NCBI RefSeq assembly: GCF_023822045.1
Contig: NZ_CP084712.1
Location: forward strand, 1,922,001-1,986,000
Length of the DNA: 64,000 bases
From: Sphingopyxis sp. USTB-05
Lineage (GTDB): Bacteria; Pseudomonadota; Alphaproteobacteria; Sphingomonadales; Sphingomonadaceae
Direction of reading: 5' to 3'
Shown: positions 1 through 64,000 of the stretch, in pieces
Position numbering within the stretch: position 1 is the stretch's first letter
Layout of the letters: each line of letters begins with the position of its first letter
Translations under genes and position numbers: made by a program
Notes under the pieces: generated by a model
Database searches by the model: none
What the model saw: only the letters and a program-made list of their open reading frames with translations
Told to the model about the DNA's origin: nothing

Positions 1-15
1 GCGGCAGAAATGGAT

Positions 16-32
16 GCCGGATCAAGTCCGGC
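16..32. repeat. Short palindromic repeat (GCCGGA/TCCGGC arms)
   Basis: The 17-mer GCCGGATCAAGTCCGGC has 6-bp complementary arms and a TCAAG loop. The same core occurs inverted at 7113-7129 and in variant form near 7159-7177, so it is a dispersed family. It lies just downstream of the MAPEG gene stop codon and could act as a 3' stabiliser or weak terminator. Confidence 0.6.
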
Positions 33-43
33 GTAACGAAGGT

Positions 44-451
44 TCAAAGATTTCTGGTGAGTAGGATCCACAGCGTCCAACCGGCGAGCACCAGCAACGC
101 CCCGAAGGTCGCGAGCACACCGACCTGGCGCCCCAGCGGCGCTTTCCCCGGTTCCGACGGCGTGTAGAGCCCGATGACGTGCGCGACGCGGCCGATGAGG
201 AAGATCGCACCGACGATCATCAGCCCCATATGATTGGCGCGCGCGGTTTCGAGCAGCCCGAGCAGGATGATCGTGATCGGCGCATATTCGGCGAGATTGC
301 CGTGTGCGCGGCTGGCGCTGATCAGCTTGGCATCGCCATGGTCGCCGAACGCGGCCTTTACGCGCAACCGCTGGCGTACGGTGTCAATCGCTGTGATGAG
401 CAGCAGCAAGGCGCAAATGGCTGCAACGAACGCGGTTACGGGTAATGTCAT
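44..451 (-). CDS. MAPEG family membrane protein
   Basis: 135 residues with about four hydrophobic segments, the size and pattern of MAPEG proteins (membrane-associated, eicosanoid and glutathione metabolism). In bacteria these are small inner-membrane proteins, some with glutathione transferase or peroxidase activity; the substrate here is unknown. The diagnostic stretch is RAHGNLAEYAPITIILLGLL around residues 48-67, where the RxHxNxxE-type motif contributes to glutathione binding in the family. I chose the ATG before TLPVTAF because the longer in-frame extension is encoded by the palindromic repeat at 483-554 and is not protein-like. It is the last gene of the minus-strand run, but that repeat separates it from its upstream neighbour. 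Two further MAPEG paralogues lie at 47074-47952. Confidence 0.85.
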   Translation of the reverse strand: MTLPVTAFVAAICALLLLITAIDTVRQRLRVKAAFGDHGDAKLISASRAHGNLAEYAPITIILLGLLETARANHMGLMIVGAIFLIGRVAHVIGLYTPSEPGKAPLGRQVGVLATFGALLVLAGWTLWILLTRNL

Positions 452-482
452 GCCCTCTCTCCCCCAGCTTCCCCGTCCGCCG

Positions 483-554
483 TCATTGCGAGCGTAGCGA
501 AGCAATCCAGAGCGGTTTACGCTACTCTGGATTGCTTCGCTACGCTCGCAATGA
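483..554. repeat. Perfect 30-bp inverted repeat, 12-nt loop
   Basis: Positions 483-512 are the exact reverse complement of 525-554, separated by 12 nt. Each arm starts TCATTGCGAGCGTAGCGAAG. It fills nearly all of the gap between the MAPEG gene and the tRNA-binding-domain gene. The perfect long arms suggest a recently copied palindromic element, not a simple terminator. It has no uridine tract in the minus-strand direction. Confidence 0.85.
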
Positions 555-562
555 TGTGGGGC

Positions 563-934
563 TCAGAAGAGGCGCGAGCCGTTGGGAACCTTGCGATCGG
601 GTGCAAATAGGATGACCGCGCCTTCTTCGTCGGCGAAACCAAGCGTCAATACTTCGGACATGAACTTGCCGATCTGACGCGGCGGGAAGTTGACGACGGC
701 AGCCACCTGCCGCCCAGGCAGTTCTTCCAGCGCATAGCGGTCGACGATCTGCGCGCTACTTTTCTTCTCCCCGATCGCGGGACCGAAGTCGATCTTCAGC
801 TTGAATGCGGGTTTGCGCGCCTCGGGAAAGGGTTCGGCCTCAACGATCGTGCCGATGCGAATGTCTACGCGGAGAAAATCGTCGAAGCTGATCGTCTCTG
901 CCGCTGCTGCATCTTGATCGTGGTTGACGTGCAT
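563..934 (-). CDS. tRNA-binding domain protein, CsaA-like
   Basis: 123 residues forming a single OB-fold tRNA-binding domain of the CsaA / MetRS C-terminal / EMAP-II type. Seen: FLRVDIRIGTIVEAEPFPEARKPA near residues 20-43 and the conserved C-terminal pattern ending NGSRLF. Stand-alone CsaA proteins are about 110 residues and have been described as tRNA-binding chaperones; the physiological role is not settled. The N-terminus has about 17 extra residues including an AAAA tract. It is downstream of pccA on the same strand, with an inverted repeat between them, so co-transcription is uncertain. Confidence 0.85.
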   Translation of the reverse strand: MHVNHDQDAAAAETISFDDFLRVDIRIGTIVEAEPFPEARKPAFKLKIDFGPAIGEKKSSAQIVDRYALEELPGRQVAAVVNFPPRQIGKFMSEVLTLGFADEEGAVILFAPDRKVPNGSRLF

Positions 935-943
935 ATTCCAAAC

Positions 944-1033
944 TCCGTTCGCCTTGGGCTTGTCGAAGGGCTGCCCTTCTCGCCAACGCCGTAAAAGGAA
1001 GGCGGGTGCTTCGACAAGCTCAGCACGAACGGA
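944..1033. repeat. Imperfect inverted repeat, GAGCTTGTCGAAG family
   Basis: The left end TCCGTTCG (944-951) pairs with CGAACGGA (1026-1033). Inside, GGCTTGTCGAAG on the left matches the reverse complement of CTTCGACAAGCTCAGCACG on the right. It occupies the gap between the CsaA-like gene and pccA. A related fragment, CTTCGACAAGCTCGATG, lies near 30957-30973, so this is a dispersed family. The function is unknown. Confidence 0.65.
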
Positions 1034-1042
1034 TTTCGAATA

Positions 1043-3049
1043 TCACTCCATTTCGAGGATAACCGCATCGACCGCCAAGCTGTCGCCTTGCGCGGCGTTC
1101 ACGGTTTTCACGACACCCGATTTTTCGGCGCGGAGGATATTCTCCATCTTCATCGCCTCGACAGTCGCGAGCGGCTGGCCGGCTTCCACCTTGTCGCCTT
1201 CGCCCACGTGCAGCGTGACGAGCAGTCCCGGCATCGGGCAGATGAGGAATTTCGAAAGATCGGGCGGAATCTTCTCGATCATATGCGTCGCCAGCGGTGC
1301 GACGTGCCAGGGCAGCACGCGGACATCGTGGATGTGTCCGCGCGTTGTCATCTTCCAGCCGGTACGCGTCTTCGCGACCTTTACCGCCAGTTCGCTATCG
1401 TCGATATCGGCAACGACGAGCCGGTCGCCCGGCGTATACTCCAGCGCGATGTCGATCCGGTCGCCTTCGACCTTGATATGCTTGTCGCCGATCTTGACCT
1501 TGTGCGGCGCGCCGTCGATCGACACTTGCCATTTTGAAGGCGGTTCGAGCCGGTCGCCGAGCTGGCCGTCGGTTCGGCGCGCGCGGTCGGCCTCGGCGCT
1601 AGCCATAAAGCCCGCGATAGCCGCGAGCGCACGTGTCACATCGCCATTCGTCGGTGCGCCGTGGAATCCCTCGGGATATTCCTCGGCGATGAAACCCGTC
1701 GTCAGTTCGCCCGAGCGGAAACGCGGGTGCTGCATGATGGCGGAGACGAAATCGATATTGTGCCCGAGCCCTTCGAGCTCGAAGCGGTCGAGCGCCGCGA
1801 TCTGCAGGTCGGCGGCTTCGTCCCGCGTCTTGCCCCAGGTCACCAGCTTGGCGATCATCGGATCGTAAAAGATCGACACTTCGCCGCCTTCCTCTACCCC
1901 CGCATCGACGCGCACGCCATCGACGCCGCGCTCTTCGCCTTCCCAGGCGGGAACGGGCGTTCGGTAACGGACAAGCCGCCCGGTCGAGGGCAGGAAGCCG
2001 CGATAAGGATCCTCTGCATAGACCCGGTTCTCGATCGCCCAGCCGTCGATCTTCACATCGTCCTGCGTGATCTCGAGCTTCTCGCCCGCCGCGACGCGGA
2101 TCATCTGCTCGACCAGATCGATGCCGGTGATCGCCTCGGTCACCGGATGTTCGACCTGAAGCCGCGTGTTCATTTCAAGGAAGTAGAAACTCTCGCCCGT
2201 CGGATCGGCGCCCGAGACGATCAGTTCGACGGTGCCCGCGCTGTAATAGCCGACGGCTTTCGACAGCGCGACGCACTGCTCGCCCATCGCCTTGCGCATC
2301 TTTTCGGTGACGAACGGTGACGGCGCTTCCTCGACCACCTTCTGGTGGCGGCGCTGGATGCTGCACTCGCGCTCGTTGAGGTAGAGCACATTGCCGTGCT
2401 GGTCGCCCAGGATCTGGATTTCGATGTGGCGCGGGTTCAGGATGAACTTCTCGATGAAGACGCGGTCGTCGCCGAAGCTGTTGAGCCCCTCGCGCTTCGT
2501 CGCTTCAAATCCCTCGCGAACATCCTTTTCGTCATAGGCGAGGCGCATGCCCTTGCCGCCGCCGCCCGCCGATGCCTTCATCATCACCGGATAGCCGATC
2601 TCGTTCGAGATGCGCACGGCATGTTCGGTATCGTCGATCTCACCGACGAAGCCCGGGACGACGTTGACGCCCGCTTCCTTCGCGAGCTTCTTCGACTCGA
2701 TCTTGTCGCCCATCGCCGCGATCGCGTTTACCGGCGGGCCGATGAAGGCGATATTTTCTTTGGCCAGTGCCTCCGCAAAGCTGGTGCGTTCGGACAGGAA
2801 GCCATAGCCCGGATGCACCGCCTCGGCGCCCGTCGCCTTGCACGCCGCGATGATCTTGTCGGCGATCAGATAGGATTCGGATGCGGGCGACGGCCCGATA
2901 TGCACCGCCTCGTCGGCCATCTGCACAAAGGGCGCGCGCGCGTCGGCGTCCGAATAGACGGCGACGGTCGCGACGCCCATGCGGCGCGCGGTCTTGATGA
3001 CGCGGCAGGCGATTTCGCCGCGATTGGCGATCAGGATTTTCTTGAACAT
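1043..3049 (-). CDS. pccA: Propionyl-CoA carboxylase alpha subunit (biotin carboxylase + BCCP)
   Basis: 668 residues, the usual length of PccA. It carboxylates its own biotin with ATP and bicarbonate, and PccB then transfers the CO2 to propionyl-CoA to give (S)-methylmalonyl-CoA. Domains: biotin carboxylase N-domain from FKKILIANRGEIACRV, ATP-grasp with the SAGGGGKGM glycine loop and NTRLQVEHPVTE, a BT-type linker around residues 500-590, and a C-terminal biotinyl domain with EAMKMEN, whose biotinylated lysine is about residue 634. The ATG at 3049 was chosen over a TTG nine bases upstream because FKKILIANRG is the conserved N-terminus. It begins 5 bp after the LprI-like gene and shares a run with bioB, which supplies its cofactor. 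Its partner pccB, farther upstream, carries an internal stop. Confidence 0.96.
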   Translation of the reverse strand: MFKKILIANRGEIACRVIKTARRMGVATVAVYSDADARAPFVQMADEAVHIGPSPASESYLIADKIIAACKATGAEAVHPGYGFLSERTSFAEALAKENIAFIGPPVNAIAAMGDKIESKKLAKEAGVNVVPGFVGEIDDTEHAVRISNEIGYPVMMKASAGGGGKGMRLAYDEKDVREGFEATKREGLNSFGDDRVFIEKFILNPRHIEIQILGDQHGNVLYLNERECSIQRRHQKVVEEAPSPFVTEKMRKAMGEQCVALSKAVGYYSAGTVELIVSGADPTGESFYFLEMNTRLQVEHPVTEAITGIDLVEQMIRVAAGEKLEITQDDVKIDGWAIENRVYAEDPYRGFLPSTGRLVRYRTPVPAWEGEERGVDGVRVDAGVEEGGEVSIFYDPMIAKLVTWGKTRDEAADLQIAALDRFELEGLGHNIDFVSAIMQHPRFRSGELTTGFIAEEYPEGFHGAPTNGDVTRALAAIAGFMASAEADRARRTDGQLGDRLEPPSKWQVSIDGAPHKVKIGDKHIKVEGDRIDIALEYTPGDRLVVADIDDSELAVKVAKTRTGWKMTTRGHIHDVRVLPWHVAPLATHMIEKIPPDLSKFLICPMPGLLVTLHVGEGDKVEAGQPLATVEAMKMENILRAEKSGVVKTVNAAQGDSLAVDAVILEME

Positions 3050-3054
3050 GGCCC

Positions 3055-3447
3055 TCAATATTCCTCAATCAGATCTTTGAGTTGTTTGGTACGCGCATCG
3101 GTGAGTTGCGTCTGGCAACCGCTGATCACCATCGGTTCGGCCGAGCCGCCACGCATCGTGTAGCCTTCGCTCGCGCATTGCTTGTCGCGGTAGGTCAGCC
3201 AGGCGCGCTGCGCCGCGAGCAATGTGTCGAAATAACCGGGGCGATTGTCCTGCGTGCGGTCGAACTCGGCGTCGATCGCTTTCATGCGCGCCGCCGTCAC
3301 CTTCCACTGCGCGTTCATCGCAGCATCCGCGCGCTCGAATTCCTTGTACGCGCATGCGTTGAGTTCGAACTGCGCCATCGCATTGTCGCAATCGATCTCG
3401 GGATCCTGGGCGGCCGCCGCCAATGCCAAGAGGGCCGAAAGGATCAT
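3055..3447 (-). CDS. Secreted LprI-like (DUF1311) protein
   Basis: 130 residues with a short signal peptide ([14 protein letters not shown]) and a cysteine-containing mature region. The pattern [27 protein letters not shown], read in two parts, is typical of the DUF1311/LprI domain, followed by [13 protein letters not shown] and a C-terminal cysteine. Some members inhibit lysozyme; here this is a family-level guess only. The ATG overlaps the bioB stop (ATGA), so the two are translationally coupled, and pccA starts 5 bp after its stop. Its place between bioB and pccA has no obvious metabolic logic. Confidence 0.8.
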
Positions 3448-4475
3448 TCCGCCGCTTCCATTTGCGCGCGCATCGGCTCTTCGCTCACCATCGGCACGAT
3501 CCCCAGCTTCGCGAACAGCGCCGCGTCGGCATTGTCGCCGCGGTTGCCGGTGGTGAGCAGCTTGTCGCCGGTGAAGATGCTGTTCGCGCCCGCCATGAAG
3601 CACAGCGCCTGCGTCGCCTCCGACATGCTCTCGCGCCCCGCTGACAGGCGGACCATCGATTTCGGCATGGTGATGCGCGCGACGGCGATCGTGCGGACGA
3701 ACTCGATGTCGTCGATCTTCGCGAGCGGGGTGTCGGCGAGCATGTCGCCGAGCACGGTGCCCTTTACGGGCACCAGCGCGTTCACTGGCACGCTTTCGGG
3801 ATGGCGTTCGAGCGTCGCCAGCGCGTGGATGAAGCCGACACGATCCTGCCGGTTCTCGCCCAGCCCGACAATCCCGCCCGAGCAGACGTTGATCCCGGCG
3901 TTGCGGACTTCCTCGAGCGTATCGAGGCGGTCCTGAAACGTCCGTGTCGAAATGATATTCCCGTAATTCTCGGGAGAAGTGTCGATATTGTGGTTATAAT
4001 AATCGAGCCCCGCGACCGCGAGCGTCTGCGCCTGTTCCTTGGTCAGCATCCCCAGAGTCATGCAGGTTTCCATGCCCATCTGGCGCACGCCCTCTATCAT
4101 CTCGACGATCGCAGGCATGTCGCGGTCCTTTGGGTTGCGCCAGGCGGCACCCATGCAGAATCGCTTCGATCCCGAATCCTTCGCCTGCGCTGCCGATTGC
4201 AGGACCGCGCGCACATCCATCAGCTTCGTCGCCTTCAATCCGCTTTCGGCGCTTTTCGACTGCGAGCAATAACCGCAATCCTCGACGCAGCCGCCGGTCT
4301 TGATCGACAGCAAGGTGCAAAGCTGGACTTCGCCGCGCGCGTGATGGCGGCGGTGGACGCCCTGCGCCTCCCACATCAGTTCGTCGAACGGCAGGTCGAA
4401 CAGCTCGGCGATTTCCTCGCGCGTCCAGTCGGTACGCACCTGATCGTCTTGCGGGGCAGTTTGGGAGAGGTTCAT
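3444..4475 (-). CDS. bioB: Biotin synthase
   Basis: 343 residues. A radical SAM enzyme that inserts sulfur into dethiobiotin, the last step of biotin synthesis. The CxxxCxxC cluster ligands are C63, C67 and C70 in [13 protein letters not shown]. Also visible are [20 protein letters not shown] and the [17 protein letters not shown] stretch that carries an arginine ligand of the auxiliary 2Fe-2S cluster. No other biotin genes are nearby. Its position directly before pccA suggests cofactor supply was coupled to propionyl-CoA carboxylase. The gap to the preceding small secreted-protein gene is 19 bp. Confidence 0.97.
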
Positions 4476-4494
4476 GGATTTCGGCCCTTTGATG

Positions 4495-4941
4495 TTATTT
4501 GCAGAAGCGCTCTAGAGCGGCGCCGTAAAATTCGATCGTCGGCGTTTCGCCGAACATGTCCTGATAATTGCCTTCCGCCCACGGCCGACGGTCGCCATAG
4601 CTGATCGTCACCTGCCGTCCGGTTTCGGCGTTGCCATATTCGCCGACGCCGTAAAGCGTGAAGTCGATATCGGCTTCGGGATCGTCGCAATTCAGACGGA
4701 TCAGCCCCTTGTTCACATATTTGTCGCTCGTCTCGAAATAGATGTCGCGCCAGGGGCCGTCGCTCTTTTCGACGCGGCCATACCAGTCGGTGAAATAGAC
4801 GTCGTCGATCTGCTGCCGATAGATCAACTCGACAGGGACATTCTTGCGATATTCGCTCGGACGGCTGGCGGGTTCGGCGTGCGCCGCCGTTCCGCTCATG
4901 GCGGCCACCCCTGCAAGCATCAGGCGAAGCAGATGGTTCAA
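4495..4941 (-). CDS. Small secreted protein of unknown function
   Basis: 148 residues if started at the TTG that overlaps the mutase stop codon (TTGA). The N-terminus [21 protein letters not shown] is a clear signal peptide cleaved after AHA. The mature part has a pair of cysteines (NCDD and the C-terminal ERFCK) and many aromatic and acidic residues. I do not recognise a domain. The overlapping rare start implies coupling to the mutase and perhaps low expression. An ATG within the leader (LRLM) is possible but would shorten the signal peptide. Confidence 0.65.
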
Positions 4942-7085
4942 GCAGCATCCTCCAGCGGTGGCATATTGTGGCCGAGCAGGCGCAGCACGTCGGCGGCACA
5001 TTCGACCACATTGCTGCCGGGGCCGTAGATGCCCTGGACGCCCGCGTCGCGGAGATAGTCGTAATCCTGCGGCGGGATGACGCCGCCTGCAATGACCTTG
5101 ATGTCGTTACGGCCGGCTTCGCGAAGCTTGTTGATGAGTTCGGGGATCAGCGTTTTGTGCCCCGCGGCAAGGCTCGATGCGCCGACGACATCGACGCCGC
5201 TGTCGAGCGCCAGCACCACCGTTTCCTCAGGCGTCTGGAACAAGGGGCCGGACACGACATCAAAGCCCATGTCGCCAAAGGCCGAGGCGATGACGTTCGC
5301 GCCGCGATCATGCCCATCCTGACCCATCTTGGCCACGAGCAGCTTGGGTTTTCGGCCCATACGGCGTTCGACCGCCGCGACACCGTCAAGCACCTGCTGC
5401 CAGCGCGCATCGCCTTCATAGGGCGCGGCATAGACGCCCTTCACCGGGGTCGGCTGGGTGCCGTAACGGTCAAAGCTTTCTTCCATCGCCGAAGAAATTT
5501 CGCCGAGCGTCGCGCGCGCGCGCGCAGCATCGACGGCGTGGGCAAGCAGGTTATTCTCGATCGACTGCTCGCCCGCGGCAGCATCGCGCAGCGCCTTCAG
5601 CGCCGCCTGACAGGCCGCTTCGTCACGAGCCGCCTTGGTCTTGTTGATCCGCGCGATCTGCGCCTCGCGCACCTTCGTGTTGTCGACCTCCAGCGTTTCG
5701 AGCAAATCCTCGTTCGCCAGGCGATATTTGTTCACCCCGACAATCACGTCGTCGCCGCGGTCGACACGCGCCTGACGCGCTGCTGCTGCGGTCTCGATCA
5801 TCGCCTTGGGCCAGCCCGCCGCGACGGCCTTGGCCATGCCGCCTTCCTTCTCGACGCGTTCGATAATCTCCCACGCCTTGTCGACCAGTTCCTGCGTCAA
5901 AGCCTCGACATAATAGGAGCCGCCGAGCGGATCGACGACCTTGGTCATCCCGGTCTCTTCCTGGATGACGATCTGGGTGTTGCGCGCGATGCGGGCCGAA
6001 AAGTCGGTCGGCAGCGCGATGGCCTCGTCGAGCGCGTTGGTGTGGAGGCTCTGCGTGCCGCCGAGCATCGCCGCCATCGCCTCGATCGTCGTGCGCATGA
6101 CGTTGTTGTATGGGTCCTGCTCGGTGAGCGAGACGCCCGACGTCTGGCAGTGGGTGCGCAGCATCTTCGACCGCTCGTCCTTGGCACCAAGATTGGTCAT
6201 CACGCGGTGCCACAACACCCGCGCGGCGCGAAGTTTAGCGATCTCCATGAAGAAATTCATGCCGATCGCGAAGAAGAAGGACAGGCGCCCGGCGAACTTG
6301 TCGATGTCGAGCCCCGATGCGACGCCATAGCGCACATATTCGGCGCCGTCGGCGATGGTGAATGCCAGTTCCTGCACCTGCGTCGCCCCGGCTTCCTGCA
6401 TATGATAGCCGGAGATGGAGATGCTGTTGAACTTGGGCATCTCGCGCGACGTATAGCCGAAGATGTCCGAGATGATCCGCATGCTCGGTTCGGGCGGGTA
6501 GATATAGGTGTTGCGGACCATGAACTCCTTGAGGATGTCGTTCTGGATCGTCCCGTCGAGCAGCTTGCGCTCGACCCCCTGCTCCTCGCCCGCGACGATG
6601 AAGAAGGCGAGGATGGGGATCACCGCGCCATTCATCGTCATCGACACCGACATCTGATCGAGCGGGATGCCGTCGAACAGGATCTTCATATCCTCGACGC
6701 TGTCGATCGCGACCCCCGCTTTACCGACGTCGCCGACGACGCGCGGATGGTCGCTGTCATAACCGCGGTGCGTCGCGAGGTCGAAGGCGACCGACAGGCC
6801 CTTTTGGCCCGCCGCCAGGTTGCGGCGATAAAAGGCGTTCGATTCCTCGGCGGTCGAAAAGCCTGCATATTGACGGATCGTCCAAGGGCGTCCGGCATAC
6901 ATCGACGCGCGAACGCCGCGTGTGAACGGCGCGAAGCCAGGCAGGCCGGGATCGGTCTGCACGTCTTCGGCCGTGTAGAGCGGCTTGACGTCGATACCCT
7001 CGGGCGTCGCCCAAGTGAGGTCCTTGCCCTTCACTTCCTTTTCCGCGGCGGCGGCCCATTGGTCGAGCGTTGGCTTGTCGGTCAT
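4938..7085 (-). CDS. scpA: Methylmalonyl-CoA mutase, B12-dependent, single-chain
   Basis: 715 residues, a complete homodimer-type mutase converting (R)-methylmalonyl-CoA to succinyl-CoA with adenosylcobalamin. The N-terminal TIM-barrel half shows [21 protein letters not shown] and [15 protein letters not shown]. The C-terminal B12-binding half carries the base-off motif DGHDRGA, with the cobalt-ligating histidine at about residue 592, then the SLAAGH and GPGS phosphate and nucleotide-loop segments. It follows the epimerase after a 110-bp gap filled by a palindromic repeat, and its stop overlaps the next start. No meaB-type chaperone gene or cobalamin riboswitch is visible in the window. Confidence 0.97.
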
Positions 7086-7106
7086 ATGCAGTCTCTACTC
7101 TCTTTT

Positions 7107-7182
7107 CGTCATGCCGGACTTGATCCGGCACCCCGCTTTGCGACGCCCGCCAGCGGGACCCCGGATCAAGTCCGGGGTGACG
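7107..7182. repeat. Paired palindromic repeats, CCGGACTTGATCCGG family
   Basis: Two hairpin units face each other: GCCGGACTTGATCCGGC at 7113-7129 and the related CCCCGGATCAAGTCCGGGG near 7159-7177. The outer ends, CGTCA (7107-7111) and TGACG (7178-7182), complete an imperfect inverted repeat of about 28 bp per arm. It sits between mce and the mutase gene inside the catabolic run and may influence mRNA processing there. Confidence 0.7.
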
Positions 7183-7194
7183 ATGAAATGAACG

Positions 7195-7644
7195 TCAGTG
7201 GTCGCCCTTCGGCGTCTCCATAATCTCGGTCAGCACCCCGCCCATATCCTTGGGGTGCAGGAAGAAGATCAGCGTCCCATGCGCCCCGATCCGCGGCTCG
7301 CCGAGCACGCGCTTGCCCATCGCCTCGAACTCGGCCTTGGCGGCATGGATATCGGGAACCTCGTAGCACAGATGATGCTGCCCTCCTGCCGGGTTCTTTT
7401 GCAGGAAGGCCGCGATCGACGCATTACCCGGCAATGGCTCGATCAGCTCGATTTGTGTGCCGTTCAGCCCCCCAAGCCCTGAAGAGTCGGTCGGCGTATC
7501 GACGAAGCACACTTTCACGCCCTGTTCGGGCAGATCGAAAGGTTCATGAATCTGCGTCGCCCCCATCACATCGCGGTAAAAGACGATGCTGTCGGCGATC
7601 GACGGCGTGGCGACGCCGATATGGTTGAGGCGACCCAGTTTCAT
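7195..7644 (-). CDS. mce: Methylmalonyl-CoA epimerase
   Basis: 149 residues of the glyoxalase/VOC fold. It interconverts (S)- and (R)-methylmalonyl-CoA, linking the carboxylase product to the mutase. Seen: LGRLNHIGVATPSI with metal ligand H8, GQHHLCYEVPDI with a further histidine, and the C-terminal glutamate in LTEIMETP. The ATG at 7644 gives the family N-terminus; a longer frame has no conserved sequence. It lies 10 bp after the secreted unknown and upstream of the mutase, as expected for a propionate operon. Confidence 0.95.
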   Translation of the reverse strand: MKLGRLNHIGVATPSIADSIVFYRDVMGATQIHEPFDLPEQGVKVCFVDTPTDSSGLGGLNGTQIELIEPLPGNASIAAFLQKNPAGGQHHLCYEVPDIHAAKAEFEAMGKRVLGEPRIGAHGTLIFFLHPKDMGGVLTEIMETPKGDH

Positions 7645-7654
7645 CTCATTCTCC

Positions 7655-8404
7655 TCAGCAGCCCGGAATCTGGTCCTTGCCGACCAGTTCATATTTGCCA
7701 TTTTTGAACAGATATTGCTGCTTGATCGTGCGTGTCCCGGAATAGGTGACGGTAAAGCTCTTGTCGGGAACGGCCGCGGTGATCTGCCCGTCGAAGCCCT
7801 GTTCCTTCTGGTTCAGGCCGCCACCCGAGCTCATGCTGTCGGTGAAGCTCGCGCGATCCGCCGGCGCGTCGGGCGCCAGTTCGGTCAGCGTCGCGCTGCT
7901 GATCGCGCAGCCCTGCCAAACGCCGCCGCCCGAGGTAATGAGATAGGGATTTTTGCCGATTGCATCGCTGAAGGCCCAGGCGGTCGCGGCGTTGCCGACG
8001 CTGCCGACCGAACCGAGGTCGAGCCACTCGCCCTTGCGCTGCCAGCCAGACGGGCCGCCCTGCAGATAATGGATCGCGTTGACCCCGCCCTCGCTGTGCC
8101 CCGCTTCGTCGAGGCTGCCGAGGCTCAGCAGCACGCCGACATTGTTCGGGAGCAGATGGATCGCGGCGGGACGGAATGTGTAAGTGCGACCGTCGATCTC
8201 ACGCGTTGCGGTCGGCTCGGCGCCCTTGGCAAGGCCGAACGCGGTCCGGAACGCAAGGCCGATCGTCGTGTCTTCCTCGCTGCCGAGCGTCACTGGAAAG
8301 GCGGGCTTCGGCTTACCCACCGGCGTATCGGGATCGAACGCCGACGCTGCCGGCGCGGCGAGAAGAACGGGAGCAATCAGGGTAGCAAGAAGGAGTTTAC
8401 GCAT
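7655..8404 (-). CDS. Secreted protein of unknown function
   Basis: 249 residues with a signal peptide (RKLLLATLIAPVLLAAPAASA) and a glycine- and serine-rich mature region with two cysteines (WQGCAISS and the C-terminal IPGC). I recognise no catalytic motif. It sits between pccB and the epimerase gene, in the propionate cluster, but nothing in it suggests a metabolic role. The ATG at 8404 was preferred to a TTG two codons upstream because it gives a normal signal peptide. Confidence 0.75.
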   Translation of the reverse strand: MRKLLLATLIAPVLLAAPAASAFDPDTPVGKPKPAFPVTLGSEEDTTIGLAFRTAFGLAKGAEPTATREIDGRTYTFRPAAIHLLPNNVGVLLSLGSLDEAGHSEGGVNAIHYLQGGPSGWQRKGEWLDLGSVGSVGNAATAWAFSDAIGKNPYLITSGGGVWQGCAISSATLTELAPDAPADRASFTDSMSSGGGLNQKEQGFDGQITAAVPDKSFTVTYSGTRTIKQQYLFKNGKYELVGKDQIPGC

Positions 8405-8466
8405 CTTCAAACCTCATTTGGAATCAAGGACATCGCGGTTTTAGCCGCTCGCTGTCCATGGCTCCA

Positions 8467-8501
8467 GTCCGGTGCTTCATATGTGCCGGACATCACATAT
8501 G
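8467..8501. other. Two interlocked inverted repeats (pseudoknot-capable)
   Basis: GTCCGG (8467-8472) pairs with CCGGAC (8486-8491), and CATATGTG (8478-8485) pairs with CACATATG (8494-8501). Each hairpin's arm lies in the other's loop, so the two stems either exclude each other or form a pseudoknot. The structure lies between the pccB stop (8521) and the start of the secreted protein (8404). There is no uridine tract downstream on the minus strand, so it is not a standard terminator. Confidence 0.5.
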
Positions 8502-8520
8502 ACGACAAAAATGCTCGCGA

Positions 8521-10053
8521 TCAGAGCGGAATATTGTCGTGCTTCTTCCACGGGTTTTCGAGTTGCTTGTTCCGAAGCTTACGCAACCCCAGCGCGATCC
8601 GCTTGCGGGTATTATGCGGGTGGATCACCTCGTCGATATAGCCGCGCGACGCCGCAACGAAGGGGTTGGCGAAGCGGGCTTCATATTCCTTCGTACGCTG
8701 CGCGATCTTTTCGGGGTCGCCGATGTCGCTGCGAAAGATGATCTCGACCGCGCCCTTTGCACCCATCACCGCAATCTCTGCGGTCGGCCAGGCATAGTTG
8801 AGGTCGCCGCGCAGATGCTTGGACGCCATCACGTCATAGGCGCCGCCATAGGCCTTGCGCGTGATCACCGTGATCTTGGGAACCGTCGCCTCGGCATAGG
8901 CGAAGAGCAGCTTGGCGCCATGTTTGATGATGCCGTTATATTCCTGTGCGGTGCCGGGCAGGAAGCCGGGGACATCGACAAAGGTTATGATCGGAATCTC
9001 GAACGCATCGCAGAAACGGACGAAGCGCGCCGCCTTCTTCGACGAATTAATGTCGAGCACGCCCGCAAGCACCAGCGGCTGGTTCGCGACGATGCCGATC
9101 GTGCGGCCCTCGATACGGCCGAAGCCGCAGATGATGTTCGCGGCGTGCGCCGGCTGCACTTCGAAGAAATCGCCTTCGTCGACGGTTTTGCGGATCAGCT
9201 CGTGCATGTCGTACGGCTGGTTCGCATTCGGCGGGATCAGCGTGTCGAGGCTGGCCTCGGCGCGGTCGTAGGGGTCGCTCGTCGGGCGGACGGGAACGCC
9301 GCTGCGGTTGTTTTCGGGCAGGTAATCGAAGAAATCGCGCGCAGCGAGCAGCGCCTCGATGTCGTTCTCGAACGCCAGATCGGCGACCGAGCTTTTGGTC
9401 GTATGCGTGATCGCGCCGCCGAGTTCCTCCTGCGTCACAACCTCATTAGTCACCGTTTTGACAACATCCGGACCAGTGACGAACATATAGCTGCTGTCCT
9501 TCACCATGAAGATGAAGTCGGTCATCGCGGGGCTGTAAACTGCCCCGCCCGCGCACGGGCCCATGATCAGCGAAATCTGCGGCACGACGCCTGAGGCAAG
9601 CACGTTGCGCTGGAACACCTCAGCATAGCCGCCGAGCGAAGCGACGCCCTCCTGAATGCGTGCGCCGCCACTGTCGTTGAGGCCGATGACGGGCGCGCCG
9701 ACCTTCATCGCATTATCCATCACCTTCATGATCTTCTCGGCATGCCGTTCCGACAGCGAGCCGCCGAAGACCGTGAAATCCTGGCTGAAGACATAGACGA
9801 GGCGGCCGTTGATCGTGCCCGATCCGGTAACGACACCATCGCCGGGGACGATCTGGTCCTACATCCCGAAATCGGTGCAATTATGTTCGACATAGGTGTC
9901 GAGCTCTTCGAACGACCCTTCGTCGAGAAGTACGTCGAGCCGCTCTCTCGCGGTCAGCTTGCCCTTGGCATGCTGGGCATCGATGCGTTTTTGTCCGCCG
10001 CCCAAGGCGGCAGCGGCCCGGCGGCGTTCCATTTCGGCGATATTGGCGGACAT
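8521..10053 (-). pseudogene. pccB: Propionyl-CoA carboxylase beta subunit, interrupted by amber codon 65
   Basis: The frame from the ATG at 10053 ([19 protein letters not shown]) to 8521 spans 510 codons before the terminator, the family's full length. Codon 65 (9859-9861) is TAG, between [10 protein letters not shown] and [18 protein letters not shown]. Homologues usually have Q or E there, so CAG or GAG to TAG is the likely change. Everything on both sides is intact, including the acyl-CoA site [16 protein letters not shown] and the carboxybiotin site [18 protein letters not shown] is a normal stop for several genes in this window (regulator at 11571, moaB, the radical SAM gene), so recoding is unlikely. 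It is either a real nonsense mutation or a sequence error. A GGAGAG ribosome site precedes the start. Confidence 0.85.
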
Positions 10054-10116
10054 GCGGCTCTCCGATAGTGTCGAACGCGCCGTCTGCCCCCGCTGGCGTC
10101 CCGATGCAAATGCGAA

Positions 10117-10147
10117 TTTGCAAAGTTGCAAAGTGCATATTTGCAAA
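10117..10147. promoter_or_regulatory. Triple TTTGCAAA-type operator between pccB and the ScfR-like regulator
   Basis: Two perfect palindromes TTTGCAAA lie at 10117-10124 and 10140-10147, 23 bp apart (about two helical turns), with GTTGCAAA at 10125-10132 between them. A weaker ATGCAAAT occurs at 10104-10111. RamB and PrpR, actinobacterial members of this regulator family, are known to bind TTTGCAAA-type sites. The last site is only 5 bp from the regulator start at 10153, suggesting autoregulation plus control of the divergent propionate genes. Confidence 0.7.
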
Positions 10148-10152
10148 GTAGC

Positions 10153-11571
10153 ATGAGCGCCATGCAGCCAACCCGTCTCTACGCTGGGCGACAACTTCGT
10201 CAACTTCGGGAAACCCGCGCCATCCGTCAGGCCGATTTCGCGACGCGGCTCGGCATCTCGGCCTCTTATCTCAGCCAGATCGAGCATGACGATCGCCCGC
10301 TGACGCCCGCTTTGCTCGATCGGTTGCAAAAACTGTTTCCGCTCGAATGGGAAGAAGTCGCAGCGGACGCGGGCGACCGCCGTGCAGGCGCCCTTCGCGA
10401 AGCTGCGGCTGACCCGCTTTTCGCGGCGTCACCCCTTGCGCCCGAACAGCTCGAACGTGCCGCGCTCCAGCAACCGCAACTCGCCGACCAGTTCGTCGCG
10501 CTTCATGCGGCTTACCGCCGCGCGGGGCAGCGGCTCCAGATCATCGACGAGGCACTGACTGGCGGCACCGCCGAGGGCAGCCGCCTACCGTGGGAAGAGG
10601 TGCGCGACTGGTTTCACGACGCGGGGAACTACGTCGACAGTATCGACCGCGCGGCTGAGACATTGGCCGGGCAGCTGAGGGGTAAGGAGCCCTCGCCTGC
10701 AATCGAAACAATCGAACGGAGGCTACGCGACGCGCTCGGCATCTCGATCGTCTATAACCAGACGCAGGCGCTGCGCGATTTCGATGCGACGATGCGGCAT
10801 CTGGTGATCGATCCATCGCAGCCCGCCGAAAGCCGGCGCTTCCAACTCGCGCACCAACTTGCCGCGCTCGCGCTTGCGAGAGAAATTGCGGCGGTGGTCG
10901 AAGCATCGCCCCTGCGCACTGCGGCGGCGCGCCAATTGCTCCACGTCGGGCTTGCCAACTATGCCGCCGGCGCAGTGCTGATGCCCTATGCGCCGTTCCG
11001 CGCCAGCGCGCGCGCCGTACGGCACGACATCGACAGGCTACGGATGCAATATGGGGTCAGCTTCGAGCAGGCCTGCCATCGTCTTTCGACGCTTCAGCGC
11101 CCCGGCGCGCGGGGTATCCCGATGTTCTTCTGCCGCGTCGATATGGCAGGCAACATTACCAAGCGGCACTCGGCGACGCGGCTCCAATTCGCGCGTTTCG
11201 GCGGTGCATGTCCGCTGTGGATCGTACATGAAGCGGCTGCGATCCCGGACCGCATCCTGTTCCAGCTAGCCGAGACGCCCGATGGCCTGCGCTATGTGTC
11301 GATGGCGAAGGGGCTCGTAAAACCGTCGGGCAGCTATGCGCGCAGCCCGCGTCGATACGCCGTCGCGCTGGGCTGCGAGGCGCAATATGCAGGCGATTTC
11401 GTCTATGCCGACGGGGTCGATGTCGCGGCGCCGCAGGCGGCGACACGGATTGGCCTCTCCTGCCGCATCTGCCCGCGCGACGATTGCGACCAGCGCGCCT
11501 TCCCACCAAGCGACCGCCCGATCCTGGTCGATCCCGACCGGCGCGACGTCGTGCCGTACCGGATCGGCTAG
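10153..11571 (+). CDS. XRE-family short-chain fatty-acyl regulator (ScfR/RamB/PrpR type)
   Basis: 472 residues. N-terminal HTH_3 domain (residues about 13-65, [20 protein letters not shown]), a central IrrE/ImmA-like region with a degraded HEXXH ([12 protein letters not shown]), and a C-terminal ScfR domain ending in CRICPRDDC. Relatives sense short-chain acyl-CoA and switch on methylcitrate, glyoxylate or methylmalonyl pathways. Mycobacterial PrpR is reported to bind an iron-sulfur cluster through cysteines, so the CxxCx4C here deserves notice. It is divergent from pccB across 99 bp containing the operator repeats. A second ATG three codons downstream (MQPTRLYAG) is an alternative start. Its stop overlaps the convergent LysR gene's stop. 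Confidence 0.9.
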
Positions 11572-12470
11572 CGTTCGATCACCAGTTCCTCGTCGAGAAA
11601 GTCGAGAAAGGCGCGGATACGCGCTGCCGCCCGATCCTCGGCGGCGTAAAGCGCATGAATATCCTCGCCGTCCTTGGGATTGAAATCGGGCAGCACTTCG
11701 ACGAGGCGGCCCGCCGCAAGATCCTGTGCCACGTGAAAGCGCCCATGCCGGGCGATGCCGCCGCCCGCGACTGCCATCTGGCGCACGACCTCGCCCGAAT
11801 TGCCAAAGAAGCTGCCATGGACGGGGCGTTGGACGATTTTGCCGCCAATGAGAAAGGGCCAACTGTCAACCGAGCGGCGGAAACTGAAGCGCAGGCAGTC
11901 ATGCGCTTCGAGATCGTCAGGTGCTTGCGGCGTTCCGCGCCGCGCGAGATAATCGGGGCTCGCGACCAGGACCATACGGCTATGACCGAGCTTCTTCGCG
12001 TGCAACCGGGTGTCACGCAGCGGGCCGATACGGATCGCGATGTCGGCGCGATCCTCGACAAGATCTACGATCGCATCGGATAGTGTGAGATCGACGGTGA
12101 CTTCCGGATACCGCGCTGTGAAGCGAGGCAGGATCGGCAACAAGCCCATGGTGCCGATCGACGGTGAAGCGTTGATGCGGAGCAGCCCGCGCGGACCCTG
12201 CCCTTCTTGCCCCAGCCCCGCCTCAACCGTCGCGATATCAGCCAGCAGCACGCTCATCCGGTCGCGATAGGCGGAGCCTTCCGACGTCAGCGCGAGCGAG
12301 CGGGTCGTCCGGCGCATCAATGTGACACCGAGGCGTTGCTCAAGTCGTGCTATGCTGCGACTGACGGCGGAGGGCGTAAGACGCAGCACCTTTGCCGCGG
12401 ACGCGAGGCTGCCGCCATTCGCCACCGCCAGAAAGGTTTCGATATCGCCAAACCGGTTATCCATTGTCAT
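11568..12470 (-). CDS. LysR-family transcriptional regulator
   Basis: 300 residues with an N-terminal winged helix (FLAVANGGSLASAAKVLRLTPSAVSRSIARLE, seen as the usual LTTR pattern at residues 9-40) and a periplasmic-binding-like effector domain. LysR regulators usually control a divergently transcribed neighbour; here that is the SDR gene at 12576. The effector is unknown. Its 3' end overlaps the last bases of the ScfR-like gene on the opposite strand. Confidence 0.93.
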   Translation of the reverse strand: MTMDNRFGDIETFLAVANGGSLASAAKVLRLTPSAVSRSIARLEQRLGVTLMRRTTRSLALTSEGSAYRDRMSVLLADIATVEAGLGQEGQGPRGLLRINASPSIGTMGLLPILPRFTARYPEVTVDLTLSDAIVDLVEDRADIAIRIGPLRDTRLHAKKLGHSRMVLVASPDYLARRGTPQAPDDLEAHDCLRFSFRRSVDSWPFLIGGKIVQRPVHGSFFGNSGEVVRQMAVAGGGIARHGRFHVAQDLAAGRLVEVLPDFNPKDGEDIHALYAAEDRAAARIRAFLDFLDEELVIER

Positions 12471-12486
12471 TCCTGATTTTATATCA

Positions 12487-12498
12487 TCACTAAAGTGA
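12487..12498. promoter_or_regulatory. Candidate LysR operator (TCACTAAAGTGA)
   Basis: A perfect 12-bp dyad, TCACT-AA-AGTGA, lies in the 105-bp divergent gap between the LysR gene and the SDR gene, 17 bp from the LysR start. LysR operators are interrupted dyads at this sort of position, so it is a reasonable candidate, but there is no direct evidence. The SDR gene has a strong AAGGAGA ribosome site farther downstream. Confidence 0.4.
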
Positions 12499-12575
12499 CG
12501 AAGCGCATTCTAATCAACAATCGGTCGGCGCGCTATCTTCGGCTCATCTACTAGAACCAAGGAAGGAGACCGTTC

Positions 12576-13361
12576 ATGGACCTTAAACTCAAAGGCAAGA
12601 CTGCCCTCGTCACCGGATCGACCGCTGGCATCGGTTTTGCGATCGCCAAGCGCCTCGCCGAAGAAGGCGTCGATGTCGTTATCACCGGCCGCAACCAGCA
12701 AAAGCTGGACGAGGCGGCCGCCGAACTGGCCCAGTCGGGCACCATCCGCGCCGTCCTTGCCGATCCCGCTACCGCTGAAGGTGCCGAGGCACTGATCGCT
12801 GCTGTTCCCGCGGTCGATATCCTCGTCAACAATCTGGGCATTTATGAAGCCAAGCCTTTTGCGGAGATCAGCGATGCGGACTGGCACAATATCTTCGAGG
12901 TCAATGTCGTAAGCGGCGCACGCCTGTCGCGGCATTACTTCCCCAAGATGCTCGATAAAAACTGGGGCCGGGTGATCTTCATCGCGAGCGAAAGCGGCCT
13001 GCTGCCGCCCGCCGAGATGATCCATTACGGCATGACCAAGACGGCACAGCTCACCATCGCACGCGGGCTTGCCGAGCAGACCAAGGGAACGGGAGTTACC
13101 GTCAACAGCGTGCTGCCGGGACCGACGCGCTCGGAAGGCATCACCGATTTCATCCGCTCGGTCGTGTCGAACCCCGACGCGCCCGAAGCCGAGCGCGAAA
13201 AGGCGTTCTTCGAGGAACTGCGCCCGCTGTCGCTGATCCGCCGCCTGATCGAGGCCGACGAGATCGGCGCAATGGTCACCTACCTGGCAAGCCCGCTCGC
13301 GGCGGTCACCAACGGCGCGGCCATCCGCGCCGAGGGTGGGATCGTCCCGACGATTGCATAA
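12576..13361 (+). CDS. SDR-family oxidoreductase
   Basis: 261 residues, classical short-chain dehydrogenase. NAD(P) loop TGSTAGIG near residue 13, NNLGIYE in place of the usual NNAG, and the catalytic YxxxK in HYGMTKTAQ near residue 150. The long C-terminal segment after the catalytic helix (PGPTRSEGITDFIRSV) sets substrate specificity, which I cannot assign. It is divergent from the LysR gene, which probably regulates it. Confidence 0.92.
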   Translation: MDLKLKGKTALVTGSTAGIGFAIAKRLAEEGVDVVITGRNQQKLDEAAAELAQSGTIRAVLADPATAEGAEALIAAVPAVDILVNNLGIYEAKPFAEISDADWHNIFEVNVVSGARLSRHYFPKMLDKNWGRVIFIASESGLLPPAEMIHYGMTKTAQLTIARGLAEQTKGTGVTVNSVLPGPTRSEGITDFIRSVVSNPDAPEAEREKAFFEELRPLSLIRRLIEADEIGAMVTYLASPLAAVTNGAAIRAEGGIVPTIA

Positions 13362-13371
13362 AGCTTCGCCT

Positions 13372-13393
13372 CCCCTCCCGCTTGCGGGAGGGG
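13372..13393. terminator. Hairpin between convergent genes
   Basis: CCCCTCCCGC (13372-13381) and GCGGGAGGGG (13384-13393) form a perfect 10-bp stem with a 2-nt core. It lies between the convergent stops of the SDR gene (13361) and the epimerase-like gene (13401). There is no T-run on either side, so it may be a bidirectional stabiliser or repeat element instead of a true intrinsic terminator. Confidence 0.5.
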
Positions 13394-13400
13394 AATCAGG

Positions 13401-14417
13401 CTATACCTTCACGATCCCGCGCTCGATCAGGCTATGCGCCGTCGCGAGGATCGCCTCTTCGGGTGGGCGCATCGTCCAGCCGAGCGTCTGCATTGCATGG
13501 CTGCTGTCGCCGCCGCGGACGTTACCGAGTTCGGCGACGAGCTGTTTAAGTTCGGGCCGCACCAGCGCGAACAGCTTGAGCAGCCAGTCGGGCATCTTGC
13601 GTGTTGGCACCTTCCTCGCCTTGTCGCCAAGTTTTGCGGTCAGGATATTGGCGACATCGATCATCTTCAGGAACGGCCCCGAGCAGACATAACGTTCATC
13701 GCTTATGCTCGGCGCGGTCAGTGCGCGATAATGGAGATCCGCGACATCGCGGACGTCGATGATCCCGAAACCGATGTCGGGGCACATTGGTACCTTGCCC
13801 TCGAGCAATTGCTTCACCAGCTCGATCGAGGTCGAGAGGTCGTCGGACAGCAACGGTCCAAACACCGCGGCGGGGTTGACCGAAGCGAACTCCATATCGC
13901 CGCCCTCGGCCGCAACCCAGTCGCGCGCCGCTCGCTCAGCTATGGTTTTCGAGCGCGGATAGGGCATGACCTCCGGATTATCGAGGTTCGTCCAGTCGGC
14001 TTCGTTGTAAATGTCGCGCGACTTGCCATGGCCGTAGGCTATCGCCGCCATCGACGAGGTGAGGACGAAGCGCCTGACTCCCGCCGCACGCGCGAACCGC
14101 AGCGCGCGAAGCGCGCCTTCGCGCGCGGGGACCACCAACTCGTCTGCGTGTTTGGGAACGCCGAGCGGAAAGGGTGACGCAACATGCGCGACGTGGCTGC
14201 AGCCGACGATCGCTTCGGCCCAACCCGCGTCGTGTTCCAGGTCGGCGGCGAAGAAAGCGAGCCGGTCGTTATCGACGCCCAGCCAGGCGCGGACTTCAGG
14301 TTCGCGTTTCAGGTTGCGGACGGTGGTATGCACCATCCAGCCATTGTCGATCAGCTGCCGGATCAGGAAGCCCGCGATATAGCCGCTGCCCCCGGTGACC
14401 AATGCCGTTCCCGCCAT
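13401..14417 (-). CDS. NAD-dependent epimerase / dihydroflavonol-4-reductase-like protein
   Basis: 338 residues of the extended SDR type. Rossmann loop TGGSGYIAGFL at the N-terminus, catalytic YPRSKTIAE (YxxxK) near residue 150, preceded by LTSSMAAIAYG. Such bacterial proteins reduce aldehydes or ketones or act on sugars and isoprenoids; the substrate is not evident. The gene stands alone between convergent SDR and co-directional gor. Confidence 0.88.
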   Translation of the reverse strand: MAGTALVTGGSGYIAGFLIRQLIDNGWMVHTTVRNLKREPEVRAWLGVDNDRLAFFAADLEHDAGWAEAIVGCSHVAHVASPFPLGVPKHADELVVPAREGALRALRFARAAGVRRFVLTSSMAAIAYGHGKSRDIYNEADWTNLDNPEVMPYPRSKTIAERAARDWVAAEGGDMEFASVNPAAVFGPLLSDDLSTSIELVKQLLEGKVPMCPDIGFGIIDVRDVADLHYRALTAPSISDERYVCSGPFLKMIDVANILTAKLGDKARKVPTRKMPDWLLKLFALVRPELKQLVAELGNVRGGDSSHAMQTLGWTMRPPEEAILATAHSLIERGIVKV

Positions 14418-14478
14418 GCACCCCTCCTCTCACGCCTAATGCAAGGAAGATAGCGCATGCGGGTTGCAGGCCGAAACC

Positions 14479-15825
14479 TTATTTGAGGAGTACCAGTTCC
14501 TCGGCCATGCTCGGGTGCAACGCGACCGTCGCGTCGAAATCGGCCTTCGTCAGCCCCGCCTTCACCGCGATGGCGGCCGCCTGCAGGATTTCTGGCGCGT
14601 CGGGGCCAATCATGTGCAGCCCGACGACCTGATCCGTCGCGGCATTCACGATCATTTTATACAGCGCGCGCTCGTTGCGGCCCGCGAGGACATTCTTCAT
14701 CGCCCGGAAATCGCTAGTGTAAACGCGGATCGAACCAAGCTTGTTGCGCGCCTCAGCCTCAGTCATCCCGACCGCGCCGATCGGCGGATGGCTGAACACG
14801 GCACTTGGGACATTGGCGTAGTCGACGACGGTCGGCTTGCCCCCGAACACCGAGTCCGCAAACGCCTGCCCCTCACGGATCGCGACGGGAGTCAATTGTA
14901 TGCGGTTGGTGACGTCGCCAACCGCATAGATGCTCGGCACTGACGACTGGCTTGTTTCGTCAACCTTGATCGCGCCGTCCTTGTCGAGTTCGACCCCGAC
15001 CTCTTCAAGCCCGATGCCCTTGCTGTTCGGCACGCGGCCCGCGGCAACGAGCACCGCATCGGCATGGATCGGATCACAACCTTCGAGATGGACAGTCAAC
15101 GAACCGTCTTCATTCTTTTCGATCGACTGGAACGGCGCATTAAACTTGAAATCGATGCCCTTGGTCATCGAAATCTGGAGCAGCCGGTCGCGGATCTGCT
15201 CGTCGTAACCGCGCAGGATCGTGTCGCCGCGATTGACGATCGTCACCTTGCTGCCGAATTCGTTGAAGATGCCAGCGAATTCGTTGGCGATATAGCCGCC
15301 ACCCGCGATCACGACGCGCTTTGGCAGCGTTTCGAGATGGAAGACTTCGTTCGAGGTGATCGCATGTTCACTGCCCGGGAATTCAGGGACGTGCGGCCAG
15401 CCGCCGGTCGCGATCAGGATGCGTTCGGCGGTAAGCTCGGTCCCGTCGGCGAGGCGTATCTTCTGGGGGCCGATGACGGTCGCACGCGTCTTGAGGACGG
15501 TGACTTTATGGTTGTCGAGCGTCTGGCCGTATAGCCCCTCGAGCCGGTCGACCTCCGCGAGCACATTGTCGCGCAGCACGGGCCAGTTGAACTTGCACTC
15601 AGGCACGTCCCAACCGAACTTGCGCGCGTCGTGGATGTCCTCGGCAAAATGGGCGCCGTAAACGAGCAGTTTCTTAGGCACACAGCCCCGGATCACGCAG
15701 GTGCCGCCGACCCGATATTCCTCCGCCACCGCAACGCGAGCGCCGTGCGAGGCCGCGATGCGTGAAGCCCGCACACCGCCCGAACCGGCGCCGATGACAA
15801 ACAGGTCATAGTCGAAATCGCTCAT
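14479..15825 (-). CDS. gor: Glutathione-disulfide reductase
   Basis: 448 residues, FAD- and NADPH-dependent reduction of oxidised glutathione in the cytoplasm. FAD loop GAGSGGVRASR, redox disulfide C43/C48 in GGTCVIRGCVPKKL, NADPH Rossmann GGGYIANEFAG, and the C-terminal catalytic HPSMAEE. Length and motifs match the glutathione reductase branch of the disulfide reductases. It fits a glutathione-using proteobacterium that also carries MAPEG proteins. The 106 bp between gor and pgi show nothing I can name. Confidence 0.95.
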   Translation of the reverse strand: MSDFDYDLFVIGAGSGGVRASRIAASHGARVAVAEEYRVGGTCVIRGCVPKKLLVYGAHFAEDIHDARKFGWDVPECKFNWPVLRDNVLAEVDRLEGLYGQTLDNHKVTVLKTRATVIGPQKIRLADGTELTAERILIATGGWPHVPEFPGSEHAITSNEVFHLETLPKRVVIAGGGYIANEFAGIFNEFGSKVTIVNRGDTILRGYDEQIRDRLLQISMTKGIDFKFNAPFQSIEKNEDGSLTVHLEGCDPIHADAVLVAAGRVPNSKGIGLEEVGVELDKDGAIKVDETSQSSVPSIYAVGDVTNRIQLTPVAIREGQAFADSVFGGKPTVVDYANVPSAVFSHPPIGAVGMTEAEARNKLGSIRVYTSDFRAMKNVLAGRNERALYKMIVNAATDQVVGLHMIGPDAPEILQAAAIAVKAGLTKADFDATVALHPSMAEELVLLK

Positions 15826-15931
15826 GGATTACCCCTGAATTGGACAGGCAGGCATTCGTGCCGGGCGCCTATGTGGTTACACGGGCGCAGCTTGCCAATC
15901 GAAATTTACGGTCAGTGACAGCGACGCGCAC

Positions 15932-17443
15932 TCAGTCGCCGAGCGCCGCCTGCATCAGCGCACGCGTCGCCGCGTCGAATTCGACGGTCCCTTCGGCGAG
16001 GCCCTTCGCCATTTCCTTGCCCAGCTCGACCCCGAACTGGTCGAACGGGTTGATCCCGAGCAGCACGGCGTTGGCGAAGACACGATGCTCGTAAAAGGCG
16101 ATCAGCGCGCCGAGGCTGCGCGGCGTCACCTGGTCGAGCAGGATTGTCGTCGACGGGCGGTTCCCGGGATAATTGCGCGCGCCATCCTCGCTCGCGCGGC
16201 CCGTCATCAGCGCGGCGCCCTGTGCGATGCAATTGGCGACGAGCGTTTCATGATGCGCATCATCGAGCAGATGGTCGGGCTCGCGTGCGACGACGAACTC
16301 GACCGGGGTCAGGTGCGTCCCCTGATGGAGCAACTGGAACACTGCATGCTGTGCGTCGGTGCCGACGCCGCCCCAGGTGATCGGCGCGGTCTGCTGCGCC
16401 AGCGGCTGGCCGTCAAACGTCACCGATTTGCCGTTCGATTCCATTTCGAGCTGCTGCAGATAGGACGGCAGCAGACGAAGCCGCTCGTCATAAGCAAAGA
16501 CTGCGCGCGTCTGGCACGCGAGGCGGTTGGCGTAAATCTGGTCGGCGAAGGCGGCGAGCAGGCAGATATTGTCCGCGCCGTCGGCGAGGCGGAAATGGCG
16601 GTCCATCTCGGCCGCGCCTTCCAACAGATCGGCAAAGGCGTCCCAGCCGAGCGCGAGCGCGGCGGGAAAACCGATCGACGACCATAGCGAATAGCGGCCG
16701 CCAACACTTTCGTTGAACGGCAGTATGCGCGTTTCATCGATGCCCCATTCCATCGCGCGCTCGGGCTTCGCGGTCAGCGCGATAAATCGCCCGACCGGAT
16801 CGACAACGCCCGCTTCGTCGAGCCACTGCAGCGCCGAATTGGCGTTGAGCAGGGTTTCGGTCGTGGTGAAAGTCTTCGAAGCCACGGCAACGAGCGTATG
16901 CTCGGGACTGAACTTGGCGAAGGCTTCGTCGAGCGCAGCGCCATCGACGTTCGACACCACCGCGACATCATAACGATCGCTGTGACGGCCGAGCGCGTCG
17001 ATAAGCAGATCCGGGCCGAGCGCCGACCCGCCGATGCCGATGTGGAGCAGGTGGCGGATCTCGCCGAACGCGCCGGCCTCGATCGCGTCGATCATCATCC
17101 GCATCCGCTGATGGAGCGCCTGGGCGGCATGAACCGACTCGGGAGCCCCATCCCCGCGCTCGGCGCTATGTTCGGCAGCACGATCCTCCGTCGGGTTCGC
17201 GATCCCGCCCGAGAAGAGCGTTTTGCGACGACCGGCGAAATCCTGCGCTTCCGCAAGGCCGGACAGGATCGCGATCGCCGAGGTGTCGAGATGGGTCTTG
17301 GCGAAGTCGAAACGAATGTCGGCGACGCTGCGCACCAGCGCCTGCAGCCGCGCTTCAGGGTCGGCGGCGACCAGATCGATCAGCTTCTGCGGCTGCCAGT
17401 CGGAGAGGGCCTGCCAGGCATCGGGGGCGGTTGTCATCGTCAT
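15932..17443 (-). CDS. pgi: Glucose-6-phosphate isomerase
   Basis: 503 residues, interconverting glucose-6-phosphate and fructose-6-phosphate. Seen: HIGIGGSALGPDLL, VASKTFTTTETLLNA, GGRYSLWSSIGFPAAL (PGI signature) and GINPFDQFGVELGK near the C-terminus. The start at 17443 (TMTTAPDAW) gives the normal length; an open frame continues far upstream on this strand but is antisense to lepB and not protein-like there. It is divergent from lepB. Confidence 0.96.
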   Translation of the reverse strand: MTMTTAPDAWQALSDWQPQKLIDLVAADPEARLQALVRSVADIRFDFAKTHLDTSAIAILSGLAEAQDFAGRRKTLFSGGIANPTEDRAAEHSAERGDGAPESVHAAQALHQRMRMMIDAIEAGAFGEIRHLLHIGIGGSALGPDLLIDALGRHSDRYDVAVVSNVDGAALDEAFAKFSPEHTLVAVASKTFTTTETLLNANSALQWLDEAGVVDPVGRFIALTAKPERAMEWGIDETRILPFNESVGGRYSLWSSIGFPAALALGWDAFADLLEGAAEMDRHFRLADGADNICLLAAFADQIYANRLACQTRAVFAYDERLRLLPSYLQQLEMESNGKSVTFDGQPLAQQTAPITWGGVGTDAQHAVFQLLHQGTHLTPVEFVVAREPDHLLDDAHHETLVANCIAQGAALMTGRASEDGARNYPGNRPSTTILLDQVTPRSLGALIAFYEHRVFANAVLLGINPFDQFGVELGKEMAKGLAEGTVEFDAATRALMQAALGD

Positions 17444-17560
17444 TGTCCTCAACGGGGGAGTGAATCGCCGACTTTCTCTAAGCCTGCCGCCAGCCGCGCG
17501 CCAGTGTCGTCCGCCGATATTTGCTTGACGTGGCAACCTATTCATCGCCAATGCCGCGAG

Positions 17561-18454
17561 ATGACCAATGCCAGCTTTACCGCCGATGTGACGCCCCCAA
17601 CCGGGCCCGTGCCGCCCACGCCGACCCCGGCACCGGTGTCGGCCAAGGAAGAGGCGGTCGACACTGTCCGCTTCCTCGCGCTGCTCGCGATCGCAGTGCT
17701 GATTTTCCGCAGCTTTTTCCTGTCGCCCTTCAATATTCCTTCGGAATCGATGCAGCCACGACTGCTCATCGGCGACTATCTGCTCGTCAACAAGATGGCC
17801 TATGGTTATTCGAAATATAGCCTGCCGTTCAGTGTCCCGCTGATCCCGGGCCGCATTTTCGCGCGCACCCCCGAACGAGGCGACGTGGTCGTTTTCAAGG
17901 CGCCGCCGGTCGCCGACAATGATTATATCAAGCGCGTCATCGGCCTGCCCGGCGACAGCGTGCAGGTGAAGGACGGCATCGTCTGGCTGAACGGTAAGCC
18001 CGTCCAGCGCGAAGCAATGCCCGATTTCGTGATCCCCGTGACCCCGAACATGATCGAGGCATCGCGCGCGACGGGCACCCTGCCCTGCTATTCGCCCGAG
18101 TTTGAGGAAATCGCCGCCGACGGCCAACGCCAGTGCCGCTACAAGCAGTTCAGAGAAACGCTGCCCGGCGGAAAAAGCTATAACATCCTCGACATCACGA
18201 CGATCCCGGAAGACAATACTCCGCTCGTCGTCGTTCCCGAGGGCCATTTGTTCCTGATGGGCGACAACCGCGACCGCAGCGCCGACAGTCGGTTCCCCGC
18301 GATGGAGAATCAGGGCATCGGCCTCGTGCCCGAGGAAAATCTCGTCGGCCACGCCCTCGTCGGCATGTTCTCGACCGATGGATCGGCGAGTTGGCTAAAC
18401 CCGATCAGTTGGTTCACCGCCGCGCGCTGGGAACGGATCGGGGACGGTTTTTGA
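17561..18454 (+). CDS. lepB: Signal peptidase I
   Basis: 297 residues. Proline-rich N-terminus ([17 protein letters not shown]), one transmembrane segment ([17 protein letters not shown], about 38-54), then the catalytic serine S63 in PSESMQP and lysine K124 in [12 protein letters not shown]. The C-terminal [14 protein letters not shown] signature is present. It cleaves signal peptides in the periplasmic face of the inner membrane. It heads the lepB-rnc-era operon, with rnc starting in its stop codon. Upstream, TTGACG at 17525-17530 could be a -35 element. Confidence 0.95.
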
Positions 18455-19131
18455 ACGATCCCCTCGACACCGGGGCGCTCGCCAGCATCATCGGCGACGC
18501 TCCGGGCGATCCGGCGCTCTATGATCTGGCGCTGACGCACGGCAGCACCGGGCGCGCCGACTATCAACGGCTCGAGTTTCTGGGCGACCGTGTCCTGGGG
18601 CTCGTGATTGCGTCTGAACTCTACACGCGCTTCCCCACCGCAAGCGAAGGCGAGATGTCGTCGCGGCTGCACGTGCTCGCGGCGGGCGCGACGTGCGCTG
18701 CGGTGGCGCGCAAGCTCGATCTGACCGCACTGATCCGCTTCGGCGCGCAGGCACGTAACGACGGCGGGCGATACAGCGACAATATTGCTGCCGACGCGAT
18801 GGAAGCCCTGATCGGCGCACTCTATCTCGACAAAGGTGCTGATGCGGCGCGGCAGTTCATCCTGACCCATTGGAACGAAATGATCGACGGGCAGCAGGCG
18901 GCGCCGAAACATCCGAAGGCGGCGCTTCAGGAATGGGCGCTCGCACGCAAACGCCGCCCGCCCGAGTATGAAATCGTCTCACGCGAAGGCCCCGACCACG
19001 CGCCGCGCTTTCGTATCGCGGTGAGCATCGGCAAGCTCGCCCGTGCTGAAGCCGAAGGTGCATCGAAACAAGCTGCCGAAAAGGCGGCGGCGGCGGCGTT
19101 GCTCGCCGAACTCGAAGGAATGAAATTATGA
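18451..19131 (+). CDS. rnc: Ribonuclease III
   Basis: 226 residues from a TTG start that overlaps the lepB stop (TTGA). This start was chosen because [15 protein letters not shown] gives the normal RNase III length, while the longer frame runs back through lepB in a different reading frame. The RNase III signature [13 protein letters not shown] carries E42 and D46; a second acidic pair is in [19 protein letters not shown]-terminal double-stranded RNA-binding domain follows ([10 protein letters not shown] to [12 protein letters not shown]). It processes rRNA precursors and structured mRNAs. It is translationally coupled to both lepB and era. Confidence 0.94.
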
Positions 19132-20021
19132 CCCAGCATTGCGGTTTTGTCGCCGTCGTCGGCGCGCCCAACGCGGGAAAATCGACCATCGTCAACGCAC
19201 TCGTCGGCCAGAAGGTCGCGATCGTCAGCCCAAAGGCGCAAACGACGCGCACACGGTTGATGGGCGTCGCTATGGACGGCGAGACACAGATCGTTCTGAT
19301 CGATACGCCGGGCATCTTTGCCCCCACCCGCCGGCTCGACCGCGCGATGGTCGCGGCGGCGTGGAACAGCCTCGATCAGGCCGAGGCGATCCTGGTCATG
19401 ATCGACGCCGCCGCCAAGCTCGGCGAACGTGCGGAGCGCGTGCTGCAGGGAATCGAGGGGCGGCCCGAGAAGAAGTTTCTTGTGCTCAACAAGGTTGACC
19501 TGACCAAGAAGGACAAGCTGCTAACGATCGCGACCCAGCTCAATGAGCGCGTCAAATTCGACGAAACCTTCTTCATCTCAGCCAGCACCGGCGACGGGGT
19601 TCCCGAACTCAAGACGACACTGTCGAAGCTGATGCCCGAAGGGCCTTGGCACTTTCCCGAAGATGAGGTCAGCGACGCGCCCGAACGCATGCTAGCCGCC
19701 GAGATCACGCGCGAACAGCTTTACCGCCAGCTCCACGAGGAACTGCCTTATCAGTCGACGGTCGAGACCGAGAAGTTCACGACGCGCCCCGACGGAAGTG
19801 CCGAAATCCACCAGCAGATCCTTGTCGCACGCGACAACCAGCGCGCAATCATCCTGGGCCACAAGGGCGAGCGCATCAAGGAAATCGGCAGCAAGTCGCG
19901 CGCCGAACTGACCGAACTGCTGGGACGCAAGGTTCACCTGTTCCTGCATGTGAAGGTCAAGGCGAATTGGGACGAGGACCGCGGCGTCTATCGCGACATG
20001 GGGCTCGACTGGGTCGATTGA
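19128..20021 (+). CDS. era: GTPase Era
   Basis: 297 residues. GTPase motifs GAPNAGKST (G1), DTPG (G3) and NKVDL (G4), and a C-terminal KH domain with [18 protein letters not shown]. Era binds the 3' end of 16S rRNA during 30S maturation. The ATG overlaps the rnc stop (ATGA), the classical rnc-era arrangement linking rRNA processing and assembly. Confidence 0.97.
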
Positions 20022-20047
20022 GCCTGCGGGTACTTGCGGGAGAATAT

Positions 20048-20488
20048 ATGGAACGTCCGAAATCGATCATCGCCTTCGAAAGGGCTTTCTGGGCTTCTTT
20101 CGCGGTTGGCCTGCTAGGTGGGATTTTGAGCTGGAATCAGGTGCTTGCGGCCTATGAGCGCGAGCCGTCGATTGCTGCGATGGGCTTTGGCAGCGGGTTT
20201 CTGATCTCAATCTGGTGCATCAGCTTGGCGTGCCAGTTCCTCTTCTGGTATCTTATTGCGCGCAAGGCTAGCAATGTAACGCGATGGGTCTACGTCGTGC
20301 TAATGGGCCTTGGCATTATTTCGGCACTCGCGACGATTAATGATCCCGCCATGCCCGGCGGCGTCTCATGGATTTTCAGCCTCGCGTCGAGCGCGCTGAC
20401 CGCGCTTGCTATCTTTTTCCTATTTCGGCCCGATGCGTCGGATTGGCTGACCAAAAAGCGGTATGTCGATCCAGATACCTTCCGCTAG
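20048..20488 (+). CDS. Small integral membrane protein, unknown
   Basis: 146 residues with four predicted transmembrane helices (about 11-28, 46-67, 78-95 and 104-128) and no recognised catalytic motif. A GGGAG ribosome site precedes the ATG by about 8 bases. It lies 26 bp after era, so it probably shares that transcript, but it is not part of the usual rnc-era set. Its end faces the convergent lipase gene with 3 bp between the stop codons. Confidence 0.75.
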   Translation: MERPKSIIAFERAFWASFAVGLLGGILSWNQVLAAYEREPSIAAMGFGSGFLISIWCISLACQFLFWYLIARKASNVTRWVYVVLMGLGIISALATINDPAMPGGVSWIFSLASSALTALAIFFLFRPDASDWLTKKRYVDPDTFR

Positions 20489-20491
20489 TCG

Positions 20492-21616
20492 CTAAATCCT
20501 CCGACAGTCATTCGGCGGCGCGTTCCCGTCGAAGCGCGCCGTGATCCAGCCGATCGTTTCCTGCGCGCTGTCGCGCGCGGCATCGACATGACCGCCCGTC
20601 ATCTCGATCCAGCGCAGCGCCGTACCGCGGCGGCAGACGGATTTCGCAAATTTGCGGGTGACGGCGGGGGCGATGATCGTGTCCTTGCTGCTTTGCGCGA
20701 TCAGCAGAGGTCCCGGCACGCGTGCCGGATCGACGCTGTTGGCGCGGGCGAAGCTTCCCCATGGTTCGATTTTGGCGATGTCCTTGTTCTTCGTGGCGCG
20801 AACAATGGTCAGGACGCCGAGGATCATGCCGAACTTCGGCTTCTTTTCCAGGCTGATGCAGTTATTCTCCGCCAGTCGGTGGATGATGCCCTGGTTCGTG
20901 CGGTTGGCTATGCCGTCCATCGAGAAGCCATAGAGCGTCGACCAGCTATGCAGCGTAAAGGATAGGAGAAGTGCGCGCGCATTCTTGTCGCTGCCCTCGC
21001 GCAGATTGGCCGCCAGATCGGTCGGGGGCGCCGCTGCAGCAGTGGCCACGAGCCGCAAGTCGGGCGCATGTGAGCGCGCGGCTATCGCGGTCCAAAGCGC
21101 CGCATGGGCGCCTTGCGATTCACCCCATACCGCGAAGTCGGCGCCCGCAGCGGCGCCCGGGATTTCGCGCGCCGCGCGCACCGCGTCGAGAACCGCATTG
21201 GCAGTATCCTGACCAACGAGAAAAGGGTGCATCGTAGAGCTTGCGAGGCCGATATAGTCGGGCGCGACCACAACATAACCGCTGCGGACGGCATCCATTC
21301 CGGCGGTCGCCGCGAAGAAGTTCGGACTGAGCGAGGGCGCGCATTTTTCGGCGACGCCCCATGCGCCGTGGGTCCAGGCGATAACGCGGCGCGGACGCGA
21401 CGGCATCGCTTCCATCGGGGCCGCAACGATGCCCGTTACCGCGAGGCGCTGACCATTGCCGTTCGTCGTCCAATATTGCACGCGCCAGGCCTGCACGCCC
21501 GCTGGCGTATCCTGCATCGGGTCGGCCGATATCAGGCGCCCCGCCTGTTGAGCGGCGGCGGGTAAGGAAAATATGGACAGAATGGAAAGCAGGAAGGCGG
21601 CGAGCAGGTGGCGCAT
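20492..21616 (-). CDS. Secreted lipase-family alpha/beta hydrolase
   Basis: 374 residues with a signal peptide (AAFLLSILSIFSLPAAAQ). Alpha/beta hydrolase of the secretory lipase (LIP) type: nucleophile elbow GESQG near residue 166, VIAWTHGAWG oxyanion region, aspartate in LLIAQSSKDTIIAP and histidine in TGGHVDAARDS. It likely acts on esters in the periplasm or outside the cell; the exact substrate is unknown. It is monocistronic between the convergent membrane-protein gene and the topA 3' end. Confidence 0.85.
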   Translation of the reverse strand: MRHLLAAFLLSILSIFSLPAAAQQAGRLISADPMQDTPAGVQAWRVQYWTTNGNGQRLAVTGIVAAPMEAMPSRPRRVIAWTHGAWGVAEKCAPSLSPNFFAATAGMDAVRSGYVVVAPDYIGLASSTMHPFLVGQDTANAVLDAVRAAREIPGAAAGADFAVWGESQGAHAALWTAIAARSHAPDLRLVATAAAAPPTDLAANLREGSDKNARALLLSFTLHSWSTLYGFSMDGIANRTNQGIIHRLAENNCISLEKKPKFGMILGVLTIVRATKNKDIAKIEPWGSFARANSVDPARVPGPLLIAQSSKDTIIAPAVTRKFAKSVCRRGTALRWIEMTGGHVDAARDSAQETIGWITARFDGNAPPNDCRRI

Positions 21617-21684
21617 GGACAGTCTCCCGGATGCGCCACCCTATCATGCCTTGGCAGCGGCGCAAACGCCGCCGGTCGAGACAG

Positions 21685-24249
21685 TTATTCCGCCGCCGCC
21701 TTTTTGGCCGGAGCTTTCTTTGCAGCCGTTTTCTTGGCCGCGGGCTTCTTAGCCGCAGCTTTCTTCGGTGCCGCCTTTTTCTTGCCCTTCGCCGGCCCCT
21801 TCGCCGCGCGCGCGTCGATCAACGCGATCGCTTCTTCCAGCGTCAGCGTCGCCGGATCTGCTGTCTTGGGCAGGGTTGCATTGGTCGTGCCATCGGTGAC
21901 GTAAGGACCGAATCGCCCTTCCATCAGCTTCATCTCGCCGCCGCTTGTCGGATGTGGGCCGAAGGTATTGAGCGGCTCGGCCTTGGTCCGTCCGCGCCCG
22001 CCGCCCGCAGCAGCTTCGGCGATGCGCACGACCGCGGCGTTCATGCCGATATCGAAGATTTCGGCGGTGCCCGTCAGTTTCGCATATTTGCCGTCGTGGA
22101 GCAGATAGGGGCCATAACGCCCCAGCCCTGCCATGATCGTCTTGCCGCTTTCGGGATGCACCCCGACCTCGCGCGGCAGGCTCAGCAGTCGCAGTGCATA
22201 ATCAAGGTCGAAATCCTCGCCCGGAATATCCTTCGGGATCGACGACCGCTTCGCCTCCTTGCCGTCACCGAGCTGGATATACGGGCCAAAGCGCCCGCTG
22301 CGCTTCGTCACCTCCAGCCCGCTGTCGGGATCATTTCCCATCGTCTCGGGACCGGTATCCGCACCGTCGCTACCGCCTGGCTGCGCAAACTTCCGGGTGA
22401 ATTTGCAGTCGGGATAGTTGCTGCACGCGATAAACGGCCCGAACTTGCCGCCGCGCAGCGCGAGGCGCCCGGTGCCGCAATTGGGGCAGAGGCGCGGGTC
22501 GCTGCCGTCGCCCTTGTCCGGGAAGAGATAGGGGCCGAGGAATTCGTCGAGCGCCGCGGTGATCTCCGACGGCTTCTGCTCCATCACTTCGCCGGTGCGC
22601 GGTTTGAAATCGCGCCAGAAGCGCTCAAGCACCGCCTGCCATTGTGCACGACCGCCCGACACGTCGTCGAGTTCTTCCTCGAGCCCGGCGGTGAAATCAT
22701 AGCCGACATAACGTTCGAAGAAGCGTTCGAGGAACGCCGTCAGCAGCCGCCCGCTCTCCTCTGGGATGAAGCGGTTCTTCTCGACCGTCACATAAGCGCG
22801 GTCCTTGAGCACCTGCAGGATCGAGGCATAGGTCGACGGACGCCCAATGCCGAGTTCCTCCATCTTCTTGACGAGGCTCGCTTCGGAATAGCGCGGCGGC
22901 GGCTGTGTCTCGTGGCTTTCGACCTCGACGCCGGTTTTCGCCGGCGCATCGCCCTTTGCCATCGCCGGCAACAGGCGCGCATCCTCGTCGTCGCCAGCAT
23001 CGTCGCGGCTTTCGTCGTAGAGTGCAAGGAATCCAGGGAATTTCACCACCTGTCCCGTCGCGCGCATCACCGTCTTGCCGGTGCCGTCGGACAGATCGAC
23101 GCTGGTGCGTTCGAGCCGCGCCGACGCCATCTGGCTCGCGAGCGCACGCTTCCAGATCAGCTCGTAGAGGCGGCCATGATCGCCGCTGCCTGCCTTGTCC
23201 TTCGAAAAGTCGGTCGGGCGGATCGCCTCATGCGCTTCCTGCGCATTCTTTGCCTTGGTCTGATACTGGCGCGGCTGGTCGGGGACATAGCCACCGTCGT
23301 AGCGCGTCGCGATGGCTTTGCGGGCCGCGCTGATCGCGCTTCCATCCATCTGAACGCCGTCGGTACGCATATAGGTGATCGCGCCATCCTCGTAGAGCGC
23401 CTGCGCCACGCGCATCGTGTGGCTTGCGGAGAAGCCGAGCTTGCGCGCGGCTTCCTGTTGCAGCGTCGAGGTCGTGAACGGCGGCGGCGGATTGCGCGTC
23501 AGCGGCTTGGTCTCGACCGCATCGACAGTGAAATGGCCCGCCTTCACATCAGCTTCGGCGGCGCGCGCGTCGGCCTCGTTCGTGATCGAGAGGCGCTCGA
23601 TCTTGTCGCCGCGCCAGCGCGAAAGCCGCGCCTTGAACGGCGTACCGCCCATCTCGAACAGGCCGGTCACCGACCAATATTGCTGCGCAACAAAAGCCTC
23701 GATCTCGCGCTCGCGCTCGACCACCAGCCGCAGCGCGACCGACTGGACGCGGCCGGCCGATTTTGCTCCGGGCAGTTTGCGCCACAGCACCGGCGACAGG
23801 GTGAAGCCGACGAGATAGTCGAGCGCGCGGCGCGCCCGGTAGGCGTCGATCAAATCGGTGTCGAGCTCGCGCGGATGCGCCATCGCATCGGTCACGGCCT
23901 GCTTGGTGATTGCGTTGAAGGTGACGCGATCGACCAACGCCGGCAGCGCCTTCTTGCTGCGCAACAACTCCTGCACATGCCAGCTAATCGCCTCGCCCTC
24001 GCGATCAGGGTCAGTCGCGAGAATCAGTCGATCGGCGCCCTTCGCGGCGTCCTGAATTTCCTTCATCCGCTTCGTTTTGTCGGGATACAACTGCCACTGC
24101 ATCGCAAAGCCGTCGTCAGGATCGACCGAGCCGTCCTTGGGCGGCAAGTCGCGAACATGGCCATAGCTGGCCAGAACCTTGAAATCGCGACCGAGATATT
24201 TCTCGATCGTTTTCGCCTTTGCGGGCGATTCCACAATTACCAATTGCAT
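21685..24249 (-). CDS. topA: DNA topoisomerase I
   Basis: 854 residues; relaxes negative supercoils. Toprim domain with E7 (VIVESPAKAK) and DPDRE near residue 80, active-site tyrosine Y293 in ITYMRTDG, one clear C4 zinc finger (CPNCGTGRL...CSNYPDC), several topoisomerase C-terminal repeats ending around residue 790, and a Lys/Ala-rich tail of roughly 40 residues built on AAKKPAAKK-like units, a feature of alphaproteobacterial TopA. The ATG at 24249 gives the conserved N-terminus QLVIVESPAKAK. It has no Shine-Dalgarno sequence, because a hairpin and T6 tract (24251-24306) end 1 base before it. An in-frame GTG at 24279 would place the start within the hairpin loop. Confidence 0.95.
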   Translation of the reverse strand: MQLVIVESPAKAKTIEKYLGRDFKVLASYGHVRDLPPKDGSVDPDDGFAMQWQLYPDKTKRMKEIQDAAKGADRLILATDPDREGEAISWHVQELLRSKKALPALVDRVTFNAITKQAVTDAMAHPRELDTDLIDAYRARRALDYLVGFTLSPVLWRKLPGAKSAGRVQSVALRLVVEREREIEAFVAQQYWSVTGLFEMGGTPFKARLSRWRGDKIERLSITNEADARAAEADVKAGHFTVDAVETKPLTRNPPPPFTTSTLQQEAARKLGFSASHTMRVAQALYEDGAITYMRTDGVQMDGSAISAARKAIATRYDGGYVPDQPRQYQTKAKNAQEAHEAIRPTDFSKDKAGSGDHGRLYELIWKRALASQMASARLERTSVDLSDGTGKTVMRATGQVVKFPGFLALYDESRDDAGDDEDARLLPAMAKGDAPAKTGVEVESHETQPPPRYSEASLVKKMEELGIGRPSTYASILQVLKDRAYVTVEKNRFIPEESGRLLTAFLERFFERYVGYDFTAGLEEELDDVSGGRAQWQAVLERFWRDFKPRTGEVMEQKPSEITAALDEFLGPYLFPDKGDGSDPRLCPNCGTGRLALRGGKFGPFIACSNYPDCKFTRKFAQPGGSDGADTGPETMGNDPDSGLEVTKRSGRFGPYIQLGDGKEAKRSSIPKDIPGEDFDLDYALRLLSLPREVGVHPESGKTIMAGLGRYGPYLLHDGKYAKLTGTAEIFDIGMNAAVVRIAEAAAGGGRGRTKAEPLNTFGPHPTSGGEMKLMEGRFGPYVTDGTTNATLPKTADPATLTLEEAIALIDARAAKGPAKGKKKAAPKKAAAKKPAAKKTAAKKAPAKKAAAE

Positions 24250-24250
24250 T

Positions 24251-24306
24251 AAAAAACTATCCCCGTCACCGGCTCTCACATGTACGCGCGAGGGTGGCGG
24301 GGATAG
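24251..24306 (-). terminator. Intrinsic terminator/attenuator abutting the topA start
   Basis: On the minus strand, 24306-24293 and 24270-24257 form a 14-bp stem with 13 matches (GGTGACGGGGATAG side included), a 22-nt loop, and then six T residues at 24256-24251. It terminates the VWA gene (stop at 24334), yet its T tract ends one base before the topA ATG. A second hairpin (AGCTTGA/TCAAGCT, 24305-24323) overlaps its base. Confidence 0.8.
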
Positions 24307-24333
24307 CTTGATTCCGTCAAGCTGGATTTTTTC

Positions 24334-25956
24334 TTATCCATCCTGCCATTTGAAATCGGCGGGCAGGATGCATTTGCCGGCGTCATATTTGCCGACACTG
24401 CGGATGATTTCCTGGTCGTCAGGCTCGACGCGGCGGCCGCTGATCTGGCTGTCGATCACACGGCGGACGAGCGCATCGAGCTTGGTCACAAGATAGCAGT
24501 CGATCGCCGGCGGCGCGTGCGGATCGCCGACGCCGCTGTCGTCGGTCAGGAACAGATAGCGCGACTGCGTCGCTGCCGCCATCGCGCGCATCGCATATTC
24601 GGCCTTGTCAGCGACGCCCGAGGCGGCGACCGGCGTGATATGAATGCGCTTGGCGCGCGCAGCCTCCGCAGCAGCCCAAGTCCTGCCGAACTTGTCGTCG
24701 TGCGGCGGCGCGTCGGCGACGAGCAGCAAGGACTTCACCGCGTCGGGACGCCAGTCCTGCCCGACCGCGCGGATCATCGCCTGATCCATCGCCTCGGGAT
24801 AGTCGCCACCACCGTTCGCATCCTGCCGCGCCAGCGCGCCCTGCACGCGCCCAATGTCGCGATCGAAGGCAACCGTGCGCGTGACATAATCATCGCCAAG
24901 GTCGCGGTAGAAGACAAAGCCGATCCGGATATCGAGATCGCGGTGCTTCGCCGTAATCGCGCCGATGATAGAGCGGAGTTCGGCCTGTAAATAGTTGATC
25001 TCGTCGCCCATGCTGCCCGTCGTGTCGACGACCAGCATCAGGTCGAGCTTGGTCGCTTTCGTCGCCGCCTGGTTCGCGGTCAGGCCGACGACCTGCCCGC
25101 CTGCGGCATTGGCGACCAGAACCGGTCGTGCGTCGGCGATGTTGCGCCCGGCCTTTCGCGCCGAAACGGTGATTCGTTCGCTCAGCCGGTCGAGCCCGGG
25201 GAAAAAGACCGCGCTGCCGTCGGCCTGCGTCGCCATGGTGATGCTGTTGCCGTCGCTGCACGTCACCACGACGTCGGCGAAGGGGATCGGCTGGCCGCTG
25301 CGGTCATTGACCTTCACCGTCACGACGCGCGTGGTATCGACCCGCGGCAGGTTGCGGACTTCCTGCCCCAGATCGCCGCTGCGATTGACGTAGGCGACGT
25401 AGAGCTCGGGGTTGAGCAGGTCGTCATGCTCGCCCGCGGTCAATATGCCCGATTGGGGTTGCGGCTGCGGCCGTGGATAGGAACGCGGAGGGACGATGCC
25501 AGGGCTGACGCGTGCGAAATCCGAAGACGAGCCCGGGGTCGGCGCGGCCGAAGCGGGCGGCGGCGGGAGCGCCTCAGCGGCGGAATAGCTGGAACCAGCG
25601 CCCGCTCGCGATCGAGATACCACCACCTCGGCAGCATCGTCGGAATAGGATGGGGGCGGCGGAGCCATTGGCGGAGGGGGCGGCGGCGGCGGAGGTGGTG
25701 GTGGCGGCGGAGGGGCGGGCTCGACGGCCATTGCCTCTTCGCGATCACGTTTCTCGCTCCCCCGCGTGTTGATGCTGCCATTCAACGGCTGCGGCTGGGG
25801 CTGCATCTCTGGATCGAGCTGGGGCAAGGGCGCGGCGTTGCGGCAGAAGCCCTGGTCAGGAGAAGGCCGCGAATGCGCCATCGCGAGCGGTATTGGTGCG
25901 GGCGCTGCGGCCAGTACGGCAACCATAGTCACGCTTGTCAGAAACCGGCTTCGCAT
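24334..25956 (-). CDS. Secreted von Willebrand factor A domain protein with polyproline region
   Basis: 540 residues. Signal peptide (RSRFLTSVTMVAVLAAAP...LAMA), then a low-complexity region with a run of 15 prolines near residues 82-96, a carboxypeptidase-regulatory-like beta domain (VKVNDRSGQPIPFADVVVTC), and a VWA domain with the MIDAS motif DTTGSMGDE and a following TPV-type loop. VWA proteins of this sort bind protein partners through a divalent cation in the periplasm or on the surface; the partner is unknown. The ATG at 25956 is preceded by GGGGAG at 25964-25969, which decides the start over upstream ATGs. Elongation factor P would be needed for the proline run. Confidence 0.85.
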   Translation of the reverse strand: MRSRFLTSVTMVAVLAAAPAPIPLAMAHSRPSPDQGFCRNAAPLPQLDPEMQPQPQPLNGSINTRGSEKRDREEAMAVEPAPPPPPPPPPPPPPPPMAPPPPSYSDDAAEVVVSRSRAGAGSSYSAAEALPPPPASAAPTPGSSSDFARVSPGIVPPRSYPRPQPQPQSGILTAGEHDDLLNPELYVAYVNRSGDLGQEVRNLPRVDTTRVVTVKVNDRSGQPIPFADVVVTCSDGNSITMATQADGSAVFFPGLDRLSERITVSARKAGRNIADARPVLVANAAGGQVVGLTANQAATKATKLDLMLVVDTTGSMGDEINYLQAELRSIIGAITAKHRDLDIRIGFVFYRDLGDDYVTRTVAFDRDIGRVQGALARQDANGGGDYPEAMDQAMIRAVGQDWRPDAVKSLLLVADAPPHDDKFGRTWAAAEAARAKRIHITPVAASGVADKAEYAMRAMAAATQSRYLFLTDDSGVGDPHAPPAIDCYLVTKLDALVRRVIDSQISGRRVEPDDQEIIRSVGKYDAGKCILPADFKWQDG

Positions 25957-26071
25957 CAACAAACTCCCCACCATGTGATACAATATCATTAGCCTGTGGC
26001 TCGGCCGCTGAACTGTGGCTGAACCGCGATGAGGCGTTAGATTGTCAAGGGTTAGCCAGCAGTGCAGCCAA

Positions 26072-27157
26072 TCACATCAGCGAAATCTTCCCGCCGGCAT
26101 GGCGCTCGACACGGCCTGCCAACTCGAGTTCGAGCAAAATCAGTTGCACCGTAGACGCGTCCTGTCCCGATTGACGCACCAGTTCATCGACCGCGACCGG
26201 CGTCGGCCCCAGCAAGTCAATCAGCGACCGGCGCCCGCCTTCGCACGCCTCCGCTGGCGCAGGAGCGGCGGCGTAGCGTTGCACGGGCTCGCGCACCATC
26301 CGCACGTCGATCGGCCCGACCGCTTCGAGGACATCGTCGACTGTCTGAATGAGCGTCGCGCCCTCGCGGATCAGCAGATTGCAGCCCTGCGCGCGCGGGT
26401 CCAGCGGCGAGCCTGGAACCGCCATCACCTCGCGCCCATAGTCGCCGGCACGCCGTGCGGTGATCAGCGATCCTGACCGCGGCGCCGCCTCGATCACGAC
26501 CGTGCCGTGCGCGATCCCGGCGATGATGCGATTGCGCGTCGGGAAGTGGCGCGCGAGTGGTTCGGTCCCCGGCGGCTGTTCGGCGATCAACAACTGGTCG
26601 CTCGCGATCTTTTCCTGCAGCGCGGCGTTTTCGGGCGGAAAGGCGATGTCGATTCCGCTCGCGATCACGCCCGCCGTCGAGCCCCCGAGCGCGCCGATAT
26701 GCGCGGCGGTGTCGACACCACGCGCAAGGCCGCTGACAACCGTGACATCGCGGGCGGCGAGGTCCGCCGCGAGTTGGCGCGCGTAGCGGCAGGCGACCGC
26801 CGACGCGTTGCGCGCGCCGACGATCGCGACGCATGGACGCCGCAGCATGGACGCATCGCCGCGCACGACAACAACCGGCGGCGCCCCCTCTACCTCACGC
26901 AGCATCGGCGAATAATCATCCTCGTCGCTGAAAATATGCCGCGCGCCAAGCGCCGCCACACGCTCGACCTCGCGCTCGGCAACATCAAGGGAGGCGATGC
27001 GCGCCTTCCCTGCCCCACCGCGCAGTACGAGATTGGGAAGTGCGTCGAGCGCCGCCTCGCCCGAACCAAAGCGCAACATCAACTGGTGCCAGCTGACCGG
27101 CCCGACGTGCGGCGTGCGAATCAGCCGGAGCCGCGCCAGCCGCTCGGAGTGGGTCAC
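26072..27157 (-). CDS. dprA: DNA processing protein DprA/Smf
   Basis: 361 residues. N-terminal helix-hairpin-helix-like region (VGPVSWHQLMLRFGS), Rossmann fold DprA domain with CVAIVGARNAS, VSGLARGVDTAAHIGAL and SGSLITA, and a C-terminal winged-helix (ELVRQSGQDASTVQLILLELELAGRVER). It loads RecA on incoming single-stranded DNA during transformation. The GTG start overlaps the plsY stop (GTGA), the common plsY-dprA pairing. A longer open frame upstream overlaps plsY in another frame and is not used. Confidence 0.95.
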   Translation of the reverse strand: MTHSERLARLRLIRTPHVGPVSWHQLMLRFGSGEAALDALPNLVLRGGAGKARIASLDVAEREVERVAALGARHIFSDEDDYSPMLREVEGAPPVVVVRGDASMLRRPCVAIVGARNASAVACRYARQLAADLAARDVTVVSGLARGVDTAAHIGALGGSTAGVIASGIDIAFPPENAALQEKIASDQLLIAEQPPGTEPLARHFPTRNRIIAGIAHGTVVIEAAPRSGSLITARRAGDYGREVMAVPGSPLDPRAQGCNLLIREGATLIQTVDDVLEAVGPIDVRMVREPVQRYAAAPAPAEACEGGRRSLIDLLGPTPVAVDELVRQSGQDASTVQLILLELELAGRVERHAGGKISLM

Positions 27158-27774
27158 GCGCGCCCGGCTCCTTTGTCGGCGTCCTTGCTTCTGCCGATAC
27201 GCGGCTCGGTCCCGGCGCGCAGCCGCGCGATATTCTCTCGGTGCCGCCACAGCACGATGACCGCGAGACCCGCGAGCCCGATGGCGTAGATGGGATAACC
27301 TAAGGCGAGCGCGGCGATCGGTGCCGACACCGCGCCGAGCATCCCGCCGAGCGAGGATATGCGGAGCAACAAGACTGCCGCGAGCCACACGATGGCGAAA
27401 ATAAGTCCGATCGGCCAGGCGAGCGCAAGTGCAAGGCCCAGCAGCGTCGCGACCCCTTTCCCGCCCCGGAACTTCAGCCACACGGGATAGCAATGACCGA
27501 TCATCGCGGCAGCACCCGCTATCATCGCGGCATGTTCGCCGAGTTCGGGAACGAAATGGCGCGCGAGCAACACCGCCACCGCGCCCTTTGCACCGTCGAG
27601 GATCAGCGTCGCCGCCGCGAGCCCTTTGCGCCCCGTGCGTAGCACATTGGTCGCGCCGATATTGCCTGATCCGATCTGGCGCAGGTCGCCCGCACCGAAC
27701 AGTCGCGTGAGGATCACGCCGAACGGGATCGACCCCAAAAGGTAACCCGCAGCAATCAGCAAATATAAACTCAT
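27154..27774 (-). CDS. plsY: Glycerol-3-phosphate acyltransferase PlsY
   Basis: 206 residues with five or more membrane helices. Family motifs: GSIPFG near residue 14, RQIGSGNIGATNVLR, and GHCYPVWLKFRGGKGVATLLG. It transfers acyl from acyl-phosphate to glycerol-3-phosphate, the first step of phospholipid synthesis at the inner membrane. It is translationally coupled to dprA and divergent from murI. Confidence 0.96.
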   Translation of the reverse strand: MSLYLLIAAGYLLGSIPFGVILTRLFGAGDLRQIGSGNIGATNVLRTGRKGLAAATLILDGAKGAVAVLLARHFVPELGEHAAMIAGAAAMIGHCYPVWLKFRGGKGVATLLGLALALAWPIGLIFAIVWLAAVLLLRISSLGGMLGAVSAPIAALALGYPIYAIGLAGLAVIVLWRHRENIARLRAGTEPRIGRSKDADKGAGRA

Positions 27775-27909
27775 GACGTTCCCCGCTCGCTTTGAAGCAA
27801 TGTGGCGCCGTTACCCGAATCAATCAATGGATTCGGCAAGATTGGCAACCAAAGCGGACGAACTCGCCGCCCCATTGAGTGCCCCCCGGGTCGCTGCTAG
27901 GCGGGGCGC

Positions 27910-28716
27910 ATGACCATGCCTGCTCCCGATGCGCCGATCCTCTTCTTCGACAGCGGCCTTGGCGGGCTGACGGTTCTCGGGCCGACGCGCGCATTGCTGC
28001 CGACGGCACGGATCGTCTACGCTGCCGATTATGCCGGCCTGCCCTATGGCAAGAAGAGCGACGAAGAACTCGCGGCGCGCGTCCCCGCGCTGCTCGGCCG
28101 GCTCGTCGAGCGCTATCAGCCGCGCCTTGCGGTCATCGCATGCAACACAGCCTCGACGATCGCCTTGGGACATGTTCGGGCCGCGCTCGACCTGCCGATC
28201 GTCGGCACGGTTCCGGCGATCAAGCCCGCAGCGGAAATGACCAATAGCGGTGTGATCGGCGTTCTGGGCACCGAGGCGACGGTGCGCCAGCCCTATGTCG
28301 ATGATTTGAGCGCCAGGTTTGCGGGCGGCAAGACCGTCCTTCGGCACGGGAGCCCGGGTCTTGTCACCGGCGCGGAAGCGAAGTTGCGCGGCGATGCAGT
28401 CGATCCCGCAGTCATCGCGCGCGCGATTGCGGGCCTGCGCGAGCAACCGGGGGGCGACGCGATGGACGTCATCGTGCTTGCCTGCACCCATTTTCCATTG
28501 CTCAAGACGGAATTGCAGGCGATCGCGGGCCCAGACGTCGCGCTGATCGACGGCGCCGAAGGCATCGCGCGTCGCATCGCCCATCTGACCGAAGGGCAGG
28601 ATTGGCCCGACGCGGCAACGCCCGGCATCGCAGTCTTCACGCGCAGCAACGACCGCCCGCCGCCGCCGCTCGCCGCGCTCTCGCCCTATGGCATCGGGTC
28701 GCTCGAGACGATCTGA
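27910..28716 (+). CDS. murI: Glutamate racemase
   Basis: 268 residues. Makes D-glutamate for peptidoglycan. Catalytic cysteines C78 (VIACNTAST) and C192 (LACTHFPLL), and the N-terminal FFDSGLGGLTVL. A second ATG two codons downstream (MPAPDAP) is an equally possible start. It is transcribed away from plsY across a 135-bp gap and precedes hemA by 137 bp. Confidence 0.96.
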   Translation: MTMPAPDAPILFFDSGLGGLTVLGPTRALLPTARIVYAADYAGLPYGKKSDEELAARVPALLGRLVERYQPRLAVIACNTASTIALGHVRAALDLPIVGTVPAIKPAAEMTNSGVIGVLGTEATVRQPYVDDLSARFAGGKTVLRHGSPGLVTGAEAKLRGDAVDPAVIARAIAGLREQPGGDAMDVIVLACTHFPLLKTELQAIAGPDVALIDGAEGIARRIAHLTEGQDWPDAATPGIAVFTRSNDRPPPPLAALSPYGIGSLETI

Positions 28717-28738
28717 TAGGACAATTTGTCCCATAAGT

Positions 28739-28753
28739 TGCGAATCGTTCGCA
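28739..28753. promoter_or_regulatory. Fur-like palindrome upstream of hemA
   Basis: TGCGAATCGTTCGCA contains a perfect TGCGAA/TTCGCA dyad with a 3-bp centre. It resembles the alphaproteobacterial Fur/Mur consensus TGCAAAT-N-ATTTGCA with A-to-G and T-to-C changes on both arms and one asymmetric base. It lies about 100 bp before the hemA start, a plausible place for iron control of haem synthesis. This is inferred by sequence similarity only. Confidence 0.4.
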
Positions 28754-28853
28754 CTGGATTTCAGCCAGATTCGGCGTTATTGGCCCGCGTGTTAATAGCC
28801 GCCGGAGGGAGCGGCTCAAGAGCTGCACTAGCACCTGACTGCGGGGCTGAGAC

Positions 28854-30074
28854 GTGAACTACAACGATATTTTCGCACGCGCGATCGACCGGCTGCACGA
28901 AGAAGGACGCTATCGCGTCTTCATCGATATCCTGCGCAATCGCGGTGCTTTTCCGAACGCACGATGCTTCGCGGGCCACAACGGGCCGAAGCCGATCACG
29001 GTGTGGTGCTCGAACGACTATCTCGCGATGGGCCAGCATCCGAAAGTCATCGAAGCGATGGAAGGCGCGCTGCACGACGTGGGTGCCGGTTCGGGCGGGA
29101 CGCGCAATATTGGCGGCAACACCCATTATCATATCGATCTCGAACATGAACTCGCCGACCTCCACGGCAAGGATGGAGCACTGCTCTTCACCTCGGGGTA
29201 TATCTCGAACGAAGCGACGCTCGGCACGCTCGGCAAACTGCTGCCGAACTGCATCATCTATTCGGACGAACTCAACCACGCGTCGATGATCGCGGGCATC
29301 CGCAACTCGGGCTGCGAAAAGCGCGTGTGGCGGCATAACGACCTCGCGCATCTCGAGGAACTGCTCGCCGCCGACGATCCCGACGCGGCGAAGCTGATCG
29401 CGTTCGAAAGCGTCTATTCCATGGATGGCGACGTTGCCCCGATCCATGCGATCTGCGACCTTGCCGACAAATATAACGCGCTCACCTATTGCGACGAAGT
29501 CCATGCCGTCGGCATGTACGGCCCGCGCGGCGGCGGCATTACCGACCGCGACGAAGCGGCCGACCGGGTCACGATCATCGAAGGTACGCTGGGCAAGGCG
29601 TTCGGCGTGATGGGTGGCTATATCGCCGCCGACAAGAATATTATCGACGTGATCCGCAGCTATGCGCCGGGCTTTATCTTCACGACCAGCCTGTCGCCGG
29701 TGCTCGTCGCGGGCGTGCTCGCAAGCGTGCGCCACCTTAAGGCGTCGAGCGTCGAACGCGACGCGCAACAGGAAGCCGCGGCTTACCTCAAGCAGAGCTT
29801 CCGCGACGCGGGCCTCCCGGTCATGGATTCGACGACGCATATCGTCCCGCTGATGGTCGGCGATCCGGTGCGAGCGAAGAAGATCAGCGATATCCTGCTC
29901 GCCGAATATGGCGTCTATGTGCAGCCGATCAATTTCCCGACCGTGCCGCGCGGCACCGAACGCTTGCGCTTCACGCCCGGCCCGGCGCATGACGAGGCGA
30001 TGATGCGCGAACTCACCGAAGCGCTGGTCGAAATCTGGGACCGGCTCGAACTGCAACTCCAGAAGGCCGCGTGA
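28854..30074 (+). CDS. hemA: 5-aminolevulinate synthase
   Basis: 406 residues; condenses glycine and succinyl-CoA to 5-aminolevulinate, the alphaproteobacterial (Shemin) entry to haem. PLP lysine K248 in [14 protein letters not shown], the glycine-rich [13 protein letters not shown] near residue 78, and [14 protein letters not shown]. It uses the succinyl-CoA that the methylmalonyl-CoA route at 1-10 kb would also make. Its stop overlaps the nitroreductase GTG. Confidence 0.97.
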
Positions 30075-30760
30075 CGACTGCACCCCGTTACGACGACGTC
30101 GTGGTCGGGCGCCGCTCGATCCGCGGCTTTCTCGACAAGCCTGTACCGAAGGCGCTGATCGCCGAGATCCTCGAAGTCGCAATGCGCGCGCCCTCGTCGT
30201 TCAACAACCAGTGCTGGAATTTCTCGGTCGTTACCGGGGAACCGCTCGCGGCGATCCGGCAGGGCAACACTGACGGCATCCTTGCGGGCAAGCCCGACAG
30301 CCGCGAATTTCGCCGCTTCGACGGCATCGCCGACGACCATCGCGCGCGTCAGATCGAGATCGCGAAACAGCTATTCGGCGCGATGGGCATCGCGCGTGAC
30401 GACAGGGATGCGCGGCAGGACTGGGTGCTGCGCGGCTTTCGCCAGTTCGATGCGCCGGTCAGCATCGTCGTCACCTATGATCGCGTGCTGCTCGGCAGCG
30501 ACATTGCGCCCTTCGACTGCGGCGCCGTTACCAATGCGCTGGTTAACGCCGCCTGGTCGCGCGGGCTCGGCTGTGTGATCAACAGTCAGGGGATCATGCA
30601 AAGCCCCGTCGTGCGCGAACATGCGCGCATCCCCGACGACCAGGTCATCATGATCTGCGTCGCGATGGGCTGGCCCGATGCCGATTTCCCGGCCAATGCG
30701 GTGGTATCGAACCGTAAGAGCGTCGACGAGGCGGTAAGGTTCGTGGGTTTCGAGGATTGA
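30071..30760 (+). CDS. Nitroreductase family flavoprotein
   Basis: 229 residues, FMN-dependent nitroreductase fold. N-terminal [17 protein letters not shown] and [13 protein letters not shown] give the FMN-phosphate and dimer contacts; [15 protein letters not shown] and [13 protein letters not shown] give the C-terminal FMN site. The substrate is unknown. The GTG start overlaps the hemA TGA stop, so it is coupled to hemA. Confidence 0.9.
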
Positions 30761-30927
30761 TTGGTGAGGTCATTTTCCACGCGATCGGTGCGGTGGTAGA
30801 TTTCTTCGCCGCAGGAAAACTCGATTACGGACTGCGCAAGCATTTCTGGCTCCGCGCGATCTTTCTTGCAGTCCTCGCAATCGCGATTGGTCTCGCTGCG
30901 GGCTCGTTGCTACGTATCGTTGCATAG
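30757..30927 (+). CDS. Very small single-span membrane protein
   Basis: 56 residues from a TTG that overlaps the nitroreductase stop (TTGA). The frame reads [16 protein letters not shown] near the N-terminus and then a hydrophobic helix (AIFLAVLAIAIGLAAGSLL, about residues 34-52). It has no stop codon in 56 codons and shares the overlapping-start architecture of its neighbours, which supports it being real. There is no recognised family. The 96 bp that follow, before the cytochrome gene, hold a degenerate CTTCGACAAGCTC repeat. Confidence 0.5.
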   Translation: MIGEVIFHAIGAVVDFFAAGKLDYGLRKHFWLRAIFLAVLAIAIGLAAGSLLRIVA

Positions 30928-31023
30928 CTTTTCGCAGAAGGTGCATTTCAACCGCCTTCGACAAGCTCGATGTGCATCGATAAGGTGAACGACGAATCCC
31001 CTCCCCGGTCTCGAAAGATTGTC

Positions 31024-32277
31024 ATGCCAACACAGCGTTATAGCTATACCGCCATCACGCTCCACTGGCTCATCGCTCTGTTGCTGGCATTCCAGATCGC
31101 GCTCGGCTGGGCGCTTGAGGGGAACAACAGCCCCGAATTGTTCGCACGGTACCAACTCCACAAATCGGTCGGCATCACGATCCTGTTGCTCAGCCTTGCA
31201 CGTCTCGCGGCTCGCCTGTTCACACCGCGCCCGCCCGCGTCCGACGGCCCGGCATGGACGCGCGCGCTCGCCAGTACGGTGCACTGGCTTTTTTATCTCG
31301 CGATGATCCTCGGGCCGCTCACGGGCTGGCTTCTCGTTTCGACCGCGCGGGTTCAGGTCCCCACGCTGCTATACGGCCTCATTCCATGGCCGCACTTGCC
31401 TGTTGGCCGAAGCTGGCATGAGCCGGCGGAGTCGATCCACGGCGCGATGGCGTGGCTCGCGATCGGCCTGTTCGCACTGCATATTACCGGCGCGCTTCGC
31501 CACCAATGGCTGCTCGGCAAACCCGAACTACAGCGGATGATCCCCTTCGCGCGCGGCAAGGCCGTCGGTGCGGCGATCGGTGCGATCGCGCTGGTTGCCG
31601 GTGCTTTCACTGCAGGCAATTCAATCTATCCGGACAAGAAGCAGGCAACCACGAAACAGCGGCCGGCGGCACCGGTCACGCCGATCTCGGCAGCGACTAC
31701 CACGCCCGCCCTTTCGGCCGAAGCACCCGAAGCTCAGGCGGCCGAAGAAGCGGTGGCTGAAGATACGAAGCAGCCGCTCGCCGACTGGACGGTCGCATCG
31801 GGCGGACGGCTGGGCTTCACGGCACGCTGGAATGGCGAAGCGATCGACGGCCGCTTCGGTCGCTGGCGCGCCGCGATCCGTTTCAGCCCTGACGAGCTGG
31901 CGAATTCGACAATTCGCGTGACGGTCGATCTCGGGTCGGCCGACACGGGCGACGGACAGCGCGACGATTCGCTGAAGAGCAGCGATTTCTTCGACGTCGG
32001 CGCGCATCCGAGCGCAGTCTTCGCCGCGCGCGATATCCGCCATCTTGGCGGCGACAAATATGAGGCACGCGGCACGCTCGACCTACGCGGCACCAGCAAG
32101 CCCGCAACGCTGCGCTTTACCTTGCGCATCGAGGGCGACCGTGCGCACGTTGCCGGAACCGCGCGCATCGACCGTACAGCCTTCGGCGTCGGTCAGGGCG
32201 AATGGGCGGCGACCGACGCGATCGCCGCTGCCGTGGATATCATCTTTTCCTTCAACGCCACACGTCCGGCGTCCTGA
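31024..32277 (+). CDS. Cytochrome b561 - YceI fusion protein
   Basis: 417 residues. Residues 1-180 are a four-helix cytochrome b561 domain with histidines in ITLHWLIALLL, YQLHKSVGI, STVHWLFYL and LFALHITGALRH placed as haem ligands. An Ala/Pro/Glu-rich periplasmic linker follows (about 200-255), then a YceI lipocalin-like domain to the C-terminus (SGGRLGFTARWNGEAIDGRF; DDSLKSSDFFDV; LDLRGTSKPATL). YceI domains bind polyisoprenoids such as ubiquinone or amphiphiles. The fusion suggests electron transfer to or from a periplasmic lipid. ATG 31024 was chosen because upstream residues do not fit. Confidence 0.9.
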   Translation: MPTQRYSYTAITLHWLIALLLAFQIALGWALEGNNSPELFARYQLHKSVGITILLLSLARLAARLFTPRPPASDGPAWTRALASTVHWLFYLAMILGPLTGWLLVSTARVQVPTLLYGLIPWPHLPVGRSWHEPAESIHGAMAWLAIGLFALHITGALRHQWLLGKPELQRMIPFARGKAVGAAIGAIALVAGAFTAGNSIYPDKKQATTKQRPAAPVTPISAATTTPALSAEAPEAQAAEEAVAEDTKQPLADWTVASGGRLGFTARWNGEAIDGRFGRWRAAIRFSPDELANSTIRVTVDLGSADTGDGQRDDSLKSSDFFDVGAHPSAVFAARDIRHLGGDKYEARGTLDLRGTSKPATLRFTLRIEGDRAHVAGTARIDRTAFGVGQGEWAATDAIAAAVDIIFSFNATRPAS

Positions 32278-32281
32278 TCGA

Positions 32282-32872
32282 TCAGGACGAAGGGCGCATC
32301 ATGCCCCAGAAATGCGGGCCGCCGGGTACGTCCCATTGGACTTGGGTAACGAACCCGAGCCGCTCGTAAAGCGGTACATTTTCGGGTGTCGCCGTTTCGA
32401 GCCAGCAAGGCAGCGCTTGATCGTCAGCGACGGTGATTTGCTCGCGAATGATTCGTCCGCCGTGTCCCTTGCCCTGATGGCTTGGGCGGACGCCGACATA
32501 GTGAAGGTACCAGAAACGCCCCTTGGGTCGGTGCGCGTCGATGCTCGCTTGCACCTTCAGTCCGCGCGGCAGGGCGGTGCCGAAGGTCGCGACAAGCGGG
32601 ACGACGGTTCGCAGGAACTCGAGCGTGCCGCTGTGCGCCTGCCCCGGCGCGCGCCAGAGAGCCGCAGCCTCGTCGTCCGGCGAGCGCAGCGCGACGCCGA
32701 CGCGGACATCAGCGGGGACGAGGACCCGAAACAGGCTGCGGAGCGCGCGGGCGCGGTGATCGGGGTCGGGCAATATCCACGACAGCGCGGGGTCTGTCTG
32801 AAACGCCTGTGCCAGTGTTTCGGCGACGGAAGCCAATTCGGCGGTCCCCGCCGGCGAGATCATATCGGTCAT
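32282..32872 (-). CDS. GNAT family N-acetyltransferase
   Basis: 196 residues. Acetyl-CoA loop in LHYVGVRPSHQGKGHGGRI (Q/RxxGxG/A), followed by CWLETATPENVPLYERLGF, a pattern common to small-molecule GNATs. The substrate is unknown. The start at 32872 gives TDMISPAGTAELASV; a longer frame antisense to other sequence is rejected. Its stop codon and that of the convergent cytochrome gene lie inside the 18-bp palindrome GTCCTGATCGATCAGGAC. Confidence 0.85.
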   Translation of the reverse strand: MTDMISPAGTAELASVAETLAQAFQTDPALSWILPDPDHRARALRSLFRVLVPADVRVGVALRSPDDEAAALWRAPGQAHSGTLEFLRTVVPLVATFGTALPRGLKVQASIDAHRPKGRFWYLHYVGVRPSHQGKGHGGRIIREQITVADDQALPCWLETATPENVPLYERLGFVTQVQWDVPGGPHFWGMMRPSS

Positions 32873-32919
32873 TGCGCCTCCCCCCACCAAAGGAGCAGGT
32901 GTCGCGCGGCTTGGCAAGA

Positions 32920-33579
32920 CTAGCGCGGGCGTTTGTCGAGCCGCAACGCCCAGGCATAACCCCGATAGAGCCGAGTCACCGCGAGCCGCGCACCGGCATC
33001 GTTCGCGGCTTCGCGCGCGGCTTCGATCAGCAGTGCGCGTGGTTCGACATGAAAGCGCGCGAGCCACGCGAACAGCGTGCTGCGGAACCAGTCAGGCATG
33101 TCCTCCTGCTGTCCGAAATCGACGATATGCAGCGAACCATAAGTCGACAGATGGCGCATCGCTTCACCGATCGCGCCCTGCCAGTCGGGGATCATCGACA
33201 ATGTATAGCTTTGAAAAATACGGTCGAAACTGGCGGTACGGAACAACGCGTTCGGATCGAAACCTGTTGCGTCAGCCTGTGCAACGCTCACGCGTCGCGC
33301 CAGCCCCGCGTGGGCGATCGCGGCGCGAGCCGTTTTCAGCATCTCTTCGGAAATATCTATCCCGTGAAATTTGGCGCTCGGCCAGCAGCGCGCCGCTGCG
33401 ATAAGATTACGCCCCGTGCCGCAACCGATTTCGAGTACATGTCCGCCGGCCGGAGGCGACAGTTCATCGATCAAGCGGTCGCGCCCAAGCAGGTAATATT
33501 TGCGCGTCAGGTCATAGATGTGACGCTGTCCGCGATAGACGCCGTCCATGCGTGCGGCATGCCCATCCCCCCGGATCAT
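32920..33579 (-). CDS. btaB: Betaine-lipid N-methyltransferase (BtaB-like)
   Basis: 219 residues, class I SAM methyltransferase with motif I VLEIGCGTGRNL near residue 49 and FHGIDISEEML as motif II. N-terminal YRGQRHIYDLTRKYYLLGRD resembles BtaB, which trimethylates diacylglyceryl-homoserine to the betaine lipid DGTS. The assignment rests mainly on its coupling to btaA: the ATG begins 2 bp after the btaA stop. Alone it would be called only a methyltransferase. Confidence 0.82.
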   Translation of the reverse strand: MIRGDGHAARMDGVYRGQRHIYDLTRKYYLLGRDRLIDELSPPAGGHVLEIGCGTGRNLIAAARCWPSAKFHGIDISEEMLKTARAAIAHAGLARRVSVAQADATGFDPNALFRTASFDRIFQSYTLSMIPDWQGAIGEAMRHLSTYGSLHIVDFGQQEDMPDWFRSTLFAWLARFHVEPRALLIEAAREAANDAGARLAVTRLYRGYAWALRLDKRPR

Positions 33580-33581
33580 CG

Positions 33582-34799
33582 TCAGCCTTTCAGGATATAG
33601 AGGTGGACCCCGCCGTAGATCGCCGAGCGATCGCGCCGTGTGTAATCGAGCGATTCGGCGGCGCGATAATCCCATCGCCGCAGCAGGTCGTCGGGAAGCC
33701 GACCCGGCAGCAAGCTTGGTTCGGCGGCGGTGCGAAAAAGGACGCGGGCACCGGGGCGGGCGGTCCGCGTGACTTCGCTCCACAGGGCGGTCAATTGCGC
33801 GTCGCTCATCCAGTCCTGCGCATCGAGGAATATGTAACGGTCAAAGCTGTTCGCATCGGCCGCCGCGAGCATGTCGGTCATGTTCGCGTGAAGCACCGTA
33901 ACCCGCCCCGCGCGGGCGCGGACGGCGGCATAATGATCCGCGTGCAGATAGGGCGGCAACGACGCAGCGGCGTGCTTTCCATAGCCGCGACCAAAGGCTT
34001 GCCAGGCGAAATAATTATCCTCGAGCGCAAAATCGCAGGTCAATTTTTCAAGGCGCGCGCGCAACACATCGGCCATCGGCCTTCCGTCCGCGAGCGCGTC
34101 ATATTGCGCCGGCGGAATGCCCAAACCGAACAGCGACGATCGCTGGTCCGTGACCCAACGGATGAACTTGCGATCGAAGAAGGGCGCGAACTTCGTCTCG
34201 AAAATCGTGCGCTGTTCTTCGATCGTCTTCGCTTCGAGGAACTGGCGCGGATCGACGCGGTGCATGCGAGCGACGAGGTGCGCGACCCCGATAAAATTAC
34301 CGAGCAGTCCGCGCTTGTAGAGCCCGTGCGCGAAGCCGTTGATCCGGCGGCGCCCGACCAGGTCGCGGCCTTCCCAATAGCGGCGGGTTACCTCGTCCAG
34401 GTGGGGTCGGACGAAGGCACGATAGTCTGCGATGTTGCTGCTGTTGTCGGCGTCGGCGAAAAAGCGGCGAAGGCTCGCATGATCGGACAACCGCTGGATC
34501 GCCACGCGTTTAAGATTGTTAAGTGCGACATGCGCGGTGTTGAGGTCGACCGCGACAATCTCCGCCGGGTCGGCGGTCAGATAGGAAAAGACATTGCAGC
34601 CGCCGCTGGCGATCGTGGCGATCCGGTTGCCCGGTTCGATCGCCAGCGCCTCCATATCGACGACCGGGTCTTCCCATATCTGGGCATAGACGAGGCCTTT
34701 GAACGCTAGCGCGAAAGCGCGGTCGAGCAGGCGTTGTTTCTGCTCGCCATCCTCGCGAACGACGGCGGCGGCGATCTTGCGATTGGGTCGGCTGGCCAT
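33582..34799 (-). CDS. btaA: SAM:diacylglycerol 3-amino-3-carboxypropyltransferase (BtaA-like, DUF3419)
   Basis: 405 residues, full-length DUF3419. N-terminal half has LVYAQIWEDPVVDMEAL and a SAM loop IASGGCNVFSYLT, followed by VAVDLNTAHVALNNLK; the C-terminal half has HANMTDMLAA and FDRYIFLDAQDWM. BtaA transfers the aminocarboxypropyl group of SAM to diacylglycerol, giving diacylglyceryl-homoserine at the inner membrane. In Rhodobacter sphaeroides and Sinorhizobium btaAB make phosphorus-free membrane lipid under phosphate limitation. ATG 34799 (ASRPNRKIAAAV) is chosen; an ATG 42 bases upstream is possible. A Pho-box-like site lies 76 bp upstream. Confidence 0.88.
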   Translation of the reverse strand: MASRPNRKIAAAVVREDGEQKQRLLDRAFALAFKGLVYAQIWEDPVVDMEALAIEPGNRIATIASGGCNVFSYLTADPAEIVAVDLNTAHVALNNLKRVAIQRLSDHASLRRFFADADNSSNIADYRAFVRPHLDEVTRRYWEGRDLVGRRRINGFAHGLYKRGLLGNFIGVAHLVARMHRVDPRQFLEAKTIEEQRTIFETKFAPFFDRKFIRWVTDQRSSLFGLGIPPAQYDALADGRPMADVLRARLEKLTCDFALEDNYFAWQAFGRGYGKHAAASLPPYLHADHYAAVRARAGRVTVLHANMTDMLAAADANSFDRYIFLDAQDWMSDAQLTALWSEVTRTARPGARVLFRTAAEPSLLPGRLPDDLLRRWDYRAAESLDYTRRDRSAIYGGVHLYILKG

Positions 34800-34874
34800 G
34801 CGAATGGGTATCCCGGACAAGGTTGATCCGGGGCTGCCCATTGCATGCTTTCATGCGATTTCCGTGCCGGTTCG

Positions 34875-34892
34875 ATGACAATCCGGCGACAT
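34875..34892 (-). promoter_or_regulatory. Candidate Pho box upstream of btaA
   Basis: On the minus strand ATGTCGC-CGGA-TTGTCAT is a direct repeat with 11-bp spacing, the geometry of PhoB sites (CTGTCAT-N4-CTGTCAT). The second half matches 6 of 7 positions, the first 4 of 7. It ends about 76 bp before the btaA ATG. Phosphate control of btaAB is known in other alphaproteobacteria. Confidence 0.45.
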
Positions 34893-34918
34893 ACGAGAAA
34901 ATATGCGTACCTCGACAA

Positions 34919-34959
34919 TCGTCATTCCCGCGTAGTCAGCGACTCTGCGGGAATGACGA
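34919..34959. repeat. Inverted repeat, CGTCATTCCCGC family
   Basis: TCGTCATTCCCGC (34919-34931) pairs perfectly with GCGGGAATGACGA (34947-34959) around a 15-nt loop that itself contains AGTC/GACT. It lies 9 bp from the lipoprotein stop. The same ends, CGTCATT...AATGACG, occur at 37751-37819. Confidence 0.75.
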
Positions 34960-34968
34960 AGATATTTG

Positions 34969-35421
34969 TCAGTCGCGGCAGTAGCCCTCACCTTCCTTCA
35001 CGATCAGGCATTCCTTCTTGCCGGCCAGATATTTGAGACCGGTTTCGTCGCCGTTGCCGCGACGCAGGCTGAGTTCCTCGGTCCCGCGCTTGAACTTGAT
35101 GCCATGCTCGCTGTCTTCGCCATCATAGGTCCCCTTGGTGTCGAGGTCCGACTGCATTTCGAGCTTGTATTTCCCTGGCGCGGCGGTCGTGATCGTGGCG
35201 TACATGCCCTCGACCCCGGTCCACTTACCTGCCCAGCTCGCGAAGCGATGCGGCGCGGTCGCGGGATCGGTTGCCTCTGCGCCCTCGGCCGGAACGGTCT
35301 CGACCGGAACCTCGGTGGTCGTGGCATCGGTCGGCGCAGGCGCGGGCGCCTCTGCCTTTTCGCAGCCGGCCAATAGAACCAGCGCCGCAGCGCCCGCCAA
35401 AATTGCACTCTTCTGCATCAT
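34969..35421 (-). CDS. Putative lipoprotein, unknown function
   Basis: 150 residues with a lipobox (LVLLAGC, cysteine about residue 20), so it is probably lipid-anchored. An Ala/Pro/Thr/Glu-rich linker follows to about residue 60, then a compact beta-rich domain (GKWTGVEGMYATIT; KYKLEMQSDLDTKGTYDGED) with two C-terminal cysteines (KKECLIV, EGYCRD). No family recognised. Two adjacent ATGs can start it. Confidence 0.75.
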   Translation of the reverse strand: MMQKSAILAGAAALVLLAGCEKAEAPAPAPTDATTTEVPVETVPAEGAEATDPATAPHRFASWAGKWTGVEGMYATITTAAPGKYKLEMQSDLDTKGTYDGEDSEHGIKFKRGTEELSLRRGNGDETGLKYLAGKKECLIVKEGEGYCRD

Positions 35422-35471
35422 GCTTCTCCTTCCCCGTCCAAACGCATGTCGGCGGATAAGTTTCCGCCAGC

Positions 35472-36461
35472 CTATTCGGTGATGATCTCCGCGAATTTCA
35501 GCGGATCGACATTGCCGCCCGACAGCGTGACGAGAGTCGCGTCCGTTACCGACACTTTGCCCGCGAGCACCGCCGCCAACGCGGCCGCTCCGCCGGGCTC
35601 GACGACAAGGTGCAGCTTCTCGAACGCCAGCCGCATTGCATCGCGCACTTCGCTGCGCGTCACGGCAACGCCCTTTACGCCGCGCGCCTGCAGCACCGCG
35701 AAGTTGATCGGCCAGGTTTGTGGCGTCTGCAAGGCGTCGCATTCGGTCGGATAGGTCATATCCTCGACCGAAAGGATTTCGCCGGCAGCAAGGCTGCGCG
35801 TTACATCGTCCCAGCCTTCGGGCTCCACGGCAACAATTTCGGCCTCGGCCAGCGCAAGAGCGAGTCCTGCCGACAGACCGCCCCCGCCACAGCAGGCGAC
35901 AACCTTGTCGGGGCTGCCGATCCCGCGCGTAACCATCTGCGCTTTCGCTTCGGTTCCGGCGCTGCCCTGTCCCTCTATGACCCACGGATCACCATAGGCA
36001 TGGACGAGCGTCCCGCCGCGTTCGGCGAGCAGCTTTGCCGCGACCGCGTCGCGCGATTCGGTCACGCGATCATAGAGCACGACCTCGGCGCCCAGTTGGC
36101 GCGTTGCGGCAAGCTTCATCGCCGGCGCATTGCTCGGCATCACGATCGTCGCTTTGATCCCCAGCTGCTTTGCCGCCCATGCGACGCCTTGCGCATGATT
36201 GCCGCTCGATACACCGACGACGCCCGCCGCCGCCTGTTCGGGCGTCAGATCGGTCAACCGGTGCCAGGCGCCGCGGATCTTGAACGCTCCGACGGGTTGC
36301 AGGCATTCCGCCTTGCACCAGATCGTCTTGCCATCGACTTCGAGCGGCAACAGCGGGGTTTGCGGGAGCAATGCAGCGACTTTCGCCGCGGCGCGTTCGA
36401 CACCCGCAAGCGTGGGTGCGCGGTTCGGATCGAGCAAGGGATCGGGGCTTTGCTGTGTCAT
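35472..36461 (-). CDS. Threonine/serine dehydratase-like PLP enzyme
   Basis: 329 residues, fold-type II PLP enzyme. PLP lysine K61 in PVGAFKIRGAW, SSGNHAQGVA substrate loop, and the phosphate-binding CCGGGGLSAG. It has no C-terminal ACT regulatory domain, so it is a catabolic-type or serine/threonine dehydratase or racemase, not the feedback-regulated biosynthetic IlvA. The exact substrate cannot be fixed from sequence. It is divergent from the carboxynorspermidine synthase gene. Confidence 0.88.
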   Translation of the reverse strand: MTQQSPDPLLDPNRAPTLAGVERAAAKVAALLPQTPLLPLEVDGKTIWCKAECLQPVGAFKIRGAWHRLTDLTPEQAAAGVVGVSSGNHAQGVAWAAKQLGIKATIVMPSNAPAMKLAATRQLGAEVVLYDRVTESRDAVAAKLLAERGGTLVHAYGDPWVIEGQGSAGTEAKAQMVTRGIGSPDKVVACCGGGGLSAGLALALAEAEIVAVEPEGWDDVTRSLAAGEILSVEDMTYPTECDALQTPQTWPINFAVLQARGVKGVAVTRSEVRDAMRLAFEKLHLVVEPGGAAALAAVLAGKVSVTDATLVTLSGGNVDPLKFAEIITE

Positions 36462-36525
36462 GGCTTCGTCCTATAGGGCCGGCCATACAAGACAAGCCAC
36501 ATAGGTAGGCGCAGGAGATTTTTCG

Positions 36526-37734
36526 ATGAGCAAGGTTCTGGTGATCGGCGCAGGCGGCGTCGGTTCGGTCGCGGTGCACAAGATGGCGATGAACCCCGAC
36601 ATTTTTCCCGACATCACGCTGGCGAGCCGCCGCAAGTTCAAATGCGACGCGATTGCCGAATCGGTGAAGGAACGCACCGGCGTCACGATCAAGACCGCCG
36701 AAGTTGACGCCGACCATATCGACGCGACCGCAGCGCTGATCCGCTCGATCGGCGCGACACATGTCGTCAATCTCGCACTTCCCTATCAGGACCTCACGAT
36801 TATGGAGGCCTGTCTGTCGACCGGCGCGCATTATCTTGATACCGCCAACTACGAACCCCGCGACGAGGCGAAGTTCGAATATCATTGGCAGTGGGCCTAT
36901 CAGGACCGCTTCAAGGAGGCTGGTCTGATGGCGCTGCTCGGTTCGGGTTTCGATCCGGGCGTGACGAGCGTGTTCACGACCTGGCTCAAGAAGCATCATT
37001 TCGACCGCATCGACACGCTCGATATTCTCGATTGCAACGGCGGCGATCATGGCCAGCATTTCGCGACCAACTTCAACCCTGAGATCAACATTCGCGAAGT
37101 GACCGCTGTCGCTCGTCACTGGGAAAATGGCGACTGGGTCGAAACCCCGCCGATGTCGGTGAAGCAGCAGTTCGATTTCGAGGCTGTCGGCCCGAAGACG
37201 ATGTACCTCATGTATCATGAGGAGATCGAAAGCCTCAAAACCCACTTGCCCGAAATCAAACGCATCCGTTTCTGGATGACATTCGGCGAGGCCTATATCA
37301 CGCACCTTACCGTCCTCCAGAATGTCGGCATGACGCGCATCGATCCGGTGATCTACGAAGGCCGCGAGATCGTACCGCTGCAGTTCCTGAAGGCCGTCCT
37401 TCCCGAACCGTCGAGCCTCGGCGAGACCACCAAGGGCAAGACGAACATCGGCGTCATTGCGACCGGTCTGGGCAAGGATGGCAAGGAAAAGACGCTCTAT
37501 CTCTATAATATCTGCGACCATGAGGATGCCTATGCCGAAACGGGCAATCAGGCGGTGAGCTACACCACCGGCGTACCGGCGATGATCGGCGCCGCCATGA
37601 TGGTCACCGGCACGTGGAACGGCGACGGCGTGTTCAACATGGAACAGATGGATCCCGATCCCTTCATGGACATGCTCAACAAGCATGGCCTGCCCTGGCA
37701 GGTGAAGGAATTGGACGGTCCGCTCGATTTCTGA
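36526..37734 (+). CDS. Carboxynorspermidine synthase (saccharopine dehydrogenase family)
   Basis: 402 residues. N-terminal NADPH fold KVLVIGAGGVGSVAVHK, then the saccharopine-dehydrogenase-like catalytic domain with LLGSGFDPGVTSVF and ILDCNGGDHG. This family condenses a diamine with aspartate semialdehyde, giving carboxyspermidine from putrescine or carboxynorspermidine from diaminopropane. The matching decarboxylase is at 39286 and a diamine-forming decarboxylase at 43177, which makes the polyamine role more likely than lysine metabolism. A palindromic repeat follows the gene. Confidence 0.9.
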   Translation: MSKVLVIGAGGVGSVAVHKMAMNPDIFPDITLASRRKFKCDAIAESVKERTGVTIKTAEVDADHIDATAALIRSIGATHVVNLALPYQDLTIMEACLSTGAHYLDTANYEPRDEAKFEYHWQWAYQDRFKEAGLMALLGSGFDPGVTSVFTTWLKKHHFDRIDTLDILDCNGGDHGQHFATNFNPEINIREVTAVARHWENGDWVETPPMSVKQQFDFEAVGPKTMYLMYHEEIESLKTHLPEIKRIRFWMTFGEAYITHLTVLQNVGMTRIDPVIYEGREIVPLQFLKAVLPEPSSLGETTKGKTNIGVIATGLGKDGKEKTLYLYNICDHEDAYAETGNQAVSYTTGVPAMIGAAMMVTGTWNGDGVFNMEQMDPDPFMDMLNKHGLPWQVKELDGPLDF

Positions 37735-37750
37735 GCGATTTTACGTTTTT

Positions 37751-37819
37751 CGTCATTTCCGCGAAAGCGGGAACCCGTTAGCCACGGCGAAACTGGGTCC
37801 CGCTTTCGCGGGAATGACG
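37751..37819. repeat. Inverted repeat, CGTCATT...CCGCGAAAGCGG family
   Basis: The left arm (from 37751, CGTCATTTCCGCGAAAGCGG and on) and the right arm (37795-37819, ending GGGAATGACG) are reverse complements with one mismatch and one indel. Each arm contains its own CCGC-GAAA-GCGG hairpin. The core CCGCGAAAGCGGG resembles the CCCGCGAAGGCGGGG of the inverted repeats bounding the nuclease remnant at 62.1-62.5 kb. It fills the gap before the hydrolase gene. Confidence 0.75.
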
Positions 37820-37832
37820 AAAGGTAGCCCGA

Positions 37833-38921
37833 ATGAAATTGCAATTGGCAGCGATCGCCTTGTTTGCTGCTTTCGCCACGCCCGCCGCGGCTCAAACCGA
37901 CGACACCTATGCCCCGGCACGCGCAATCGTCGCCGACATCGGTAAAATTGTTACGCCAAACGGTGTGCAGGAGACCTTCGAGGCCACCCTCGGCGGGGCG
38001 CGGCAGGTCGTGAACGTGCGCGGTTCGGACCGCGACAATCCCATCCTGGTTTTCGTGCATGGCGGACCCGGCGCGGTCGAAATGCCCTTTGCCTGGGCTT
38101 TTCAGCGGCCGTGGGAGGATGTCTTTACCGTCGTCCAATATGATCAGCGCGGGGCCGGCCGTAGCTATCCGCTCAACGATCCCGCGACCCTTGCGCCGAC
38201 GATGACACCCGAACGCTACCGCGACGACGCCATCGAACTGATCGAGTTGCTCAAAAAGCGCTATGCCAAACGCAAGGTCGTGCTGATGGGCCATAGCTGG
38301 GGCTCGATCGTCGGCCTGTCGGTCGCGGTAAAGCGGCCCGACCTGCTCTACGCCTATGTCGGTGTCGGCCAGGGCATCGATTTTCGCGAAGGCGAAAAGG
38401 CCGGTATGGCGTGGACGCGGGCCAAAGCGCTCGCGGCAGGGAATATGGAGGCCGTCCGTGCGGTCGATGCTCTCGCACCCTATCCGAGCGGCGAGTTCAC
38501 GATTGCGAAAGCCGACGGCTGGCGCAAATATGCGATCCCCTACGGCTCGCTCATCTATAACAAGCCCGACCTCAAATATTATTTCCAGACGCCGCGCCTT
38601 TCGCCTGAATATAGCGAGGCCGACCGACAGGCGTGGGGCAAGGGCAGCGAGTTTTCTGTGACGACGCTCTGGCCGCGTTTGGCCGATGTCAGCTTCACGA
38701 AGGTCAAGAAGATGGATGTACCGCTGGTCTTCCTGCTCGGACGGCATGATTATACTGTCCCTTCGCCGGTGGCGGCCCAGTGGTTCGGACAGGTTGAAGC
38801 ACCCTCAAAGAGGCTCGTCTGGCTCGAACATTCGGCGCATATGCCGATGGTCGAGGAGCCGGGTCATTTCTTCGCCGCGCTGCTCCGCGACGTGCTGCCG
38901 CTGACGAAGGACCGGAAATGA
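37833..38921 (+). CDS. Secreted alpha/beta hydrolase, proline iminopeptidase-like
   Basis: 362 residues with a signal peptide (LQLAAIALFAAFATPAAA). Oxyanion motif HGGPGAVEMP, nucleophile GHSWGS near residue 153, an aspartate in LGRHDYTVP and a histidine in LEHSAHMPMVE. The HGGPG and GxSWGS pattern is that of proline iminopeptidases and related epoxide/ester hydrolases. The substrate is unknown. Its stop overlaps the next ATG (ATGA). Confidence 0.85.
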   Translation: MKLQLAAIALFAAFATPAAAQTDDTYAPARAIVADIGKIVTPNGVQETFEATLGGARQVVNVRGSDRDNPILVFVHGGPGAVEMPFAWAFQRPWEDVFTVVQYDQRGAGRSYPLNDPATLAPTMTPERYRDDAIELIELLKKRYAKRKVVLMGHSWGSIVGLSVAVKRPDLLYAYVGVGQGIDFREGEKAGMAWTRAKALAAGNMEAVRAVDALAPYPSGEFTIAKADGWRKYAIPYGSLIYNKPDLKYYFQTPRLSPEYSEADRQAWGKGSEFSVTTLWPRLADVSFTKVKKMDVPLVFLLGRHDYTVPSPVAAQWFGQVEAPSKRLVWLEHSAHMPMVEEPGHFFAALLRDVLPLTKDRK

Positions 38922-39268
38922 CTGCCTATCTCGCGCCGATCGGCCTGCTGTTCGTATCGAACATCTTCATGACATTTGCTTGGTACGGCCAGCTTGGCGC
39001 CGTGTCGCGGCCCGTCTGGCTGGCGGTGCTGATCGCATGGGGAATCGCCTTTTTCGAATATTGTCTTGTCATCCCCGCGAACCGCATAGGCTATGGCGTT
39101 TACAGCGCCGCCGAACTCAAGACCTTGCAGGAAGTGATTACACTGGTCATATTCGCTGGGTTCGCGGTCTTCTGGCTCGGTGAGAAGCTGACCCTGAACC
39201 ATCTCGTCGGCTTCGGTCTGATCGCGGCGGGTGCGTTCTTCATCTTCAAGGGACCGATTGCGGTCTGA
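38918..39268 (+). CDS. DMT-like small membrane protein (DUF486)
   Basis: 116 residues, four predicted transmembrane helices. The conserved features FVSNIFMTFAWYGQL, AWGIAFFEYCLVIPANRIGYG and EVITLVIFAGFAVFWLGE are typical of the DUF486 branch of the drug/metabolite transporter superfamily. It has half the length of full transporters and probably works as an oligomer. ATGA overlap couples it to the hydrolase; the decarboxylase follows 17 bp later, so it could concern polyamine or metabolite export (inference). Confidence 0.85.
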   Translation: MTAYLAPIGLLFVSNIFMTFAWYGQLGAVSRPVWLAVLIAWGIAFFEYCLVIPANRIGYGVYSAAELKTLQEVITLVIFAGFAVFWLGEKLTLNHLVGFGLIAAGAFFIFKGPIAV

Positions 39269-39285
39269 CAGGAAACACAAGCGAC

Positions 39286-40458
39286 ATGGAAACCCGTGCC
39301 GGCGATCCCGGAGCCTTTGCCCGCTTCGACCTGACCCGAGTCCCCTCTCCCGCATTCATCGTCGATGCCGCAAAGGTGCGCGCCAACCTCGCGTTGCTGC
39401 GCCATATCGGCGACGCGTCGGGTGCGCGCGTACTGGCGGCGCTCAAGGCGTTCTCGATGTGGTCCCTGGGGCCGACCGTCATCGAATATCTCGACGGCGT
39501 ATGTGCTTCCGGCATCTATGAAGCGAAGCTCGGGCGCGGCGAATATGGCGGCGAAGTCGCAACCTATTGCGCGGGCTACAAGGAAGCTGACCTGCCCGAG
39601 ATCGCGGCGCTGTCCGACCATCTGATCTTCAACTCGCCGGGGCAGATCTCACGCTTCCGCCCATTGCTCGATGAATTGCGGGCGAACGGCGAAACATTCG
39701 ACATCGGCCTACGCATCAATCCGATGCACAGCGAAGGCGAGGTCGCGAAATATGATCCTGCGGCGCCGTGCAGCCGCCTCGGCTTCCCGATCAGCCAGCT
39801 TCTTCCCGAACATATGGAGGGCGTCGACGGCATCCATATGCACAGTCTGTGCGAACAGGATTTCCCGCCGCTGCAGCGCACGTGGAACGCGGTGCAACCG
39901 ATGCTGCGCCCCTTCTTCAGCCAGCTCAAATGGATCAATTTCGGCGGCGGCCACCATGTCACGCGGGCCGATTATCAGGTCGATGATCTGATCGCCTTCC
40001 TGAAGCAGGTGCGTGCATCGACCAACTGCGATGTGATGATCGAGCCCGGCGAGGCCATCGCGCTGGACGCCGGCATCCTCGTCGGCGAGATACTCGACCT
40101 GTTCGACAATGGTATGCAGATCGGTATCACCGACATTTCGGCAACCTGCCACATGCCCGACGTCATCGAGGCGCCCTACCGCCCCGCGATGCTCGATGAG
40201 GGCGACGAGGGCATGCCGGTCCGGCTCGGGGGCCCATCATGCCTGGCGGGCGACGTCATTGGCGATTACCGCCTTCCCGGCGGCGCGCGCATCGGGCAAC
40301 GTTTCGCATTCCTCGACCAGGCGCATTATTCGATGGTCAAAACCAACACCTTCAACGGCGTGCCGCTACCGTCGATCTGGCTGTGGGACAGCGAGAGTGA
40401 CGCACTCAAGCTGATCCGCGAGTTCGGTTATGAGGACTTCAAGACGCGGCTCGGATAA
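39286..40458 (+). CDS. nspC: Carboxynorspermidine/carboxyspermidine decarboxylase
   Basis: 390 residues, alanine-racemase-fold PLP decarboxylase. PLP lysine K54 in VLAALKAFSMWS, the conserved NPMHSEGE and GIHMHSLCEQ, FGGGHHVTR phosphate site, and the C-terminal GPSCLAGDVIG with the catalytic-type cysteine. It decarboxylates carboxyspermidine (or carboxynorspermidine) from the synthase at 36526, giving spermidine without decarboxylated SAM. Confidence 0.92.
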   Translation: METRAGDPGAFARFDLTRVPSPAFIVDAAKVRANLALLRHIGDASGARVLAALKAFSMWSLGPTVIEYLDGVCASGIYEAKLGRGEYGGEVATYCAGYKEADLPEIAALSDHLIFNSPGQISRFRPLLDELRANGETFDIGLRINPMHSEGEVAKYDPAAPCSRLGFPISQLLPEHMEGVDGIHMHSLCEQDFPPLQRTWNAVQPMLRPFFSQLKWINFGGGHHVTRADYQVDDLIAFLKQVRASTNCDVMIEPGEAIALDAGILVGEILDLFDNGMQIGITDISATCHMPDVIEAPYRPAMLDEGDEGMPVRLGGPSCLAGDVIGDYRLPGGARIGQRFAFLDQAHYSMVKTNTFNGVPLPSIWLWDSESDALKLIREFGYEDFKTRLG

Positions 40459-40465
40459 GGTCGCG

Positions 40466-41206
40466 TCAGAAGTGCGAAGCGTTGAAAATCAACGCGACCG
40501 CCCGGCCCCGCGCATCGGTGGCGGCGAGCGAATTCCAGATGTCTTCGCATTCGAACCCGCATTGGATGTCGCGATTTTCGTGGCGTGCGGTAATCTTGTA
40601 GCGCCCTGCCGGCGCCTGTCGGCACGCATTCGCGGCCCGCGCCTTGCCGAACGCCTGATTCTGGACCGCCTTATTCCCCTTCGTGGGGATCGCCCGAACG
40701 GCGGCACGCGCACCATCGACAGTCGCGCATAGATAGAGCGTGCTCATCGTTGCCGGATCGTAGTTGATCAGACCATTGGGCGCGAATTCGGACAACCAGC
40801 GCTCGAAATCGGTGCGGGGATGCTTGTTGTTTCCCATTTCATCGACGATCCCGACGACCCGAACGCCCTTGGCGTTCGCGCCGCGATAGATAAGATAGGT
40901 TTCGCTAGCTGAGGCGAGCTTCAGCGTCCGCCGCGCCACCGCCTGCTGGATCGTGATCACCGACGTCGCATCGGAGCTGTCCTGCGAGCAGCCGGTCGCC
41001 GCCAGGCCCTGAAAGAACAGGCTGGTGTCGATCGTATGATTCCGCGGCGCGGGCTGCACGCCATAATAAGTACCCAACATCTGACGCGCTGCCGACTCAG
41101 TTGGGCAAATGACCGTCGAAAAATCGTTCGGGATATCGATTTTAGCGGGTAGCGGCTCTCCGCCCCCCTGCACTGCAATCATCATCACCCACGCGGACAA
41201 GCTCAT
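40466..41206 (-). CDS. Protein of unknown function, possibly exported
   Basis: 246 residues with a weak N-terminal hydrophobic segment (LSAWVMMIAVQGG) that may be a poor signal peptide. It has five or six cysteines, including CQAP and QCGFECED near the C-terminus, suggesting disulfides. No recognised family. A good AAAGGAACC ribosome site precedes the ATG. It is convergent with nspC, the stops only 7 bp apart. Confidence 0.65.
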   Translation of the reverse strand: MSLSAWVMMIAVQGGGEPLPAKIDIPNDFSTVICPTESAARQMLGTYYGVQPAPRNHTIDTSLFFQGLAATGCSQDSSDATSVITIQQAVARRTLKLASASETYLIYRGANAKGVRVVGIVDEMGNNKHPRTDFERWLSEFAPNGLINYDPATMSTLYLCATVDGARAAVRAIPTKGNKAVQNQAFGKARAANACRQAPAGRYKITARHENRDIQCGFECEDIWNSLAATDARGRAVALIFNASHF

Positions 41207-41262
41207 CGGCGGTTCCTTTTTTTGTTCGAAGGCAGGAGCTTAACGTGCGAGCGGAGGCGGGG

Positions 41263-42921
41263 TCAATCGATGGTCGTGCCTGTTTCCGCCAGAGCTTGGT
41301 GAATATGGCTGACCACCACCGATCCCTCTCCGACCGAAGATGCGACGCGCTTTACCGATCCCTTCCGCACGTCGCCGACGGCATAGATGCGCGGCCAGCT
41401 CGTTTCGAGGCGGCTTGGCATGCGGTCGAGCGACCAGCCCGCCTTGACCAGTTCGAGCGGCGCGATATCGGCGCCGGTCTTCACGAATCCGCGATCGTCG
41501 CACACCATCTCTTTGGGCAGCCACCGGGTGTTCGGAGTGGCACCAAGGAACAGGAACAGGAAGCGGCAATCGCAATGATCCTCGGCTCCCGTCTCGCGGC
41601 AGCGATAGGTCAGGCCGGCCAGATGCTCCTCGCCGTGCAGACCGACGACGTCGGTCGCGGGAATGATCTCGATGTTCGGATGCTCTTCGAGCCGCTTGAC
41701 CAAATATTCGGACATCGTCTCGCGCAGGCTCGCACGGCGGAAGATAACATAGACCTTCTTTGCCACGCTCGCGAGATAGATGGCGCCCTGCCCCGCCGAG
41801 TTGCCCGATCCGACGACGGTCACCTCTGCATTGCCGCAGAGCTGCGCCTCCATCGGCGTCGCGCCATAATAAATGCCGCGGCCCTCATAGGATTCGATGC
41901 CCTCGATCGGCAGGCGCTGATATTCCGCGCCGCTCGCCACGACCACGGCACGGCTGCGCAGCTTGCGCCCGTCGGCAAGATGCAAGCAATAGGCATCGCC
42001 GTCGCGGTTGATCGACGTCGCGCGGACGGGCGCGACCAGTCGCGCGCCGAACTTCTGCGCCTGCACCGTCGCCCGGCGCGCCAGCTCATTCCCCGAAATG
42101 CCGGTTGGAAAACCCAGATAATTCTCGATCTTCGACGACGTGCCCGCCTGCCCGCCGGGCGCGAGCGAGTCGAGCGCGATCACCGTCAGCCCTTCGGACG
42201 CGGCATAGACCGCTGCCGCTAGCCCGCCGGGGCCGCTGCCGACGACGATGACATCAGCGGTCGCACCATCGGGTAACAGATCGAGCCCGAGCCCCGCCGC
42301 GAGCTGTTCGGGGGTCGGCTGAACGAGCACGTCGGCTGCGCCCAGGATGACCGCCGGCAACTGGTCGCCGGTCAGCCCCCGTTCGGCCATCAGATGCCCC
42401 GCGACCGGTCCGTCGGCGGGATCAAACCAGCGATGTGCGACACCATGCTTCATCAGCAGGTCGCGCAAGGCATAGACGCTGCGATCCATCGCCGCGCCGA
42501 TGACGATCGTCACCGCGAAACCGCGATTATTGCTGAATTCGCGGCGGGCGGAAAGAACGCGGACGAAAATGTCCGAATAATAGGAGTTGCCGGCAATAAG
42601 ACGCTGGAAATCGGCGTGGGCGATACGGATGACCTCGCCGTCGGCGCCCATCTCGACGCGCGACAGGTGGCGCTGTCCGGTCAGTACCGACAGGTCGCCC
42701 GCGAACTGGCCGTGCTCCATCCAGCCGACGCGCCTTCTCCCTTCATCGGTGGAGGCGAAAATATCGGTATGTCCCGAAAGGGTGATGATGCAATCGGGCG
42801 CCATCATGCCCTCCTCGACGATCAGATCACCGGCGCGATGCGACTCGATTGTGCCGAACGCCGCCAGTTCTTGGAGTTCCGCGTCGGAAAAGCTGTGATT
42901 AACGTCGGCGCGAGACACCAT
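41263..42921 (-). CDS. Cyclic-nucleotide-binding-domain flavoprotein (thioredoxin reductase-like)
   Basis: 552 residues. Residues about 10-130 form a cNMP-binding (Crp-like) domain, 135-210 a short thioredoxin-like domain, and 220-552 a thioredoxin-reductase-fold FAD/NAD(P) oxidoreductase (VGSGPGGLAAAVYAASEG; GGQAGTSSKIENYLGFP; VGSGNSAGQGA; YAVGDVRKGSVKR). The redox CATC motif of thioredoxin reductase is replaced by GATP, so it cannot use the usual dithiol relay. The N-terminal domain suggests ligand-gated activity. It heads a 255-bp gap shared with the decarboxylase leader. Confidence 0.9.
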   Translation of the reverse strand: MVSRADVNHSFSDAELQELAAFGTIESHRAGDLIVEEGMMAPDCIITLSGHTDIFASTDEGRRRVGWMEHGQFAGDLSVLTGQRHLSRVEMGADGEVIRIAHADFQRLIAGNSYYSDIFVRVLSARREFSNNRGFAVTIVIGAAMDRSVYALRDLLMKHGVAHRWFDPADGPVAGHLMAERGLTGDQLPAVILGAADVLVQPTPEQLAAGLGLDLLPDGATADVIVVGSGPGGLAAAVYAASEGLTVIALDSLAPGGQAGTSSKIENYLGFPTGISGNELARRATVQAQKFGARLVAPVRATSINRDGDAYCLHLADGRKLRSRAVVVASGAEYQRLPIEGIESYEGRGIYYGATPMEAQLCGNAEVTVVGSGNSAGQGAIYLASVAKKVYVIFRRASLRETMSEYLVKRLEEHPNIEIIPATDVVGLHGEEHLAGLTYRCRETGAEDHCDCRFLFLFLGATPNTRWLPKEMVCDDRGFVKTGADIAPLELVKAGWSLDRMPSRLETSWPRIYAVGDVRKGSVKRVASSVGEGSVVVSHIHQALAETGTTID

Positions 42922-43070
42922 GGCGGGGAGGTCCTTTTCGGGTTTGGCGATGCGCCATCCCTAGCGCGGCGGTATGGCTTTGTCTCGCGTTTGCGCGGTT
43001 TGGCGCAGATCGGCCCCGGTTCGGCCCCGGTGTTACCGGACTATTACAAAATTGCGCGATAGGGTCTTTA

Positions 43071-43171
43071 CAGGGGGGACCCCCCTGCATATATCGCCCT
43101 CCGCTGCCCCAGGGGGACTTCCAATAACCGCAAGGCAGCCTTGTCGTTTACCGTTTAATTTTGGGGGTCCC
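43071..43171 (+). promoter_or_regulatory. G/C-tract leader of the ornithine decarboxylase mRNA
   Basis: CAGGGGG-GAC-CCCCCTG (43071-43087) is a perfect hairpin. GGGGGAC (43112-43118) and GGGGGTCCC (43163-43171) follow; GGGAC at 43114-43118 can pair with GTCCC at 43167-43171, and CAAGG-CAG-CCTTG (43131-43143) is a further small hairpin. The last G tract is the likely Shine-Dalgarno for the TTG at 43177 and could pair with either C tract. A speF-type leader RNA is known upstream of such genes in alphaproteobacteria, but I cannot confirm a match. Confidence 0.45.
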
Positions 43172-43176
43172 TTGAG

Positions 43177-44370
43177 TTGCACCAGCATCATAGCGCCCAC
43201 GGGCTGATTCAGGCACTTTCGCCGATCGAACCTGTTACGCTTGTCCGCCCGCACGCCGCGCGGCGCGCAGCGCGTTTCTTCATCGAGCGTTTTCCCGGCA
43301 CGACCATGTATGCGGTCAAGGCGAATCCGTCGCCTGACCTCTTGCGCGTGCTGTGGGATTCGGGTGTCACCCATTATGACGTCGCCTCGATTGCCGAAGT
43401 GCGTCTGGTTGCCCGCACGCTTCCCGAAGCAACGCTCTGCTTCATGCATCCGGTGAAGGCTGAGGAAGCGATTTCCGAAGCCTATTGGAAGCATGGCGTC
43501 CGCACCTTCTCGCTCGACACGCTCGACGAACTCGAAAAGATCGTCCGTGCGACCGAAGGCGCGCAGGATCTGAACCTGCTCGTGCGCCTGCGCGTCTCGT
43601 CCGATCATTCGAAGCTCAGCCTCGCCGCCAAGTTCGGCGCCGAAGCCGACGAGGTCGTCGAACTGCTTATGGCGACACGCCAGGCGGCCGATGCGCTCGG
43701 CATCTGCTTCCATGTCGGCAGCCAGGCGATGACGCCGCATGCCTATGCGCAGGCGATGGAGCGGGTTCGCGCCGCGATCGTCGCAGCATCGGTTACCGTC
43801 GACATCATCGATGTCGGTGGCGGCTTCCCTTCGTCCTATCCGGGCATGGAGCCTCCGCCGCTCGACGCTTATTTCGAGACGATCCACCGCAGCTTCGAAA
43901 GCCTGCCGATCAGCTATTCCGCTGAACTGTGGTGCGAGCCGGGCCGCGCCCTGTCGGCCGAGTATAGCTCGCTGATCGTACGCGTCGAAAAGCGCCGCGG
44001 CGAAGAGCTGTACATCAACGACGGCGCCTATGGCGCGCTGTTCGATGCCGCGCATGTCGGATGGCGCTTTCCTGTCACGCTGCAGCGCGACGTGGCGAGC
44101 GACGCCGAGATGATGCCGTTCAGCTTCTATGGTCCGACCTGCGACGATCTCGACCATATGGCAGGCCCCTTCTTCCTGCCCGCCGACATCAAGGCTGGCG
44201 ATTTCATCGAGATTGGTATGCTCGGCGCCTATGGCTGCGCGATGCGAACCAAGTTCAACGGCTTCGGCGCAGACGAGACGCATGTCGTCAGCGACGAGCC
44301 GATGGTCAGCCTCTACACCGGCGAAATCGAACAGGAGCGCCGCAGCGCGACGGTGACCAAGCTGTTCTGA
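43177..44370 (+). CDS. Ornithine/lysine decarboxylase, alanine racemase fold
   Basis: 397 residues, PLP group III decarboxylase. PLP lysine K48 in TTMYAVKANPSPDLL, HVGSQAM, DVGGGFPSSYPG phosphate site, EPGRALSAEYSSL and the active-site cysteine in YGPTCDDLD. It makes putrescine (or cadaverine), feeding the synthase and decarboxylase at 36.5-40.5 kb. The start is a TTG after GGGGG; no ATG or GTG fits the conserved N-terminus (SPIEPVTLVRP). Weak start plus structured leader suggests translational control. A strong terminator follows. Confidence 0.92.
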   Translation: MHQHHSAHGLIQALSPIEPVTLVRPHAARRAARFFIERFPGTTMYAVKANPSPDLLRVLWDSGVTHYDVASIAEVRLVARTLPEATLCFMHPVKAEEAISEAYWKHGVRTFSLDTLDELEKIVRATEGAQDLNLLVRLRVSSDHSKLSLAAKFGAEADEVVELLMATRQAADALGICFHVGSQAMTPHAYAQAMERVRAAIVAASVTVDIIDVGGGFPSSYPGMEPPPLDAYFETIHRSFESLPISYSAELWCEPGRALSAEYSSLIVRVEKRRGEELYINDGAYGALFDAAHVGWRFPVTLQRDVASDAEMMPFSFYGPTCDDLDHMAGPFFLPADIKAGDFIEIGMLGAYGCAMRTKFNGFGADETHVVSDEPMVSLYTGEIEQERRSATVTKLF

Positions 44371-44390
44371 CGAACCGCAATATGGAAAAT

Positions 44391-44431
44391 GAAAGGGCCG
44401 GCGCAGCGATGCGACCGGCCCTTTCTCTTTT
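44391..44431 (+). terminator. Rho-independent terminator after the decarboxylase
   Basis: GAAAGGGCCGG (44391-44401) and CCGGCCCTTTC (44415-44425) form a perfect 11-bp stem with a 13-nt loop, followed by TCTTTT. It begins 21 bp after the decarboxylase stop and separates it from the MFS gene. Confidence 0.88.
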
Positions 44432-44458
44432 GGGCAGGGCCGCTAGATTGCGCGGCCC

Positions 44459-45790
44459 ATGCAGCCCTTTCATCACCTTCTCGCCAACAATCTGATCGCG
44501 AACATCACCAATTTTACGGTGTGGTTCGCGCTAACCTTCTGGACCTTCCTCGAAACGCAGTCGGTATTCGCTACCGGCGTGATCGCGGGCATCTATCTCG
44601 TCCTGACCGCGATGCTCGGCATCTGGTTCGGCAGCCTTGTCGACCATCATGGCAAGCGGCACATGATGCTGGTGTCGAGCATCGCATCGCTTCTCCTCTA
44701 CACCGCGGCGCTTGCCGGCCATGCGCTTGACCCCGCTATTCGCGGCGCCGACACCCACGGCATCACTCTCTGGCTCTTCATCCTCATCACGATGCTCGCC
44801 GTGATCGCCGGCAATATCCGCATGATCGCGCTGCCTACGCTCGTAACCCTGCTCGTGCCCGAGGATCGCCGCGACAAGGCGAACGGGCTGGTCGGAATGG
44901 TAAGTGGCATCGGATTCCTGATGACGTCGGCGATCAGCGGCTTCCTTGTCGCGTGGGGCGGGATGGCCGGGGCGCTTTACTTCGCCATCAGCTTCACCTC
45001 GATCGCGATCCTTCACCTGCTGTTCGTCCGCATCGACGAGCCGCGCGATCCTGAAACGCATGACGCCCCCCGCAGCATCGATCTCGCGGGGACGCTGCGC
45101 GTCGTGCTCGGCATTCCCGGGCTGATCGCACTCATCCTCTTCACGACGTTCAACAATCTTCTGGGCGGCGTTTTTATGGCGCTGATGGACGCCTATGGCC
45201 TGTCGCTGATGAAGGTCGAGGAATGGGGCCTGCTATGGGCTGTCATTTCCTGCGCCTTCATTGTCAGCGGGATGGTGATTGCACGGACGGGCCTCGGTGC
45301 GAATCCGGTCCGCACGCTTCTCCTCGTCAATCTCGCGGCGTGGATCGTCGCGGTCTTCTTTACGATCCAGTCGTTGGTCATATTGCTCGCCGCCGGCTGC
45401 TTCATCTGGATGTTCCTCGGCCCCTATGCAGAGGCGGCAGAACAGACCACGCTGCAAAAGGTCGTCCCCTACGAACGTCAGGGCCGCGTCTTTGGTTTCG
45501 CACAGTCGGTCGAGCAATCGGCCTCGCCGCTCACCGCCTTTCTGATCGCCCCGCTCACGCAGTTCGTCTTTGTGCCCTTGATGACTGACGGCGCGGGAGC
45601 CGACGCGATCGGTGACTGGTACGGTCGAGGGCCCGAACGCGGCATCGCGATCGTCTTTTCGATCGCCGGGCTGTTTGGCGTGCTCGCGACGATTGCCGCG
45701 TTCCGGTCGAAATCCTATCGGCGGATATCGGCCGCCTATAACAGCGAAACCGACGACAACACCGGCGCCCTGACAGAACAGCCAGTCTGA
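44459..45790 (+). CDS. MFS transporter
   Basis: 443 residues with about 11-12 transmembrane helices. The loop-2/3 motif is seen in GIWFGSLVDHHGKRHMM near residue 58. It resembles the MFS_3 (enterobactin exporter-like, macrolide efflux) branch of proteins, but the substrate is unknown. It lies between a terminator and the CoA transferase gene, whose start is 73 bp downstream, so it may be alone. Confidence 0.88.
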   Translation: MQPFHHLLANNLIANITNFTVWFALTFWTFLETQSVFATGVIAGIYLVLTAMLGIWFGSLVDHHGKRHMMLVSSIASLLLYTAALAGHALDPAIRGADTHGITLWLFILITMLAVIAGNIRMIALPTLVTLLVPEDRRDKANGLVGMVSGIGFLMTSAISGFLVAWGGMAGALYFAISFTSIAILHLLFVRIDEPRDPETHDAPRSIDLAGTLRVVLGIPGLIALILFTTFNNLLGGVFMALMDAYGLSLMKVEEWGLLWAVISCAFIVSGMVIARTGLGANPVRTLLLVNLAAWIVAVFFTIQSLVILLAAGCFIWMFLGPYAEAAEQTTLQKVVPYERQGRVFGFAQSVEQSASPLTAFLIAPLTQFVFVPLMTDGAGADAIGDWYGRGPERGIAIVFSIAGLFGVLATIAAFRSKSYRRISAAYNSETDDNTGALTEQPV

Positions 45791-45862
45791 CGACGAAGCC
45801 CCTTCCGTTTTACTTTGCAATCATTCTATCGTGTCCGCGAAGCAGAGAGAGGATGCGTGCTT

Positions 45863-47008
45863 ATGTTGTCAGGGATCCGGATCGTCGATCTCACCACCGT
45901 CATTTTCGGACCCTATGCGACGCAGATGCTCGCCGACCTCGGCGCCGAGGTGATCAAGGTCGAAACACCGGGGCTCGGCGACATATCGCGTTATCTAGGC
46001 AGCGGTATACCCGATCCGACGATGGGGTCGATCCATCTGACGGTAAACCGCGGCAAGCGATCGATTGCGCTCGACCTCAAAAATCCTGAGGATGCCGCCG
46101 TGCTGCGCGAGCTGATCGTGACCGCCGACGTGTTTTTCCACAATGTCCGGGGCAAGGCGATAGAGCGGCTCGGTTTCGACTATAACGGTTGCAAGGCGCT
46201 GAAGCCCGATATCATTTATGTTCATGGCACGGGCTTCGGGCAGGATGGCCCCTATGCTGACCTTCAGGCCTATGACGACGTCATCCAGGCCGCGACTGGC
46301 ACGACCAGCCTTCTCCCGCGCGTCGACGGGAACCCAAGCCCGCGATATTTCCCGTCGCTGATCGCCGACAAGATCGCCGGCCAATTCGGCGCGCAGGCGA
46401 TCCTCGCCGCGCTGGTCCACAAGCTGCGAACCGGCGAGGGGCAAGAAGTCGAAGTGCCGATGTTCGAATGCTTCGCCGCCTTCATGCTCACCGAACATCT
46501 GCGCGACGCGGCGCTCGATCCGCCGATCGGTCCGGCGGGTTACCCGCGCCAACTCGACCCAACCCGCCAGCCGTTTCCGACGAGCGACGGTTACCTTGCG
46601 ATCGTACCCTATACACCCGAATCGACCGCGCGGCTGATGGACCTGCTCGGGAGCGCCGGCTTGCTGGAAACCCCGGAATATGAGGCCGCCAAAGCCAAGG
46701 GGCGACATATGCCGATTATCTACAGCGAGATCGCGCGCAAAACCCCCGCGAAGTCGAACGCCGAATGGCTCGAACTCTTCGCCGCCAATGACATCCCTGC
46801 GATGGCGGCGCGCGACCTCCAGGACATTAAGGAGGACCCGCATTTTGTCGCGACCGAATTCTTCCGTCACCGCACACACCCCGATGTCGGCGCCTTTCAT
46901 GAGATGCAGCCGCCGGTGAAATATGACGCGATGCCACGCCGCGATCTGGGCTTCGCGCCGCGCGTCGATGGCGACGGCGCGGCGATCCGGGACGAACTGG
47001 CGCGCTGA
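45863..47008 (+). CDS. Family III CoA transferase (CaiB/BaiF-like)
   Basis: 381 residues. N-terminal LSGIRIVDLTTVIFGPYATQMLAD, ADLGAEVIKVE and NRGKRSIALDLKNPE are the hallmark of formyl-CoA/carnitine CoA transferases; the catalytic aspartate is in YDDVIQAATG, about residue 139. The acyl substrate is unknown. An in-frame GTG six bases upstream is an alternative start; the AGAGAGG ribosome site fits both. Confidence 0.9.
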   Translation: MLSGIRIVDLTTVIFGPYATQMLADLGAEVIKVETPGLGDISRYLGSGIPDPTMGSIHLTVNRGKRSIALDLKNPEDAAVLRELIVTADVFFHNVRGKAIERLGFDYNGCKALKPDIIYVHGTGFGQDGPYADLQAYDDVIQAATGTTSLLPRVDGNPSPRYFPSLIADKIAGQFGAQAILAALVHKLRTGEGQEVEVPMFECFAAFMLTEHLRDAALDPPIGPAGYPRQLDPTRQPFPTSDGYLAIVPYTPESTARLMDLLGSAGLLETPEYEAAKAKGRHMPIIYSEIARKTPAKSNAEWLELFAANDIPAMAARDLQDIKEDPHFVATEFFRHRTHPDVGAFHEMQPPVKYDAMPRRDLGFAPRVDGDGAAIRDELAR

Positions 47009-47073
47009 ACTTCGCCGGTTGCATTGTCGGCGCCGTGCCTTAGCATCGCCGCAAAACAGACAGGGGGAGCCAA

Positions 47074-47505
47074 ATGTCCGAAAGCCTTCTCGCACCCGGC
47101 GCGGTGCTCGTTCTCTGGACTCTCGTCGTGCTGGTCTGGGCGGGCGTAACGCGTTTCCGGGCCTTTTCAAAGGTCGGTATCGACCTGAAGGCCGCGCCGC
47201 CGGGCGGGCGCGGTGTTGATCTGGAGGGCGTCCTTCCGCCGCTCACCAACTGGAAATCGCACAACTACACGCATCTGTGCGAACAGCCGACGATCTTCTA
47301 CGCAGTGATCATCTTCCTGCACCTGTCGGGCGGCAGCACCGACCTGACGCGCGGGTTGGCGTGGGCCTATGTCGTGCTGCGTATCGTTCACAGCTTCTGG
47401 CAGTCGACGGTGAACCGCGTGCCTGTCCGTTTCGTGATTTTCTCGGTCGCAACGCTGTGCCTGTTCGCGCTGTCGCTGCTGGCCGTGATCGCTACTTTGG
47501 GTTGA
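47074..47505 (+). CDS. MAPEG family membrane protein
   Basis: 143 residues, four hydrophobic segments. The central motif NWKSHNYTHLCEQPTIFYAVIIFLH, in part the MAPEG glutathione-site region, and WAYVVLRIVHSFWQSTVNRVPVRF match the eukaryote-like MAPEG pattern. It is followed 12 bp later by a paralogue with the same central motif. Confidence 0.85.
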   Translation: MSESLLAPGAVLVLWTLVVLVWAGVTRFRAFSKVGIDLKAAPPGGRGVDLEGVLPPLTNWKSHNYTHLCEQPTIFYAVIIFLHLSGGSTDLTRGLAWAYVVLRIVHSFWQSTVNRVPVRFVIFSVATLCLFALSLLAVIATLG

Positions 47506-47517
47506 GGGGGAAAGAAT

Positions 47518-47952
47518 ATGGATACGAACGCAATATTAGGACCGGTCGCGACACTCGCGCTCTGGTCGATGATTATGTGGGTGTGGATGTACGCGACGCG
47601 CATCCCCGCGATGCAGCGCGCCAAGATCGACGCGGCGAAGATGGTCGGCGGGACGGGCAAGAGCCTTGATGAGGTGCTACCCCCCGACGTGCAGTGGAAG
47701 GCGCATAACTATAACCATCTGATGGAACAGCCGACGGTGTTTTACGCCGTCGCGCTGGCGCTGGCGATCGGCGGCATGGGCGGCGGGCTCAATGCGCAGC
47801 TTGCCTGGGCCTATGTCGCCCTTCGCATCCTGCACAGCCTGATCCAGGCGACGGTGAACCGCGTGATGTGGCGCTTCGGCATTTTCGCGCTGGCCAGCCT
47901 CGCGCTGATCGCATTGTGCATCCACGCCTTCATGGGCTTCGTGCTACACTAA
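47518..47952 (+). CDS. MAPEG family membrane protein, tandem paralogue
   Basis: 144 residues. QWKAHNYNHLMEQPTVFYAV and WAYVALRILHSLIQATVNRVMWRF align directly with the preceding gene, so this is a tandem duplication. Both probably sit in the inner membrane; the two might form mixed trimers, the usual MAPEG state (inference). Its stop is 4 bp from that of the convergent methyltransferase gene. Confidence 0.85.
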   Translation: MDTNAILGPVATLALWSMIMWVWMYATRIPAMQRAKIDAAKMVGGTGKSLDEVLPPDVQWKAHNYNHLMEQPTVFYAVALALAIGGMGGGLNAQLAWAYVALRILHSLIQATVNRVMWRFGIFALASLALIALCIHAFMGFVLH

Positions 47953-47956
47953 GCCT

Positions 47957-49156
47957 TTAGCGTGAAAAGCGCGCGGCCAGTTCCACATGGGTCGACCAGC
48001 GGAACTGGCCCACGGGCTGCACCCAGTCAAGCGTGTAGCCGCCTTCGATCAGCGTCTTGGCATCACGCGCGAAACTCGCGGGATTGCAGCTAACATAGGC
48101 GATGACTGGCGCGGTCGACATCGCCAGTTGCTTCACCTGCTCCTCGGCACCAGCGCGCGGTGGGTCGAGGATGACCGCGCCGAAGCGGTTCAACTCGGCG
48201 GGCACGAGGGGCCGACGGAACAGATCACGATGTTCAGTTGCGACGAGCGCCCGCGCGCGGTTCGCCGCGCCCGTCAGCGCCGCGATCGCATCGCGCGCGC
48301 CCTCGGCCGCATAGATTTTGCGTCCCGCCTGCACCGACAAGGCGAAAGTACCGACGCCAGCGAACAAGTCGGCGACCGCGCCTGCATCACCAATCGCCTT
48401 GGTCACCGCCCCGATCAGCGCCGCTTGCCCGGCACTCGTGGGCTGGAGGAAGGCAAAGGGCGGAACTTCGACAACGATATCGCCAAAGCGCATCGTCGGC
48501 GGCTCGGGCTGCCAGAGGATTTCTAGCCCGTCGCCCTGATCGATCGCGAACCGCGCCAGATTGTGCGCACCAGCAAAGTCTTGCAGCGCCATCGCAGCGT
48601 CGAGCCCTTCGGCCTTGACGCCTTCCAATATCAGTTCGACGCCCTGATCGAGCATCTGCAGCTTGACCTTCACCGGACGGCGCGGCTGAGCGATCATTAC
48701 CAGCAGTTCGCGCACGGGGGCAATCAGTGCAAATAGCTCGGGAAGCAACAGCGGACACATCCGCATATCGACGATCTGGTTGCTCTGCGCGGCGTTGAAA
48801 CCGATTGACACCTGCTTGCCGGTGCGAAGCGCGGTCAGGACGGCGCGACGGCGGCTTTGCGGAGGCGACAACACTGCGGGCAGGACCTGGACGCCCGTAA
48901 CCTCTTGCCCCTCGAGCCCACCCACGACACGGTCGCGCACGAAGTCGGCGAGCGCAGGTTCGGCGACATGCTGCAACTGGCAGCCGCCGCACTTGCCGAA
49001 ATGGCGGCAAGGCGGGTCGGTGCGGTTCGGGCCCGGAATAATAATCCCGTCGTCGCGGACGCGGTCGCCCGGCACGCCGCCCGCCACATGACGGCCGTCG
49101 CCCGTCACGCCATCGCCGCGCGCGGCAATGCGCTCGATCAGCGCAGCTTCACTCAT
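47957..49156 (-). CDS. 23S rRNA m5U methyltransferase-family protein (RlmD/TrmA/RumA)
   Basis: 399 residues. A cysteine cluster in CRHFGKCGGC (about residues 50-59) plus MRMCPLL likely holds a 4Fe-4S cluster as in RlmD. The SAM motif is ADLFAGVGTFAL, DPPRAG is the conserved acidic motif, and the catalytic cysteine is about C357 in YVSCNPASFARD. It probably methylates a uridine of 23S rRNA; the target base cannot be read from sequence. The N-terminal TRAM domain of many homologues is shortened here. Confidence 0.9.
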   Translation of the reverse strand: MSEAALIERIAARGDGVTGDGRHVAGGVPGDRVRDDGIIIPGPNRTDPPCRHFGKCGGCQLQHVAEPALADFVRDRVVGGLEGQEVTGVQVLPAVLSPPQSRRRAVLTALRTGKQVSIGFNAAQSNQIVDMRMCPLLLPELFALIAPVRELLVMIAQPRRPVKVKLQMLDQGVELILEGVKAEGLDAAMALQDFAGAHNLARFAIDQGDGLEILWQPEPPTMRFGDIVVEVPPFAFLQPTSAGQAALIGAVTKAIGDAGAVADLFAGVGTFALSVQAGRKIYAAEGARDAIAALTGAANRARALVATEHRDLFRRPLVPAELNRFGAVILDPPRAGAEEQVKQLAMSTAPVIAYVSCNPASFARDAKTLIEGGYTLDWVQPVGQFRWSTHVELAARFSR

Positions 49157-49157
49157 T

Positions 49158-50510
49158 TCAGTCCCTAACCAGATCGTCGGCTACAAGGCCGGGGCCTATA
49201 CGCGCCGCTTGCGCGATATGCCACCCCACCGCCGCGACGGCGGCATCGAAGGCATCACCACCGCGCGCCAGCATTGCGCCGCACGCGCCGGCGAGCACAT
49301 CGCCCGTTCCCGCCGTCGCAAGCCAGGGGCTGCCCGGCCATGCCGCGGCAACGCGCCCATCGGGTGCGGCGATGATCGTGTCGGCGCCCTTGTAGACGAT
49401 GACGGCCTGCGTCCGCACCGCCGCGGCTTTTGCGCGGTCGATCTTGCTGCCGTAAAGCTGCGGAAAGGCGCGCGCGAACTCACCTTCGTGCGGGGTCAGG
49501 ATCGCTTTGCGCGGCGTTTCGGACAGGCGCGGTAATGCCGCGTCAATCGCGGCAGCGTCCAGAACGAGCGGCTTGCCGGAATCGAGCGCGGCCTCGACGT
49601 CGAACAGCAGTTCGTCGCCTGCGGGAAACCCCGGACCGATCACCACCGCGCCGACGCGAGGATCGTTCAACCGTTCGCCGAACCGGGCGTCGCTCTCGGC
49701 TATGATCGCGGCGAAAGGCGGAGGCGCACCTCCTTCCAGCACGACATAGCCGGCGCCCGCGCGAAGCGCCGCCGCGGCGCTGAGCCCCGCAGCACCGCGC
49801 ATCGGCCCCGCAAACACAAGCACCGTGCCACGGGTGAATTTGTGCGAAGCTGCATCGGGCTCAGGCGTTTGTAGCTTGGGCAAGCTACTCATCATCTTGT
49901 TTGCCGATATCCCGATCGACGCGAGAAGCACGCGCCCGCACGCTGGCGCTGTCGGCAACAGCACATGAGCGGGTTTGAGAGCGCCGAGCGCCAGCGTCAC
50001 ATCGGCACGAAGCGGCGGCATCCAGGCGGCCGCACCGTCGCCGTCCACCCCGCTCGGGATGTCGACCGCCAATATGCGGCTATCGGCAAAATGCCCAATG
50101 ATTGTCGCCAGTTCGTTAGCAATCGGGCGCGTCAGCCCAACGCCGAACAGCGCATCGACAATCAAGGGCGCCGGGGCAAGGCGGCCATTCAGCACTTCAA
50201 CAGGCCCAGTCCAGCCGGCGCGCGCAGCTTTTGCCAGATCGGTCGCAGGTTCCGCCAGAGCGGCGACCCGTACCGTGGCTCCACGCTCCGCGAGCAAGCG
50301 CGCGGCGACATAACCGTCGCCGCCATTGTTGCCGGGACCGCAGAGTATCAGGATCGGCGCACCTGCGGCCATGCGCCAAGCGGTATCGGCAACCGCTGCG
50401 CCCGCAAGATCCATCAATTCGGAGAGCGAGGTGCCCTGTATCGCGCACGCCGCCTCGGCTTCGCGCATCGCCTTGGCTGTCAGGATCGGGGCGCCGGCGG
50501 GAACAGACAT
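49158..50510 (-). CDS. nnr: Bifunctional NAD(P)HX epimerase/dehydratase
   Basis: 450 residues. N-terminal YjeF epimerase domain (ILCGPGNNGGDGYVAARLL near residue 54) and C-terminal ADP/ATP-dependent dehydratase domain (ILTPHEGEFAR, GTGDVLAGACGAMLARG). It repairs hydrated NADH and NADPH. The gene is directly after ilvD's neighbours on the minus strand and ends 1 bp before the methyltransferase start. Confidence 0.94.
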   Translation of the reverse strand: MSVPAGAPILTAKAMREAEAACAIQGTSLSELMDLAGAAVADTAWRMAAGAPILILCGPGNNGGDGYVAARLLAERGATVRVAALAEPATDLAKAARAGWTGPVEVLNGRLAPAPLIVDALFGVGLTRPIANELATIIGHFADSRILAVDIPSGVDGDGAAAWMPPLRADVTLALGALKPAHVLLPTAPACGRVLLASIGISANKMMSSLPKLQTPEPDAASHKFTRGTVLVFAGPMRGAAGLSAAAALRAGAGYVVLEGGAPPPFAAIIAESDARFGERLNDPRVGAVVIGPGFPAGDELLFDVEAALDSGKPLVLDAAAIDAALPRLSETPRKAILTPHEGEFARAFPQLYGSKIDRAKAAAVRTQAVIVYKGADTIIAAPDGRVAAAWPGSPWLATAGTGDVLAGACGAMLARGGDAFDAAVAAVGWHIAQAARIGPGLVADDLVRD

Positions 50511-50543
50511 GACCCCTGCCCTATCACGATCGCGCGAAAGCGC

Positions 50544-50933
50544 CTACTTCGCGCCGCCCGTATTGGCGGGCAGGCGATAGCGGTCATTGGCGATCGCGAC
50601 TTCGATCATATTGTTGCCGACGATGCTCACCTTGGCGGGTTCGGCGCCGTCGGCCGAGACGACACCGCGCCCGTCGGTCGTGATCTGCAGGCGGCGATAA
50701 CCGACATTGCCGCGCCCGACGACGAGGATCGTTCCGCCCTCGCCGCTCATTTCCTCGACGGTGCAGGTCCGGTCGAACAGCTTCGAGCCTTCGAGCGCGC
50801 ATTCGATACGTCCGTCCTCGGCCGCCTCGCGCGATCCGCGCGCTTCGGCGTCGGCAAGCTCGCTATTGTCGGGTGCGCGGTTGCAGGCCGCGAGCGCGAC
50901 CATCATCAGCAATGCCCCCCCAAGTTTTTTCAT
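50544..50933 (-). CDS. Putative lipoprotein, unknown function
   Basis: 129 residues. Lipobox MVALAAC (cysteine about residue 17) marks it as a lipoprotein. The mature region has [18 protein letters not shown] with a likely disulfide and a beta-rich pattern. Similar small lipoproteins occur in sphingomonads but I cannot name the function. Its ATG overlaps the ilvD stop (ATGA). Confidence 0.78.
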
Positions 50934-52795
50934 CCCTTGCCCTTCAACTGCGACAGGTCGCGCACTGCGCCGCGTGCGGCGCTGGTCGTCATCGCGGCAT
51001 AAGCCTGAAGTGCTACCGAAACCTTGCGCGGGCGCGGCTTGACGGGCTGCCATGCAGCATCGCCCTTCGCCTCCATCGCGGCCCGGCGCTCGGCCAGCAC
51101 GCTATCCGCCACGGCCAACACGATCGTTCGCGACGGGATGTCGATATTGATCAGGTCGCCATTCTCGACCAGCCCGATCGCGCCGCCCTCGGCCGCCTCG
51201 GGCGAGACGTGGCCGATCGAAAGGCCCGAGGTGCCGCCGGAGAAACGCCCGTCGGTGATCAGCGCGCAGGCGGCGCCGAGGCCCTTCGATTTGAGATAGC
51301 TCGTCGGATAAAGCATTTCCTGCATTCCCGGGCCGCCTTTCGGCCCCTCGTAGCGGATGACGACGACGTCGCCCGCCTCGACTTGCCCCGTAAGGATACC
51401 CGCGACCGCGGCGTCCTGGCTCTCATATACTTTGGCGGGGCCGGAGAATTTGAGGATGCTCTCGTCGACCCCTGCGGTCTTCACGATACAGCCGTCGAGC
51501 GCGATATTGCCCGATAGCACGGCCAGCCCGCCGTCCTTGCTGAACGCATGATCGGCCGAACGGATTACGCCTGCCTCGCGGTCGAGGTCGAGGCTGTCCC
51601 AGCGCCGGTCCTGACTGAACGCGGTCTGGGTGGGCACCCCGCCGGGCGCGGCCATGAAGAATTTCTGCACATCGGGATCGTTGGTGCGCGAAATATCCCA
51701 TTTGTTGAGCGCATCGCCGAGCGTCGCGCTGTGCACCGTCGGCAGGTGCGCGTGAAGCAGGCCCGCGCGTTCGAGCTGGCCGAGGATCGCCATGATCCCG
51801 CCAGCGCGATGCACGTCTTCCATATGGACATCGCTCTTGGCGGGCGCGACCTTCGAAAGGCAGGGCACGCGGCGCGAAAGACGGTCAATGTCGTCCATCG
51901 TGAAATCGACGCCGGCCTCGAACGCCGCGGCAAGCAGATGAAGCACCGTGTTGGTCGACCCGCCCATCGCAATATCAAGGCTCATCGCATTTTCGAACGC
52001 CTCGAAGGTCGCGATGTTGCGCGGCAGCACGCTGTCGTCGCCCTCCTCATAATGGCGGCGGCACATTTCGACGACGATCCGTCCGGCGCGCAGGAACAAC
52101 TCCTTGCGGTCGGCATGCGTCGCGAGGGTCGAGCCATTGCCGGGCAGCGACAGGCCCAGCGCCTCGGTCAGGCAGTTCATCGAGTTGGCGGTGAACATGC
52201 CCGAGCAGCTGCCGCATGTCGGACACGCCGCGCGTTCGATCTCGCTGACTTCCTCGTCCGTATATTTCTCATCCGCGGCGGCGACCATCGCATCGACCAG
52301 ATCGAGCGCGACCTCCTTGCCCTTCAGCACGACCTTGCCGGCCTCCATCGGCCCGCCCGAGACGAACACGACGGGGATGTTGATGCGCAGCGCGGCCATC
52401 AGCATGCCCGGCGTGATCTTGTCGCAATTCGAAATGCACACCATCGCATCGGCGCAATGCGCGTTGACCATATATTCGACGCTGTCGGCGATCAGGTCGC
52501 GGCTCGGCAGCGAATAGAGCATGCCGTCATGCCCCATCGCGATGCCGTCATCGACCGCGATCGTGTTGAATTCCTTGGCAACCCCGCCCGACGCCTCGAT
52601 CTCGCGCGCGACCATCTGGCCGAGGTCTTTCAGGTGGACGTGTCCCGGCACGAACTGCGTGAAGCTGTTAACCACGGCAATGATCGGTTTGCCGAAGTCG
52701 CTGTCCTTCATCCCCGTCGCGCGCCAGAGGCCGCGTGCACCGGCCATATTGCGGCCGTGGGTGGTGGTGCGCGAACGATATGAAGGCATTTTCAA
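50930..52795 (-). CDS. ilvD: Dihydroxy-acid dehydratase
   Basis: 621 residues. Iron-sulfur enzyme of valine, leucine and isoleucine synthesis. Cluster and Mg site in [10 protein letters not shown] and [19 protein letters not shown]; the C-terminal [21 protein letters not shown] signature is present. Length is normal for the bacterial 2Fe-2S/4Fe-4S type. It is coupled to the following lipoprotein gene. The 53-bp gap upstream shows no feature beyond AT-rich sequence. Confidence 0.97.
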
Positions 52796-52848
52796 CAGTC
52801 CTGATAATTTTATTTCAAAAATGTGCGAAGAGACGCGCCTCTACACGC

Positions 52849-53580
52849 CTATCCGGGCAGATTCAATGCAACTTTGCTGCACATGCGAGAAAGGCGTCCG
52901 GCGAACAGCGCCTGCCCCGCCGCATCGCCGACCAGATCCTGCCGCATCTCGATCCCGACATAGGGAATGCCGTTCGCTTCGGCGTGGCGGTTCATCGTCG
53001 CGTTGAGCAACTTACCCGAATAGGGCTGCTGGTCGCCAACGATCATTTCTTCGGCTTCCAGGGCCGCGATTGCCGCCGCTGCGAGCCGATCGTCCTCATT
53101 GTACAGAACGCCGACATGCCAGGGCCGCGCTTGATCGGGATGTGCGGCGAGCGACGGCGTAAAGCTGTGCAGCGACAGGACCATCGCCGGGCGATGCGCC
53201 GCGATCGTCGCAGCGATATGGTCGTGATAGGGCCGGAAAAAACGCGCCAGCCGTGCCTCGCGCCCATCGTCGCCCAGCGCATTGCCGGGAACGGCATGCC
53301 CATCGCTGGCGATCGGCAATACGCCCGGCGCATCCTCATCGCGATTGCAATCGACGACGAGGCGCGACACGCCGCCGAGGATTGCCGCGTCGACCGCGCC
53401 GCCTTCAACGAGTAGCGCGGCCACCTCGGCCACGCCGATATCGATCGCGATGTGATTGGTCAGCAGCATGGGATCGATACCCAGATCGATATCGGCGGGC
53501 ACGAAAGCCGACGCATGGTCGGCGATCAGCAGGATACCCCCGGTCCGCGCCGTTCCGATCTGCCGCCAAGCCTCGCTCAC
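52849..53580 (-). CDS. N-formylglutamate amidohydrolase family protein
   Basis: 243 residues. Seen: LLIADHASAFVP, VVDCNRDEDAPGVL, SLHSFTPSL and the C-terminal GIEMRQDLV, the zinc and substrate-site pattern of HutG-type N-formylglutamate deformylases. No other histidine-degradation genes are nearby, so another amide substrate is possible. The GTG start overlaps the ispE stop (GTGA); an extension farther upstream overlaps ispE in another frame and is rejected. Confidence 0.87.
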   Translation of the reverse strand: MSEAWRQIGTARTGGILLIADHASAFVPADIDLGIDPMLLTNHIAIDIGVAEVAALLVEGGAVDAAILGGVSRLVVDCNRDEDAPGVLPIASDGHAVPGNALGDDGREARLARFFRPYHDHIAATIAAHRPAMVLSLHSFTPSLAAHPDQARPWHVGVLYNEDDRLAAAAIAALEAEEMIVGDQQPYSGKLLNATMNRHAEANGIPYVGIEMRQDLVGDAAGQALFAGRLSRMCSKVALNLPG

Positions 53581-54425
53581 CGTAATACTCCTGCCATGGT
53601 CCACCAGTCCGGATGCCGTTCCGCCAGCGTTGCAGCGGCCGCGTCGCGCTCGGCGGCGGAATCGAACAGCGCGAAACAGGTTGCTCCCGATCCCGACATG
53701 CGCGCCAGCCAGGGCCGCAATGCCCCCAGTTCGAGCAGGATATCGGTAATCGCCGGACATTGCGCGATTGCCGCGCGCTGCAGATCGTTACGCGCGCCGA
53801 GCAGCCCGGCGCGCATGTCGGCGCCGGTGAAGAGTGCGCCCCGATCGACCCCATCCCACGCGGCAAACACCGGACCCGTCGCAACCGGCAGACGCGGATT
53901 GACGAGCAGGACCGGCGTCCCGCCGAGGCTTAGCCCTGGCACCGGGCTCAGTTCTTCGCCCACGCCGACGCCAAGGCACGTCATGCTCGCCACGCACGCG
54001 GCGATATCGGCACCCAGCGGGCTCACCAGCCGTGCCAAGGTCGCATCGCCCAGCTCGGGCAAAAAATGCTTCCGTATGAGCCGCGCCATCGCCGCGGCAT
54101 CCGCCGAACCGCCGCCGATCCCTGCCGCGACCGGCAGCCGCTTCGTTAACGTCACGGCAAGCGGCGGCACCCGGTCGGCGCCATAGCGCCCGCGCAGCAG
54201 CGCCAGCACCTTCATCACCAGATTGTCGCCGCCCGCGCTCAGCCCTTCACCGAATTCACCGTCAATCGCCAGCGCATCCTCGTCCGCGAATTCGGCCGTA
54301 ATCGCGTCGCCGCCGTCGACGAAGGCGAACAGCGTCTCGATCTCATGATAGCCGTCGGCCCGCCGCCCGCGCACATGCAGCGCAAGGTTGATCTTGGCCC
54401 AACCCGTCTCGTGGAACGCCGTCAC
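53577..54425 (-). CDS. ispE: 4-(cytidine 5'-diphospho)-2-C-methyl-D-erythritol kinase
   Basis: 282 residues, GHMP kinase of the MEP isoprenoid pathway. N-terminal GWAKINLALHVRGRRADGYHE and ATP loop PVAAGIGGGSADAAA near residue 95; the C-terminal MSGSGATCFALF is also present. The GTG start overlaps the TPR gene stop (GTGA), and its own stop overlaps the amidohydrolase GTG, so three genes are translationally linked. Confidence 0.95.
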   Translation of the reverse strand: MTAFHETGWAKINLALHVRGRRADGYHEIETLFAFVDGGDAITAEFADEDALAIDGEFGEGLSAGGDNLVMKVLALLRGRYGADRVPPLAVTLTKRLPVAAGIGGGSADAAAMARLIRKHFLPELGDATLARLVSPLGADIAACVASMTCLGVGVGEELSPVPGLSLGGTPVLLVNPRLPVATGPVFAAWDGVDRGALFTGADMRAGLLGARNDLQRAAIAQCPAITDILLELGALRPWLARMSGSGATCFALFDSAAERDAAAATLAERHPDWWTMAGVLR

Positions 54426-56032
54426 GGTGCAGTGGTCGCGTGGGTCAGCCCGTCGCGCAGTTTCGCCTCCAGCCGGGTCGCCATTTCGGCGTCGGCGATC
54501 AGCGCCGCTGCACGCCAGTTATAGCGTGCGCGAAACTTCTGCCCCGCCTGCCAATAGGCATCGCCCAGATGTTCGACGATCACCGCATTTTCGGGCTCGC
54601 CGAGCTGAGCCTTTTCGAGCAGCTTGATCGCGTCGTCGGTGCGACCGGTGAGGAAATAGGCCCAGCCAAGCGAATCGGCGATGCTCGCATTCTGCGGCGC
54701 CTGCGCCCATGCCGCCTCGATCCGAGCGATTGATTGTTTTACGTCCTTACGCCGTTCGAGCGCCGAATAGCCGGCGAAGTTCAGGATCGACCCGTCTTCA
54801 GGGCGCAGCGCGACCGCCTTTTCCATCAATGGCGCGGCCGCATCCCACTGTCCCGCCTGCAGCAGCAACTCGGCGCGGGCGATCAGCAAAGTACCGCGCA
54901 GCGACTGGTCGCCTTCATCGTCGCCCAGCGCGGCTTCGAGCCGTTCATAGGCCCGCGACGCCGTCGCCGGATCGTTCGAGCGCCGCGCAATGTCGGCAAG
55001 GCGGACCAGCATGCTGCGCGCGGGATTTTCGTTCGCCGCGACCTCGGCAAGCTTGGCTGCGCCGGGAAGGTCGCCGGCATCGGCGATCAATTCGGCGCGG
55101 CGCATCATGAGCACCGGCGGCAGCGGCGTCCGCCCGGTATCGAGCAGCGCGATCGCATCCCCCTGTTGCCCATTGCGATCGAGCGCCTCCACAAGCGTCG
55201 TCCGCACCGCCATATCCTGATCGTTCAGCCAATAAGCCGCGCGTGCGAACAGCAGCGGCAGTTTCGCGCTGCCATTGGGGGTCCGCGCCAGTCCGTCGGC
55301 GAGCAAACCGAGCCATTGCGCCGTGCCGGCGCGCGGGGTCGACACCGGCTGATCGGGCAAAAGCAGCATCGGATCCTCGCGCTGGCCCGACGCAAGCGCA
55401 ATCCGTCCGCGAAGTCGCTGCGCCGCATCGCGCTCGCCCGCTTTGTCGAGCGTCGCCGCGAGGCGCAGACCCACCAGTTGGCTCGTCCGGTCGGTCAATG
55501 TCACGCCATCGCTCAGCATCACCGCCGCGGCGGTGCGTTTCGTCGCGATCTGGACGAGTGCGACCTGAAGCGTCAGCGCAGGTTCGGGCCGTATCCGGCT
55601 GTTCGCGCTAAGCAAATGGCGCTCGGGGAAATTCTCGCGCGCGCCGACGTCGATCCATGCATTCACCGTCGGGACGATCAGCCGCGCGATCGTATCGGCG
55701 CCCGCCTTGTCGGCGCGCCCCGCCATATAGTCGCGCGCCGCTTTCCAGTCCGACCGGCGCATCGCGTCGACCATCAGCACCAACTGCGCATCGAAACGCC
55801 GATCACCGGCGGTCCACAGCCGAAGCGCCGCCGAGCGCGAGGCCTCAAGATCGCCTGCCTCGATCGCTTGCTCCAGCATCCGTCCGCTGAGGCCCGGCAA
55901 ATCGGGCGCGACGCTGGAGACCGCGGTCAAGGCCGACAGCGCCGCTGCGGGCTCGCCGCCCTCTTCCGCCAGCCGCGCCCGCACCAGCGCGTTGAGCGCG
56001 GCGCCATTATCGTCGATTGCCCACGCCGGCAC
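54422..56032 (-). CDS. Secreted TPR-repeat protein; true start upstream and non-canonical or damaged
   Basis: 536 residues from a GTG, rich in helical tetratricopeptide units (for example the region NFAGYSALERRKDVKQSIARI and GWAYFLTGRTDDAIKLLEKA near the C-terminus). In frame upstream of the GTG lies a perfect signal peptide (CKPVRLFLIAGLFAAAVPAWA, 56080-56018), but no ATG, GTG or TTG precedes it before 56092; the nearest rare options are ATA at 56083 and ATT at 56092. The ETF-QO stop overlaps this region. TPR proteins of this type scaffold envelope complexes; role unknown. Confidence 0.78.
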   Translation of the reverse strand: MPAWAIDDNGAALNALVRARLAEEGGEPAAALSALTAVSSVAPDLPGLSGRMLEQAIEAGDLEASRSAALRLWTAGDRRFDAQLVLMVDAMRRSDWKAARDYMAGRADKAGADTIARLIVPTVNAWIDVGARENFPERHLLSANSRIRPEPALTLQVALVQIATKRTAAAVMLSDGVTLTDRTSQLVGLRLAATLDKAGERDAAQRLRGRIALASGQREDPMLLLPDQPVSTPRAGTAQWLGLLADGLARTPNGSAKLPLLFARAAYWLNDQDMAVRTTLVEALDRNGQQGDAIALLDTGRTPLPPVLMMRRAELIADAGDLPGAAKLAEVAANENPARSMLVRLADIARRSNDPATASRAYERLEAALGDDEGDQSLRGTLLIARAELLLQAGQWDAAAPLMEKAVALRPEDGSILNFAGYSALERRKDVKQSIARIEAAWAQAPQNASIADSLGWAYFLTGRTDDAIKLLEKAQLGEPENAVIVEHLGDAYWQAGQKFRARYNWRAAALIADAEMATRLEAKLRDGLTHATTAP

Positions 56033-56075
56033 CGCCGCCGCGAACAGGCCGGCGATCAGGAACAGGCGAACGGGC

Positions 56076-57731
56076 TTACATATTGGGGTAATTGGGGCCT
56101 CCGCCGCCTTCAGGGGTGACCCAGTTGATATTCTGGGTCGGGTCCTTGATGTCGCACGTCTTGCAATGGACGCAATTCTGCGCGTTGATCACGAATTTCG
56201 GGTCGCCTTCTGCCTCGCCGACGATTTCGTAGACGCCCGCCGGGCAATAACGCTGCGCGGGCTCGTCATAGAGCGGCAAATTATACGCCACCGGGATCGA
56301 CGGGTCCTTGAGTTGCAGGTGGACCGGCTGATCTTCCTCATGATTGGTGTTCGAAATGAACACCGAGGACAGGCGATCAAAGGTCAGCACGCCGTCGGGC
56401 TTGGGATAATCGGGTTTCGGCATGATGTCGGCCCGGTACAGGCTCTCATTGTCCGGATGATGCTTCATCGTGAAGGGAACTTTGATCTTCAGCGTTTCGA
56501 GCCACATCGTCATGCCCGACAGGATCGTCCCGGCCAGATCGCCATATTTCTCGACGAGCGGCAACACGTTGCGGACGACGCTGAGTTCCTTCTTGACCCA
56601 GCTCTCGTCAAAGGCCGCCTGATAGGCGTCGAGCGTGTCGCTGCCACGACCTGCGGTCACCGCGGCGAACGCCGCTTCGGCCGCCATCATCCCCGACTTC
56701 ATCGCGGTATGCGTGCCCTTGATGCGCGGGACGTTGAGGAAGCCGGCGGTGTCGCCGATCAGCGCGCCGCCCGGGAAAGCGAGTTTGGGTACCGATTGCA
56801 GCCCGCCGTCGCTGATCGCGCGCGCGCCATAGGAAACGCGCTTACCACCCTTCAGTATCTTGGCGATCTCCGGGTGGGTCTTCCACTTCTGCATCTCCTG
56901 GAACGGGGAGATGTGCGGGTTGCGATAGTTGAGCCAAGTCACAAAGCCCAGGGCGACCTGCCCGTTCGCCTGATGATACAGGAAACCGCCGCCATTGGCA
57001 TTCTGGTCGAGCGGCCAGCCCTGCGTGTGGATCACGCGGCCGGCGGCATGATTCTCCGGCTTGATGTCCCAGAGCTCCTTGACGCCAAGGCCATAGACCT
57101 GCGGCTCGCAATCGCTGTCGAGCGCGAACTGCGGCTTCAGCATCTTGGTCAGATGGCCGCGCACCCCCTCGGCGAAAAAAGTGTATTTTGCATGGAGTTC
57201 GAGGCCGGGGGCGTAATCGCCCTTGTGGCTGCCGTCGCGCGCAATGCCCATATCGCCGGTTGCGACGCCTTTGACCGAGCCATCTTCATTGTAGAGGATT
57301 TCCGCCGCGGGAAAGCCCGGGAAGATTTCGACGCCCAGCCCTTCGGCCTGTTCGGCCAGCCAGCGGCAGAGGTTGCCAAGGCTGCCGGTGTAGGTCCCGA
57401 CATTGTGCATGAAGGGCGGCGTGATGATGTGCGGCAGGCTGAACTTCTTGCCCTTGGTCAGCACCCAATGCTGGTTGTCGTTGACCGGCACCTCGGCGAG
57501 CGGGCAACCCATCTCGCGCCACTCGGGAAGCAGTTCGTCGAGCCCCTTGGGGTCGATCACCGCGCCCGACAGGATATGCGCGCCGACTTCCGATCCCTTT
57601 TCGAGGATACAGACCGACAATTCGCTGCCCGCGTCATTCGCCAATTGTTTGAGGCGGATCGCCGCCGAAAGCCCCGCCGGCCCTGCGCCGACGATGACCA
57701 CGTCATAGGGCATCGATTCCCGTTCGCTCAC
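56076..57731 (-). CDS. Electron transfer flavoprotein-ubiquinone oxidoreductase
   Basis: 551 residues from a GTG (SERESMPYDVVIVGAGPAGL). Passes electrons from reduced ETF to ubiquinone at the inner membrane. FAD site GAGPAGLSAAIR, ubiquinone-domain segments such as GDTAGFLNVPRIKGTHTAMKSG, and a C-terminal 4Fe-4S site in CVHCKTCDIKDPTQNINW. No etfA or etfB is in the window. A longer frame upstream lacks homology. It ends in the gene tail overlapping the TPR protein's signal peptide region. Confidence 0.95.
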   Translation of the reverse strand: MSERESMPYDVVIVGAGPAGLSAAIRLKQLANDAGSELSVCILEKGSEVGAHILSGAVIDPKGLDELLPEWREMGCPLAEVPVNDNQHWVLTKGKKFSLPHIITPPFMHNVGTYTGSLGNLCRWLAEQAEGLGVEIFPGFPAAEILYNEDGSVKGVATGDMGIARDGSHKGDYAPGLELHAKYTFFAEGVRGHLTKMLKPQFALDSDCEPQVYGLGVKELWDIKPENHAAGRVIHTQGWPLDQNANGGGFLYHQANGQVALGFVTWLNYRNPHISPFQEMQKWKTHPEIAKILKGGKRVSYGARAISDGGLQSVPKLAFPGGALIGDTAGFLNVPRIKGTHTAMKSGMMAAEAAFAAVTAGRGSDTLDAYQAAFDESWVKKELSVVRNVLPLVEKYGDLAGTILSGMTMWLETLKIKVPFTMKHHPDNESLYRADIMPKPDYPKPDGVLTFDRLSSVFISNTNHEEDQPVHLQLKDPSIPVAYNLPLYDEPAQRYCPAGVYEIVGEAEGDPKFVINAQNCVHCKTCDIKDPTQNINWVTPEGGGGPNYPNM

Positions 57732-57849
57732 CGCAAATACCTTTCTGCCGTCCCTGCGCGGACATTCATCGTGTCCTGCGCTCATTCTGTCACGATTTGC
57801 GATGCCCGCCAATTGACGCGTCCGTCAACTGCCTGTTTGAAACAAAATC

Positions 57850-58638
57850 ATGGGTGGGCAAAATTCAGCCTTGCTGGCGGAAAGCATTTGCGACTGGTGG
57901 TCGCTGGCGGGTGTCGACGCGCTTGTCGGCGAGCAGCCGGCGGGCTGGCTCGTCACGCCGCCTGCAAATGACGCTGCGGCAGCCAAGCCGAAACGCGTTG
58001 TTCAGGCCGAGCCCGAACTGCCCCCGCTCCCCCCAGCACTCCAGCGCCAGGACGCGGCCGAAGACGCCGAACCCAAGGGTCCGGTCGTGTTTCCGGACGA
58101 TTGGACCGAATTTCGAAACTGGCTTGCCGAGAGCGACGACGTGCCCGGCAGCCAATGGGACGCGCATCGCGTCCTTCCCGTCGGCGACGCCGGGGCGCCG
58201 CTGATGCTGCTTACAGCATGGCCCGAAATCGACGATCAACAGGGCGGAACGCTGTTTTCCGGCGCGGCGGGCAAGCTGCTCGACGCGATGTTGCAGGCGA
58301 TCGGCATGGCACGCAGCGACTGCTATGTCGCTAGCCTCGCGGTGACGCGGCCCGCCGGCGGCCGCTGCGACGGCGAAGAGGCGGCCGAACTCGACCGCCT
58401 GCTCTGGCATCATCTGCGACTGGCGAAACCGGGCCGCCTGCTGTTGATCGGAAGCGATATCGTGCGCATGGCGGCCGCGACCGCGCTGCCCGATGCGCGC
58501 GGACGGTTACTGAATATTAACCAAGATGGCGGCAATCTGGAGGCTGTGGCTGTGGCGCATCCGACGATGCTGCTGGCCCGACCCGCCCAGAAAGCGGCGG
58601 CATGGGATAGCCTGAAACTGTTCAACCGGGGACGTTGA
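57850..58638 (+). CDS. Degenerate uracil-DNA glycosylase-family protein
   Basis: 262 residues. The C-terminal two thirds has the UDG fold: TAWPEIDDQQGGTLFSGAAG lines up with the GEAPGxxED...PFVGxAG of family 4/5 enzymes, and VAHPTMLLARP with the HPS-type motif. The catalytic GEAPG is absent and the four cluster cysteines are missing, so it is probably a non-canonical member. The N-terminal 80 residues are Pro/Ala/Glu-rich linker. It is divergent from ETF-QO and ends 3 bp before the transglycosylase gene. Confidence 0.75.
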   Translation: MGGQNSALLAESICDWWSLAGVDALVGEQPAGWLVTPPANDAAAAKPKRVVQAEPELPPLPPALQRQDAAEDAEPKGPVVFPDDWTEFRNWLAESDDVPGSQWDAHRVLPVGDAGAPLMLLTAWPEIDDQQGGTLFSGAAGKLLDAMLQAIGMARSDCYVASLAVTRPAGGRCDGEEAAELDRLLWHHLRLAKPGRLLLIGSDIVRMAAATALPDARGRLLNINQDGGNLEAVAVAHPTMLLARPAQKAAAWDSLKLFNRGR

Positions 58639-58641
58639 CGG

Positions 58642-60405
58642 ATGCAGAATATGACCAGAACCCTGATTTCATGCGCCGCTCTGGCGATTTCTATCAGCGC
58701 GGCACCGGCGTTCGCCGCCGATGCCAGCAACCGCGACCTGATGTCCGCGCCGCAGACGGTGCCCGATATCCTGTCGTCGAAGCAGAAACAGCTTTATACG
58801 CAGGTGCTGACGGCGATCCGCGGCCAGCGTTGGGCCGACGCCAAATCGCTGCTCGACGGGGCGGACAATGGCCCGCTCAACGATTTTCTGCGCGCCGAAC
58901 TGCTGACCGCCGCGAACAGCCCGCGCGCCGAAGTTTCGGATATCATGCCGATCCTGTCGCGCTCCCCCTTTCTGCCGCAGGCGGAGCAGCTCGGCCGCCT
59001 CGCCGCAAAGCGCGGCGCGACCGACATGCCGACGTTGCCGCTGCAGTCGCGGCTCGCCTGGTCGGGCAGCGCGCCGCGCCGTCTCGGTGCCGACGCGATC
59101 AGCAGCGACCCCGTCGCCGCGAGCCTTGCGCGAACGATCCCCGAGCGGATCAAGAATGACGATCCCGCAGGCGCCGAAGCCCTGCTCAACGCGGTCGCGG
59201 ACCGGCTGACGCCCGAAGCGCGTAACGAATGGCGGCAGAAGGTCGCCTGGTCCTATTATATCGAGAATGACGACGCGAACGCGTTGCGCCTCGCGAACGA
59301 TTGCAGCGATGGCCAGGGCGCCTGGTCGACGCAGGGCGCTTGGGTCAAGGGCCTCGCCGCCTGGCGCACCCGCGACTATCGCACCGCCCTCACCGCCTTC
59401 GACCGCGTTTCGAAGGAAGCGCCCGATAGCGAGCTGCGCGCAGCCGCTTATTATTGGGCTGCCCGCGCCGCCGTCGCGGCGGGCGAACCTTCGTCGGTCC
59501 AGTCGCGCCTGCGGGCCGCAGCCGCCAACGAAGAAACACTTTACGGCCTGCTTGCCGCCGAAATACTCGGCGTCGAAACGACCGCCCAACGCGAGAATGT
59601 CCGCGCCGACCGCAGCGCCTGGCGCGCGCTCGAAGATATGCCGAACGTTCGTATCGCGATGGCCTTCGCGGAAATCGGCGAGGATAATTATGCCGGCGCC
59701 GCGCTGCGCCATCAGGCGCTGATCGGCGATCCGCGCCAGCATGAGCAATTGCTTGCCATGGCGGGCGCGCTCAGCCTGCCCGAAACGCAGCTCTATCTTG
59801 CGCACAACACGCCGCAGGGGCGCAAGCTCGCGGCGCAGACACGCTATCCGCAGCCGAAATGGGAGCCGAACGGCGGCTGGAAAGTCGACCCTGCGCTAGT
59901 CTTTGCCCATACGTTGCAGGAATCGCGGTTCCAGCGCACCGTCGTCAGCCCCGCCGGCGCTTTTGGTCTGATGCAAGTCCGCCCGGGCACCGCGCGCGAT
60001 ATTGCGCGCTGGCGCGGCGACGCCGGCACCGGCGACCTGCGCATTCCCGCGGTGAACATGGATATGGGGCAGAGCTATCTGCAATATCTCAGCCGCGACC
60101 CGTCGACTGGTGGCCAGCTGCCGAAGGTCATCGCCGCCTATAACGCCGGCCCCGCGCCGATCGCGCGCTGGCAGACCGAGATCCGCGACAATGGCGATCC
60201 GCTGCTCTACATCGAATCGATCCCTTATTGGGAAACGCGCGGTTATGTCGGCATCGTGCTGCGCAATTACTGGATGTACGAAGCGCAGCAGGGCAAACCG
60301 TCGGTCAGCCGCGCGGCGCTCGCGCAGGGCAAATGGCCGCGCTTTCCCGACGGCAAGGATCGCACGCGCCTGACCTATGCGGGCGGCATCGCGAATGCCG
60401 ATTGA
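58642..60405 (+). CDS. Soluble lytic murein transglycosylase
   Basis: 587 residues. Signal peptide ([22 protein letters not shown]), a long alpha-superhelical domain with repeated helices, and a C-terminal SLT domain with catalytic glutamate in HTLQESRF (about residue 427) and [25 protein letters not shown]. It cleaves peptidoglycan glycan strands in the periplasm. A second ATG three codons in is an alternative start. Its last 15 bases, GCGAATGCCGATTGA, are repeated at the moaB start. Confidence 0.92.
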
Positions 60406-60416
60406 TCGGAGCGCGA

Positions 60417-60941
60417 ATGCCGATTGACGAGAGCCTCGTCTTCAAACCCGTCCGCATTGCGCTGCTGACCATATCGGACAGCCGCAGCGCCGCCGACGAC
60501 CGGTCGGGCGACAAGCTGGAACAACTGCTGACCACTGCGGGCCATATCTTGGCGGCGCGTGCGATCATCAGGGATGAAACCGACCTGATCGTCTCGCGCC
60601 TGCATAACTGGATCGACGATCCGGAGGTCGATGTCGTCATCACCACCGGCGGCACGGGACTGACGGGCCGCGACGTGACCCCCGAGGCGCTGCACCGGCT
60701 CGACGGCAAGGACATCCCGGGCTTCGGCGAGCTGTTTCGCTGGCTCAGCTATCAGACGATCGGAACCTCGACGATCCAGTCGCGCGCCTGCGCCGTCGTC
60801 GCACGCGGCACGTATATCTTCGCGCTTCCCGGCTCGACCGGGGCTGTGACCGATGCGTGGGAAGGCATTCTTTCGACACAGCTCGACAGTCGCCACAAGC
60901 CCTGCAACTTCGTCGAACTGATGCCGCGCCTCACCGAATAG
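60417..60941 (+). CDS. moaB: Molybdenum cofactor biosynthesis protein B
   Basis: 174 residues, MoaB/Mog fold. [17 protein letters not shown] is the molybdopterin-binding signature; [20 protein letters not shown] and [13 protein letters not shown] are typical. It catalyses or supports adenylylation of molybdopterin. No other molybdenum genes are in the window. The start lies 12 bp after the transglycosylase stop, within a 15-bp repeat. Confidence 0.93.
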
Positions 60942-60987
60942 CGCATTTGTTCTTTATTTGTTCTCACTGGCGCGATATTCTGCGTGG

Positions 60988-62076
60988 GTGGAATCAACAA
61001 AGCCTCTTCCCCCGATCGCGGGCCGTGGCGCCCCGACGAACCTGCGCCCGACCCGCACCGGTTCGGCCGAGCGCGTCGCCGATGGCGACTGGCTTGATGC
61101 GGCGGAAGACATCGACGGCGACATTCCACGGCTTCGCACCACGGTAACCGTCGAGCATCCCAAAACGATCATTTCGCGCAACAAGTCCCCCGACATCGGC
61201 TTCGATCGCTCAATCAATCCCTATCGCGGCTGCGAGCATGGTTGCATTTATTGTTTCGCGCGTCCGACGCATGCGTTTCACGACCTGTCACCGGGGCTCG
61301 ACTTTGAAAGCAGGCTGGTCGCCAAACCCGATGCGGCGAAGCTGCTTCGCGCCGAACTGGCGAAACGCGGCTATGTCGCGGCGCCGATTGCGATCGGGAC
61401 CAACACCGACGGCTATCAGCCGATCGAGCGCGAATGGGGCATCACCCGATCGGTGGTCGAGATACTCGCCGAAACGCGCCACCCCCTCATCATCACGACC
61501 AAGTCCGACCGCGTGCTGCGCGATATCGACCTGCTCGCCGATATGGCGCGCGACAATCTGGTCGGCGTCGCCGTTTCGGTAACGTCTCTGGACCCGCAGA
61601 TCGCCCGCACGCTCGAACCACGCGCGCCGCACCCGCGCCGCCGCCTGGCCGCGATCCGCAGGCTGATAGACGCGGGCGTGCCGACGCAGGTCAATATCTC
61701 GCCGATCATCCCCGCGATCACCGATCACGAGATCGAGGCGATCATGGCCGCCGCCGCAGAGGCCGGCGCGATCCGTGCGTCCTATATATTGATGCGCCTT
61801 CCCCATGAGGTAGCGCCGCTCTTTCGCGCCTGGCTCGCCGCCCACTATCCCGACCGCGCCGACAAGGTCATGCATATGGTGCAGGACATTCGCGGCGGCC
61901 GCGACAACGACCCGAATTTCTTCACGCGAATGAAGGGCCAAGGCGTCTGGGCGCAGCTCATCCGCACGCGCGTCAAGCGCGCGGCACGCGAGCATGGCAT
62001 GGACAGGAGCTTCCCGCCGATCCGTAGCGACCTGTTCCGTCCACCCGAGCGCGATGGGCAGATGGAGCTGTTCTAG
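60988..62076 (+). CDS. PA0069-family radical SAM protein
   Basis: 362 residues. Radical SAM motif C82-x3-C86-x2-C89 in GCEHGCIYCFARPTH. Other conserved parts are NTDGYQPIEREW, ITTKSDRVLRDIDLLADMA and MRLPHEVAPLF. This family (SplB-like, related to DNA photoproduct lyases) has no firm function. The GTG before ESTKPLPP gives a likely start; a TTG 30 bases upstream is possible. Its stop is 15 bp before the left inverted repeat of the GIY-YIG unit. Confidence 0.87.
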   Translation: MESTKPLPPIAGRGAPTNLRPTRTGSAERVADGDWLDAAEDIDGDIPRLRTTVTVEHPKTIISRNKSPDIGFDRSINPYRGCEHGCIYCFARPTHAFHDLSPGLDFESRLVAKPDAAKLLRAELAKRGYVAAPIAIGTNTDGYQPIEREWGITRSVVEILAETRHPLIITTKSDRVLRDIDLLADMARDNLVGVAVSVTSLDPQIARTLEPRAPHPRRRLAAIRRLIDAGVPTQVNISPIIPAITDHEIEAIMAAAAEAGAIRASYILMRLPHEVAPLFRAWLAAHYPDRADKVMHMVQDIRGGRDNDPNFFTRMKGQGVWAQLIRTRVKRAAREHGMDRSFPPIRSDLFRPPERDGQMELF

Positions 62077-62091
62077 CGACAGGTACAGACA

Positions 62092-62476
62092 AACCGTCGC
62101 GCCCGCGAAGGCGGGGGCCGCTAGCGTCATGGAGCCGAACGCGATGAGGCAAGCCTACGTCTACATCATGACCAACAAGCCGATGGGCATCCTCTACATA
62201 GGAGTCACAAACGACCTTCCATCTCGAATCCACGCGCACAGGTCAGGGACGGGCTAGGAATTTTGCCGAAAATGGAATCTCAAACGACTGGTCCCTGCCG
62301 AACCATTCGACCGGATCGATGAAGCGATTGGTCGGGAGAAAGCTTTGAAGAGATGAAACCGGGTATGGAAACTGCGTCTGATTTCAGAAGCCAACCCCGA
62401 GTGGATCGATCTGTTCGAACCCCTCAACAACTGAAAGGTGCCGCCAGCGGCCCCCGCCTTCGCGGGGGCGGCGGTT
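62092..62476. mobile_element. GIY-YIG unit bounded by 35-bp inverted repeats
   Basis: The 35-bp ends 62092-62126 and 62442-62476 are inverted relative to each other with three mismatches; the conserved core is CCCGCGAAGGCGGGGGCC. Between them lies only the nuclease remnant. The unit fills the entire gap between the radical SAM gene (stop 62076) and the acyl-CoA ligase gene (stop 62483). No target-site duplication is evident. Calling it mobile is an inference. Confidence 0.5.
62144..62434 (+). pseudogene. GIY-YIG nuclease remnant with two in-frame stops
   Basis: One continuous frame of 97 codons has the normal length of small stand-alone GIY-YIG proteins. YVYIMTNKPMGILYIGVTND contains the GIY-YIG-type motif (YVYIM...LYIG). 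Codon TAG at 62255-62257 and TGA at 62354-62356 (where homologues have W) interrupt it, while the region after each still reads as family sequence: AEPFDRIDEAIGREKALKR and NPEWIDLFEPLNN. Both stops are single-base changes, so the decay is recent. An upstream ATG at 62129 is also possible. Confidence 0.8.
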
Positions 62477-62482
62477 ATTCCA

Positions 62483-64000
62483 TCAGGCCGCGTCCAGCGA
62501 CCGTAGTTTGTAATCCTTATAGTCGTCGCGGATCTGGCGCTTCAGAATCTTGCCCGTCGCGGTGTGCGGCAGCTCGTCGACGAAGACGATCTCGTCAGGC
62601 AGCCACCATTTGGCGACCTTGTCCTTCAGATAATCGACAATCACCGCCTCGTTCGTTTCTGCACCGGGCTTCCTGACGATCAGCAGGATCGGCCGCTCGT
62701 CCCATTTGGGATGATAGACGCCGACTGCCGCCGCTTCCTGCACTCCGGGCGCGCCGACCGCCGCATTTTCAAGCTCGATCGAGCTGATCCACTCGCCACC
62801 CGATTTGATGACGTCCTTGGCGCGATCGGTAATCTGCATCACGCCATCGGGGTGAATGACCGATACGTCGCCGGTATCGAACCAGTCCTCGGCATCGGCG
62901 GCGTCGGCATCGGCCTTGAAATAACGCCGGATGATCCACGGCCCGCGTATCTGGAGCCGTCCGCTGCTCTGTCCGTCACGCGGCAGTTCCCTGTCCTCGT
63001 CATCGACGATACGCAGTTCGACGCCGAACGGCGGGCAGCCCTGGCGACAGACGACGTCGACGCGCTCGTCAAAGCTCATCTCGCCCCAGTTCCACGGCCG
63101 CTTGCCCATGGTGCCGATCGGCGATGTTTCGGTCATCCCCCAAGCGTGCGCCACTTCGACGCCGGCCCTCATGAAACGTTCGATCATCGCGCGCGGCGCG
63201 GCGGACCCACCGATGATGACGCGCGTCAGCTTGCCATAATCGATGCCCGTTGCATCCATATGGCCGAACATCGCCAGCCAGACCGTCGGAACGCCCGCGC
63301 TGTGCGTCACACCCTCGTCATGCATCAGGTCGCACAATATTTGCGCGTCATTGGTCGCCGAAAAAACCAGCTTTGCCCCCACCGTTGCCGCCGCGAAAGG
63401 AATGCCCCAGCTATTCGCATGGAACATCGGCACGATCGGCAGGACGACGCTGCGGTTCGACATGTCGAACACGTCGGGCTGGATCTCGGTGATCGCGTGG
63501 ATGACGTTCGAGCGATGTTCGTAAATCACGCCCTTCGGGTTGCCCGTCGTCCCGCTTGTGTAGCAAAGCCCCACCGGATCGCGCTCGTCGAGCTCGACCC
63601 ATTCGAAACTGCCGTCTTCGGCATCGATCAGGTCACGATAGGAAGAATATCCCTCGCGCGCCGGCGCGTCGAACAGGATGAAGTGTTCGACCGTCGGCAA
63701 TTGCGGACGCAACCGCTCGACGATGGGCAGGAACATCGCGTCAAAGAACAGGACGCGGTCCTCGGCGTGATTGATGATATAGACGAGCTGCTCGTCGAAC
63801 AGCCGCGGATTGACGGTGTGCAGCACTCCGCCAAGCCCAGCGCTGCCGTACCAACTGACCAGATGATAGCCATGGTTCATCGCCAGCGTTGCGATCCGAT
63901 CGCCCTTTTTCATCCCGAGCTTGGTCATCGCCGCGGCAAAGCGACGTGCATCCTTGCCGACATCGCCCCACGTCGTTCGCGTCATGCTGCCGTCGGCCCA
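62483..64000 (-). CDS. Acyl-CoA synthetase (AMP-dependent), 5' end beyond the window
   Basis: At least 505 residues are visible and the frame stays open to the right edge, so the N-terminus is missing. ANL-family motifs: [19 protein letters not shown] (P-loop), [38 protein letters not shown] and the C-terminal [12 protein letters not shown] catalytic lysine. It is closest to medium/long-chain fatty acid CoA ligases of the AlkK type. The 3' end abuts the right inverted repeat of the GIY-YIG unit. Confidence 0.93.

Follow-up and report, generated by a model that had tools for sequence, protein, structure and literature searches.

A small GIY-YIG nuclease gene, now broken, lies between two inverted copies of a hairpin-forming palindrome in the 64,000-nucleotide stretch of Sphingopyxis sp. 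USTB-05 DNA analysed here (the window). The best explanation, to which we assign a probability of about three in four, is a decayed nuclease-palindrome unit belonging to a widespread class, in which a nuclease has a cognate hairpin palindrome, close pairs of that palindrome are REPIN-like, and cutting of the palindrome promotes spread. Genes of this kind are associated with flanking palindromes, palindrome and nuclease types match, gene-free pairs have the arm order of the units, and units have been repeatedly gained, lost and exchanged at fixed intergenic sites.

The unit in the window and its relatives in the same genome

The features concerned, in coordinates of the window, are as follows.

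37751..37819, no strand: gene-free pair of inverted hairpins outside the unit, of a related, different palindrome type; fold z -6.9
60958..62076, + strand: upstream convergent gene, radical-SAM-like (named from a look at its sequence), one side of the orthologous junction
62092..62129, + strand: left palindrome arm, with CGTC tag, stem CGCCCGC/GCGGGGGC and tail CGCT; stem partly decayed
62144..62434, + strand: GIY-YIG nuclease pseudogene of 97 codons, with in-frame TAG at 62255-62257 and TGA at 62354-62356
62153..62365 (contig 1984153-1984365), + strand: PF01541 GIY-YIG domain, 41 bits, above cut-off
62439..62476, - strand: right palindrome arm, matching the left one in inverted orientation
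62483..63985, - strand: downstream convergent gene, AMP-ligase-like (named from a look at its sequence), the other side of the junction

The sequence-only reading had described 35-bp inverted repeats with three mismatches, enclosing a single small nuclease gene and fitting between two convergent stop codons. The repeats are as described over their first 35 nt and extend to 38 nt (34/38 matching, 89% complementary, with 309 nt between the arms in an inverted-repeat search), and the flanking genes indeed end at 62076 (+) and 62483 (-). Only one GIY-YIG frame is present between the arms, as had been claimed, but with its two in-frame stops it is a pseudogene. It retains 77% identity over positions 1-100 to an intact copy at the equivalent position in another genome (G169); intact orthologues are small single-domain GIY-YIG proteins of 96-100 aa. 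The putative active-site residues Y8, Y19, R29 and E66 are unchanged across 13 aligned relatives. Folded as single-stranded DNA, the right arm has a z of -2.75 and the left arm a z of -0.48, the poor left-arm fold being consistent with decay of the window copy.

Other assignments of the unit were not productive. NCBIfam gave weak partial matches to the nuclease, far below cut-off; the top PADLOC match reached just E 0.036, and a defence-system reading was rejected; the window has no Rfam match at gathering score. The nearest solved sequences are distant, the UPF0213 proteins PDB 1zg2 and 1ywl (E 0.003 and 0.009), and neither is known to have a palindrome link.

PF01541 has four matches in the 4.68-Mb genome. 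One is a UvrC-size frame of 666 aa; the other three are stand-alone copies, and the type of the inverted palindromes on either side differs from copy to copy.

Window copy: palindrome CGTCGCCCCCGCGAAGGCGGGGGCCGCT
L001, a 98-aa frame without stops: palindrome TGTTCCCCGGCGAAAGCCGGGGCCCA
L004, broken, between yqeY and dnaG: palindrome CCGTTCGTGTCGAGCGAAGTCGAGACACCC

Genome-wide there are 14+14 copies of the core CCCGCGAARGCGGG (reversed control 1+0), frequently in gene-free close inverted pairs, and the window's palindrome is found at 20 places in its own genome at up to three mismatches. As the window nuclease is broken, the window-type palindromes of this genome are now orphans. The structure at 37751-37819, which had been read as a palindrome related to the repeat at 62 kb, is real, consists of two inverted hairpins and is related; its sequence CATTTCCGCGAAAGCGGGAACCC is nevertheless of another type, and judged on sequence it is likely not the partner of the window nuclease.

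Nuclease genes, their palindromes and the gene-free pairs

Association with flanking repeats was examined in a non-random set of 93 GIY-YIG matches from 149 genomes of the same bacterial family, made up of 90 near the top of the ranking plus the three stand-alone copies listed above, the UvrC match L003 being excluded. The best inverted repeat was sought from 350 bp upstream to 400 bp downstream of the domain, with a threshold score of 20. That score was reached in 82/93 matches, 11 being without such a repeat, compared to 3/172 other places in the same loci, 57/744 mixed-genome flanks (upstream and downstream sequence from different genomes) and none of 372 shuffles; the window's own unit scores 30. 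A second set came from named genomes, mostly Proteobacteria with single records from other phyla, and comprised the best 80 of 580 loci. Nine of these had too little flank, and of the 71 usable loci 54 were repeat-flanked and 17 were not, compared to 2/138 other places. The mixed-flank control scored in 113/568 cases here, a high rate accounted for by a CGTCATTCCCGC..GCGGGAATCCA palindrome type common to many members. The palindromes around the window nuclease are thus not due to chance, and the expectation of the sequence-only reading that GIY-YIG genes elsewhere would also have flanking repeats has held; its refuting case, repeats just as frequent next to unrelated genes, did not arise.

The palindrome type tracks the nuclease type rather than the genome. 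In 78 units with a domain free of stops and a repeat score of at least 20, palindrome and protein distances between genomes are correlated (Mantel r 0.54, 0/2000 permutations as high), also within each of the two main protein groups (0.31 and 0.50, 0/2000 each). For the 47 genes with a partner in their own genome, the median likeness of the palindrome is 0.45 to the palindrome belonging to the closest protein from a different genome, versus 0.20 to the palindromes of genome-mates (p 3e-11). Genome G156 has one unit with the stem variant CCAGCGAAAGCTGG; the variant is present at 6/27 palindrome places of that genome, two of which are the arms of that unit.

The window-type 28-mer is present at up to three mismatches in 68/80 genomes of the genus, the reversed control giving 0 in each. 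Among the 150 places listed for nine genomes (G149-G157), there are at least 48 neighbour pairs within 120 bp, and all 48 of those listed have the +- arm order of the nuclease unit. Their spacings fall into classes of 50 bp (17 pairs) and 62-63 bp (27 pairs), with one pair each at 47, 48, 60 and 65 bp. The two spacing classes in G149-G157 differ by approximately one helical turn.

The 13 genomes with the nuclease subtype of the window site have a median of 71 palindrome copies, versus 16 in the 67 others (p 1.7e-5). The effect is not significant in independent tree pairs (average over 11 pairs: 3.0 agree, 0.6 disagree, 7.4 equal), and three genomes without the subtype still have 122-159 copies. 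That presence of the nuclease drives palindrome number was consequently set aside, since significance is lost after kinship correction.

Two orthologous sites that change state

Seventy-eight of 80 genus genomes match the upstream gene of the window's junction, and 76 junctions were read, with classes relabelled by eye. Occupied and empty sites differ between relatives, as the sequence-only reading had anticipated: 26 junctions are compact, as are 2 in distant members; 13 have a GIY-YIG unit; the remainder are 8 solo same-type palindromes, 13 GCGAGC-type, 4 CTGAGC-type pairs, 4 mixed remnants and 6 other. By eye, 23 of the 26 compact junctions have the identical 4-bp stop-codon overlap (2 of the 23 with an altered upstream-gene end), and in all 13 occupied junctions both flanking frames stop at the homologous codon. 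In side observations, a further repeat type, GTCATTGCGAGCGAAGCGAAGCAATCCAG and its variants, most with an inverted partner, fills 13/76 junctions (L190, L191, L192, L196, L200, L203, L205, L208, L210, L214, L219, L143 and L183), and the junction L202 of genome G170 holds a 1301-bp insert with a window-type palindrome at its right end.

Occupancy at this site requires 12 changes on the flanking-gene tree, versus a shuffled mean of 12.2, and is therefore not clustered on the tree. Vertical descent alone is unsupported, unit distances being unlinked to those of the flanking genes (r 0.00, 2463/5000 permutations as high). The best-supported tree conflict groups the units of L138 and L144 (100/99), versus hosts L126 and L138 (100/100). 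At least 4 of the 13 copies of the subtype are broken (the window, G172, G197 and G217), and the 73-100% identical copies include two in pieces. All 13 lie at this one junction, which argues against free transposition.

The second site is that of the broken copy L004, between yqeY and dnaG, where 68 of 71 searched genomes matched and were read. Seventeen sites are compact (<60 bp), 16 have UPF0213-like GIY-YIG units, 33 have other elements and 2 are otherwise. All 33 other elements have a gene for an unrelated nuclease of DUF559 type together with the palindrome sequence CCCTCCCGC; among the 16 GIY-YIG units there is no DUF559 match (0/16) and CCCTCCCGC is found in one. The single DUF559-type protein from this site submitted to Pfam matched PF04480 (E 4e-38). 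The DUF559 loci (L305, L306, L308, L316 and 29 more) alternate with the GIY-YIG units. The four states require 25 changes on the best tree, versus a shuffled mean of 30.2, and unit and flanking-gene distances have a weak positive relation (GIY-YIG r 0.18, 101/2000 permutations as high; DUF559 r 0.20, 63/2000). In the 30 best-ranked DUF559 loci of the bacterial family (L371-L400, 99 genomes), 26 genes lie between matching palindromes, compared to 0/60 other places; the mixed-flank control scores in 75/240 cases, a high value due to the resemblance of the palindromes to one another. No DUF559 match was obtained in the genome that contains the window. A side observation at this site is that dnaG of G176, G181, G202, G150 and G164 (L363-L366 and L368) has an in-frame insert of ~310 codons in its zinc-finger part; in L363 this has a LAGLIDADG match together with a weak match to an intein splicing domain, and it is thus probably an intein.

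Both orthologous junctions have, within the genus, switched repeatedly among compact, palindrome-only and nuclease-bearing states, and units have been exchanged, inverted and relocated over evolutionary time. One subtype occupies two sites, L404 being 83% identical to L401 with flanks that do not match; L405 is only 75% identical to L401 although their upstream flank is common (87% over 1370 bp), and the downstream flanks differ. Compared with G172, which has the same flanks, the unit of G156 is in inverted orientation, and the break falls at the palindromes. These data are compatible with insertion or with recombination between species, and the nuclease may act as the catalyst.

An account in which the units are static, and the patchwork of junctions arises solely from ordinary interspecies homologous recombination that uses the conserved genes on either side, would fit both the confinement of the 13 subtype copies to one site and the homologous end codons of the flanking frames in the 13 occupied junctions. 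We consider it unlikely, however, since the flanks of L138 and L144 have neither reduced divergence nor an imported tract around the unit though their units group together, and since one unit is inverted between its own palindromes and one subtype is also found at a second site. Considerably less probable is that the palindromes are host 3'-end elements, such as bidirectional terminators, mRNA stabilisers or elements with other REP functions, and that nuclease genes settle in these tolerated spots. In its favor, the genes at the window site meet 3' end to 3' end, and relatives have other palindrome types there (13 GCGAGC-type and 4 CTGAGC-type of the 76); yet nothing terminator-like lies within 61900-62700, for which the terminator reading was rejected, the yqeY-dnaG site is non-convergent, 23 window-site junctions are without any palindrome, and nucleases of one type have matching palindromes in different genomes while those within one genome differ in theirs. 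A homing-type gene, whose nuclease cuts a pre-existing solo palindrome and is copied in by repair, is similarly improbable despite the 8/76 same-type solo palindromes and the common sequence on both outer sides of L197 (solo) and L154 (with gene), since homing endonuclease genes have halves of their own target on each side and each arm at an occupied site is here a whole palindrome, L197 is equally explicable as a deletion between short within-arm repeats, and the 23 compact sites are entirely palindrome-free.

The proposed nuclease-palindrome unit and known repeat systems

The preferred explanation, that of a nuclease traveling with its cognate palindrome, would operate as follows. A stand-alone GIY-YIG endonuclease of ~97 aa would be paired with one particular hairpin-forming palindrome, two inverted copies of which enclose its gene, and the gene-free pairs of that palindrome scattered through the genome would be REPIN-like derivatives. 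The enzyme would recognise the palindrome and cut it, most likely in the form of a single-stranded hairpin by analogy with the Ssn nuclease of Neisseria, and the cut may help units and palindromes to spread or be exchanged via replication, recombination or DNA uptake. The data suggest that the nuclease travels together with its palindrome as a unit, and movement of the DNA by the nuclease is inferred.

The statement of the sequence-only reading that no system of this kind had been described is probably out of date, in view of the Ssn nucleases and NTS repeats. A 2025 study in Nat Commun reportedly described a GIY-YIG nuclease family, with thousands of homologues, that cuts single-stranded DNA at a Neisseria repeat. 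The window unit is presumably a decayed member of this Ssn/NTS nuclease-repeat family. The likeness consists of a small single-domain GIY-YIG protein, an own palindromic repeat in many copies and a Neisseria homologue. The differences are that the palindrome sequence in the window is another and its nuclease copy broken, and that turnover of units at orthologous sites is added here. The homologue, Neisseria gonorrhoeae locus L234, which we assume to be the published Ssn, was found by a search with aligned relatives (62% to L065, the first row) and lies among CGTCATTCCCGC..GCGGGAATC repeats.

A survey of CGTC REPs assigns repeats of the L234 type to CGTC-1, corresponding to dRS3 of Neisseria, and describes these REPs as stem-loops with a CGTC outer end, mostly in inverted dimers and usually, not strictly, with a CCA tail and a stem that opens with AT pairs (Di Nocera 2013, PMC3733652). 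The window palindrome CGTCGCCCCCGCGAAGGCGGGGGC agrees with this description in its CGTC end, its stem-loop and the inverted orientation of its close pairs, and differs in its arm tail, CGCT rather than CCA, and in GC rather than AT stem-start pairs. According to the same survey, no dedicated transposase was found for CGTC REPs (Di Nocera 2013, PMC3733652), whereas the palindromes studied here are partnered by a GIY-YIG gene. That a GIY-YIG nuclease is the partner of CGTC-type REPs is likely.

The suggestion that REP/RAYT-like logic may apply is supported in architecture and population behavior, by the association, the tracking of types and the arm order of the listed gene-free pairs; spreading by the nuclease is a deduction, and the window copy a pseudogene. 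In REPIN-RAYT systems, an enzyme gene likewise lies between its own palindromes and palindrome pairs are small derivatives (PMC3116915, PMC2817692). The RAYT is however a tyrosine (HUH-type, Y1) transposase and the window unit encloses a GIY-YIG nuclease; the unit is thus RAYT-like in its working and is not a RAYT system. A literature search returned no paper on a GIY-YIG/palindrome link, which does not show its absence from print, and nothing that looked related on DUF559 in combination with palindromes or inverted repeats. In the literature searched, no description was found of site switching, of the inverted unit or of the parallel with DUF559.

Tentatively, and at somewhat less than even odds, nuclease and cognate palindrome may be a general selfish unit across enzyme folds (GIY-YIG and DUF559) that docks at, leaves and is replaced at fixed sites, spreads palindrome-only copies and is the missing driver of the CGTC REPs. 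The findings link a large class of bacterial repeats, the CGTC REPs, to GIY-YIG nucleases. The many natural nuclease-palindrome pairs have a specificity that is legible from the genome and open to direct testing, and the two switching sites, with compact, GIY-YIG and DUF559 states alternating between related species, make repeat movement directly testable.
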